A program made the position numbers and the translations under genes. The notes below the pieces were generated by a model. It was not told the origin of the DNA. It saw only the letters and a list, made by a program, of their open reading frames with translations, and ran no database searches. Shown here piece by piece: positions 1 to 38,125 of a DNA stretch of 38,125 nucleotides. Each line of letters starts with the position of its first letter. Within the stretch, counting starts at the first letter, position 1. This stretch comes from Candidatus Woesearchaeota archaeon (lineage in GTDB: Archaea > Nanobdellota > Nanobdellia > Woesearchaeales > ARS49): assembly GCA_016188265.1 (NCBI GenBank), contig JACPID010000005.1:1-38125 (forward strand), read 5' to 3'.

Positions 1-1
1 T

Positions 2-2881
2 ATGGAAAATAATATTGTGCATCTTGAAAAACAGTATGAATCTGAAGAGATTGAACAACTCTTAATACCAACAGTTAGAGCATGGTTTTTTAATAGGTTT
101 AAAGAGTTTTCAATACCTCAAAAATTTGGTGTTATGGAAATACACAAAAGAAACAATATTCTTGTTTCAGCACCAACAGGGGCAACAAAGACTCTTACAG
201 GGTTTCTCGCAATTCTTAATGAACTTGTTGATTCAGCAGAAAAAGGAATTCTTCAAGATAAAATATACTGTGTTTATATTTCACCATTAAAAGCGCTTAA
301 TCAAGATATTTATGTTAATCTTATTGAACCGCTTAAACAAATTGAAGAAATTGCTGGAAAAGATTTAGGAATAAGAGTTGCAGTAAGAACAGGAGATACA
401 ACTGCTGCTGAAAAATCAAAGATGTTGAAAAAAGTTCCTCACATACTTATAACAACTCCAGAATCTTTAGCAATAGTTCTTTCATCTTTAAGATTTAAAG
501 AGCATTTAAAAAAAGTTGATTGGGTTATTGTTGATGAAATTCATTCTTTAGCAGAAAATAAACGCGGAGTGCACTTGTCATTATCTCTTGAAAGATTACA
601 AAGATTAAGCAGTCATCTTTGCAGAATTGGTTTATCAGCAACAATTAGCCCTTTAGAAAAAGTTGCGCAATTTTTAGTAGGTCATGAAAGATCATGCAGA
701 ATAGTAGATGTTCAGTTTTTGAAAAATCTTGATTTGCAAGTTATTTCACCTGTTTCTAACTTAATTGATTGCCCTCATGCATTATTGCATAAAGAAATGT
801 ATACTCTTATTGATAGGCTTATTCAGGAGCATAAAACAACTTTGATTTTTACAAATACACGATCTGCAACAGAAAGAGTTGTCGACCATCTTAAAACGCG
901 CTTTCCAAAAAATTATCTGAATAATATTGGGGCTCATCATGGCAGTTTAAGCAAAGAATTAAGGCATTCTTTGGAAACAAGATTGCGCAATGGGGAGTTA
1001 AAAGTTGTTGTTTCTTCAACATCTTTAGAGCTTGGTTTGGATATTGGATTTATTGATTTAGTAATTTGTCTTGGCAGTCCGAAAAGTGTGGCGAGATTTC
1101 TTCAAAGATCTGGAAGAAGCGGTCATAGACTGCATGAAACAGTTAAAGCGCGTATTATTGTCATGGATCGTGATGATCTTGTAGAATGTTCTGTTCTTCT
1201 TAAATCTGCTATTGAAAAAAAAATTGATATTCTTCACATTCCTACAAATTGCTTGGATGTGCTTGCACAACAAATTTATGGCATGGCTTTAGAAGATGTA
1301 TGGAATGAAAAAGAATTATTTAAAATAGTTAAACAAAGTTATTGTTATAAAGATCTTTCTTGGCCTGATTTTCAGGAAATTCTTTCTTATCTCGCTGGTG
1401 AATTTGTTGATTTAGAAGAACGTTATATTTATGCTAAAATTTGGCGCAAAGATGGCGTTATTGGCAAGAGGGGTAAAATGAGCCGTGTTATTTACATGAT
1501 GAATATTGGAACAATACCTGATGAATCGTTTATAACTGTTAAAATTGGTGATCAAGTGATTGGGAAGCTTGATGAATCTTTTTTAGAACGATTAAAACCA
1601 GGAGATGTTTTTGTTCTTGGAGGTGATACATATCAATTTAAGTTTAGCAGAGGCACTGTTGCACAAGTTATTGCATCTGCAAACAGGCCTCCTACAGTTC
1701 CTTCTTGGATTAGTGAACTGCTTCCATTAAGTTTTGATCTTGCTTTAGAAATTAGCAGGTTTAGAAGGTTGATGTATGAAAAGTTCAATCATAATAAAGA
1801 GAAGCAAGAAATCATTGAGTTTATTCATAATTACTTGTATGTTGATACTAATGCAGCTAGTGCAATTTATGAATACTTTAAAGAACAGTATGATTATTGC
1901 CACAAAATACCTAATGATAATTTAATCTTAATAGAAAATTATAATGATGAAAGAGAAAACAAAATTATTTTCCACACTTTATTTGGCAGACGAGTTAATG
2001 ATTGTTTAAGCAGAGCTGTTGCTTTTATTGTATCTAGAAAAGAACATAAAAATATTGAGTTGGGCATTAATGACAATGGTTTTTATTTAAGCGGTAATAA
2101 AATTAATGCTAAAGAAGCGCTTAATCTTTTGCGTGCAGGCAAAATTGATATGATAATGAATCAAGCAATTGAGCATTCTGAAGCGTATAAGCGCAGGTTT
2201 AGGCATTGTGCAGCTCGTGCAATGATGATTCTTCGTAATTATATGGGCAGGCAAAAAAGAGTTGGAAGACAACAAGTCAGCAGCCAGATTTTGTTGTCAG
2301 CCCTGAGAAGGTTGAATGAAAACTTTTCTATAATTAAAGAAGCAAAAAGAGAAGTTCTTGAAGATGTGATGGATATTGAAAATACTAAGAAAATTGTAAA
2401 ATTAATTGAAGAAAGTAAAATAAAGATTTCAGAAATTAATTCTCAACTTCCAAGCCCTTTTTCTTTTAATATTGCTCTGCAAGGATACATGGATGTTATG
2501 AAAATAGAAGAAAAGCATGAATTTTTACGAAGAATGCACGAGCTTGTTTTAGAAAGAATAGGCCAAAAACCAGTTAAAAAATATTTAGAACCTCATAAAA
2601 TTTATGATGAATTCTGGAAAAAAGAAGCAGAACAAAAAAAAGCTTATGAAACAGATGAAAAAACACAGCTTATTGAACATGCACGCGTAGCAATTCAAAA
2701 ATTAAAATTACCTAGAGATTATCTTGAAGAAATAGCAAATCTAGTTCAAGGAGATCGTAAAAGTTTTAGACCTGATTTTATTCAATGGCTGGATCAGCTT
2801 GGAAGAAAACCTGTTCCAAAAGCAATAAGCGACAAACTAGCAAAGTACTTAATTAAAGCAAAAGAAGAAGTGAAAGCATAA
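2..2881 (+). CDS. lhr: Lhr-type superfamily 2 ATP-dependent helicase
   Basis: A 959-residue protein of the Large helicase-related family: 3'-5' translocating nucleic acid helicases thought to act in DNA repair or RNA processing. Two RecA domains are visible: motif I at residues 57-64 (APTGATKT), motif II DEIH at 178-181, an SAT motif III, and motif VI QRSGRSGHR near 370. The long C-terminal part (about 400-959) matches the Lhr core extension, and the length is normal for an archaeal Lhr core. Motif I is odd: the Gly before the catalytic Lys is Thr. The ATG lies one base from the window edge, so a further-upstream start cannot be excluded. No operon partner is visible downstream; the next gene is convergent. 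Family assignment is secure, the exact substrate unknown. Confidence 0.93.
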   Translation: MENNIVHLEKQYESEEIEQLLIPTVRAWFFNRFKEFSIPQKFGVMEIHKRNNILVSAPTGATKTLTGFLAILNELVDSAEKGILQDKIYCVYISPLKALNQDIYVNLIEPLKQIEEIAGKDLGIRVAVRTGDTTAAEKSKMLKKVPHILITTPESLAIVLSSLRFKEHLKKVDWVIVDEIHSLAENKRGVHLSLSLERLQRLSSHLCRIGLSATISPLEKVAQFLVGHERSCRIVDVQFLKNLDLQVISPVSNLIDCPHALLHKEMYTLIDRLIQEHKTTLIFTNTRSATERVVDHLKTRFPKNYLNNIGAHHGSLSKELRHSLETRLRNGELKVVVSSTSLELGLDIGFIDLVICLGSPKSVARFLQRSGRSGHRLHETVKARIIVMDRDDLVECSVLLKSAIEKKIDILHIPTNCLDVLAQQIYGMALEDVWNEKELFKIVKQSYCYKDLSWPDFQEILSYLAGEFVDLEERYIYAKIWRKDGVIGKRGKMSRVIYMMNIGTIPDESFITVKIGDQVIGKLDESFLERLKPGDVFVLGGDTYQFKFSRGTVAQVIASANRPPTVPSWISELLPLSFDLALEISRFRRLMYEKFNHNKEKQEIIEFIHNYLYVDTNAASAIYEYFKEQYDYCHKIPNDNLILIENYNDERENKIIFHTLFGRRVNDCLSRAVAFIVSRKEHKNIELGINDNGFYLSGNKINAKEALNLLRAGKIDMIMNQAIEHSEAYKRRFRHCAARAMMILRNYMGRQKRVGRQQVSSQILLSALRRLNENFSIIKEAKREVLEDVMDIENTKKIVKLIEESKIKISEINSQLPSPFSFNIALQGYMDVMKIEEKHEFLRRMHELVLERIGQKPVKKYLEPHKIYDEFWKKEAEQKKAYETDEKTQLIEHARVAIQKLKLPRDYLEEIANLVQGDRKSFRPDFIQWLDQLGRKPVPKAISDKLAKYLIKAKEEVKA

Positions 2882-2924
2882 CTCTTATTGGCCAAAAACT
2901 ACCTACTAAACTAAGTAGCGTCTA

Positions 2925-2987
2925 GTTCACTATAAAATGCTGTGCATTTTATGTGTACAGAACAAGATAAATTGCAAAACAATTTAT
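2925..2987. repeat. Tandem hairpin repeat, locus 1 (module C)
   Basis: Two adjacent stem-loops lie between the convergent helicase and winged-helix genes. The first has arms ATAAAATGC (2932-2940) and GCATTTTAT (2944-2952) around a 3-base loop. The second has ATAAATTG (2967-2974) and CAATTTAT (2980-2987). Bases 2925-2962 match 3695-3732 at about 31 of 38 positions, including one compensatory pair change at the stem base (T-A here, G-C there). The element could act as a terminator for either gene, but its similarity to the other locus marks it as a dispersed repeat. Confidence 0.75.
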
Positions 2988-3023
2988 GTGCGCCGATCCT
3001 GCCGCAAACAAACCGTGAGTTTT

Positions 3024-3371
3024 TCAAAAATCATCAGATGTAAATTGATCTTTATGCTCAGCAACATACACTAAACCCTTGCGAGAAATACGTACAAACT
3101 TATCAAGAATAAATGGAAAAAAACCATATAGTTGTGTTTCAACAAGCTTCTTTTTATGTAAATTTCTTACAAGCTCATAAACATCTCTCTGATTTAATCT
3201 ATTTGCCATGTTAAAGTCTCGCTCATGTACATCTTTTAATATGATATAAGGATCAAGAAAACCATATGTGTCTTTTTCTCCATCGTGTAGATACTCTTTA
3301 TAGAAAATATCTAGTATAACAGTTTCATCGCTTGATAATTGCACATCTTCAACTAGAGACTCTACACCCAT
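3024..3371 (-). CDS. Small winged-helix-like protein of unknown function
   Basis: An uncharacterised protein of about 115 residues. The second half (roughly residues 60-108) reads as a helix, a recognition-like helix and a hydrophobic beta-wing ending in a RISRKGLVYVAEH segment, which resembles small archaeal winged-helix DNA-binding proteins. The ATG at 3371 is preferred over an in-frame TTG six bases upstream, because the A/T-rich box TTTATAATAA (3391-3400, minus strand) sits 20-29 bases before it, the spacing expected for a leaderless archaeal transcript. The gene stands alone, flanked on both sides by palindromic repeats. No ligand or target can be assigned. A DNA-binding role is inference from predicted secondary structure only. 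Confidence 0.6.
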   Translation of the reverse strand: MGVESLVEDVQLSSDETVILDIFYKEYLHDGEKDTYGFLDPYIILKDVHERDFNMANRLNQRDVYELVRNLHKKKLVETQLYGFFPFILDKFVRISRKGLVYVAEHKDQFTSDDF

Positions 3372-3377
3372 GTTCAA

Positions 3378-3640
3378 GATTAAGAGAATGTTATTATAAA
3401 ATACTTTCGGTAAAAATTGACCTATACAGTAGCTTAATTAGTTTTAGTAAAAGACAAGAGGAGTTTCTTTGAGCTAATAACGGTTTTACGAGCCATTGTA
3501 GTGTTTTATTCTTTTGCGATTTTCCATAAATTGTTGAAGAATGTGGTGAATGATGTTGCTATTTCTGGATTTTTTATTACTAGATCAGAAATCAAAAATC
3601 AATTGTCAGACAGCCTCGAGCGTTTTTTAGAAATATGTCA
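3378..3640. other. Non-coding spacer with no recognisable gene
   Basis: Apart from the promoter of the small winged-helix-like gene at its left end, I see no convincing open frame, RNA gene or repeat. The longest ATG frame on the minus strand (about 20 codons from 3496) lacks a Shine-Dalgarno sequence and has no recognisable product. A T-run (TTTTTT, about 3613-3618) lies just before the hairpin-repeat block and could end a plus-strand transcript, but no such transcript is evident. Confidence 0.5.
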
Positions 3641-3747
3641 AGAACCACTGGTCAATAGACCAGTGGCATGAAACTTCGGTTTCAGCATCCAGTGGTTCAC
3701 AAGAAAATGCAACGCATTTTCTGTGCACAGAAAATCTTCGATTTTCT
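3641..3747. repeat. Hairpin repeat block, locus 2 (modules A and C)
   Basis: Successive stem-loops: CCACTGGTC/GACCAGTGG (3645-3653/3658-3666, loop AATA), TGAAAC/GTTTCA (3669-3674/3679-3684, TTCG loop), GAAAATGC/GCATTTTC (3703-3710/3714-3721) and AGAAAATC/GATTTTCT (3729-3736/3740-3747). The first shares its context, gtcaagaac plus the loop GTCAATAGAC, with 14762-14785. The third shares a 38-base frame with 2925-2962. The block lies in the spacer downstream of trkA. A chain of perfect hairpins with shared modules is a mosaic palindromic repeat rather than a single terminator. Confidence 0.8.
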
Positions 3748-3748
3748 A

Positions 3749-3800
3749 GTGCTTGAGCACACTAAGATTCCACTAGTGTTTCACTAGTGGAATCTTAGTG
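3749..3800. repeat. Hairpin repeat module B, 19-bp perfect stem at the 3' end of trkA
   Basis: A 5-bp hairpin GTGCT/AGCAC (3749-3760) abuts a 19-bp perfect inverted repeat (3760-3778 and 3782-3800) with a TTT loop. It ends 7 bases from the trkA stop codon, so it would form at the 3' end of the trkA mRNA and may terminate or stabilise it. The core CCACTAGTG TTT CACTAGTGG (3770-3790) recurs, inverted and with one change, at 14825-14845. Confidence 0.8.
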
Positions 3801-3807
3801 TTTAAAG

Positions 3808-4467
3808 TCATGCTTCAAATTTTGTTAAGAATTTATTCATATCTGCACTTGTTGCAACTACCACAATAACATCGTTTTCACAAATAATTTCTTCTGGTGA
3901 GGGAATAATTATTGTTTCTGCGCCATGCCTTACTGCAAGCACCATAACTCGATAAGATTTTCTTAAGTTAATATCTGCAAGTGTTTTGCCAACAAAATCT
4001 TTAGCAACTTTCACTTCTTTCACTCGATAATCAGGAGATATCTCGATAAATTCAAGAATATCAGATGAAGTTAGTTTATTGGCAAGTCTTATGCCGCTTT
4101 CTTTTTCTGGAAAAACAACTTTTGCACCAATTTTTTCAAGAATACGTCCATGCTCGTCATTATGTGCTTTTGCAATAACATTTTTTACTCCAAGATCCTT
4201 TAAGTTCAAGGTAACTAGCATGCTTGCGCTAAGTTCATGGCCTATGGCTACAATTACTGTTTCACAATTTTGAATGCCTGTTTCCCTCAATGCTTCTTTA
4301 TCTTCAGCGCTTACTTGTTTTGCAATAGAAACATAATCTTTTACTTTATCAAGAAATGCTTCATTTTTTTCAAGAGCCATCACTGGATAACCTAATTGTT
4401 CTAATGTGAGCGCAATGCTACTGCCAAATCTTCCTAGTCCAATAACTCCAAAGTTTGGTCTCGCCAT
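3808..4467 (-). CDS. trkA: TrkA/KtrA potassium-channel regulatory subunit (RCK domain)
   Basis: Cytosolic nucleotide-binding gating subunit of a Trk/Ktr potassium uptake system. The N-terminal Rossmann fold carries GLGRFGSSIA (residues 11-20), followed by an acidic ribose-binding position (E38) typical of TrkA-N domains. The C-terminal half (about 135-219) fits the TrkA-C ligand-binding domain. At 219 residues with one RCK unit it matches KtrA of bacteria rather than the double-domain E. coli TrkA. It lies 79 bases downstream of the membrane subunit gene on the same strand, but also has its own TATA-like box (4491-4500) 24-33 bases before the ATG. Gating by ATP/ADP or NAD(H) is known for the family, not shown here. 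Confidence 0.93.
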   Translation of the reverse strand: MARPNFGVIGLGRFGSSIALTLEQLGYPVMALEKNEAFLDKVKDYVSIAKQVSAEDKEALRETGIQNCETVIVAIGHELSASMLVTLNLKDLGVKNVIAKAHNDEHGRILEKIGAKVVFPEKESGIRLANKLTSSDILEFIEISPDYRVKEVKVAKDFVGKTLADINLRKSYRVMVLAVRHGAETIIIPSPEEIICENDVIVVVATSADMNKFLTKFEA

Positions 4468-4546
4468 ACAATTGCTAAATAAATACTGGTTTTTATATCT
4501 TCTTATTCTCAGGTGTGTATTTACCTAACTTTGCCACTTTATTGAG

Positions 4547-5938
4547 TTATCCAACAGCAACTCCTTCTTCAGGCAGTTGTACTTTGCTTTTGTGGGTTTT
4601 GCTAATTAGTAATATAAATGATAAAGGGCCCATTCTTCCAATAAACATTAAAAGAATGAGGATTGTTTGTGAATATACACTTGCTTGTGTAGTAAGCCCT
4701 GTGCTTAATCCAACAGTGCTAAATGCAGAAATTACTTCAAACAAACTTGCTTTTAAAGTTGCTCCTTCATGAGAACTTATGAGGAATGTTGCTCCAAAAA
4801 TAATGACTATGCTCACTAAGAGAATAACAAAGACTTTTTGAATAATTTCATCATTAATTCTTCGATTGAGTATTTCTGTGTGTGGTTTTTGCAGTATAAA
4901 ACTCAGTATTGTTGCAAATGCTAATGCAGCGGTTGTTGTTTTAATGCCTCCTGCAGTGCTGCCTGGAGAGCCGCCAATAAACATAAGAAAATCAAGTACA
5001 AGTGTGGATGGCAAGGTGAGCTTTGAAATGTCAATTGTATTAAATCCTGTGGTGCGTGCACTTATTGATTGAAAGCTTGCTGCTAGTATTTTACTAGGAA
5101 TGCTTAATGGTTGCAAAGTGTGTTCGTTTGTTCTTTCAAAAAATAAAATGCCTAAGGTTCCTATAATAATCAAAAAAAAACTCATAATCACAACAATCTT
5201 TGCATGCAAAGACATAACTGTTATCTCTTTTCTCCAAAGTTGCAATAATTCTGTTAATACAAAAAAACCAAGCCCGCCAGCAATAATTAGCAGCATTATT
5301 GTGATGTTTATAATAGGGTTTGTGGCAAATGCAGTTAAGCTTTGGAAATTACCCATAATATCAAAACCAGCATTATTAAAGGCTGAAATAGCATGGAAAA
5401 TGCCGTAGAAAACTCCTTTTTTTATGCCAAAATAAAAAGACCAAACAATTGAAAGCATAAACATTCCTAAACCTTCAAAAATAATTACTAATGCAAGTAC
5501 TTTTCTTCCAAAAGAAACAATATCTCCTAGTGAAGGTAAATTAAGTTGTTCTTGCATAAAAATACCTTGCTTTAATGGCATGTTGTTTCCTGTGAGAAAG
5601 AAAAAAGATAATACTGTCATATATCCTAAGCCTCCTAAATGAATGAGAAATAGTATGATTAAGTAACCAATTAAAGAGAAGGTATTTCCTGTGTCAACTA
5701 CTACTAATCCTGTAACTGTTGTTGCTGAAGTAGCAGTAAATATTGCTTGAAAGAACGTTATTGATTTTCCTGGCTTTAATGCAAAAGAACTCTGCAATAA
5801 AAAAGCACCTATGAGAATGATGAAGAAAAAACCTGTAATGATTAACTTAATAGGGCTTACTCTTTTTTTCAAAAGAGGTTTGTCAAAACGAGATGAAAAT
5901 AAGCGGACAGGTTCTCCAACATTTCTTTCTGGCTCCAT
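4547..5938 (-). CDS. trkH: TrkH/KtrB potassium uptake membrane subunit
   Basis: Membrane pore of the Trk/Ktr potassium transporter, four repeated M1-P-M2 units in 463 residues. All four selectivity-filter loops are visible with their glycine: TVTGL (G77), NNAGF (G191), TTGFN (G298) and TVGLS (G410). The conserved GGSPGSTAGGIKTTT segment follows the third repeat at 322-336. The short cytosolic N-terminus (about 30 residues) and the length are KtrB-like. The next gene encodes the matching RCK subunit, so the two probably form one complex. A box TATTTAAATA (5961-5970) sits 23-32 bases before the ATG, and the neighbouring Kef-type gene is transcribed divergently from the same 96-base spacer. Confidence 0.95.
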   Translation of the reverse strand: MEPERNVGEPVRLFSSRFDKPLLKKRVSPIKLIITGFFFIILIGAFLLQSSFALKPGKSITFFQAIFTATSATTVTGLVVVDTGNTFSLIGYLIILFLIHLGGLGYMTVLSFFFLTGNNMPLKQGIFMQEQLNLPSLGDIVSFGRKVLALVIIFEGLGMFMLSIVWSFYFGIKKGVFYGIFHAISAFNNAGFDIMGNFQSLTAFATNPIINITIMLLIIAGGLGFFVLTELLQLWRKEITVMSLHAKIVVIMSFFLIIIGTLGILFFERTNEHTLQPLSIPSKILAASFQSISARTTGFNTIDISKLTLPSTLVLDFLMFIGGSPGSTAGGIKTTTAALAFATILSFILQKPHTEILNRRINDEIIQKVFVILLVSIVIIFGATFLISSHEGATLKASLFEVISAFSTVGLSTGLTTQASVYSQTILILLMFIGRMGPLSFILLISKTHKSKVQLPEEGVAVG

Positions 5939-6034
5939 AACTATATTTCATAGAACAATGTATTTAAATATTAATGTTACAAACATAATCTTTATATTTA
6001 TCTAGCTCTATAAGTTTTGTAAAAAGAGGTTATT
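5939..6034. promoter_or_regulatory. Divergent promoter region for trkH and the Kef-type antiporter
   Basis: A 96-base spacer between head-to-head genes. Minus strand: box TATTTAAATA at 5961-5970 for trkH. Plus strand: box CTTTATATTTA at about 5990-6000, then Shine-Dalgarno-like AGAGGT (6025-6030) five bases before the antiporter ATG. The arrangement would let uptake and efflux be controlled together; no operator palindrome is evident. Confidence 0.55.
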
Positions 6035-7729
6035 ATGGTAGAAAGTATTTTTGTTTCATTAAGTGTCATTGTTTTAATAACTGCAGTTATTTCTGGCATC
6101 ATACGTTTGTTTCGTCAACCATTAATTATTGCGTATATTATTACAGGCATTGTTATAAGTCCGTATTTCTTAAATCTGTTGCATGCTGTTGATACTTTCA
6201 GGGCATTTTCACAAATTGGTGTTGCTTTATTGTTGTTTATTGTTGGCCTTAACTTGAACCCGAAGCTTGCAAGAGATGTTGGCTGGATTTCTGTTTTAAC
6301 AGGATTAGGGCAAGTAATTTTTACTGCAGGTATTGGTTACTATATTGCACAATATTTGGGTTTTGATTTTATAACTTCATTATATATTGCTGTTGCACTT
6401 ACTTTTAGCAGTACAATTATTATAATGAAACTTCTTTCAGATAAGGGGGAATTAGAAACTTTACATGGTAGAATTTCTGTTGGATTTTTACTTGTTCAGG
6501 ATTTTATTGCTATTCTTTTGCTATTATTTGCTTCTTCTTTAGGAACAGTTGGTATGGCTTCTTTTGTTGTTAGATCTTTTATTACAGGCATTTTGTTGAT
6601 TATTGTTTTATTTTTTATAAGTACAACTGTATTAAATAAGATAAGTTCGTGGATGGCTGAGTCGCAGGAACTTCTTTTTCTTTTTGCACTTGCTTGGTGT
6701 TTTTCTATAGCTTCAATTTTTGCATACTTTAATTTATCAATAGAAATAGGGGCTTTTATTGCAGGAGTTAGCTTGTCTTTTTCACCATATCATTATGAAA
6801 TGAGTTCAAGAATTAGGCCTTTGCGAGATTTCTTTCTTATTATGTTTTTTGTTTTATTAGGTTCGCAAATGGATTTTCGATTTATTTCACAATTTATTAA
6901 GCCAACAATTATTTTTTCACTTTTTATTTTAATAGGCAATCCTTTGATTGTATTCTTTATTATGCTTTTATTTCGTTATACTGCTAGAACAAGTTTTAAA
7001 GCAGGAATTACTGTTGCGCAAATAAGTGAATTTTCATTTATTCTTATAACTTTAGGAGTTAAAATTGGCCATATTCCTAGAGAAATTATTTCATTTATTA
7101 CTTTAGTTGGAATTATAACAATTGCAGGATCTACTTACTTGATCATGTATTCAGATAATATTTTTTCTACATTGTCAAAATTTTTGTTATTATTTCAAAG
7201 AAAAAAATTAATCAGCGATGGTGCTAAAAAAAGGACTTGCAAAATATTACTGCTTGGTTTTAATAGAATGGGCAGTAGTATATATGATGCATTAAGAGCT
7301 TATAAAAAAGACCTTCTTGTTATTGATTATGATCCTCAAATTATTAGAAAGCTTGAACAGTTTAAAATTCCTCACAGGTACGGTGATGTGTATGATTTGG
7401 AATTATTAGATGATATTTCATTAAAGAAAACTAAGATAATAATTTCTACTGTTGCTGATTATGATACTGATATGTTGATATTGAGAAAAATAAGAAAAGA
7501 AGCGCCATCTTCACTATACGTGTGTGTTTCTAAAAATATAAAGCATGCGCTTCAATTATATGACGCAGGAGCATCTTATATTATTACACCGCATATTTTA
7601 GGAGCGCAATATGCTGCTCACTTGCTTAAACAGCATGGCTTGAAAAAGAGTTTTTTAAAAAAAGAAAAAAGAAAACATATTAATCAGTTGTATAAAATAG
7701 TTCTTAACATGTATGGTGGGAAGATTTGA
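6035..7729 (+). CDS. Kef-type cation:proton antiporter (CPA2) with TrkA-N domain
   Basis: Integral membrane antiporter that likely exchanges K+ (or Na+) for H+. Residues 1-385 form about 12 hydrophobic segments of the CPA2 fold. The cytosolic tail carries a TrkA-N Rossmann domain starting with ILLLGFNRMGSS near 405, with an acidic ribose site in VIDYDP. The 564-residue length fits KefB/KefC relatives with a short C-terminus; no TrkA-C domain follows. It is divergent from trkH/trkA, so the locus pairs potassium uptake with efflux, both gated by nucleotide-binding domains. Ion specificity cannot be read from the sequence. Confidence 0.9.
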   Translation: MVESIFVSLSVIVLITAVISGIIRLFRQPLIIAYIITGIVISPYFLNLLHAVDTFRAFSQIGVALLLFIVGLNLNPKLARDVGWISVLTGLGQVIFTAGIGYYIAQYLGFDFITSLYIAVALTFSSTIIIMKLLSDKGELETLHGRISVGFLLVQDFIAILLLLFASSLGTVGMASFVVRSFITGILLIIVLFFISTTVLNKISSWMAESQELLFLFALAWCFSIASIFAYFNLSIEIGAFIAGVSLSFSPYHYEMSSRIRPLRDFFLIMFFVLLGSQMDFRFISQFIKPTIIFSLFILIGNPLIVFFIMLLFRYTARTSFKAGITVAQISEFSFILITLGVKIGHIPREIISFITLVGIITIAGSTYLIMYSDNIFSTLSKFLLLFQRKKLISDGAKKRTCKILLLGFNRMGSSIYDALRAYKKDLLVIDYDPQIIRKLEQFKIPHRYGDVYDLELLDDISLKKTKIIISTVADYDTDMLILRKIRKEAPSSLYVCVSKNIKHALQLYDAGASYIITPHILGAQYAAHLLKQHGLKKSFLKKEKRKHINQLYKIVLNMYGGKI

Positions 7730-7776
7730 TTATCATAAAACATAACTTTTTTAAAAGAATTAGCAATTATTAAAGT

Positions 7777-9174
7777 ATGGGGGAGAATTTATCTGAAATT
7801 ATTGAAGAATATAAAGTTTTGGACACTAATGTTCTTTTGCATGGTGGTGCAAAGGTATTGTCTGCTTTTAAGCCTAAGCGGAAAGATAAAGTTACAACTT
7901 TAATTATTCCGCTTGTTGTTTTTAATGAGCTTGATAAGTTTAAACGTGATATGAATACTCTTGGCAAAAATGCTCGTGCTGTGGCAAATGCCATTAAGGA
8001 AGCAAGAAAAAAAGAAGGCGGTTCTTTGTTGGATGGTGTGAAACTTTCTGATAATTATTATGTTAAATCAATTAGAAAATATGATGATAAATTAGATAAA
8101 GAATTTAATGGTGTTTTAGAGCAAAATAAGCCAGATACTGTAATTTTTAAAACTGCACTTAGTCTTCATCGACAAGGTAAAAAAGTTGAATTTGTTACCC
8201 ATGACACTATTCTTTCAAATATTGCTGATGCTTGCGGTATAACTGTTAATGAATGGGAAGATTTTAGTGTTTTAACAGATTACTCTTCTCTTTACAAAGG
8301 ACGTAGAATATTGTCTGTTCGTGATGGCTTGATTGATTCTTTTTATGAAAAAAAGCGTATTTCTCTTGAAGAGTTTATATATTGTGAAGATGAAAAAACT
8401 ATCAGATACGTTGAAAAAAATTCATTATTTTCAAATGAATATTTTTTACTAAAAAGTTTAGAAGCTTCTAAAAAAACAGCGCTTGCTCGTTATGATGCAG
8501 TAAAACAAAAACTTGTTCCACTTCATCCTTTAACTGAAAAAAATATTGGCAATCTTACTTGTAAAAATTATGAACAAAAATTTGCAATGGATGCTCTTCT
8601 TACTCCAGATATTTCTCTCGTACATTTAATTGGGCCTGCTGGAACTGGAAAAACTATTCTGGCGCTTGCTGCTGCTTGTTATGGTGTTATGGAAAAGATA
8701 TATAAAAAGATTTTTATTACAAAACCTCTTGTTGCAAGTGGGAAAAAAGATATTGGATTTTTGCCTGGATCAAAAGAGGAGAAATTAAAAAGTTGGGTTG
8801 CTCCTATTTATGATAATCTTCCCCTTTTGATAACTAATGAAAAAGAAATTAAGCAATTTAGTGAAAGCTATATTGAGGCTGAAGCAAGCACTTATCTTCG
8901 TGGAAGAAGTCTGCCTGAAATATTTTTTATTTTAGATGAATGTCAGAACGCAACGCCAGATGAAGTTAAAACAACAGTCACTCGTATTGGTGAAGATTCA
9001 AAAGTTGTTCTAACAGGGGATCCTTCTCAGATAGATGATCCTTATTTAAGTGATACAAATAATGGATTGTGCCATTCTAATGAAAGAATGAAAAAAGAAG
9101 ATTTTGTTGCTACAATATTTATGGAGCAATGTGTACGCAGTAAACTTTCTGAAGCTGCTGCTAAATTATTGTGA
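7777..9174 (+). CDS. phoH2: PIN-PhoH family protein (PIN nuclease fused to PhoH-like ATPase)
   Basis: Fusion of an N-terminal PIN ribonuclease domain (about 10-150) and a C-terminal PhoH-like P-loop ATPase (about 265-465). The PIN domain begins LDTNVLL with catalytic-type D16, and further acidic residues follow (for example in TPDTVIFK-like and THDT segments). The ATPase has Walker A GPAGTGKT at 286-293 and Walker B FILDE with D387-E388, then an arginine/sensor-like LTGDPSQID. Known relatives unwind and cleave RNA, often described as toxin-like or RNA quality-control enzymes. The ATG at 7777 follows an A/T-rich box by about 25 bases. It stands alone. The domain assignment is secure; the symbol follows the family name. 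Confidence 0.92.
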   Translation: MGENLSEIIEEYKVLDTNVLLHGGAKVLSAFKPKRKDKVTTLIIPLVVFNELDKFKRDMNTLGKNARAVANAIKEARKKEGGSLLDGVKLSDNYYVKSIRKYDDKLDKEFNGVLEQNKPDTVIFKTALSLHRQGKKVEFVTHDTILSNIADACGITVNEWEDFSVLTDYSSLYKGRRILSVRDGLIDSFYEKKRISLEEFIYCEDEKTIRYVEKNSLFSNEYFLLKSLEASKKTALARYDAVKQKLVPLHPLTEKNIGNLTCKNYEQKFAMDALLTPDISLVHLIGPAGTGKTILALAAACYGVMEKIYKKIFITKPLVASGKKDIGFLPGSKEEKLKSWVAPIYDNLPLLITNEKEIKQFSESYIEAEASTYLRGRSLPEIFFILDECQNATPDEVKTTVTRIGEDSKVVLTGDPSQIDDPYLSDTNNGLCHSNERMKKEDFVATIFMEQCVRSKLSEAAAKLL

Positions 9175-9206
9175 TAATATAGCAAACGCATTATTAAGTT
9201 CGGCGC

Positions 9207-9506
9207 CTATACTTTGCATCTTAGCCATCCTATTTTTTTCGCAATAGAATGTATTTTGTTAAGTAATTTATCAACAACTTCTCTTGGCAGATCATATTCT
9301 TGTTCAAATACTGCGACCCAGTTCATTAAATCACGCAGTTCATTCTCGACATTTTTTATTTCATTTGTATCTAATGATGCTCTTACTGCCGGTAATCTTA
9401 TTTCAGATCCTGTTTTAAGTACAGCTTTTTTTGGTTTTGCTTTTTTCAAAGAAGCTTTTTTTGTTGATTTTGCTTTAGTTGGTTTTTTTCTTTTTGGTTT
9501 TGCCAT
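9207..9506 (-). CDS. Small basic protein of unknown function with Lys-rich N-terminus
   Basis: A 99-residue protein. The first 35 residues are a lysine/alanine/proline tract (KPKRKK, KKAKPKK) like histone-tail or ribosome-associated extensions. The rest (about 45-99) is predicted helical, with the acidic run ENELRDLMNWVAVFEQEY. The true start is ATG 9506: AAGAGGTGA lies five bases upstream, whereas an in-frame GTG nine bases upstream overlaps that Shine-Dalgarno sequence. It is coupled to the 137-residue gene, whose stop codon is 12 bases upstream. The tail may bind nucleic acid (inference). No family recognised. Confidence 0.65.
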   Translation of the reverse strand: MAKPKRKKPTKAKSTKKASLKKAKPKKAVLKTGSEIRLPAVRASLDTNEIKNVENELRDLMNWVAVFEQEYDLPREVVDKLLNKIHSIAKKIGWLRCKV

Positions 9507-9518
9507 AAATTTCACCTC

Positions 9519-9932
9519 TTATATTTTTTTTTCTATCACATGGCCCATTTTTTCTAATGTTTTTTTCCACATCAGCCCTATTTTCATAAGATCACTACTG
9601 AACTTTGTGCTTATTTTATATGTTTTTTTGTATAAATCATAATCAATTAAGCCCATTGATTTCATAGGTGTTAATATTCTGTCATAAAATTGTCTTTTAT
9701 TATAACTTAATTTTGCTCTTTTTCCTTTATAAGGTTCATACTCTAAAACACTTTCATATTGTCCTTCATGCAGTTTTGTTGCAAATAAGCTCATTTCTGT
9801 TTTAGTTATTTCTCCATTGTTTTGAATCATGTATTTTATTAATTCTTTTGCAACAATTTTTTGTTGTTCTGTAGCAAATGTTATTTCAAAAACATCTTCT
9901 GAAAGGTTAAATCGATCGTATAAAATAACCAT
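9519..9932 (-). CDS. Predicted winged-helix protein, unknown target
   Basis: A 137-residue protein. Residues 25-110 look like a winged helix: a helix, the segment GEITKTEMSLFATKL, a recognition-like helix around KRQFYDRILTPMKSMGLI and a beta-wing DYDLYKKTYKIS. A C-terminal helix follows. The TATA-like box at about 9953-9962 sits 21-30 bases before the ATG, so the mRNA is probably leaderless. It is first in a two-gene operon with the Lys-rich protein and divergent from ftsZ. A role in controlling ftsZ is possible but only suggested by position. Confidence 0.65.
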   Translation of the reverse strand: MVILYDRFNLSEDVFEITFATEQQKIVAKELIKYMIQNNGEITKTEMSLFATKLHEGQYESVLEYEPYKGKRAKLSYNKRQFYDRILTPMKSMGLIDYDLYKKTYKISTKFSSDLMKIGLMWKKTLEKMGHVIEKKI

Positions 9933-10008
9933 ATTATCGTCTAGAAGCTATTAGTATATAAAAATTTCTCCTTTTTCTGACAAAACTATCAAGATATACT
10001 AAATCGAA

Positions 10009-10023
10009 ACATTTATATATAAG
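10009..10023 (+). promoter_or_regulatory. TATA-box of the ftsZ transcription unit
   Basis: ACATTTATATATAAG is the best archaeal box A between the divergent genes, preceded by purine-rich CGAAAC as a possible BRE. Transcription would begin about 25 bases later, near 10046, leaving about 195 bases of leader before the ftsZ ATG. Confidence 0.55.
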
Positions 10024-10041
10024 TATTAGTTTTATTATATC

Positions 10042-10241
10042 AGTATACAAATCATGTATACTCACCGCGAGGGAACCTATACTTCCTGTATAGGATCAAA
10101 GAGGTGAAGTTGAAAAAGGGCTCTCCACCTTTTTCTGTTTTTTTCCCCCAAAAAAAAAACACCCATAAAACTTTCCACATCAAAGACCAAAAATATGAAA
10201 AAAAGAGGAGGTGAGCCCCCAGAGACCTGGAGGCAACAAAT
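10042..10241 (+). promoter_or_regulatory. Long structured 5' leader of ftsZ, candidate cis-regulatory RNA
   Basis: Unlike the other genes here, ftsZ is far from its TATA box. The leader holds AGTATAC/GTATACT (10042-10048/10056-10062), CCTATAC/GTATAGG (10076-10082/10088-10094) and GAAAAAGG/CCTTTTTC (10112-10119/10128-10135); the last is followed by a run of seven T, like an attenuator. Three Shine-Dalgarno-like sites occur: GAGGTGA (10101), AGGAGGTGA (10206-10214) and GGAGG (10229-10233). The last is 8 bases before the ATG and could pair with CCCCC (10216-10220). A 20-codon uORF (10195-10257) overlaps the ftsZ start in another frame. No known riboswitch class is recognised. Confidence 0.5.
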
Positions 10242-11306
10242 ATGGACATATTTGTAAAAAACGCATTGAAACAAAGCTTGCCTGAGAACAATGAAGTTGA
10301 TTTTGGACAAGCTAATATTAAAGTTATCGGCTGTGGTGGTGCTGGTAACAATATGGTTAGTTGGTTATATAAAAAAGGAGTAAGAGGTGCAGAGATTCTT
10401 GCTTGTAATACTGATAACCAGCATCTTCATATCTCTGAAGCTGATAAAAAATTCTTAATAGGAAGAGATTTAACTCGCGGTCTTGGTTGCGGAGGATTCC
10501 CTCAAAGGGGAGCAGAAGCAGCACAAGAAAGCCTTCTTCAAATAAAAGAAGTTTTAAGAAATGCTGATATGGTGTTTGTGTGTGCAGGAATGGGCGGAGG
10601 AACTGGAACAGGAGCTGCTCCTGTTGTTGCACAAACTGCTAAAGACGCAGGATCAATTGTAATTGGAACTGTTACAATGCCTTTCAGCATTGAGCGTGCA
10701 CGTATTGATAAAGCCGAATTTGGATTGCAACAATTAAGGCAAGTCTGTGATACTGTTATTGTAATAGATAATAATCGTTTAGTTGAAATTGCAGGAAATC
10801 TTCCTGTGCAACAAGCTTTTGCAGTAGCAAATGAACTTGTAGCTACAATGATTAAAGGAATTGTTGAAACAATTGCAATGCCTAGTTTAGTAAACTTAGA
10901 TTATGCAGATGTTAAAGCAATAATGACTAATGGCGGTGTTGCTGCTATTGGTGTTGGTGTTAGTGACACAAATAATCGTACAGAAGAAGCAGTTCAAGGA
11001 GCATTGTCAAATCCTTTACTTGACATTAGTTATAAAGGTGCAACAGGTGCTTTAATTCATGTGTGGGGCGGACCTGATCTTACACTTGATGAAATTAACC
11101 GTGTTGGTACTTTAGTAACTGAACAAATGGATGAAGATGCAAACGTTATCTGGGGCGCTAGAGTTACTGATGATATGAAAGGAAAACTTATGGTTATGAC
11201 TATTGTTACAGGAGTTGAAAGCCCATGGATTCTTGGCAAACAAGATAACCAATCTAAATCAAGAGCAAAGAAGTTTAGTGAAGAACTTGGTATTGATGTA
11301 TTATAA
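10242..11306 (+). CDS. ftsZ: Cell-division GTPase FtsZ
   Basis: Tubulin-family GTPase that polymerises into the division ring. The N-terminus has the FtsZ nucleotide-binding start KVIGCGGAGNN (about 27-37), the tubulin signature GGGTGTG near 118-124 and the catalytic T7 loop NLDYADV near 217-223. It ends KKFSEELGIDVL, close to the usual end of archaeal FtsZ1-type proteins, and lacks an extended disordered C-terminal tail. At 354 residues the length is normal. The ATG at 10242 has GGAGG 8 bases upstream and keeps the expected N-terminal helix. A T-rich tract follows the stop codon. Confidence 0.97.
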   Translation: MDIFVKNALKQSLPENNEVDFGQANIKVIGCGGAGNNMVSWLYKKGVRGAEILACNTDNQHLHISEADKKFLIGRDLTRGLGCGGFPQRGAEAAQESLLQIKEVLRNADMVFVCAGMGGGTGTGAAPVVAQTAKDAGSIVIGTVTMPFSIERARIDKAEFGLQQLRQVCDTVIVIDNNRLVEIAGNLPVQQAFAVANELVATMIKGIVETIAMPSLVNLDYADVKAIMTNGGVAAIGVGVSDTNNRTEEAVQGALSNPLLDISYKGATGALIHVWGGPDLTLDEINRVGTLVTEQMDEDANVIWGARVTDDMKGKLMVMTIVTGVESPWILGKQDNQSKSRAKKFSEELGIDVL

Positions 11307-11308
11307 AT

Positions 11309-11340
11309 ATTTTTTTTCTTTTTTTTTAAATTATTTTTTA
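11309..11340 (+). terminator. T-rich terminator after ftsZ
   Basis: TTTTTTTTC followed by nine T and then ATTATTTTTTATT directly after the ftsZ stop codon. There is no stem-loop; archaeal RNA polymerase terminates on such T-tracts. Confidence 0.7.
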
Positions 11341-11416
11341 TTGAACTAGACATTTTTGTGCCTAATTTGACTTATTTAAGAAACCTTTTTATACCACTTT
11401 ATTAATAATTATATTG

Positions 11417-12076
11417 ATGCAAAAGCAAGTTAGTATTAAAAATGTTAATCAAACTGTTTGGAAGTTAATAAGAGAAGATCTTGCACTTCAAAAAGATTTG
11501 CAGCGCAAACTTATAAATATGCGTGCACTTGCTAATTTTTTAATAAAAAAGCATTCTCTAACTGCTTCTCTTGATGCAGTTATCTCTGCAATTAGAAGAT
11601 TTCAAACTCAAGAAGAATTTAAAGAAGAAGAAAAACAACTTATCAACATATTTAAAGATTCAATTATTTCCACAAGAAATAATGTTGTATGCATTACTTT
11701 AACATTATCTTCTAGTGAATTATTTGATAAACTTTGCAATGTAAACAATAATAACAATGCTCATCTTAAATTTACAACAGGTGATAGAGAATTAAAGATC
11801 ATGACTGATTTAAATGCAGTGAATCATGTTGTTTCATTATTTCCAAAACAGCATATTAAATTAATAATCAATGATCTTAGTGAGATTAGTATTTTAACTT
11901 CTGAAAAGGTTTTGCATACAAAGGGTGTTTTAGCAAGGATGGCTAATGAGCTGGCTCTTGCTAATATTAATTTAGAGGAAATTATTATTTGCCCGCCTGA
12001 ATTTTTTTTATATGTTAAACAAAGTGATATTGTGAAGGCGCACGATTCTATTTTAAAACTAGTTCAAAAAGCTTAA
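11417..12076 (+). CDS. ACT-domain protein, probable amino-acid-sensing regulator
   Basis: A 219-residue protein. The N-terminal 60 residues are helical (VWKLIREDLALQKDLQRKLI, then LDAVISAIRRF). The second half looks like paired ACT domains, the last beginning VLHTKGVLARMANELALANI at about 172-191 as in aspartokinase-type ACT repeats. No kinase or dehydrogenase domain is attached, so it is a stand-alone sensor of the kind found in many archaea. ATG 11417 is preferred to the TTG just before it, because TTTTTATA (about 11386-11394) lies 23-31 bases upstream. The ligand is unknown. Confidence 0.7.
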   Translation: MQKQVSIKNVNQTVWKLIREDLALQKDLQRKLINMRALANFLIKKHSLTASLDAVISAIRRFQTQEEFKEEEKQLINIFKDSIISTRNNVVCITLTLSSSELFDKLCNVNNNNNAHLKFTTGDRELKIMTDLNAVNHVVSLFPKQHIKLIINDLSEISILTSEKVLHTKGVLARMANELALANINLEEIIICPPEFFLYVKQSDIVKAHDSILKLVQKA

Positions 12077-12113
12077 AAATTAGCACGCAGTTTAGAGTCT
12101 ATAGCGGGGTTTT

Positions 12114-12617
12114 ATGCATTTAATAGATGATAAAGGTAAGATATTTGGAGCAATCAATGTTATAGATCTGACTGTTTTGTTATTTGTAATACTTTCTGGA
12201 TTAACATTCTACAAATATATTATTCTTCAGGACTGGCCTGTTATTTTAAACCAAACACTGGAAAAGTTTAGTCCACAGCAAAAAATTCAAGAGCCTGTTG
12301 TTAAAAAAAAAATAACTTTATTAGTTGAAGACCAGCCTGAATTTATTAAAGATGCTGTTAAACCAGGACTGAAAATTTATAGAGATAATAGTGTTGCAGC
12401 TCTTGTTGAAAGTGTTAAAATAATTGCAAATAAAAATAAGTATGATTTAGTAATTAATTTGTTGGCTACTTTAGAAAAAAATCAAAATAATTTAATTTTG
12501 AAAAATGATGCTATTGTTAAAATAAATAAAGAACTAAAATTAAATACAGAGCTTCTTGACCTTACAGGAATTGTTGTTGATATTAAAGATGTTGAGCAAA
12601 ATACAAGTATGGATTGA
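12114..12617 (+). CDS. DUF4330-family membrane-anchored protein
   Basis: A 167-residue protein with the DUF4330 start IDDKGKIFGAINVIDLTVLL: a short cytosolic turn, then one transmembrane helix (about 17-36). The rest is outside or periplasm-like and rich in Lys/Glu/Asn, with a predicted beta-rich domain. The family has no established function. The gene starts 37 bases after the ACT protein and overlaps the next small gene by 29 bases, so the last two are probably cotranscribed and coupled. Confidence 0.75.
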   Translation: MHLIDDKGKIFGAINVIDLTVLLFVILSGLTFYKYIILQDWPVILNQTLEKFSPQQKIQEPVVKKKITLLVEDQPEFIKDAVKPGLKIYRDNSVAALVESVKIIANKNKYDLVINLLATLEKNQNNLILKNDAIVKINKELKLNTELLDLTGIVVDIKDVEQNTSMD

Positions 12618-12834
12618 GAATAGTTTTTATCATAAAATTATTAATTGCTTTTTAAATAAATTATTCTCTGCTTATCAAAAAATAAACACACAAAAATTTC
12701 AAAAACTAAAATATTACTTTAAGCAAAGCTATATTTATTATTGGTTTATGGAAAAACCAATCAGGGAAATCGATGTTTTTAGCGGAAGTATTTTTATTAA
12801 AACTCTTTTAAAATTGTTTAGAATCAAATCCTGA
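12589..12834 (+). CDS. Small protein coupled to the DUF4330 gene
   Basis: An 81-residue basic protein with aromatic-rich helices (SYIYYWF at about 42-48) and a C-terminal FSGSIFIKTLLKLFRI segment. From memory, small proteins with a similar IY-W-EKP-ID arrangement sit next to DUF4330 genes in other archaea, which supports this being real; I could not check it. I chose ATG 12589 inside the upstream gene rather than the TTG at 12556. The stop codon directly abuts the stop codon of the convergent zinc-ribbon gene. Confidence 0.5.
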   Translation: MLSKIQVWIENSFYHKIINCFLNKLFSAYQKINTQKFQKLKYYFKQSYIYYWFMEKPIREIDVFSGSIFIKTLLKLFRIKS

Positions 12835-12969
12835 TTAACAAATACATTCTTTAACAGGATACTCGCATGCATCACAGCTTTTAACAAGCTGAACATGGCA
12901 TTGTTCACAATATCCTGGAATATTATGTTTGTGCTTGCATGTTGGACAAATATATGTTAGTTTTGGCAT
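12835..12969 (-). CDS. 44-residue zinc-ribbon microprotein coupled to gap
   Basis: A short open frame with four Cys pairs: C8-C11 (CPTC), C21-C24 (CEQC), C32-C35 (CDAC) and C42-C44 (CIC). Two zinc-binding knuckles are likely. The Shine-Dalgarno sequence GAGGTGA is formed by the last codons of the GAPDH gene (AGG TGA) and lies three bases before the ATG, so translation is coupled to GAPDH. The start, the strong ribosome site and the Cys spacing together make it a real gene despite its size. The function is unknown; binding RNA, DNA or a partner protein is possible. Confidence 0.75.
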   Translation of the reverse strand: MPKLTYICPTCKHKHNIPGYCEQCHVQLVKSCDACEYPVKECIC

Positions 12970-12972
12970 TGT

Positions 12973-13968
12973 TCACCTCATTAATTCTTTTGCAACATCA
13001 ACAACACGACAGCTATAACCCCATTCATTATCATACCACCCGCTTACGCAAACTAAGTTTCCTTCTAAAACATTTGTTGATAATGAATCAAAAACACAAG
13101 AATTGCTATTTTTAATAATATCTGTGCTTACTAATGGCTCATCACAATATTGTAATACTTCTTTTAATTCTTTCATTGCAGCTATTTTAAATAATTTGTT
13201 AACTTCTTCACTGCTTGTTGATTTTTTTACTGTAGCAACAAAACTAACATAGCTTCCATTAACAACTGGAACTCGTAGTGCAAATCCGTCAAGCTTTCCT
13301 TTAAGTTCTGGAATAACTTCTGCAACTGTTTTTGCAGCTCCTGTTGTGCTTGGAATAATGTTAACTGCAGCTGCTCTTCCTCTTCTTAAATCTTCAGAAG
13401 GGCCATCCACAACTCTTTGAGTTGCTGTATATGCATGTGTTGTAATCATAAAACCATTTATTACTCCTAAATTTTTATTAAGAACATGAACCATTGGTGC
13501 AAGTGCATTAGTTGTACAAGATGCATTGCTTACTATATTGTGCTGTTTTGAATTATACCTATCAAGATTCACTCCTTTAACAACAGTAATATCAGGTCCT
13601 TTAGTAGGAGCTGTTATAAGCACCTTTTTTGCGCCAGCACTTATATGCTTCTCCAAGTCCTCTCTTTGAGTAAAAAAACCAGTGCTTTCAATAACAACAT
13701 CAACACCTAATTGTTTCCAAGGAAGTTTTTTTGGATCTTTTTCAGACAATACTTTTATTCTTTTACCATTAATTATCAAAGTATCATCTGTTGATTGCAC
13801 TGTTCCTGGAAATCTTCCAAAAACAGAATCATACTTAAACAAGTAAGCAAGTGTTTTAGTATCAGTTAAATCATTAACAGCAACCCACTGTATTTTCTTT
13901 TCATTAAGCCCTGCCTGAAGAACTTGTCTTCCTATGCGTCCAAAACCATTAATTGCTATTCTTACCAT
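12973..13968 (-). CDS. gap: Glyceraldehyde-3-phosphate dehydrogenase, type I (bacterial-type)
   Basis: Phosphorylating GAPDH of glycolysis/gluconeogenesis, cytosolic tetramer. The N-terminal Rossmann motif INGFGRIGR is at 6-14, the adenine-ribose acidic residue is D33 (favouring NAD), the catalytic site is SNASCTTN with C151, the base is H178, and the signature WYDNEWGYS is near 311-319. The 331-residue length fits. Most archaea use a type II GAPDH, so this bacterial-type enzyme suggests ancient transfer, as seen in other DPANN genomes. AGGTGA lies five bases before the ATG, and a TATA-like ATTTATA (about 14005-14012) is upstream. Confidence 0.96.
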   Translation of the reverse strand: MVRIAINGFGRIGRQVLQAGLNEKKIQWVAVNDLTDTKTLAYLFKYDSVFGRFPGTVQSTDDTLIINGKRIKVLSEKDPKKLPWKQLGVDVVIESTGFFTQREDLEKHISAGAKKVLITAPTKGPDITVVKGVNLDRYNSKQHNIVSNASCTTNALAPMVHVLNKNLGVINGFMITTHAYTATQRVVDGPSEDLRRGRAAAVNIIPSTTGAAKTVAEVIPELKGKLDGFALRVPVVNGSYVSFVATVKKSTSSEEVNKLFKIAAMKELKEVLQYCDEPLVSTDIIKNSNSCVFDSLSTNVLEGNLVCVSGWYDNEWGYSCRVVDVAKELMR

Positions 13969-14159
13969 TTATTCACCTATTTCAGTTATTTCTTTAAAAT
14001 ACAGGTATAAATAGTTTTCTAAAACTAAGCTTTTGCATTTTCCGATTTACTATTTCTTTTAGGAGTCTATTTTAGCTCCGTTTCAACATGGTGATTTCAT
14101 CATAAATTAAGATAAGCTTCATATATAACAAATACTTCACAATAAATAGTGAATAAGTT

Positions 14160-14402
14160 ATGGATATAAGCGGATATAAGATTCGACCAAGCAAGCATTT
14201 TATATTAACATGGATGAGAAAATGGGATATAAATATTGATTCATTAAAAAATATTATAGAAAATTCATACAAATTTGATAAAGTTGGAAAAAATAAATAT
14301 AAATCTTATACTAAAAGTAAAGGCAGTAGTAAAAAATTAATATTTATTAAAGATGATGAGCATAAAGAAATATTTATTATAACAGGAGCTGAGAGAAAAT
14401 GA
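14160..14402 (+). CDS. DUF4258-like small protein, putative toxin
   Basis: An 80-residue protein. It begins with SKH (11-13), followed by a helix and the pattern IDSLKNIIENSYKFDK, then beta strands ending IFIITGAER. This is the DUF4258/BrnT-like layout: a His near the start, a helix and a curved sheet as in small RNase toxins. Its stop codon overlaps the start of the downstream zinc-finger/AbrB protein by four bases (ATGA), the usual arrangement of a toxin-antitoxin pair. ATG 14160 follows a TATA-like tract (about 14117-14127). Toxicity is inference. Confidence 0.6.
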   Translation: MDISGYKIRPSKHFILTWMRKWDINIDSLKNIIENSYKFDKVGKNKYKSYTKSKGSSKKLIFIKDDEHKEIFIITGAERK

Positions 14403-14740
14403 AAAAATGTTTAGTTTGTGAAAAAGGAAATTTAGGAAAAGTCGGAGACATAACACTGGATTTAGAGGGTTATGTATCTCTCTTGAAAGGAGAAAGATGC
14501 GATAACTGCAAAGAAGAGTTTCCTTATGAAGAAGAAACTGAAAGAGCAATATCAGCAGCCAGAAAACTTGGTGTATGGCCTGAACCAATGAAGCTTCATA
14601 GGCATTTATCAAAGAGCGGCGGAGGTCTTATATTTAGAGTGCCGAGCGATATTGAAAAACAGCTTAATCTAGATGAGAGTACAGAGATTGAAATAACAAA
14701 AATCGGAAAAAAAATAGTAATAGAACCAGTAAATACATGA
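14399..14740 (+). CDS. YgiT-type zinc-finger protein fused to an AbrB-like domain, putative antitoxin
   Basis: A 113-residue protein with two visible domains. Residues 4-37 carry two Cys pairs, CLVC and CDNC, around a GKVGDITLDLEGY strand, as in MqsA/YgiT-type antitoxins. Residues about 68-112 (GGLIFRVPSDIEKQLNLDES and a following strand) look like a SpoVT/AbrB swapped-hairpin DNA-binding domain. Such antitoxins usually end in an Xre-type helix-turn-helix, so this C-terminus is unusual. It overlaps the DUF4258-like gene by ATGA. Autorepression through the AbrB part is plausible; no operator was identified. Confidence 0.65.
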   Translation: MKKCLVCEKGNLGKVGDITLDLEGYVSLLKGERCDNCKEEFPYEEETERAISAARKLGVWPEPMKLHRHLSKSGGGLIFRVPSDIEKQLNLDESTEIEITKIGKKIVIEPVNT

Positions 14741-14760
14741 ATTATTATTTATTCTGGAAG

Positions 14761-14852
14761 CGTCAAGAACTACCAGTCAATAGACAAGTAGTGGTTCTTG
14801 ACGTCCCAAAATACCAATACTAAACCACTAGTGAAACAATAGTGGTATTTTG
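14761..14852. repeat. Hairpin repeat, locus 3 (modules A and B)
   Basis: Module A: CGTCAAGAACTAC (14761-14773) pairs with GTGGTTCTTGACG (14791-14803; one G-T wobble) around GTCAATAGAC, the loop also present at 3651-3660. Module B: CAAAATACCA (14807-14816) pairs with TGGTATTTTG (14843-14852), and CCACTAGTGAAACAATAGTGG (14825-14845) is the inverse of 3770-3790 with one change. The repeat overlaps the last 11 codons of the following minus-strand gene. Confidence 0.8.
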
Positions 14853-15527
14853 TAACGTAAACAAGTTGCTTCTAGGATTAAGTGTGTAAGATTCTAATGT
14901 GTTTTTAATATTTTGTGATTCGCTATAAGCAAGAAATCCTGAATTTTTATCATAACACTCTAGATTTTTATCAACAATAAAGCATTGAACTTCTTCTCCT
15001 AATTGAACTGGTTGTGAAGTTCGTTCTATGCTCATATTTTGAATGTTTTGAATAAGATCTGTGTGTTGGAATTTGTCATAAAATTTTTGATAATCTTCTT
15101 CACTTATTTTTTTTGAATCACACTCCCATAAGTCTTCACTCCATGCACATTTATCATAGCTTAATTTATCTACGCGTTCATATTGTTTTTGCTCATCAAA
15201 AATTTCTTCTGCCTCTGCTTCAATTAAAATAAAATAATTTTCCTGATAAGTAATTATGGCTGAGTTTTTAACTGCCAAAGTTGCTTTATTAACAAAATTA
15301 ATGCCTTTATCAAGAGTGCTGGTTGTTTTATAGTTTACTTCATAAGCAGGATAATTTTTTACTTTTTGAATATATGAAATTAATTCTTGTTGTGGAGATA
15401 TACTTTCAGAAATAATTGCTTTTTGTTGAACAGGTTCAGATTCTGCTTCTATTGCAGGTTTTTCTTTAGGTAGTGGAATGCATGAAATTAAAAACAGGAT
15501 TATTAAAAAAATTAAGTATTTACTCAT
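14820..15527 (-). CDS. Putative secreted lipoprotein, paralogue of its neighbour
   Basis: A 235-residue protein with a signal peptide and lipobox LISC (C16), then a Pro/Glu-rich linker. The mature part has four Cys (KCAWSEDLWEC and QCFIVDKNLEC) and a segment with the pattern CF-x-(I/V)-D-x-x-(L/I)-x-C-(Y/W). The upstream gene encodes the same pattern, so these are tandem duplicates. It begins in a 4-base ATGA overlap with that gene. The C-terminal NTTIVSLVV is encoded by a palindromic repeat, suggesting the repeat inserted at the original 3' end. Function unknown. Confidence 0.6.
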   Translation of the reverse strand: MSKYLIFLIILFLISCIPLPKEKPAIEAESEPVQQKAIISESISPQQELISYIQKVKNYPAYEVNYKTTSTLDKGINFVNKATLAVKNSAIITYQENYFILIEAEAEEIFDEQKQYERVDKLSYDKCAWSEDLWECDSKKISEEDYQKFYDKFQHTDLIQNIQNMSIERTSQPVQLGEEVQCFIVDKNLECYDKNSGFLAYSESQNIKNTLESYTLNPRSNLFTLQNTTIVSLVV

Positions 15528-16195
15528 TCTAATCTCCCCGGCAGGTTAAAAAATTCTGGTTGTACATAAGTTTCTAATTTTTCTGCTTGAAGTACAATTT
15601 TTCCTTCACTTTCTATAGTTTGTTCAGTATACAGTAATGCGCCGTTTTCAGTCCAACAATTAATTTCTTCATCTATATTGAAACAATAAGCTTTTTGTTC
15701 TGCAATGCTCTTATCTTTTGTTTTTTGAACATTAACACTAGATAATTGTTCCAGGGATAATGGAAATTGAGCAATTCTTAATAATGATTTATCTGTTTTT
15801 TTTTCACAAATTTGCTGACTGCAAGAATATAGGTTATTATCAATTTTTAAAACTGAAACTATACTTTCTTCCCTGCCAGTATTTATGGTAAAGTCATAGC
15901 GTTTTTTATTGTTTTGTTGAGCAAAAACAATATTTGTTAAGTAAGGTATTTGTGGTTTTTCTTTTAGAATGCTAAAACTAATTTTGCCACTCCACTGTTG
16001 CCCTCTTAAAAGAAGTGAACGCAGTACTTCTTGAGTTTTTGGGTCTGTTTTTATTTCAGTTTTTTTTTCAAGAAATATATCTTTTTCTGTTGCAGGAAGT
16101 CCTTCTTCTGAAACAAATGCAAAATAAATTGCAAGCCCTAGAAATAGAACTGCTAAAGACATACTAATAATGATTGAAATAGTTGAAATCTTAAT
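15524..16195 (-). CDS. Putative secreted or membrane-anchored protein; likely AUU start
   Basis: A protein of about 212 residues from ATG 16162, or 223 from ATT 16195. A strong Shine-Dalgarno sequence GAGGTGA (16200-16206 on the plus strand) is 37 bases before the ATG but only four bases before the in-frame ATT. The ATT start adds a Lys and a longer hydrophobic stretch, giving a better signal anchor (ISTISIIISMSLAVLFLGLA). The mature part shares with the downstream lipoprotein two Cys pairs and CF-x-x-D-x-x-x-x-C. Function unknown. If ATT is not used, start is 16162. Confidence 0.55.
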   Translation of the reverse strand: MKISTISIIISMSLAVLFLGLAIYFAFVSEEGLPATEKDIFLEKKTEIKTDPKTQEVLRSLLLRGQQWSGKISFSILKEKPQIPYLTNIVFAQQNNKKRYDFTINTGREESIVSVLKIDNNLYSCSQQICEKKTDKSLLRIAQFPLSLEQLSSVNVQKTKDKSIAEQKAYCFNIDEEINCWTENGALLYTEQTIESEGKIVLQAEKLETYVQPEFFNLPGRLE

Positions 16196-16262
16196 AATTT
16201 CACCTCTGAATACATAATTATAGGGAAATATATAAAAATATTCCTACATTACTGGTAAAGTT

Positions 16263-17249
16263 ATGAGAGATATTGTTTTATTCAGTATTTCATTAATACT
16301 GATATCAACAGTTGTTTTAGGCGGGTATAATTATCATACAACAGTAACTGGACAAATAATTAGAGATTATACTGAAAAAGCAACTGTCTTAAATAATCAG
16401 ATTAATACATTAAAAGAAAATTATGATAAGCAACTGACAGAACAGCAGCAATATTTAAATCAACAAGCCACAGCACTGATTGTTGCTCAAGAAGGTGTTG
16501 AAGAGCTTCAAACAAAAAGCTCTGAATTAAAAAAAGAGCTTAACTCACAAGTACAAGTTATTCAAGGAACTATTGAAACAGTTAAAGAACAAAATGAACA
16601 ACTAGCACAATTATCAAGCCAGTTAAAACAAGTTGAGATATCAAGTGTTTCTAAAATAAGTGACTTGCAAAAACAATTGGCAAATCTAGACATAAGTGAG
16701 GATTTTTCAAACATAATTGCGCAAGTGCTTCCTTCAGTTGTTAGTATTCGTGCTGGAAGTAATGTTGGAAGTGGAGCAATTATTAAATCTAATGGTTATG
16801 TTATAACTAATAAACATGTTATTGAAGGACAAAATAGTATAACAGTTAAAACATTTGACCAACAAACATTTACAGCCAGTTTAGTCAGCTCAGCTAATCA
16901 AATAGATCTTGCTTTGCTTAAAATAAATGCAACATCTTTACCTGCGCTAACTTTTGCTAATTCAGATAATATACAAGTTGGAGAAAAAGCAGTAGCGCTT
17001 GGAAGCCCTTTAGGATTAGAATTTACTGTAACAGAAGGAATAATTAGTTCATTAAATAGAGTGATTAATGGAGTAAAATATGTTCAGACAGATGTCCCTA
17101 TTAATCCTGGAAACAGCGGAGGGCCTTTAGTTAATAAATTAGGGCAAATCATAGGAATAAATACAATGAAACTTTCAGGCTATGAAGGAATAGGATTTGC
17201 AATATCAAGCAATGAAGTAGTAAATGCTGTTAATAATATTGTTCAGTAA
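16263..17249 (+). CDS. HtrA/S1C serine protease with coiled-coil and no PDZ
   Basis: Trypsin-like serine protease of the HtrA/DegS group, anchored outside the membrane by one N-terminal helix (5-22). Residues 38-143 form a Gln/Leu-rich coiled coil. The protease domain (about 150-328) has a full catalytic triad: H185 in TNKHV, D215 in QIDLALL and S285 in NPGNSGGPL. No PDZ domain follows, so the coiled coil may take over oligomerisation or substrate capture. It is divergent from the paired secreted proteins and may process or guard envelope proteins. Confidence 0.9.
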   Translation: MRDIVLFSISLILISTVVLGGYNYHTTVTGQIIRDYTEKATVLNNQINTLKENYDKQLTEQQQYLNQQATALIVAQEGVEELQTKSSELKKELNSQVQVIQGTIETVKEQNEQLAQLSSQLKQVEISSVSKISDLQKQLANLDISEDFSNIIAQVLPSVVSIRAGSNVGSGAIIKSNGYVITNKHVIEGQNSITVKTFDQQTFTASLVSSANQIDLALLKINATSLPALTFANSDNIQVGEKAVALGSPLGLEFTVTEGIISSLNRVINGVKYVQTDVPINPGNSGGPLVNKLGQIIGINTMKLSGYEGIGFAISSNEVVNAVNNIVQ

Positions 17250-17343
17250 ATAAAAACAGCTTTGGTGGAAATTATAGGATTTTTTTATTTTGTCTAGTTC
17301 TAGAGCAGTAAGTTATTTAAACTGCCAGCAAATTCCTATTTGT

Positions 17344-17586
17344 ATGGCTGACGCAAAAGTTGGAGATACAAAGTATTACCATGAGTCTGGAGATGTTTAC
17401 AAAGTTGAAGTTCTTGATGTTCAAGAAAGAGCTTATGAAAAAACTATAGGGGAAGAGTATAAACTTCGAATTTTAGAGGTAGTTGATACTGATGTTAAAA
17501 ATCCTCCAACTTGTGGATTGGAATTTGTTGTTTGGAAAGCTAAAGATTGTCGCGGTTATTCTCTTTGGCATTTATTAGATACATAA
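17344..17586 (+). CDS. Conserved-looking orphan protein, 80 residues
   Basis: Unrecognised small protein with alternating strands (YYHESGDVYKVEVLDVQ and EYKLRILEVVDTDV) and two Cys (CGLEF and CRGY). The sequence reads as a small beta-barrel. ATG 17344 is favoured over an upstream TTG because TTATTTAAA (17312-17320) sits 24-32 bases before it, the leaderless spacing. No signal peptide. Convergent with the HEPN region. No function assigned. Confidence 0.5.
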   Translation: MADAKVGDTKYYHESGDVYKVEVLDVQERAYEKTIGEEYKLRILEVVDTDVKNPPTCGLEFVVWKAKDCRGYSLWHLLDT

Positions 17587-17670
17587 TACCGTTACTTTGC
17601 TATTAAATATCTTATTGAATAGCTCCTATTTTTCTAACATATTGGTTATTTTGAGCTAGAAAGAGAATTT

Positions 17671-17916
17671 TTATTCTAATTCTTTTATTGCGTTTCTGGT
17701 TTTGTCAATAAATTCATTTGTTTCTTTTCTTAAAATTTTTATTTCTATGCCTGTTACTTTTGTGTCTATGCCGTATTGGTATTTTTCTCTTAGGTGAACT
17801 AAATCTTCTCCTTCAAGCTTGTCTTTAGTCTCGTCAAGGTATATTTTGTGTAAGTCACTTAATTCTAGTTTTATTTTTTTTGTAGGATTAATTGTTCTAT
17901 TATGGCGAATGTGCAT
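17671..17916 (-). CDS. C-terminal part of the HEPN protein, in the -1 frame
   Basis: Frame continuing the HEPN protein after a poly-A run. Its useful part begins at about 17880 with IKLELSDLHKIYLDETKDKL and ends TRNAIKELE; the ATG at 17916 lies within the upstream frame and is an unlikely start. Joined to the upstream part it gives a protein of about 168 residues, close to what I remember as usual for archaeal HEPN proteins of this kind. Either a sequence error of one A, or -1 recoding. Confidence 0.5.
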   Translation of the reverse strand: MHIRHNRTINPTKKIKLELSDLHKIYLDETKDKLEGEDLVHLREKYQYGIDTKVTGIEIKILRKETNEFIDKTRNAIKELE

Positions 17917-18179
17917 TCTTGATTTCTGCTTTCATAACCGAGGGCTGCTAGAATTGCCAGTAAACAATGATATCTTGTATAAAATGATGCAGTCATTGCC
18001 CATTCGCTAAAACCTCCCTCTATCAAGTGATCCATGACTTGCAAGTTTCTGAAAGCTTTGAGTAAGTGAGCATTTGCTTTGTGAATATCTTTACTGGTTT
18101 TCTTTAATCCTCTGTGTCTTTCTCCTTCTTTTTCTGCTTTTTTCAAGCACCATTGAACTTTATTGTCTATTACTGACAT
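17871..18179 (-). CDS. HEPN-domain protein, N-terminal part (putative toxin), frame broken at a poly-A run
   Basis: HEPN proteins are helical and often act as RNases in MNT-HEPN toxin-antitoxin pairs. This part (102 residues) has four helices, with AFRNLQVMDH (R44 to H51, an R-x6-H spacing) and FYTRYHCLLAILAALGYESRNQECTF typical of archaeal HEPN proteins. The frame ends at TAA directly after eight A (zero-frame heptamer A AAA AAA). The -1 frame continues with 65 more plausible residues. It overlaps the HTH-MNT stop codon by 10 bases. Whether R44-H51 is catalytic is uncertain. Confidence 0.65.
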   Translation of the reverse strand: MSVIDNKVQWCLKKAEKEGERHRGLKKTSKDIHKANAHLLKAFRNLQVMDHLIEGGFSEWAMTASFYTRYHCLLAILAALGYESRNQECTFAIIEQLILQKK

Positions 18180-18760
18180 TTGCTTATTCCCTCTAAAATG
18201 ATTTCCTGGCCTGAAAGCAAAGCACCATTTCTGATAATATCCAGAAGTACTGGATCTTTATTTTTAAGGTTTTTCACTAAATCTTCAAAAGTTTGAACAA
18301 CTAACTGTAATTTTTTTGATGAGGTCTTCTGTAATTCTTGAATTTCTTTGCGTAATTTTTCATAATTTTGCTTCTTTATTACACAAAAAACATCAATATC
18401 ATTAGCATTGATGCCTTTAGTAAGGACAGAACCAAAAAGAATAACACAATCAGCCAATCCTTGAAGTTTTTTCAAATCTTCTGCACAAACTTTAGCAAAA
18501 GAATTTAACTCGTTTTGTGAAAAAACAAACTCAGCACTTTTTCTAGCTATTTGCTCTTGAAAATTAAGCTTATAATACTTCGCCTGCCCTATGCTTTCAA
18601 AAACTAAAATCTTTTGTTTTTCAAGCTTTCTAAGAATTTTATAAGCACCCATTGGAGACAAATTTAGCTTTTTAGCTACTTCATTCATACTAATGCGTTC
18701 ACTCCAGTTTCTAGCTAAAAAATTAATAACTTTAGATTCATTCTCAGTTAACGAAAACAT
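18170..18760 (-). CDS. HTH-MNT protein (winged helix plus minimal nucleotidyltransferase), putative antitoxin
   Basis: A 196-residue protein. Residues 1-68 form a winged helix (MNEVAKKLNLSPMGAYKILR is the recognition helix). Residues about 90-190 form a minimal nucleotidyltransferase: GS at LFGSV and D-I-D in NANDIDVFCV, the metal-binding triad layout. In known pairs the MNT partner AMPylates or masks the HEPN toxin. The fused helix-turn-helix suggests it also regulates its own promoter: a palindrome overlapping the TATA box lies 14-43 bases upstream. First gene of a two-gene operon. Confidence 0.8.
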   Translation of the reverse strand: MFSLTENESKVINFLARNWSERISMNEVAKKLNLSPMGAYKILRKLEKQKILVFESIGQAKYYKLNFQEQIARKSAEFVFSQNELNSFAKVCAEDLKKLQGLADCVILFGSVLTKGINANDIDVFCVIKKQNYEKLRKEIQELQKTSSKKLQLVVQTFEDLVKNLKNKDPVLLDIIRNGALLSGQEIILEGISKCQ

Positions 18761-18771
18761 ACTTCATACCT

Positions 18772-18803
18772 CAAGTATATAACTATATACTACAAGTATA
18801 TAA
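18772..18803 (-). promoter_or_regulatory. Operator-promoter of the HTH-MNT/HEPN operon
   Basis: Inverted repeat AGTATATA-AC-TATATACT (18774-18791) overlaps the A/T-rich box 24-31 bases before the ATG. The word CAAGTATATAA occurs at 18772-18782 and again at 18793-18803, 21 bases apart (two helical turns). This is the arrangement expected for an autorepressor with a winged helix. Confidence 0.6.
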
Positions 18804-18962
18804 ATCTTTCAGTTCACAGACTAGCATTTTTAGAAATTGCGTCAAATTGACAAAACGCTCAAAATTTTAGAAAACGAAACTATTGTCCTATAATTTATTT
18901 CGTTTTCTATTATATAACTTATCAGAATATATTTTGTTCTATCAAAATTTATTTAAATGCAA

Positions 18963-19009
18963 ACATACTCTAGTATTTAATAGAGAAATATAACCACAAC
19001 ATATAGTGT
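18963..19009 (+). promoter_or_regulatory. Tandem NrdR boxes flanking the TATA box of nrdR-nrdJ
   Basis: Box 2 (18994-19009, CCACAACATATAGTGT) matches the NrdR consensus ACACWATATATWGTGT at 14 of 16 positions. Box 1 (18963-18978) is weaker (10 of 16). Their centres are 31 bases apart and the gap is 15 bases, the spacing known for paired NrdR boxes. The likely TATA element AAATATAA (18986-18993) lies between them, so bound NrdR would block TBP/TFB. Confidence 0.65.
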
Positions 19010-19057
19010 TTTTATGATGTTACTCTTAAGTGGAGTAAAGTAAATGAGGTGAATGTT

Positions 19058-19519
19058 TTGAGATGCCCTTACTGTCTTCATGAAGAAACAAAAGTTTTGG
19101 ATTCAAGAGTTACTCCAGAACAAGATTCTGTTCGTAGAAGAAGAGAATGTGAAGATTGTTCAAAAAGATTCACAACATATGAGCGTATTGAAGTAAACAA
19201 TATTTCAGTTGTTAAAAAAGATGGTAGAAGAGAGCCTTTTGATAGGGAAAAATTATTGAGAGGAATGCTAAAAGCTTGTGAGAAACGCCCTGTTAAAAGA
19301 GAGCACATTGAAGAGATTGTTGATCAAATTCAAGCGCATTTATTGAAGCTGGACCAGCATGAGATTAAAAGTAAAAAAATAGGAGAGCTTATAATGGATT
19401 CACTAAAAGATCTTGATGATGTTGCTTATGTTCGTTTTGCATCTGTATATAGGCGTTTCAAAGATGCAAACCAGTTCACTAATACAGTAAACATGTTGCA
19501 AAAAATGAAGAATAGGTGA
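19058..19519 (+). CDS. nrdR: Transcriptional repressor NrdR
   Basis: Zinc-ribbon plus ATP-cone repressor that senses (d)ATP and represses ribonucleotide reductase genes. With TTG 19058 as start the protein begins MRCPYCLHEETKVLDSR, the invariant NrdR start; GAGGTGA lies five bases upstream. The GTG at 19049 falls inside that Shine-Dalgarno sequence. The zinc ribbon has CPYC and CEDC; the ATP-cone covers about 48-135 (VVKKDGRREPFDREKLLRGM). The stop codon AGGTGA provides the ribosome site for the next gene. NrdR is mainly bacterial, so its presence with archaeal promoter elements is notable. Confidence 0.95.
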   Translation: MRCPYCLHEETKVLDSRVTPEQDSVRRRRECEDCSKRFTTYERIEVNNISVVKKDGRREPFDREKLLRGMLKACEKRPVKREHIEEIVDQIQAHLLKLDQHEIKSKKIGELIMDSLKDLDDVAYVRFASVYRRFKDANQFTNTVNMLQKMKNR

Positions 19520-19524
19520 ATGAA

Positions 19525-20796
19525 ATGGAGTTGACTTTAGAAAAACAAGAAAGCAAAGATGTTGCAATGCTTAGAGAACAGGAAGTTTTTTTAAGTGATC
19601 AAGCAATTCATGTGTTAAACGGTTCGACGCAGTTTGATGAATTAGGTCGCATGATTTTTTTAGATCGTTATGCACTGAAAGCAAAACGCGACACTATTAA
19701 TGAGGGAGATCTTGTAATTACTATAACACTTGAAGATCCTAAATATCCTAAAAAAGATCTTGGAATTGTAGTTAATATATCAGAAAATTATATTGCTACT
19801 CTTCATATGGTTACAGGAAAGTATTCTTGTTCTGAAGAAAATTATACTTTTAAACAATCTGTTTGGAAATGCAGCAAGCCTCTTGAATCAATTGATGATG
19901 CTTACAAGCGTGTAGCCAGAGCAGTAGCTTCTGTCGAAAATAGTTCTGAAAAGCAAACACAATTGTTCCAAGAATTTTATGAGGAGCTTTCAACAAAGCG
20001 CATTCAGCCGGCAGGAAGAATAATGACTGGTGCAAATGTTAATGATGAAAAACATTATACTTCTAATCTAACTTTATACAATTGTTATGTTATTCCCTGC
20101 CCAAAAGACAGCAGAACAGGCATTGTTGAAACACTTAAGCAAATGATTGAAATAATGTCAAGAGGCGGAGGAGTTGGTATTTCTCTTGCATCATTAAGGC
20201 CAAAATATGCTTATGTGCAGGGAGTTCATGGACAATCTTCTGGTTCAGTATCATGGGGAGGTTTGTACTCATTTGCAACAGGTCTTGTTGAACAAGGCGG
20301 ATCAAGAAGAGGGGCGCTTATGCTTATGCAGGCAGATTGGCATCCTGATGTTCTTGAGTTTATTACTGCAAAGACAAAAATGGGAAATATAGAAAATGCA
20401 AATATTTCTGTTATGGTTTCAGATCGTTTTATGGAATCATTGAAAAAAGATGATGATTGGAACTTAGAATTTCCTGATTATGAATTTCCAGGCTATAAAG
20501 AAATTTACCAAAAAGAGTGGAATGGAGATCTTAAAGCTTGGAAAGAAAAAGGATACCCTATTAGGATATATAAAACAATTAAAGCTAGAGAATTATGGGA
20601 CTTGCTTATAACTTCTGCCTGGAGAAGCGCTGAGCCAGGAGTTGTGTTTATGGAAAGGTATAACAAACTGAGCAATAGTTATTATTTTAATCCTATAATT
20701 TGTACAAATCCTTGTGGTGAACAAGGATTGCCTGGTTGGGGTGTATGTAATTTAGGGCATTTATACTTAGGTGCTTTTGCAAAAAAAAAAAGGTGA
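19525..20796 (+). CDS. nrdJ: Class II ribonucleotide reductase, N-terminal part (frame ends at a poly-A run)
   Basis: First 420-odd residues of an adenosylcobalamin-type ribonucleotide reductase, which makes dNTPs/dNDPs without oxygen. The redox Cys is C187 (LYNCYVI), the radical Cys C397 in TNPCGEQ, and its redox partner C408 in GVCNLG. There is no ATP-cone. The frame ends FAKKKR-stop after 11 A; the reading frame is rejoined at 20780-20791 if one A is removed, giving KKKGEDEQG and a normal class II enzyme of about 750 residues. ATG 19525 follows AGGTGA by five bases. A sequencing indel or +1 frameshift both fit. Confidence 0.85.
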   Translation: MELTLEKQESKDVAMLREQEVFLSDQAIHVLNGSTQFDELGRMIFLDRYALKAKRDTINEGDLVITITLEDPKYPKKDLGIVVNISENYIATLHMVTGKYSCSEENYTFKQSVWKCSKPLESIDDAYKRVARAVASVENSSEKQTQLFQEFYEELSTKRIQPAGRIMTGANVNDEKHYTSNLTLYNCYVIPCPKDSRTGIVETLKQMIEIMSRGGGVGISLASLRPKYAYVQGVHGQSSGSVSWGGLYSFATGLVEQGGSRRGALMLMQADWHPDVLEFITAKTKMGNIENANISVMVSDRFMESLKKDDDWNLEFPDYEFPGYKEIYQKEWNGDLKAWKEKGYPIRIYKTIKARELWDLLITSAWRSAEPGVVFMERYNKLSNSYYFNPIICTNPCGEQGLPGWGVCNLGHLYLGAFAKKKR

Positions 20797-21778
20797 AGAT
20801 GAACAAGGGCCTGTTTACGAGCTTGATTGGGAGCAGTTAAAAAAATCTTCACAAAGACTTACAAGATTTCTTGATAATGTCATTGATTTAACGCCTTATT
20901 TTTTTGAAGAAAATAGAAATAATCAAAAAGCAGAAAGGCGTGTTGGCGGGGGGACTCTTGGTTTAGGGGAGTTATTAATAAAATTACGTGTCAAATACGG
21001 ATCAGATAAATCTATAGATTTAATAGACAATGTTTACAGAACAATTGCTGTTGAAATGTATATTGAATCTGCAAATATTGCTAAAGAAAAAGGGGCATTT
21101 CAAAAATTTGATAAAGAAAAATTTTTACAAAGTGGTTTTATGAATCAAATGCCTGAAGAAGTTAGGGATGCTGTCAGTAAAAATGGCATTAGAAATGTAA
21201 CTTTAACAACTCAAGCGCCTACTGGTACTGTAGGATCAATGCTAGGAACATCAACAGGCATAGAACCCTATTATGCTTTTGAGTATTATAGGCAATCAAG
21301 ATTAGGATTTCATAAAGTAATGATACCTTTAGCTGAAGAATACAAAAAGATTAATGAGCAGTTGCCTGATTTTTTTGCAAGTGCAACTGAACTTGGGCCT
21401 GTAGAACATATTAAAGTGCAAGCTGCAGTTCAAAAATGGACTGATTCTTCAATTAGTAAAACAGCAAATGCTCCTAAAAATTTTGGTTTAGAAGAAACAA
21501 AAGCATTGTATGAACAAGCATATGATCTTGGCTGCAAAGGAGTAACAATATACAGGGATGGTTGTAGAAATGAACAAATTCTTTCAACAAATGAGGATAC
21601 TGAGAAAAAAAATCTTGCATCATCGCATGGCATGTTAGAAAATGATCTTGCAAAAGATATTGGCGCTGAAGCTGGTAAAACCTGCCCTAATTGCCAAAAA
21701 GGAACAATGGTTAAAAGTGGCGGGTGCACAGAATGCTCTCTTGGCTGTGGTTTTACAGGAAGTTGTGATATGAAATAA
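20771..21778 (+). CDS. nrdJ: Class II ribonucleotide reductase, C-terminal part
   Basis: Continuation of the upstream frame in +1. It contains FLDNVIDLTPYFFEE, the phosphate-binding segment APTGTVGSMLGTSTGIEPYY, GCKGVTIYRDG and a Cys-rich tail with C-x2-C (CPNC), then CTEC, C and C, as in B12-dependent NrdJ, where the tail delivers electrons to the active site. The upper GTG start at 20771 is inside the upstream frame and unlikely; the genuine protein is the fusion. Together with the first part it completes a functional-looking enzyme. Confidence 0.85.
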   Translation: MLLQKKKGEDEQGPVYELDWEQLKKSSQRLTRFLDNVIDLTPYFFEENRNNQKAERRVGGGTLGLGELLIKLRVKYGSDKSIDLIDNVYRTIAVEMYIESANIAKEKGAFQKFDKEKFLQSGFMNQMPEEVRDAVSKNGIRNVTLTTQAPTGTVGSMLGTSTGIEPYYAFEYYRQSRLGFHKVMIPLAEEYKKINEQLPDFFASATELGPVEHIKVQAAVQKWTDSSISKTANAPKNFGLEETKALYEQAYDLGCKGVTIYRDGCRNEQILSTNEDTEKKNLASSHGMLENDLAKDIGAEAGKTCPNCQKGTMVKSGGCTECSLGCGFTGSCDMK

Positions 21779-21820
21779 TAGTTACATAAAGTATTTATAA
21801 GGCCAAAAAAGTCGCACATT

Positions 21821-23842
21821 ATGATTACTCATAGTGTTAGTTATGTTGTTAAACGCGATGGAAGTACTGTTTTGTTTAATCCTGATAAAATAAGAATTGC
21901 AGTTACAAAAGCATTGCAAGCTGTTGGTAGTGAGAATATTAATATTTCAGAAGAAATAACAAGACAAGTAGTTGAAGAGGTTGAATTAAAGTATATTAAT
22001 AATGCTCCTGCAGTTGAGAATATTCAGGATATTGTTGAAAACGTGTTGATATCAAATGGTTATGCAGAAACTGCAAAGGCATATATTTTATACAGGCAAA
22101 AAAGAAAAGAACGTAGAGAATTAAGAAGTGCGCTTCTTGATGGAAAAACAACAAATATAGATATTTCAGAAAATTCCTTGCTTATTTTCAGAGAACGTTA
22201 TTTATTGAGAGATGAATCTGGAAAAATTAAAGAAACTCCTGAAGAATTATTCAAGCGTGTTGCAAAAGCAGTATCGCGAGCAGAAAAACAAAGCCAAGAA
22301 TTAGAAGTAAAATTTTACAACGTTCTTTCAAATCTTGAATTTCTTCCAAGTTCTCCGACACTTATGAATGCAGGATTAATTTCTCAACAATTATTTCCAG
22401 CATTTGCACTGCCTGTTCCAGATGAACTTGAAGGAATATATGAAACATTAAAAAATGCAGTAAAAATTCACAAACTTGGAGGCGGGACTGGGTTTAATTT
22501 TAGCAATATTAGGCCTAAAAATGATTTAGTTAAAAATTCTTGCGCAATTGCTGTTGGGCCAATGGCAGTAATGAATGTATTTGATAATGCTCTTGGAACA
22601 GTTTTACAAAATGGAAAAAGACAAGGCGGAAACATGGCAGTTTTACGGGTCGACCACCCTAATATTATGGAATTTATCACTCTTAAAGAAAAAACAGGAG
22701 GTATGAATAATTTTAATCTTTCTGTTGCAATAACTGAAGAGTTTATGAATGCTGTTGAAAATAATGAAGTAATTGCTTTGCGCAATCCTAATTCAGGGGT
22801 TATAACACAAAATGTTCCTGCGAAACAAATATTTGATTTGCTTGTACTAATGGCTTGGCGTACAGGAGATCCAGGGGTAATATTTATTGATAGAGTAAAC
22901 TCATCTAATGCAAATCCATTGCCAGATTTGTATAGTATTGAAACAACAAATCCTTGCGGTGAACAACCATTGTATCCTTATGAAGCGTGCCCTTTTGGGT
23001 CTATTAATTTATCAAAAATGATTGTTAATGGAAGAATTGATGTGCAAAAGCTTAGAGAAACTGTAAGAGTATCAACTTTTTTTTTAGACAACTTAATTGA
23101 TATTAATATGTATCCATTAATAGAAACTGAAAGAATTTGCAAACAAAACAGAAGAATAGGATTAGGAGTGATGGGTTTTGCTGACTTATTATTTGAATTA
23201 AAAATACCTTATGATAGTGAAGAAGGTGTTGAAATAGGCAGAAAAATTATGCACATAATTTCAAAAGAAAGCGAGCAATCATCACAAAAAATTGCTGAAG
23301 AAAAAGGCGTGTTTCCAAATTTTGAAAAAAGCATATATGCAAATGGAGTTATGTTGAGAAATGCATCTAGAACAACAATCTCTCCTACAGGAAGTATAAG
23401 CGCATTAGCAGACTGCAGTCCTGGCATCGAGCCAGTTTATGCTCTTTCTTTTGTAAAAAAAGTGCTAAATGGTAAAGAACTTCTTTGTGTGAATCAGTAT
23501 TTTGAAAATGCTCTTCGCGAAAGAGGATTATATTCTGAAGATTTAATGAAAAAAGTTGCCCAGTTTGGAAGTATTCAACATATGGAAGAAATACCTCAGG
23601 ATATTAAAGATGTATTTAAAATAAGCCATGATATTAATCCTTTTTGGCATGTACGCATGCAGGCAGCATTTCAAGAATTTACAGATAATGCAATAAGCAA
23701 AACAGTTAATTTTCCAAACATGTCAACAACAAAAGATGTGGCAGATGCTTACATGCTAGCTTATAAATTAGGTTGTAAAGGAATAACAATTTATCGTGAT
23801 GGAAGTAAAGATTTTCAAGTATTAAATGTCAAAAAATATTAA
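21821..23842 (+). CDS. Second class II ribonucleotide reductase-like protein with ATP-cone, missing a redox Cys
   Basis: A 673-residue paralogue. Residues 8-97 form an ATP-cone (VVKRDGSTVLFNPDKIRIAV), the overall-activity switch. The radical site is intact: N377, C379 and E381 in TNPCGEQ; C390 (YEACPFGS) is also present. However, the position of the first redox Cys, normally in QLSACFVLP, reads QLFPAFALP, with A194. The protein ends KGITIYRDGSKDFQVLNVKKY without the Cys cluster seen in NrdJ. So the usual disulfide relay cannot work. It has its own TATA-like box (about 21790-21799). It could use another reductant, have another function, or be regulatory. Confidence 0.88.
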   Translation: MITHSVSYVVKRDGSTVLFNPDKIRIAVTKALQAVGSENINISEEITRQVVEEVELKYINNAPAVENIQDIVENVLISNGYAETAKAYILYRQKRKERRELRSALLDGKTTNIDISENSLLIFRERYLLRDESGKIKETPEELFKRVAKAVSRAEKQSQELEVKFYNVLSNLEFLPSSPTLMNAGLISQQLFPAFALPVPDELEGIYETLKNAVKIHKLGGGTGFNFSNIRPKNDLVKNSCAIAVGPMAVMNVFDNALGTVLQNGKRQGGNMAVLRVDHPNIMEFITLKEKTGGMNNFNLSVAITEEFMNAVENNEVIALRNPNSGVITQNVPAKQIFDLLVLMAWRTGDPGVIFIDRVNSSNANPLPDLYSIETTNPCGEQPLYPYEACPFGSINLSKMIVNGRIDVQKLRETVRVSTFFLDNLIDINMYPLIETERICKQNRRIGLGVMGFADLLFELKIPYDSEEGVEIGRKIMHIISKESEQSSQKIAEEKGVFPNFEKSIYANGVMLRNASRTTISPTGSISALADCSPGIEPVYALSFVKKVLNGKELLCVNQYFENALRERGLYSEDLMKKVAQFGSIQHMEEIPQDIKDVFKISHDINPFWHVRMQAAFQEFTDNAISKTVNFPNMSTTKDVADAYMLAYKLGCKGITIYRDGSKDFQVLNVKKY

Positions 23843-24195
23843 AAATAGTTTACTCTATCTGCACAAGGCCTTGGGTAAGAAATTCTTGGTTTTACTGTGT
23901 CAGGATATTTTGGCCTGTCATTATAAATTTTGTACAAATCTAATAATCCGCTTTTTCCTCCTATTGTTAGTTCTGGATCCATTGGAGGATTGCATTCTGT
24001 GCCTTCTTGTCGTTCAACTCTGAGGCATGCACCGTATGAATCTGTGTCCCAGTAACGGCATGAGATATACTTTATTGTATTCATGCTTGTTCTTCCTGTT
24101 ATTGATGGTTGTACAACAACAAATACACTAACTAAAACAAATAATAAAATTAAAAGAAATATCAAATACTCAAAAAAGTGATGGTGTTTATTCAT
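23839..24195 (-). CDS. Small membrane protein with ITG motif
   Basis: A 118-residue protein: start MNKHHHFFEYL at ATG 24195 in a 4-base ATGA overlap with the upstream gene, then one transmembrane helix (about 11-29) followed by VVQPSITGRTS. The outside part has four Cys and several Pro (SCRYWD, ECNPPMDPE). The downstream end overlaps the reductase stop codon tail-to-tail by four bases. No function is recognised; possibly envelope-associated. Confidence 0.6.
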   Translation of the reverse strand: MNKHHHFFEYLIFLLILLFVLVSVFVVVQPSITGRTSMNTIKYISCRYWDTDSYGACLRVERQEGTECNPPMDPELTIGGKSGLLDLYKIYNDRPKYPDTVKPRISYPRPCADRVNYF

Positions 24196-24500
24196 TTTTT
24201 TTGGCCTGATAATCTCCAAGATGGAAGTTGAGGTGGTTGTTGTGCTTCACTTGCAGCTTGTGCTTGTTTTTTAACTTCTTCTTCCCATTCTACAGGTTGA
24301 GGCAATTCCCCTACTCTTCTGGGAGCTACACTGTATTTTGCTCCAGGCCCTTTGCCAACCCAGTAATCTGCATAAAGACTGCCTTTAGCATGCGACCCTG
24401 AAAGGCTTGCCTTTTGAAATAATAATAAAAGGCTAACAATTGATATTATTGCAACTATTCCTAACATAACATGTGCCATTGCTTGTTTATGATTGCTCAT
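24192..24500 (-). CDS. Small membrane protein of unknown function
   Basis: A 102-residue protein with an N-terminal basic/His segment, one transmembrane helix (about 11-28), a Gly/Ser-rich and Pro-rich tail ending PPQLPSWRLSGQKK. Shine-Dalgarno-like GGGGTG lies about seven bases before the ATG. It is followed by a coupled partner in a 4-base overlap, which suggests the two act together at the membrane. Confidence 0.6.
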   Translation of the reverse strand: MSNHKQAMAHVMLGIVAIISIVSLLLLFQKASLSGSHAKGSLYADYWVGKGPGAKYSVAPRRVGELPQPVEWEEEVKKQAQAASEAQQPPQLPSWRLSGQKK

Positions 24501-24572
24501 ATACTTACACCCCTTTTTATTATTATTTTATAATCAACAGGTATATAAATGTTTTTATAATCCTGTGTTAAC

Positions 24573-25778
24573 ATGGCAGTGATTAAATTTGAAACAATAA
24601 ATTTTCAAAAATGTGAAGAAAGTATTAAAGGAATTTTTTTAAAAACTCATGAATTCATTATTAAACACTCTGATCTTGAAAAAATTGGAAACTACATTGT
24701 TGAAAACAAAGATTTGTTATTTCCTGATAAAAAACAAGAATTTGTTGATCGCAAATTCTCACTTTTGCTTGAAGAAGCTTTTAAAAATTTAAAAAATAGA
24801 GTTACAAAAAAACCTGCTTTGTATGTTCATAGAAACAGTGGAATACCTCTTATTGGAAATATTGCTTTTGGCGTTCTTGATAGAGGCACAAATATTATTG
24901 AGATTAGGCCTATAAGTGGTTGTAATATTCGGTGTGTTTATTGTTCAGTAAGTGATGATGCTCGTGTTCGGGATGTTGTTGTAGAACGAGAGTATTTGGT
25001 TCAAGAATTTAAAAAGCTTGTAGAATTCAAAAAGACCAGCGCAATTGAAGCTCATATTGCAGCGCAAGGAGAACCTACACTATATGGTGAGCTTGTAAGC
25101 TTAATTCAGGATTTAAGTTGTATTTCTGAAGTTGGTACAATTTCCATTGACACAAATGGTACATTGCTTAATGAAATTTTTATTGATGAGCTTATTAGTG
25201 CTGGTTTGACTAGATTTAATTTTTCTTTAAATTCAATGGATGAAGAAACTGCAAAAAAGATTGCAAATGCAGGTTATAATCATAAACGTGTTTTAGGCAT
25301 GATCAAATATATTAGCACGCGAGCAGAATTAATAATAGCTCCAGTTTTGGTTCAAGGCTGGAATGATAAAGAAATGAGCAGTATTATTGAGTTTGCAAAA
25401 AGTTTGAAAAATGAAAAATTTACTCCAAAAATTTGTATTCAAAATTATTTGTATTATAAGTATGGTAGAAATCCTGCAAAACAATTGTCTTTTGAAGAGT
25501 TTTATAAAATGCTTGAAAATTTGGAAAAAAAACATTGTGTGAAATTAATTGTTAGCAAAGAAGATTTTAAAATCGAGAAATTACCTACTTTAGAAAAACC
25601 TTTTAAAAAAGGCCAAACAATTGAAGCTGAAATTGTAGGTGAAGGAAGATTGCCTAATGAAAAACTTGCAGTAGCTAAAGAAAGAGTTATTTCAGTTATT
25701 AGTTCTTTGCAAAGAAAAAAAACACATATTAGTATAACTCGTTCTAAACATAATATTTTTTATGGAGTAGCAAAATAA
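24573..25778 (+). CDS. Radical SAM protein with C-terminal TRAM domain
   Basis: A 401-residue iron-sulfur enzyme. The cluster motif CNIRCVYC holds C117, C121 and C124; the GEPT-type motif AAQGEPTLYGE follows. The C-terminal 55 residues (GQTIEAEIVGEGRLPNEKLA) form a TRAM RNA-binding domain. An archaeal radical SAM family with TRAM is likely (COG2100-like from memory), with RNA modification as the probable job. Substrate unknown. It starts 73 bases from the divergent membrane-protein gene. Confidence 0.85.
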   Translation: MAVIKFETINFQKCEESIKGIFLKTHEFIIKHSDLEKIGNYIVENKDLLFPDKKQEFVDRKFSLLLEEAFKNLKNRVTKKPALYVHRNSGIPLIGNIAFGVLDRGTNIIEIRPISGCNIRCVYCSVSDDARVRDVVVEREYLVQEFKKLVEFKKTSAIEAHIAAQGEPTLYGELVSLIQDLSCISEVGTISIDTNGTLLNEIFIDELISAGLTRFNFSLNSMDEETAKKIANAGYNHKRVLGMIKYISTRAELIIAPVLVQGWNDKEMSSIIEFAKSLKNEKFTPKICIQNYLYYKYGRNPAKQLSFEEFYKMLENLEKKHCVKLIVSKEDFKIEKLPTLEKPFKKGQTIEAEIVGEGRLPNEKLAVAKERVISVISSLQRKKTHISITRSKHNIFYGVAK

Positions 25779-25792
25779 AAAAAAAAATTAAT

Positions 25793-26470
25793 TTAAAGTC
25801 TTTGTCTTAAAGACTTTAATATACTTTTTGCTTCATCTTTAAGTGCTAGTCCAAAACCAATTCCCAAAGCAAGTGCCATTCCTAGCATAAGTCCTGCAAC
25901 AAGCAATAAAACTGTTTGCTGAGCAAGTGCGATTTGCACACCAATTTGGCTTAAAACAACTAGTACTGTAAAGACCCAAACAACTAGTTTTGATCCGCTT
26001 GCAATCCAGTCTGCATGTTTTGCTTTAGTTTCAAGAACTCTCATTGACAAATACTCTGCAGATAGTGCTCCGACTATTGCAATTAAAACTGCAAGAATTG
26101 CATTAGGAATCCATACTTGAGCTGCAAAAGATAAAAAATCAGCAAGTTTTGCCAGTTTATTAGAAATTAATTCTGCTGCTGGAATAAAAAACAGTACAAA
26201 AACATACCATTTAGCAAGTAAACCTAATAAATAACTTAATTTAAGGCTACCAACTAATTTTTTTAAATTAGTCTTTTGCACTGCATACTTATCAAGTTCT
26301 AATTTTTCAAGGCCTGAATTCACAAGCCAGCCAACCAGCACTGCAACTAAATATCCTAAGCTCAAAACTATTGCAGCGCCTACTAATCCTGGAATTGTTG
26401 ACACAACACCTGTTAATAGTTCTGTTAAAGAATTAATTAATGCATTCCATGTTTCTGCTAATATACTCAC
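25793..26470 (-). CDS. Mechanosensitive-channel-like membrane protein (conserved TM helix repeats)
   Basis: A 225-residue protein with about five transmembrane helices. The repeats of ~20 residues (VVSTIPGLVGAAIVLSLGYL and a second AQVWIPNAILAVLIAIVGAL) match the conserved TM-helix family near MscS-like channels. The C-terminus LALGIGFGLALKDEAKSIL resembles the pore-lining segment but no soluble beta-domain follows, so gating function is unproven. GTG 26470 is preferred, with GGGGTGG six bases upstream. It lies downstream of the S-layer gene on the same strand. Confidence 0.75.
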   Translation of the reverse strand: MSILAETWNALINSLTELLTGVVSTIPGLVGAAIVLSLGYLVAVLVGWLVNSGLEKLELDKYAVQKTNLKKLVGSLKLSYLLGLLAKWYVFVLFFIPAAELISNKLAKLADFLSFAAQVWIPNAILAVLIAIVGALSAEYLSMRVLETKAKHADWIASGSKLVVWVFTVLVVLSQIGVQIALAQQTVLLLVAGLMLGMALALGIGFGLALKDEAKSILKSLRQRL

Positions 26471-26520
26471 TGCTGACCACCCCTTTTTTTTTGTTTTTTT
26501 GTATTAAAGATGAATATAAA

Positions 26521-26558
26521 AGAGAAAAAAAAATTTAAAGAAGAGAAATGCTCTTCTT
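26521..26558 (-). terminator. Hairpin plus T-tract terminator of the S-layer gene
   Basis: Read on the minus strand, AAGAAGAG and CTCTTCTT (26551-26558 and 26538-26545) form an 8-bp stem around a 5-base loop, then a T-run (TTTTTTTTTCTCTTTT). The stem overlaps the stop codon. Hairpin-plus-T terminators are unusual but effective in archaea. Confidence 0.65.
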
Positions 26559-29169
26559 ATACTGCTCTAACTCTTACATCACTCAAGCTTGTGACTATAA
26601 GTTCAGCTTCTGCACCATCAACATTTGCTACTTGCCCTGTTAATAATGCTCTTGAGGCTGCTCTTGTGTCTTGACCTGAGTATCCTGCAACTAAGAGTGC
26701 AACGTTGCCATTTGGATGCTCAAGAAGTTTGAGCTTTGCTTTTCCAGGTGCAAATCCTTCAGTACAGTCTTCTGGATTGCCTAATAAAGCTGCTGCTGCG
26801 CTGTTTGCACATGGTCCTCCTACAACAACTGCATTCCAGTCTTGGACATTTTTAACTTCACTGTCAAGTTTTGCTACACCAACACCAAGTTCTTGGACTC
26901 TTTGTGATGTTTGTCCGCCAACTGTTGTTCTCTGTGTTGTTCCTCCTGTGAGGAATACTTGAGCTCCTCTTTGTGAGAGTGGGTGTACAACAGTAAGTTC
27001 TTCTGGTACGTCGCTTGTTGCTGGATCAAAGAGTTCTACTAATTGTCCGTATTTTGTCAATGCTTGGAAGATTTCTGGTTCATTTCTCAAGTTTTTAAGA
27101 GAAACGTTCAAGACGTCTCCTCTAGCAAGTCCTATAATATTATTTGCTGCGCTTGCTTCTCTGACAGACAATAGTATTGTTGTGTTTGCACTTCCAGGAG
27201 CAGTGTCGAAATTGTCATTACATACTTGTAATGTCATGTTTAATGCATTATTAGTTAATGCATTTGCTGTTCCTGTAATACCATTACTTGTTGTGTTACT
27301 ACAGAAGTTGACAATTAATCCACCTTCACATAAAAGTGGAACACTATTACTGTCACATAATGTTCCGTCGCCGTCCATGTCAATGCTTATGTTTGTGTCT
27401 AGAGTGGCTTCATCACCATTTACCTGGAAGGTTGTTCCATGACTAACTGCTCTTCCAACGTTTGTTGCTGTGCTTCCTAATACAAACTGGAGTGTTCCAG
27501 CTGCTAGATCTTGCCATTTCATAACTTTATTTGTTGCGTCATATGAAACATACTCGTAGACTGCGCTAAATGCTGAGTCGTCATTACAAGTGCTTCTGAA
27601 ACAATGTTGATCTACTGGTCCAGATCTTACCAGTTCACTTCCATCTAAGTTTGTTAAGATAAAGAAGTCTCTTACTGCTACATTTCTATTAGCAACAGAA
27701 TGTGAACATTCTTGCCAGACAAGTTCTCTGTTTTCATTTGAAACAAAGTCTCCTGCAAATAATCCAGTAGTTGGTGGATCTACAGTTGCTAATGGGAATG
27801 TGTATTCAAGACCTTCTTGGTTTACACAACGCATGTTGTATTCGCCACGACCACTTGATTGAACTTTTAAGGTTGTAGTTCCAGTGTCGCCAAGTCCTTC
27901 ATATCTTAAATCCCAGCTGTTAACTACTAATGCTTCAGGTTCATCCAAGTACTCACTTAGTGAGTGGCCTGCTGGTACATAAACATCACCAACTAAACCA
28001 TCTGCGCTAATATTAACAGCTACTCTTTCAATTTTAGCTCTTGTTAATAAGTTTCTTTGGCTTTGAACAACATCTTGAGCTCCATCTGCTGCAAGTGAAA
28101 TTAATACATCATCGCTTTCTACAACTTCATTGTTAACTTCTAAACCAGCTACGGTAAATGAACTATCGTTCCATTGGTTGTCTAAGAGCCTCATTTTTTT
28201 AGCTCCTAAATAAACACCAACTAAGGAACTTTGCGTGTCTTTTCCTGTTGGAACAATATCTTCTACACCAACTAATGTTCCATCAGATGATGGTTCTAGT
28301 TCACCTACTTTCATCCTTGGAAGTGTTTGTCCATCTACTTTTAATATTACTTCATTGTTTGTTTCTGAGATAACAACTACTTCTACAGTATGTTCTTTTC
28401 CATCAAGCGAAACAGTTTGTTTATCTCCTTCACCTAATGTCAAATATGCTGGTCCTCCTAATAATAATAGTTCAGCTCTTCCAGGATTTGTTGAGTTTCC
28501 TTTTACTAATGTTCCTACAACAGTAAAGTCTGTTCCTAAAACATTTAAGTGCCTGTCATCTAAATCAGTTAATTGTCCATTGGTATCTAAATCTGATGTT
28601 AGTCCTTCTTCAAATTGTAATACCCAAGTTACAACTTCATTGTTATCCCTGAAGAATAAAAAGTCTCCTACATTTTGGTTTTGATCTTCTGAGAAAACAA
28701 CTCTGTTAGAAGAGTATGTAGATAGTTTTGGGAATTGCAAGTATTGATTGTATTTAGTTACTCCTCTTTGTGTTGAAAGTGAGCCACCTTTTAATACATC
28801 TAAGTCAAACTCGCTAAATGTGTCTCTGACTGCTCCAAGAGTCTCGTCAATTTCTAAGAGATCTGTTGGTGTGCCAAATTCAACTGCAGCTCCAGTTAGT
28901 CTTACTTTTGCTTGACCGCCTGGAACAGGTGTTTCAACAACAGCTGCTTGCTGAAGTCCTTGGATTATATCCATAGCTCCTGCTGTGTCTGTACCTTTTG
29001 CATCAGCACCCACTACTACTGCCAGATTAGCTGCTGGAACTCCGCCAACAACAAATGGTTCTGGATAGCTTGAAAGTTTTGCTGCAGAAGCACCAAATAG
29101 TGTTGCTCCAACCATTGAGAGCCCCATTCCTAATGCTACTGCTTTCTTAAGTTTGCTCATTGTTTCCAT
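26557..29169 (-). CDS. S-layer protein
   Basis: Main cell-surface lattice protein, 870 residues, secreted. Signal peptide KKAVALGMGLSMVGATLFG with AASA-type end near residue 30, followed by the archaeal S-layer N-terminal domain SSYPEPFVVGGVPAANLAVV (about 33-52) and a C-terminal S-layer domain (VKNVQDWNAVVVGGPCANSA near 780). The family is found in methanogens and DPANN archaea. Strong GGAGGTG is 8 bases before the ATG. The upstream leader is about 90 bases with a TATA-like TTTAAATAC near 29284. Internal Cys-containing segments could form disulfides. The surface role of neighbouring GT-C and glycosyltransferase genes fits. Confidence 0.92.
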   Translation of the reverse strand: METMSKLKKAVALGMGLSMVGATLFGASAAKLSSYPEPFVVGGVPAANLAVVVGADAKGTDTAGAMDIIQGLQQAAVVETPVPGGQAKVRLTGAAVEFGTPTDLLEIDETLGAVRDTFSEFDLDVLKGGSLSTQRGVTKYNQYLQFPKLSTYSSNRVVFSEDQNQNVGDFLFFRDNNEVVTWVLQFEEGLTSDLDTNGQLTDLDDRHLNVLGTDFTVVGTLVKGNSTNPGRAELLLLGGPAYLTLGEGDKQTVSLDGKEHTVEVVVISETNNEVILKVDGQTLPRMKVGELEPSSDGTLVGVEDIVPTGKDTQSSLVGVYLGAKKMRLLDNQWNDSSFTVAGLEVNNEVVESDDVLISLAADGAQDVVQSQRNLLTRAKIERVAVNISADGLVGDVYVPAGHSLSEYLDEPEALVVNSWDLRYEGLGDTGTTTLKVQSSGRGEYNMRCVNQEGLEYTFPLATVDPPTTGLFAGDFVSNENRELVWQECSHSVANRNVAVRDFFILTNLDGSELVRSGPVDQHCFRSTCNDDSAFSAVYEYVSYDATNKVMKWQDLAAGTLQFVLGSTATNVGRAVSHGTTFQVNGDEATLDTNISIDMDGDGTLCDSNSVPLLCEGGLIVNFCSNTTSNGITGTANALTNNALNMTLQVCNDNFDTAPGSANTTILLSVREASAANNIIGLARGDVLNVSLKNLRNEPEIFQALTKYGQLVELFDPATSDVPEELTVVHPLSQRGAQVFLTGGTTQRTTVGGQTSQRVQELGVGVAKLDSEVKNVQDWNAVVVGGPCANSAAAALLGNPEDCTEGFAPGKAKLKLLEHPNGNVALLVAGYSGQDTRAASRALLTGQVANVDGAEAELIVTSLSDVRVRAV

Positions 29170-29637
29170 TATAGAAACACCTCCGTGTTTTTTTGGCTAC
29201 CTTGATTTTTTTTTATTTGACTATTTTTTTTTGGGCTATTGAACTTTATTGAGTAATGAGAATTCACAAAAAATTGAGTTGTATTTAAACGTTTATTTGT
29301 AGAAAAATATATTTTGCTAAAGTTATTTTTCACTTTTGTTTTCACGTGAGCATCACCGGTTTTTTGTACTAATAACATAGATGTGTGTTTCATGTACATC
29401 ATAATAAGTATGATTAATCATTTATAAACTTTTCCATTCAGAGTCTACACAATTCCACACCAATGTGTTTCACAACCTTCAAATTAAAAATTTTAATATT
29501 TCAACAAGAGACCACTGCAAAATGATAACAATATATTCTTGATTTCTAGTATGGATCTATAATCTATGAAAATTATCCTTCTCTCTGCAAGTAAATTTAT
29601 ATTTACTTTTCACGTGGCAAAATTAAGTATTAAGAAA
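29170..29637. other. Upstream region of the S-layer gene and spacer before tRNA-Leu
   Basis: 29170-29300 holds the S-layer leader and promoter. CACGTG occurs at 29343-29348 and 29611-29616. GTAAAT/ATTTAC (29591-29596/29601-29606) is a short inverted repeat. A 77-codon minus-strand frame at 29169-29402 was rejected. I see no gene in 29403-29637. Confidence 0.5.
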
Positions 29638-29721
29638 TGCGGCTGGCAGGATTCGAACCTGCGTAGGCACTAAGCCAACAGGGCCTAAACCTGTTCCGTT
29701 TGGCCACTCCGGCACAGCCGC
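29638..29721 (-). tRNA. tRNA-Leu, anticodon TAG
   Basis: An 84-base tRNA with a long variable arm. Acceptor GCGGCTG pairs CAGCCGC, followed by discriminator A. The anticodon stem ACAGG/CCTGT encloses TTTAGGC, so anticodon TAG reads CUA/CUN. T-arm GCAGG-TTCGAAT-CCTGC. The variable arm has GGC/GCC. CCA is not encoded. The A/T-rich box at 29744-29755 lies 23-34 bases upstream. Confidence 0.97.
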
Positions 29722-29743
29722 GTTTTTTTTTAGGAATTAATTA

Positions 29744-29755
29744 AAAATATATATT
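29744..29755. promoter_or_regulatory. Bidirectional TATA box for tRNA-Leu and the GT-C gene
   Basis: AAATATATATTA is symmetrical and sits 23 bases from the tRNA 5' end on one side and 18-29 bases from the ATG of the GT-C gene on the other. It could serve both directions. Confidence 0.45.
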
Positions 29756-29772
29756 ACTTTCTTATTTTATAC

Positions 29773-31263
29773 ATGATGCAATTACAATATTATATAGTTA
29801 TTTTTTTACTTGCCATTTTTTCAGTCCAGTCATTAACTGCTATAAATACTTGGTCCATGACTTATGATGAACCAACATTTCTTCCTGAAGGGCTTGCAAT
29901 TTGGAATACTGGAGAGCATCGCCTTGTAGTTGATCATCCTCCTTTTATAAAACTCTGGTCGTCACTGCCAGTATTGTTTACTAATTATAGCCTGCCTCTT
30001 GGCCACAAAAGTTGGGTTAATGCAGAGAGGTGGGAGTTTGGAAGGGCTTTTTTATTTTCTAATAATGCGGATTTTATTATTAAAGCTGGCAGGCTAACTA
30101 TATTATTATTAGGAATGCTTTTAGGAATTATTGTTTTTTTATTTTCAAAAAATTTATTTGGAAAAAAAGCAGGGTTGTTTGCTCTTTTTATTTATTCTTT
30201 TAGCCCAAATATTATTGCACATAGTTCTTTGATTACAAATGATCTTGCATCGACTTTTTTTATTGTGCTAAGTTTGTTTTTGTTTTTGAAAGAAAGGGAA
30301 AAAATTTTTCCTTGGAAAACTGCAATAAGCACTGGTTTAGCAATAAGTTCTAAATTTACAGGCTTGTATCTTTTGCCATTTTATTTTCTTATTTATGCTG
30401 CAGATTATTTTAGAAAGCAAAAATCAATAGCAAAAATAATAAAAGCATTGATAACAATTTTTGTTTTTTCTTTTATAACTTTAATTATTATTTATGGATT
30501 TAACTTGTTTGCATTATATGACGGTATTAATAATGTAGTTTTTCATTCAAAACAAGGGCACTTTAATTTTTTAGCAGGTGAACATTCAACTAAAGGCTGG
30601 TGGTATTATTTTCCTTTTGCATTCTTAGTAAAAACTCCGTTGCCTACTATTATTCTTTTTGTAGTATCAATTTTTTTTTGGTTTAACAATAAAAATAAAG
30701 ATTGGAAAACAGCTTATCTTCTAATTTTTGTAGTGTACTATTTTTTCATGTTTTCATTTAACAATATTAACATTGGAGTAAGGCATGTTCTTCCTGTATT
30801 TCCAATAGTGTTTATTATTTTAAGCCAATTGATTAATAATAAAAATTTAGCTTTGAAATTATTCATAATCATTCTTTTAATATGGTATGTGTATGGAACA
30901 ATTTCAATTTCCCCGCATTATTTGTCTTTTTTTAATGAAATCCTAGGAGGGCCTTCTCAAGGTTATAATTATTTAATTGATTCAAACATAGATTGGGGTC
31001 AAGACTTAAAAATTTTAAAACAGTGGCAGGTAAATAATAACAATAAAGAAATTTTTTTAGCATATTTTGGAATGGATAGCCCGATCTACAGAAATGTTTC
31101 TTTTAATCTATTGCCTTGCAATAAATATGTTAATGGAACAATTGTAGTTAGTGTTACGCATTATCAAGGATTAAGTAAAGAGCTTGCACAATGTACTGCT
31201 TGGTTGAAAAATAAAGAAATTAAAGAAAGAATCGGATATTCTTTATTAGTCATCACTACTTAA
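29773..31263 (+). CDS. GT-C family membrane glycosyltransferase (PMT/GT39-like)
   Basis: A 496-residue polytopic protein with about 10-12 transmembrane helices. The first outer loop has the GT-C catalytic signature MTYDEPTFL (residues about 29-37), with a second acidic-His segment DHPPFIK, as in lipid-phosphate-dependent mannosyl- and aminoarabinose transferases. It likely moves sugars from a polyprenol phosphate to envelope targets, fitting an S-layer organism. The 3' end overlaps the convergent eL37 gene by 8 bases. Leaderless start. Confidence 0.8.
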
Positions 31264-31420
31264 CTTGCCAAGAATATTTTCTTAATTTTGCACTTTTTCC
31301 ATAATTGCAAGAACTGCAGATTTTATCGCTTACATGATAACTGTGTTTTCCGCATCTTCTGCAATAAATATGAGCTTTTCCGCGTGAGCGTTTTCCTTTA
31401 GAAGGTGTTCCTTTTGTCAT
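31256..31420 (-). CDS. rpl37e: 50S ribosomal protein eL37 (L37e)
   Basis: A 54-residue protein beginning [12 protein letters not shown] with the eL37 pattern and a C2C2 zinc finger: C20-C23 (CRRC) and C35-C38 (CSSC), then KLRKYSW at the end. Unmistakable despite its size, and a hallmark of archaeal/eukaryotic ribosomes. AGGTGA lies three bases before ATG. It follows the LSm gene by 9 bases; LSm-eL37 is a classical archaeal operon. Its stop end overlaps the convergent glycosyltransferase. Confidence 0.95.
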
Positions 31421-31429
31421 GATTCACCT

Positions 31430-31654
31430 TTAAGCAAGTGATATAAGGATTATTGTGTCTCCGCGAATAAAAGATGTTCCTAATTTTCTAGTCATTTCAC
31501 CTTTCTCTCTTTCTTCTGCATCATCTAGAACTAGGTTTATATGAATATCAAATGATTTTAAGAGCCCAATATATTGTTTTCCATTTTTTAATTCAACAAT
31601 TACTTTTTTATCTCTTGCTTTATTTAATGCATCTAGTGGTCTTGATTCAGTCAT
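31430..31654 (-). CDS. Sm-like (LSm/SmAP) RNA-binding protein
   Basis: A 74-residue LSm protein; Sm1 motif (VIVELKNGKQYIGLLKSFDIHINLVL) and Sm2 motif (IRGDTIILIS) are visible. These form ring hexa- or heptamers that bind U-rich RNA. ATG 31654 is preferred, with GGAGGT seven bases upstream, over an in-frame upstream codon. Upstream of eL37 in a two-gene operon and divergent from the next gene. Confidence 0.95.
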   Translation of the reverse strand: MTESRPLDALNKARDKKVIVELKNGKQYIGLLKSFDIHINLVLDDAEEREKGEMTRKLGTSFIRGDTIILISLA

Positions 31655-31718
31655 AATATACCTCCAAAACACAAAAATAGTCGAAGAGTATTTAAAGATT
31701 TTTATTTATTTGGCAAAT

Positions 31719-32426
31719 ATGGTAAAAATTCTTTTAGGATGCGTAACATACGATGGGCATAATTATTGTTTAAGTGAGTTTTTACAGCATCTTCAAAATA
31801 TTAAAATCATTCATGATGTTTTGTTTGTAGATACTTCAAAAACAGTAGATTATGCTAATTTTTTGAGAGAAAAAGGATATTCAGTTACTCACTTAGATCA
31901 AAAAAAAGATTCTTATGAAAATATTGTCGAAGGAATGAATGCTTTGAGAAAAGAATGCTTAGTTAAAAATTATGATTATTTATTTTCTGTTGAATCAGAT
32001 GTTTTAATTCAGCCAAACTCGCTTGCATTATTATTATCTCGAAATCTTCGATTAGTTGGCGGGGTTTACTTAACAAAATACTTGTGCCATTACCCAACAC
32101 CAAAAGGAATTATTAAAAAATGGGAGGTAAGGCCAGTTGCAGATAAGTACATCAAAGTAGGAGAACAGCTTACAACACAGCCTTTGCAATTAAAAGAAGT
32201 TCTTCCAGATCAGTTATTAAAAGTTGCATCAATTGGCATGGGTTGCACGCTCATTCACTCAAGTGTTCTTAAGCATATTGCATTTCGTTTTGCTCCTGAA
32301 GAAGGAACTCATGATTCATTATTTTGTTTGGAAGCATCAAAAAAAAACATTCCTGCTATTCTAGATACTTCTGTTAAGTGCACGCATGTTAAGCCTGATA
32401 AAACATTTAAGTTCAGTGGAGTATAA
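31719..32426 (+). CDS. Glycosyltransferase-like protein (GT-A fold)
   Basis: A 235-residue cytosolic protein that starts KILLGCVTYDGHNYC with GT2-like pattern LLGCVTYD, and contains VESDVLIQP (acidic metal-binding motif similar to DxD) near residue 95. It resembles small GT-A glycosyltransferases or sugar-related enzymes. ATG 31719 has ATTTAAAG (31688-31697) 22-31 bases upstream. No signal or membrane segment. It may act with the GT-C gene in surface glycan synthesis (inference). Confidence 0.6.
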   Translation: MVKILLGCVTYDGHNYCLSEFLQHLQNIKIIHDVLFVDTSKTVDYANFLREKGYSVTHLDQKKDSYENIVEGMNALRKECLVKNYDYLFSVESDVLIQPNSLALLLSRNLRLVGGVYLTKYLCHYPTPKGIIKKWEVRPVADKYIKVGEQLTTQPLQLKEVLPDQLLKVASIGMGCTLIHSSVLKHIAFRFAPEEGTHDSLFCLEASKKNIPAILDTSVKCTHVKPDKTFKFSGV

Positions 32427-32431
32427 CTTTG

Positions 32432-33220
32432 TTAAAATACTTTGTCAATAATTTCTTTTTTCCAACCGCGTGCATATAATGCTGCTTTTATTTGAGCATC
32501 ACTGAAACCTTTTTCACGCATTTCTTTAATATAATCTCTTAGTTTATCTTCTTGAGTTACAAGTGGTTCTTTTGGAAGTGCAGGTTTTTCTGGTCGAACA
32601 GCAAAAGGGGGTTTCCCTAATTGAATTTCAGGTGGGAGTTCTACTGAAATTTTTTCAGAAATAATTTTTTCTTTTTTAGGCAGAGGTTTTAAAGGTATTT
32701 TTGGAATAATTATTTCTTCCATTTTAACTTGATGTTTTTTTAAAAACAAGAAAACACCTGCTGCAAGTGCAAGAATAAAAAACATGATCAAAATATAAGG
32801 CCATATTTCTGGTTTTTTTTCCTGCACTAATTTTTTTGGAAGTTCACGTTTAGGTGGCAAGGGTATTTGTTCTGGTTTTTCTTCAACAATTATTTTTTTT
32901 TCAATAACAACTTCTTTAGGAGGCAATGAAATGCTTGCATCTAATTGTATTGTTTGAACTCCTTCTGAAATTAGCGCTCTTTTGACAATTTTATTTTTAA
33001 GATAAAACTCAACTTCACTGCCAGAACTGCCTTCAACAATTAAATTAGAAAAAGCGCTGTTTTTTATTTCAGCCATAAAATTATTGCCATCAGCTCTTGC
33101 AACAACAATATCTTCACCAAAAACACCAGTTACTGTTCCTGAATAAATAGCTTGTATTGCGTAAACTGCATTTAAGACAAGAACAAATATTATTAATAAT
33201 AAAAGCATCCTCTTTTGCAT
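32432..33220 (-). CDS. Single-pass membrane protein with C-terminal GFS-QI-L-GW helical motif
   Basis: A 262-residue protein: signal peptide (1-21), short outside domain with GTVTGVFGED, a Pro/Lys-rich stretch, a transmembrane helix (about 143-159), then a Pro-rich cytosolic linker and a C-terminal pair of helices LRDYIKEMREKGFSDAQIKA with LYARGWKKEII. As I recall, this last motif recurs at the ends of many DPANN membrane proteins. Function unknown. TATA-like TTTATAAAA near 33240 precedes it. Confidence 0.6.
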   Translation of the reverse strand: MQKRMLLLLIIFVLVLNAVYAIQAIYSGTVTGVFGEDIVVARADGNNFMAEIKNSAFSNLIVEGSSGSEVEFYLKNKIVKRALISEGVQTIQLDASISLPPKEVVIEKKIIVEEKPEQIPLPPKRELPKKLVQEKKPEIWPYILIMFFILALAAGVFLFLKKHQVKMEEIIIPKIPLKPLPKKEKIISEKISVELPPEIQLGKPPFAVRPEKPALPKEPLVTQEDKLRDYIKEMREKGFSDAQIKAALYARGWKKEIIDKVF

Positions 33221-33296
33221 ACAATTATTAAGATGATGGTTTTTATAAATGTTTCTGGCAGATAAATATATAAATCACTAAAAATGTCAAGTCATC

Positions 33297-34586
33297 ATGC
33301 TTGACATTAATTATATTTGTGAAAATCCTGAATTAGTAAAAGAAAATTTGAAAAATAAATTTCAAGAAGATAAGTTAAAGTTAGTTGATGAAGTTGTAAA
33401 AGCTGAAAAAGAGCTTAAGAAAGAAAGGCAAAAAAATCAAGAATTGCGCCACAGAAGAAATGTATTAAGCAATGAAATTAATGCTGCTAAAAAAAAAAAT
33501 CAAAAAATAGAAGCGTTGCTTAAAGAAGCAAAAGAACTTCCAAAAGCTTTGCAAGAAAGCGACAAAATAATTAGTGAATTAGAAAGTACAATTAAACAAG
33601 GTCTTCTAAGAATACCTAACATAATTCATTCATCAGTGCCTTTAGGAAAAGATGATGCTCAAAATGTGGAGATTAAGCATTGGGGCAAACCAAAAAAGTT
33701 TTCTTTTGAGCTTAAAAATCACAGTCAATTAGCAGAGGATCTTGGAGTTGCAGATTTTGAACGTTCAACAAAAATTTCAGGATCTGGATTTTATTTTTTA
33801 AAAGGAAAACTTGGCTTGCTTAATCAAGCATTAATTCGTTTTGCAATAGATCATCTTGTTAAAAAAGGTTATACTTATGTTGAACCGCCTTTGGTGGTAA
33901 AAAGAAAAGCGTATGAAGGTGTGGTTTCTCTTGAAGATTTTGAAAATGTCATGTATAAAGTTGATGGTGAAGATGATAAAGATGAGGAAAGCTTATACTT
34001 GATTGCAACCAGTGAACATTCTTTAGTTCCACAATACATGAATGAAGTTATTAGTGAAGATAAACTGCCTATTAAATTAGTTGGGTATAGTATGTGTTTT
34101 CGTAAAGAAGTAGGCTCTCATGGAGTGGATACTCGGGGTTTATTTAGAACTCATCAGTTTAACAAAGTAGAACAAATTATTTTTTGCAAACCAGAAGAAT
34201 CTTATCATTTGTATAATGAATTGCTTAAAAATTCAGAAGAAATATTCAAAGCATTAAAACTTCCTTACAGAGTTGTTGAAATTTGTTCTGGAGATCTTAG
34301 TCTTGTTAAGGCAAAAAGTGCTGATATTGAAGTTTGGATGCCGCGCCAGAATGCATACAAAGAAGTTTGTTCACTTACGAACTGCACAGATTACCAAGCA
34401 AGAAGATTAAATATACGCTGTGAAAATAATAAAGGAGATCGAAGAATTCTTCACACGCTTAACAACACAGCTATTGCTACTTCACGTGCAATAGTTGCAA
34501 TTCTTGAAAATTATCAGAAAAAAGACGGAAGTATTGATATTCCTAAAGTTCTTTGGAAATACTGCGGATTTAAGAAGATACCTTGA
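33297..34586 (+). CDS. serS: Seryl-tRNA synthetase
   Basis: Class II synthetase that charges tRNA-Ser. The N-terminal long coiled-coil arm (about 25-100), then the class II core: TSEHSLVPQYM, motif 2 FRKEVGSHGVDTRGLFRTHQF (with DTRGL) and motif 3 near AIATSRAIVAILEN. 429 residues, bacterial-type rather than methanogenic SerRS. First gene of an operon with the ferredoxin (TTGA overlap), zinc ribbon and DUF255 protein. TATA-like AAATATATAAA near 33263 supports a near-leaderless start. Confidence 0.97.
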   Translation: MLDINYICENPELVKENLKNKFQEDKLKLVDEVVKAEKELKKERQKNQELRHRRNVLSNEINAAKKKNQKIEALLKEAKELPKALQESDKIISELESTIKQGLLRIPNIIHSSVPLGKDDAQNVEIKHWGKPKKFSFELKNHSQLAEDLGVADFERSTKISGSGFYFLKGKLGLLNQALIRFAIDHLVKKGYTYVEPPLVVKRKAYEGVVSLEDFENVMYKVDGEDDKDEESLYLIATSEHSLVPQYMNEVISEDKLPIKLVGYSMCFRKEVGSHGVDTRGLFRTHQFNKVEQIIFCKPEESYHLYNELLKNSEEIFKALKLPYRVVEICSGDLSLVKAKSADIEVWMPRQNAYKEVCSLTNCTDYQARRLNIRCENNKGDRRILHTLNNTAIATSRAIVAILENYQKKDGSIDIPKVLWKYCGFKKIP

Positions 34587-34855
34587 CAAATCAAAAAAAA
34601 AGATACAGAATAATTTATGATCGTGAAGGTTGTATAGGTGCAGGAGCTTGTGAAGTTGCTGCTCCGAAGTTTTGGAAAATTGAAGATAATGGCATTGCAA
34701 CAATAATCGCGCCTAATGCAATTAAAACTGAAACAGAAGAAGAGCTTGAAATTACAGAAGAAGAATTGCAGGAAAATTTAGATGCTGCACAAGCGTGTCC
34801 TGTGCAGGTGATTAAGATAATTGATAAAAAAACAGGAAAACAATTGTATCCATGA
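34583..34855 (+). CDS. Ferredoxin with three cluster cysteines
   Basis: A 90-residue electron carrier. The cluster motif is C17-x5-C23 (CIGAGAC) with C72 in ACPVQVI; the middle Cys position of a 4Fe-4S site is Ala20. This pattern fits a 3Fe-4S cluster, or one needing an outside ligand. Start TTG overlaps the serS stop codon (TTGA). It is followed by an ATGA overlap with the zinc ribbon, so the four genes appear coupled. Confidence 0.85.
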   Translation: MTNQKKRYRIIYDREGCIGAGACEVAAPKFWKIEDNGIATIIAPNAIKTETEEELEITEEELQENLDAAQACPVQVIKIIDKKTGKQLYP

Positions 34856-35046
34856 AGAACTGTCCAAACTGCGGTTCTCACAATGTAAAAGAAGTAGCTT
34901 ATAGAGATGTATCATGTATAGTTTGCATTAAATGTGGTTATGATGAACGCAATGAGTATGAATTAACAGAAAATCAAAAACAATCTACAAAAGCCAAAGC
35001 AAGATACTCACCATATAAAACTGGAGGTCCTAAAGGAAAAAGATGA
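34852..35046 (+). CDS. Zinc-ribbon protein, 64 residues
   Basis: CPNCGSHNV and CIVCIKCGY (four Cys at 4, 7, 22 and 25, plus C28) give a zinc ribbon, followed by a basic tail KAKARYSPYKTGGPKGKR that may bind nucleic acid. It overlaps both neighbours by four bases (ATGA). Unknown function, probably translation or RNA-related given the serS operon. Confidence 0.75.
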   Translation: MKNCPNCGSHNVKEVAYRDVSCIVCIKCGYDERNEYELTENQKQSTKAKARYSPYKTGGPKGKR

Positions 35047-36650
35047 TAGTTAAATGGAATGATTGGAATCTTGAATCATTTGAAAAATCAAAAAAAGAAA
35101 GTAAACCTATTTTGCTGGCGATAAGTGCAGTGTGGTGTCATTGGTGTCATACAATGGATAGAAATACGTATAATAATAAAGAAATTGGAAAATTCATCAA
35201 TGCAAATTTTATTCCAATTCGTGTTGATACTGATAAAAGACCTGACATCAATGATAGGTATAATCTTGGAGGATGGCCAACTACTGCTGTTCTCAATAAC
35301 GAAGGAGAGCTTCTTACAGGCGCAACATATATTCCTCCAGAACACATGGCTCAATTTTTAGAACAAGGATTAAAATTTTTTAAAGAAAATAAAAAAATTT
35401 CTCATGCAGTGCAAGAATTAGAACCTGGCTTGATTAGCAGCATTAAAAATTATATGATATCAGTTATTAAAGAGTATTATGACTCAATTAATGGTGGTTT
35501 TGGCGATGAACCTAAATTTCCTCATTTTGAACTGCTTTTCTTTATTTTGTATGTATTAAAACAAGAGCAAAATGAAGAGCTGAAAAAAATTTTAATTCAT
35601 GCTCTTGATGCAATGCTGAAAAGTGAACTTCATGATCAGGTTGAAGGAGGTTTTTACAGGTATGCCACATTACAAAACTGGACAATACCTCATTTTGAAA
35701 AAATGCTTGAAGATAATGCCCAGTTTTTATCAGTTTATTGTGAAGCATATTTAATAACTAAAAAAGAAGAATATAAAAAAACAGCTGAAGATATTCTTAC
35801 ATTTTTATTTTCATTGTTGTACGATGAAAAAACAGGATTATTCAAAGGCAGTCAAGATGCAGATGAAGAATATTGTAACTTGTCAATTGCAGAAAGAAAA
35901 AAAAGAAAAAAACCTTTTATTGATCCAGCTCATTATACTGGCTGGAATGCAATCACAATTCAGTCTCTTTTAACTGCATCTGTAGTTTTTGAAAAAAAAA
36001 GTTATGTTCAAATAGCTGAAAAAGCTATGAAGAATTTATTAAAAACAGCATTGTCAGAAAAAGGCATTCTTCGCCTTTCTGATGGGATTGTTTATTTAAG
36101 CGATCAAACAAATATTCTTTCAGCGCTTTTAATGCTTTACCAATATACTTTTGATAAAATGTATTTAGAACATGCAAAAAAAATTGCAAAATTATTTGAA
36201 AATTTATATGATGCAGAAAAAGGAGGATGGTTTGACATTCTAGATTCAAATCTAGGCGAGTTAAGAGTTAAAAAAAAGTTATTTCAGGAAAATGCCCTGC
36301 TTGCACTGGCATTGCTGCAATATGATGCTTTAACAGAAGAGGATCATAAAGAACAAATTGAAAAAGCATTGTCTTTTTTTGCAAATTATGTGCGTGTTAG
36401 CGGGCCATTTGCTGCGCATTATGCAAGAGCAGTGGAAGTTTATCAAAATGGCCTTTATCATTTTACAATAGAAGGAAGAAAAAAAGAAATCAAACAGATT
36501 CATGAAATTTTATTAAAAAAAATAGGGCCAAGAGCTGTGATAAGCTTCTGTTCTAAAAATAAAACACTCATAGTATTAGTGTGCAAAGGAACTGTTTGTT
36601 TAAAAGGAATAACAAAAAAAGAAGAATTGATTGCCTTTTTTAAGCAGTGA
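35043..36650 (+). CDS. DUF255/YyaL-like thioredoxin-domain protein
   Basis: A 535-residue protein of the DUF255 (YyaL/SPATA20) family. The N-terminal thioredoxin-like domain (1-130) has the CxxC-type motif WCHWCH (C32, C35) and GGWPT; the rest is an alpha/alpha toroid-like region (KFPHFELLFFI, GGFYRYATLQNWTIPHFEKML). Length is shorter than the usual 650-700. The family is linked to redox or glycan-like chemistry without settled function. Last gene of the serS operon. Confidence 0.88.
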   Translation: MIVKWNDWNLESFEKSKKESKPILLAISAVWCHWCHTMDRNTYNNKEIGKFINANFIPIRVDTDKRPDINDRYNLGGWPTTAVLNNEGELLTGATYIPPEHMAQFLEQGLKFFKENKKISHAVQELEPGLISSIKNYMISVIKEYYDSINGGFGDEPKFPHFELLFFILYVLKQEQNEELKKILIHALDAMLKSELHDQVEGGFYRYATLQNWTIPHFEKMLEDNAQFLSVYCEAYLITKKEEYKKTAEDILTFLFSLLYDEKTGLFKGSQDADEEYCNLSIAERKKRKKPFIDPAHYTGWNAITIQSLLTASVVFEKKSYVQIAEKAMKNLLKTALSEKGILRLSDGIVYLSDQTNILSALLMLYQYTFDKMYLEHAKKIAKLFENLYDAEKGGWFDILDSNLGELRVKKKLFQENALLALALLQYDALTEEDHKEQIEKALSFFANYVRVSGPFAAHYARAVEVYQNGLYHFTIEGRKKEIKQIHEILLKKIGPRAVISFCSKNKTLIVLVCKGTVCLKGITKKEELIAFFKQ

Positions 36651-36695
36651 TTAAAAACAAAGATTTTTAAGATCTGAATTAAAACATATCATGAT

Positions 36696-37055
36696 ATGGA
36701 TAATTCAGATGATGTTAACTTATTTTCAATCAAAGAAATATGTGATCTTTTCATCAATATAGAACATACAGCGCAAGAATATCTTAACAAACAAACAGCG
36801 GATAATATTGAAAAAAGAATTTCTCAAATAGCAAAAGATAAACGCATAGAGCCTGCTAATTGGTTTCCTTTGCCTGAAAATTATACGCTTAAAAAAACAT
36901 GCACTACAAAAAAATTAATAGCTAAACAATATAAAGATGGTGTTGAGTTAATGTATACTAGAAGGTTTAATATTCCTTTACAAATTCTTGAAGTTACTTT
37001 TGAAGTTATTGATTATTCAAAAAAGTTAGTTTACCATTATAAATTGCATTTTTGA
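36696..37055 (+). CDS. Orphan protein, 119 residues
   Basis: Unrecognised soluble protein. The N-terminal half is helical (LFSIKEICDLFINIEHTAQE), the C-terminal half beta-rich and basic with LMYTRRFNIPLQIL and VYHYKLHF. It lies 45 bases after the DUF255 gene and ends 2 bases from the convergent deoxyhypusine synthase. No signal peptide; no function assigned. Confidence 0.5.
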   Translation: MDNSDDVNLFSIKEICDLFINIEHTAQEYLNKQTADNIEKRISQIAKDKRIEPANWFPLPENYTLKKTCTTKKLIAKQYKDGVELMYTRRFNIPLQILEVTFEVIDYSKKLVYHYKLHF

Positions 37056-37057
37056 CA

Positions 37058-37972
37058 TTAATTAATTTTTTCTAGCAGTGCAGCATGTAATATTGGCAGA
37101 GCTATTGTTGCATCGCAATATAAATCTGCATATTCTCCTCTAGGATCTAATTTTCCCCAACTTATTCCTTCATGTAATGGTGCTCCGCTGCTTCCTCCAT
37201 AATGGGGAACATCTGTTGATACTTGGACTCCATAATATGCTCCTTTGCTGAATTGCATGCTTTGTTGAATAAAATTTTTAGGAACCCCTCCACCTACATA
37301 AAATACCCCGTTTTTTTTTGAATCCAATGATCTGCGGATTATTTCTTTTATGTCAGAGAATGCATTTATTGGAAAATTATTTCCTTTTTCAAGTTGCCCC
37401 CATATCATTAAACCAATACCGCTATCAGCAAGTGCAGGGCAGAAAATTGGTATGTTATTATCATGTGCTGTTCTTAGAATAGATTCTTTTGGTGTTATGC
37501 TGCCTAGTTTTGTTAAGAATTCCCTGATTGATGTAGCTTGCATTAGTAATTCTTTATTTTCTTGAAAAAATTTTTCTAATTTTTCATAAACATTATTTTG
37601 CATGTATGAATCCCACATGCGATCATATCCTTGTTTATGTAATTTTTCATCATTATCATGGGCAGATCCTTGATAGTGTTTAAATCCTAAAGCTTCAACA
37701 ATATCATGTGTTAATGTTGCTCCTGTTGTTACAAATACATCAACCCATTTGTTTTGTAAAAAATCAATGATTATTTGCTTCATTCCTCCAGGAACCATTG
37801 CTCCTGCTTGCCCGAAAAAAACAGTACATTCTTTGTCTTGAATCATTTTTTGAAGAATTTTTGCAGCGCGAGAAAATCTTCCAGCACCCATAACTCCTGC
37901 TTTTTCTAGTTCTTCAACTATTTGATATACGCTCATTCCTTTTGTTATTTTAACTTGATGAACTGGCTTCAT
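37058..37972 (-). CDS. dys: Deoxyhypusine synthase
   Basis: NAD-dependent enzyme that transfers aminobutyl from spermidine to a Lys of aIF5A. The motifs FGQAGAMVPGGM, TTGATLTHD (residues about 82-90) and HYQGSAHDND fit. The catalytic Lys is K274 in ISWGKLDPRG; preceding GGGVPKNFIQQ is the NAD-binding region. 304 residues, typical for archaea. The aIF5A gene is not in the window. TATA-like TTATATATTC about 30 bases before the ATG. Confidence 0.95.
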   Translation of the reverse strand: MKPVHQVKITKGMSVYQIVEELEKAGVMGAGRFSRAAKILQKMIQDKECTVFFGQAGAMVPGGMKQIIIDFLQNKWVDVFVTTGATLTHDIVEALGFKHYQGSAHDNDEKLHKQGYDRMWDSYMQNNVYEKLEKFFQENKELLMQATSIREFLTKLGSITPKESILRTAHDNNIPIFCPALADSGIGLMIWGQLEKGNNFPINAFSDIKEIIRRSLDSKKNGVFYVGGGVPKNFIQQSMQFSKGAYYGVQVSTDVPHYGGSSGAPLHEGISWGKLDPRGEYADLYCDATIALPILHAALLEKIN

Positions 37973-38125
37973 AATTTGATAAAATTAAAAAGAATATATA
38001 AAGCATTGTTAATACTATATAACTAGTAGTGCATCAATTATTTAAGGAAGTTAGAAAAAATTATACTTGATGAAGTTAAGACTATGTTTAAAACAAAAAA
38101 TCTTAAGCTCAATTCTTAGTTTTTC

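Follow-up and report, generated by a model that had tools for sequence, protein, structure and literature searches.

Ribonucleotide reductase (RNR) is, to our knowledge, usually treated as an enzyme with an unchangeable three-cysteine active site. In class I and class II RNRs a Cys pair reduces the substrate and is regenerated through C-terminal Cys residues, and the roles of the radical Cys, the Asn, the Glu base and the redox pair in these enzymes are established knowledge. The window analysed here (the whole 38,125-nucleotide stretch of archaeal DNA) encodes a 673-aa protein which departs from this plan, and the question raised by the locus is what an RNR does once it has lost parts of its electron-delivery system and kept the Cys that starts the radical reaction. 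The features of the gene are the following:

21821..23842, + strand: class II RNR paralogue, 673 aa, without the first redox Cys and the C-terminal Cys tail (open frame, profile matches, AlphaFold2 model)
21842..22111, + strand: ATP-cone, residues 8-97 (PF03477, E 4.5e-23)
22346..22357, + strand: apical phosphate-binding loop P-S-S-P, residues 176-179, of the diphosphate (PNSP) type (motif definition, PMC8365446)
22400..22402, + strand: Ala194 (GCA) replacing the first redox Cys, i.e., the Cys of LSACFVVPV in Thermotoga maritima NrdJ
22949..22963, + strand: finger loop N377-P-C379-G-E381, in which C379 is the radical Cys (alignment and direct reading; invariant in 143/143 relatives)
22988..22990, + strand: second redox Cys, C390, kept but now partnerless (alignment and direct reading)

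Profile searches of the 673-aa protein revealed an ATP-cone, an RNR all-alpha domain and an RNR barrel, with matches to PF02867 (437 bits) and PF00317, and TIGR02504 (NrdJ_Z, adenosylcobalamin-dependent RNR; cut-off 400 bits) scored 640 bits. A predicted structure was used for the fold comparison (AlphaFold2, mean pLDDT 89, pTM 0.86), and its top PDB matches are T. maritima NrdJ. Both sequence and fold thus mark the protein as a class II RNR, and, judging by its sequence, it is a duplicated NrdJ-type copy with a defective electron-delivery system, one of many such in its archaeal class. Among the residues of a working reductase, N377, C379 and E381 are present, and a complete redox Cys pair and the C-terminal Cys residues are missing. 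The earlier note, made from the letters of this DNA, had described the finger loop and C390 as present, the first redox Cys as replaced by A194 and the C-terminal Cys cluster as absent, and our analysis bears out each of these readings: the finger loop and C390 can be read directly; LFPAFALPV aligns without gaps on LSACFVVPV of T. maritima NrdJ (PDB 1xje) in the phmmer alignment, a placement also recovered in the 143-protein alignment; no other Cys lies within 10 residues of A194 in the sequence alignment; and the roughly 12 residues beyond YRDGS contain no Cys, where tailed relatives have 2-11 Cys at the C-terminal end of the 143-protein alignment. Since both the first redox Cys and the tail are missing, the protein, as predicted from these sites, cannot run the known disulfide cycle, as had also been concluded before. 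A sequencing or assembly error at codon 194 might be suspected given the homopolymer frameshift in the neighbouring NrdJ gene (see below), but it is extremely improbable, because either Cys codon would need three substitutions to become GCA and because neighbouring conserved sites are altered too (V196A, S245V, S249A); moreover, the tail is also missing.

Relatives of the 673-aa protein were collected at E <= 1e-150, a threshold that favours conserved copies, and an order-wide search of 288 genomes together with locus retrieval yielded 143 aligned proteins, mostly from one archaeal order. Most of the genomes appear to be many-contig draft assemblies, and the tree was a quick maximum-likelihood one. 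We call a copy crippled if it has lost at least one of C194, N377, E381 and C390; on this definition 48 relatives are crippled, 16 are tail-less with all four residues and 79 keep everything. The crippled state requires 14 changes on the tree, at least 13 of which are forced by well-supported branches. Losses affect C194 (21/143 rows, 10 changes), N377 (44/143, 13 changes), C390 (28/143, 13 changes) and the C-terminal Cys tail, which is missing in 61/143 rows (13 changes) and absent from nearly all crippled copies. Residue 381 is Glu or Asp in 46 of the 48 crippled copies (two changes for E381), and position 379 is Cys in all 143 relatives, every crippled one included, with no change on the tree.

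The losses do not follow a single pattern. The nearest homologues (G019 and G003, 56% identical) are intact and Cys-tailed, so that close relatives with both the Cys and the tail, to which the earlier note had looked for evidence against its reading, do exist. Sister lineages lack other residues: Asn became Gly and the second Cys Thr in G024, and in G016 the first Cys became Ile, Asn became Ser and the second Cys Ala. Both redox Cys residues and the Asn are gone in several lineages (patterns SSCEG, SDCDG and ISCEA), and one clade of 12 proteins has the altered motif TDSCGE in common. The proposal that the Ala substitution would be conserved in relatives did not survive the alignment; Ala194 is private to this gene and lineage G027, other relatives lose different residues, and we rejected it as a signature. 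Beyond this order, the class yielded three further crippled copies, each of which retains the radical Cys, and no degeneration was seen among the genome-contig relatives checked outside this class. Spread by viruses was likewise rejected: a scan of viral contigs gave 4 distant loci, and the closest one read from the scan is intact.

Two unusual arrangements were observed during the survey. Family f62 (L162, L168, L172, L174, L176, L184, L185, L192) consists of tail-less NrdJ proteins with an intact Cys pair and NQC in place of NPC; an adenosyltransferase gene directly adjoins them and a large NrdJ gene mostly does, and these NQC copies are possibly an intermediate state. At L181 (944-6740, genome G110) three consecutive NrdJ-type genes are all tail-less and have intact active sites.

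What the crippled copies keep is informative as well. The tailed set has 99 positions conserved at >=96%. Crippled copies hold this level at 46 of them, among which are C379, D201 and, in the distal phosphate loop, P522 and G524. Relaxed positions are concentrated at 194-196, 377-378 and 390-394, with further ones at 180, 221, 245, 249, 267-268 and elsewhere. Nearly all crippled copies have a PNSP-like or P-x-G-R motif as their apical phosphate loop, the element that determines specificity for di- or triphosphates (PMC8365446). Comparison of close crippled pairs, taken alone, gave dN/dS values of 0.10, 0.058 and 0.073; by their codon substitutions the crippled copies are evidently under purifying selection. 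Taken together, the kept sites, the phosphate loops and the low dN/dS mark these as working proteins in which the radical Cys and, most likely, nucleotide binding have been retained. A redundant copy turning into a pseudogene would account for lost residues that differ by lineage and cluster at the active site, but we consider this quite improbable, as close crippled pairs have dN/dS of 0.06-0.10, the 673-aa frame is full-length and open at 44% divergence from its nearest relative, C379 is never lost and the 12-protein clade holds its TDSCGE motif.

Given this, we tentatively favour, at a little less than even confidence, the reading that crippled copies are adenosylcobalamin (AdoCbl)-dependent radical enzymes which no longer run Cys-pair reduction. 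They would still bind both AdoCbl and a nucleotide in di- or triphosphate form, the Cys at 379 would become a thiyl radical that removes a hydrogen from the ribose, and the reaction would then spare the Cys pair, e.g., as a redox-neutral rearrangement or elimination; deoxynucleotides would be supplied by the other RNR of the same genome. Retained radical chemistry is favoured because C379 stayed invariant through about 13 independent losses around it, and among the three guesses of the earlier note it is other radical chemistry that this invariance strengthens. Loss of the radical residue, as expected of a pseudoenzyme, was found in none of the 143 relatives. The kept C379 could alternatively be structural, or the lineages could be young, and more decayed copies without C379 could escape a survey at our E-value threshold. 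For 28/36 crippled copies an adenosyltransferase gene is found no more than 1.5 kb away, in some cases with the other RNR not nearby; as a specific mark of crippled copies this linkage was rejected, since intact relatives show it too (35/61). The only cobalamin adenosyltransferase gene (cobA) found in the genome of the window is on contig C3, and its absence beside the gene of the 673-aa protein counts against the radical-enzyme reading. With rather more hesitation, we suggest that a B12-dependent thiyl-radical group acting on nucleotides with no net reduction may have evolved repeatedly on the RNR scaffold in DPANN-like archaea, with the present gene as a lightly altered member; no description of such a set of crippled RNRs was found in the open-licence full-text papers searched.

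The kept residues also bear on whether the 673-aa protein might be a real RNR in which formate, a small thiol or a separate protein takes over as reductant from the Cys pair and the tail. N377, E381 and C390 are all kept in it, 16 tail-less relatives have all four active-site residues, and class III RNR lacks one Cys of the pair and uses formate (PMC4390871). In class III RNR, however, the second Cys is the missing one and the first is present, the reverse of the 673-aa protein, and the lineages with SSCEG, SDCDG and ISCEA have lost both Cys residues and the Asn; furthermore, all well-assembled genomes with a crippled copy contain a second RNR, so that nothing indicates the crippled copy as a source of deoxynucleotides. 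Hence, the reductant switch, another guess of the earlier note, has lost ground and we regard it as unlikely, and it fits the 673-aa protein alone better than its relatives. In the profile search for class III RNR (NrdD), PF13597 matched neither the 673-aa protein nor anything else in the genome.

The remaining guess, a regulatory partner of an adjacent complete NrdJ, turns on the company of the gene. Upstream of it the window holds:

18994..19009, - strand: NrdR-box-like site with 2 mismatches, 40 bases before nrdR (motif match)
19049..19519, + strand: nrdR repressor gene, Zn-ribbon and ATP-cone, the first gene of the cluster (TIGR00244, 205 bits)
19516..20796, + strand: adjacent NrdJ, N-terminal part, 426 aa, with LYNCYV, NPCGE, GVCNLG and a PAGR loop, without ATP-cone
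20771..21778, + strand: adjacent NrdJ, C-terminal part, 335 aa, with the Cys tail CPNC..CTEC..C
20781..20791, + strand: A11 run where both NrdJ frames meet (frameshift or assembly error)

The neighbour had been described as complete, yet as sequenced it is split (19516-20796 and 20771-21778), with frames that meet at the A11 run. Its orthologue in G016 is one 758-aa ORF, to which the two halves align end to end (65-71% identical), and the break is either an assembly error or true frameshifting. The adjacent NrdJ belongs to a different subfamily from the 673-aa protein; its phosphate loop is PAGR (triphosphate type) and that of the 673-aa protein PSSP (diphosphate type). The genome (923,817 bases, 98% complete) encodes a TATA-binding protein, which identifies it as archaeal; it contains three RNRs, and the complete one is the third, an intact RNR on contig C3 (L007:1572-3695) which cobA adjoins. 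Within 18960-19049, ahead of the archaeal nrdR, the NrdR-box-like site is preceded by a second weak palindrome (ATACTCTAGTAT), at a distance of about 31 bases, as is usual between NrdR boxes. A 401-aa radical-SAM-like protein (CNIRCVYC) is encoded at 24573-25778, on the strand of the 673-aa protein and downstream of it, past two short opposite-strand genes.

The co-occurrence with a complete RNR anticipated by the earlier note was found across the survey: 45 of the 48 genomes with a crippled copy have another RNR, as do 24/24 of those at least 90% complete. The three genomes in which no second RNR was found are 73-89% complete, and the second copy in G199 is a fragment. Among genomes of tailed intact relatives a second RNR is present in 14/35, and phylogenetically independent pairs gave 5.4 for and 0 against the association with crippled copies (median p 0.06). 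In every partner RNR with readable sites the Cys pair and NPC(G/A/S)E are present; some partners have inteins there and some are partly covered. In G243, G284 and G289 (L235, L251, L252) the apparent inteins of the complete partners lie right after the radical Cys (TNPC followed by VA..).

Crippled copies could be regulatory or structural subunits, forming mixed oligomers with a complete NrdJ and lending it an ATP-cone and an effector site, with the partner reducing through its own tail; we hold this, the strongest competitor of the radical-enzyme reading, to be quite conceivable, though on balance doubtful. Besides co-occurrence, the arrangement of ATP-cones suits such a role. In about 31 pairs, the cone is present in the crippled copy and absent from the partner in about 15 and present in both in about 7; all 9 cone-less crippled copies have a coned partner, and no pair lacks the cone in both members (Fisher p 0.0008, few clades). 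In the window, the 673-aa protein has the cone and the adjacent NrdJ does not. Class II tails and active sites can also act in trans (Loderer 2017, PMC5704485), and dead paralogues that activate a partner are known, as in the AdoMetDC prozyme (PMC5201418). Crippled and complete genes are often neighbours too (22/36 against 9/61 for tailed intact copies, Fisher p 4e-6), but this linkage is not significant with phylogenetically independent pairs (median p 0.6), and adjacency of the genes was discarded as a proof that they are partners. Of the nine 'RNR' neighbours counted for tailed copies, at least that of G176 gave no match to the RNR barrel and is perhaps a different ATP-cone protein; at L202 of this genome a 788-aa protein beside NrdJ has an ATP-cone and no match to the barrel.

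A regulator, moreover, would need neither an invariant radical Cys nor a near-invariant carboxylate, and the phosphate loops of the two window proteins differ. Partner RNRs fall into at least five subfamilies which swap within close clades, so every swap would call for a new interface, and the idea that the 673-aa protein must pair with the subfamily of the adjacent NrdJ is weakened accordingly. In G181 the neighbour RNR is of another subfamily than in the rest of its clade, with no change in the evolutionary rate of the crippled copy, which argues for a function of its own, as the radical-enzyme reading would have it.

About a third of the relatives examined, mostly from one archaeal order, thus break the three-Cys rule, by at least about 13 changes, and the direction of loss is always alike: the electron-delivery parts go and the radical-starting Cys stays. 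Such repeated loss of the electron-donating parts suggests that an old enzyme has taken on a new task. The crippled copies form a natural series separating the residues that RNR needs for radical initiation from those needed for reduction only, and they could be a lead to nucleotide chemistry not yet known, or to control of class II RNR through heteromers. Genome annotation labels these genes reductases, probably wrongly, and the label needs care.

Of the known systems, the dimeric class II RNR of T. maritima (PDB 1xje/3o0o) is alike in fold (Foldseek TM 0.77/0.83, 35% identity) and has the radical Cys, the Asn and Glu of NPCGE and the second redox Cys in common with the 673-aa protein, which differs from it by Ala for the first redox Cys, the missing Cys tail and an added N-terminal ATP-cone. 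The contig C3 NrdJ, with its orthologues in relatives, is 47% identical and alike in domain order and ATP-cone but, unlike the 673-aa protein, has SACFVLP, ESC, the tail GGCPGLECVV and cobA adjoining. Formate-dependent class III RNR shares the incomplete active-site Cys pair and the ATP-cone; it uses a glycyl radical and the second Cys is the absent one, where the 673-aa protein has lost the first. The C370A variant of Stackebrandtia nassauensis NrdJ is, similarly to the 673-aa protein, a class II subunit with an active-site Cys changed to Ala, a laboratory mutant that is inactive alone and donates its tail in trans (PMC5704485); the natural 673-aa protein, by contrast, has no tail to donate. 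Finally, betaherpesvirus R1 homologues such as M45 keep the fold of the RNR large subunit and have lost catalytic function, M45 being described as catalytically inactive, without an R2 partner and with host-protein-binding functions (PMC12282084). Unlike M45, the crippled copies have an invariant radical Cys and a complete RNR in the same genome.
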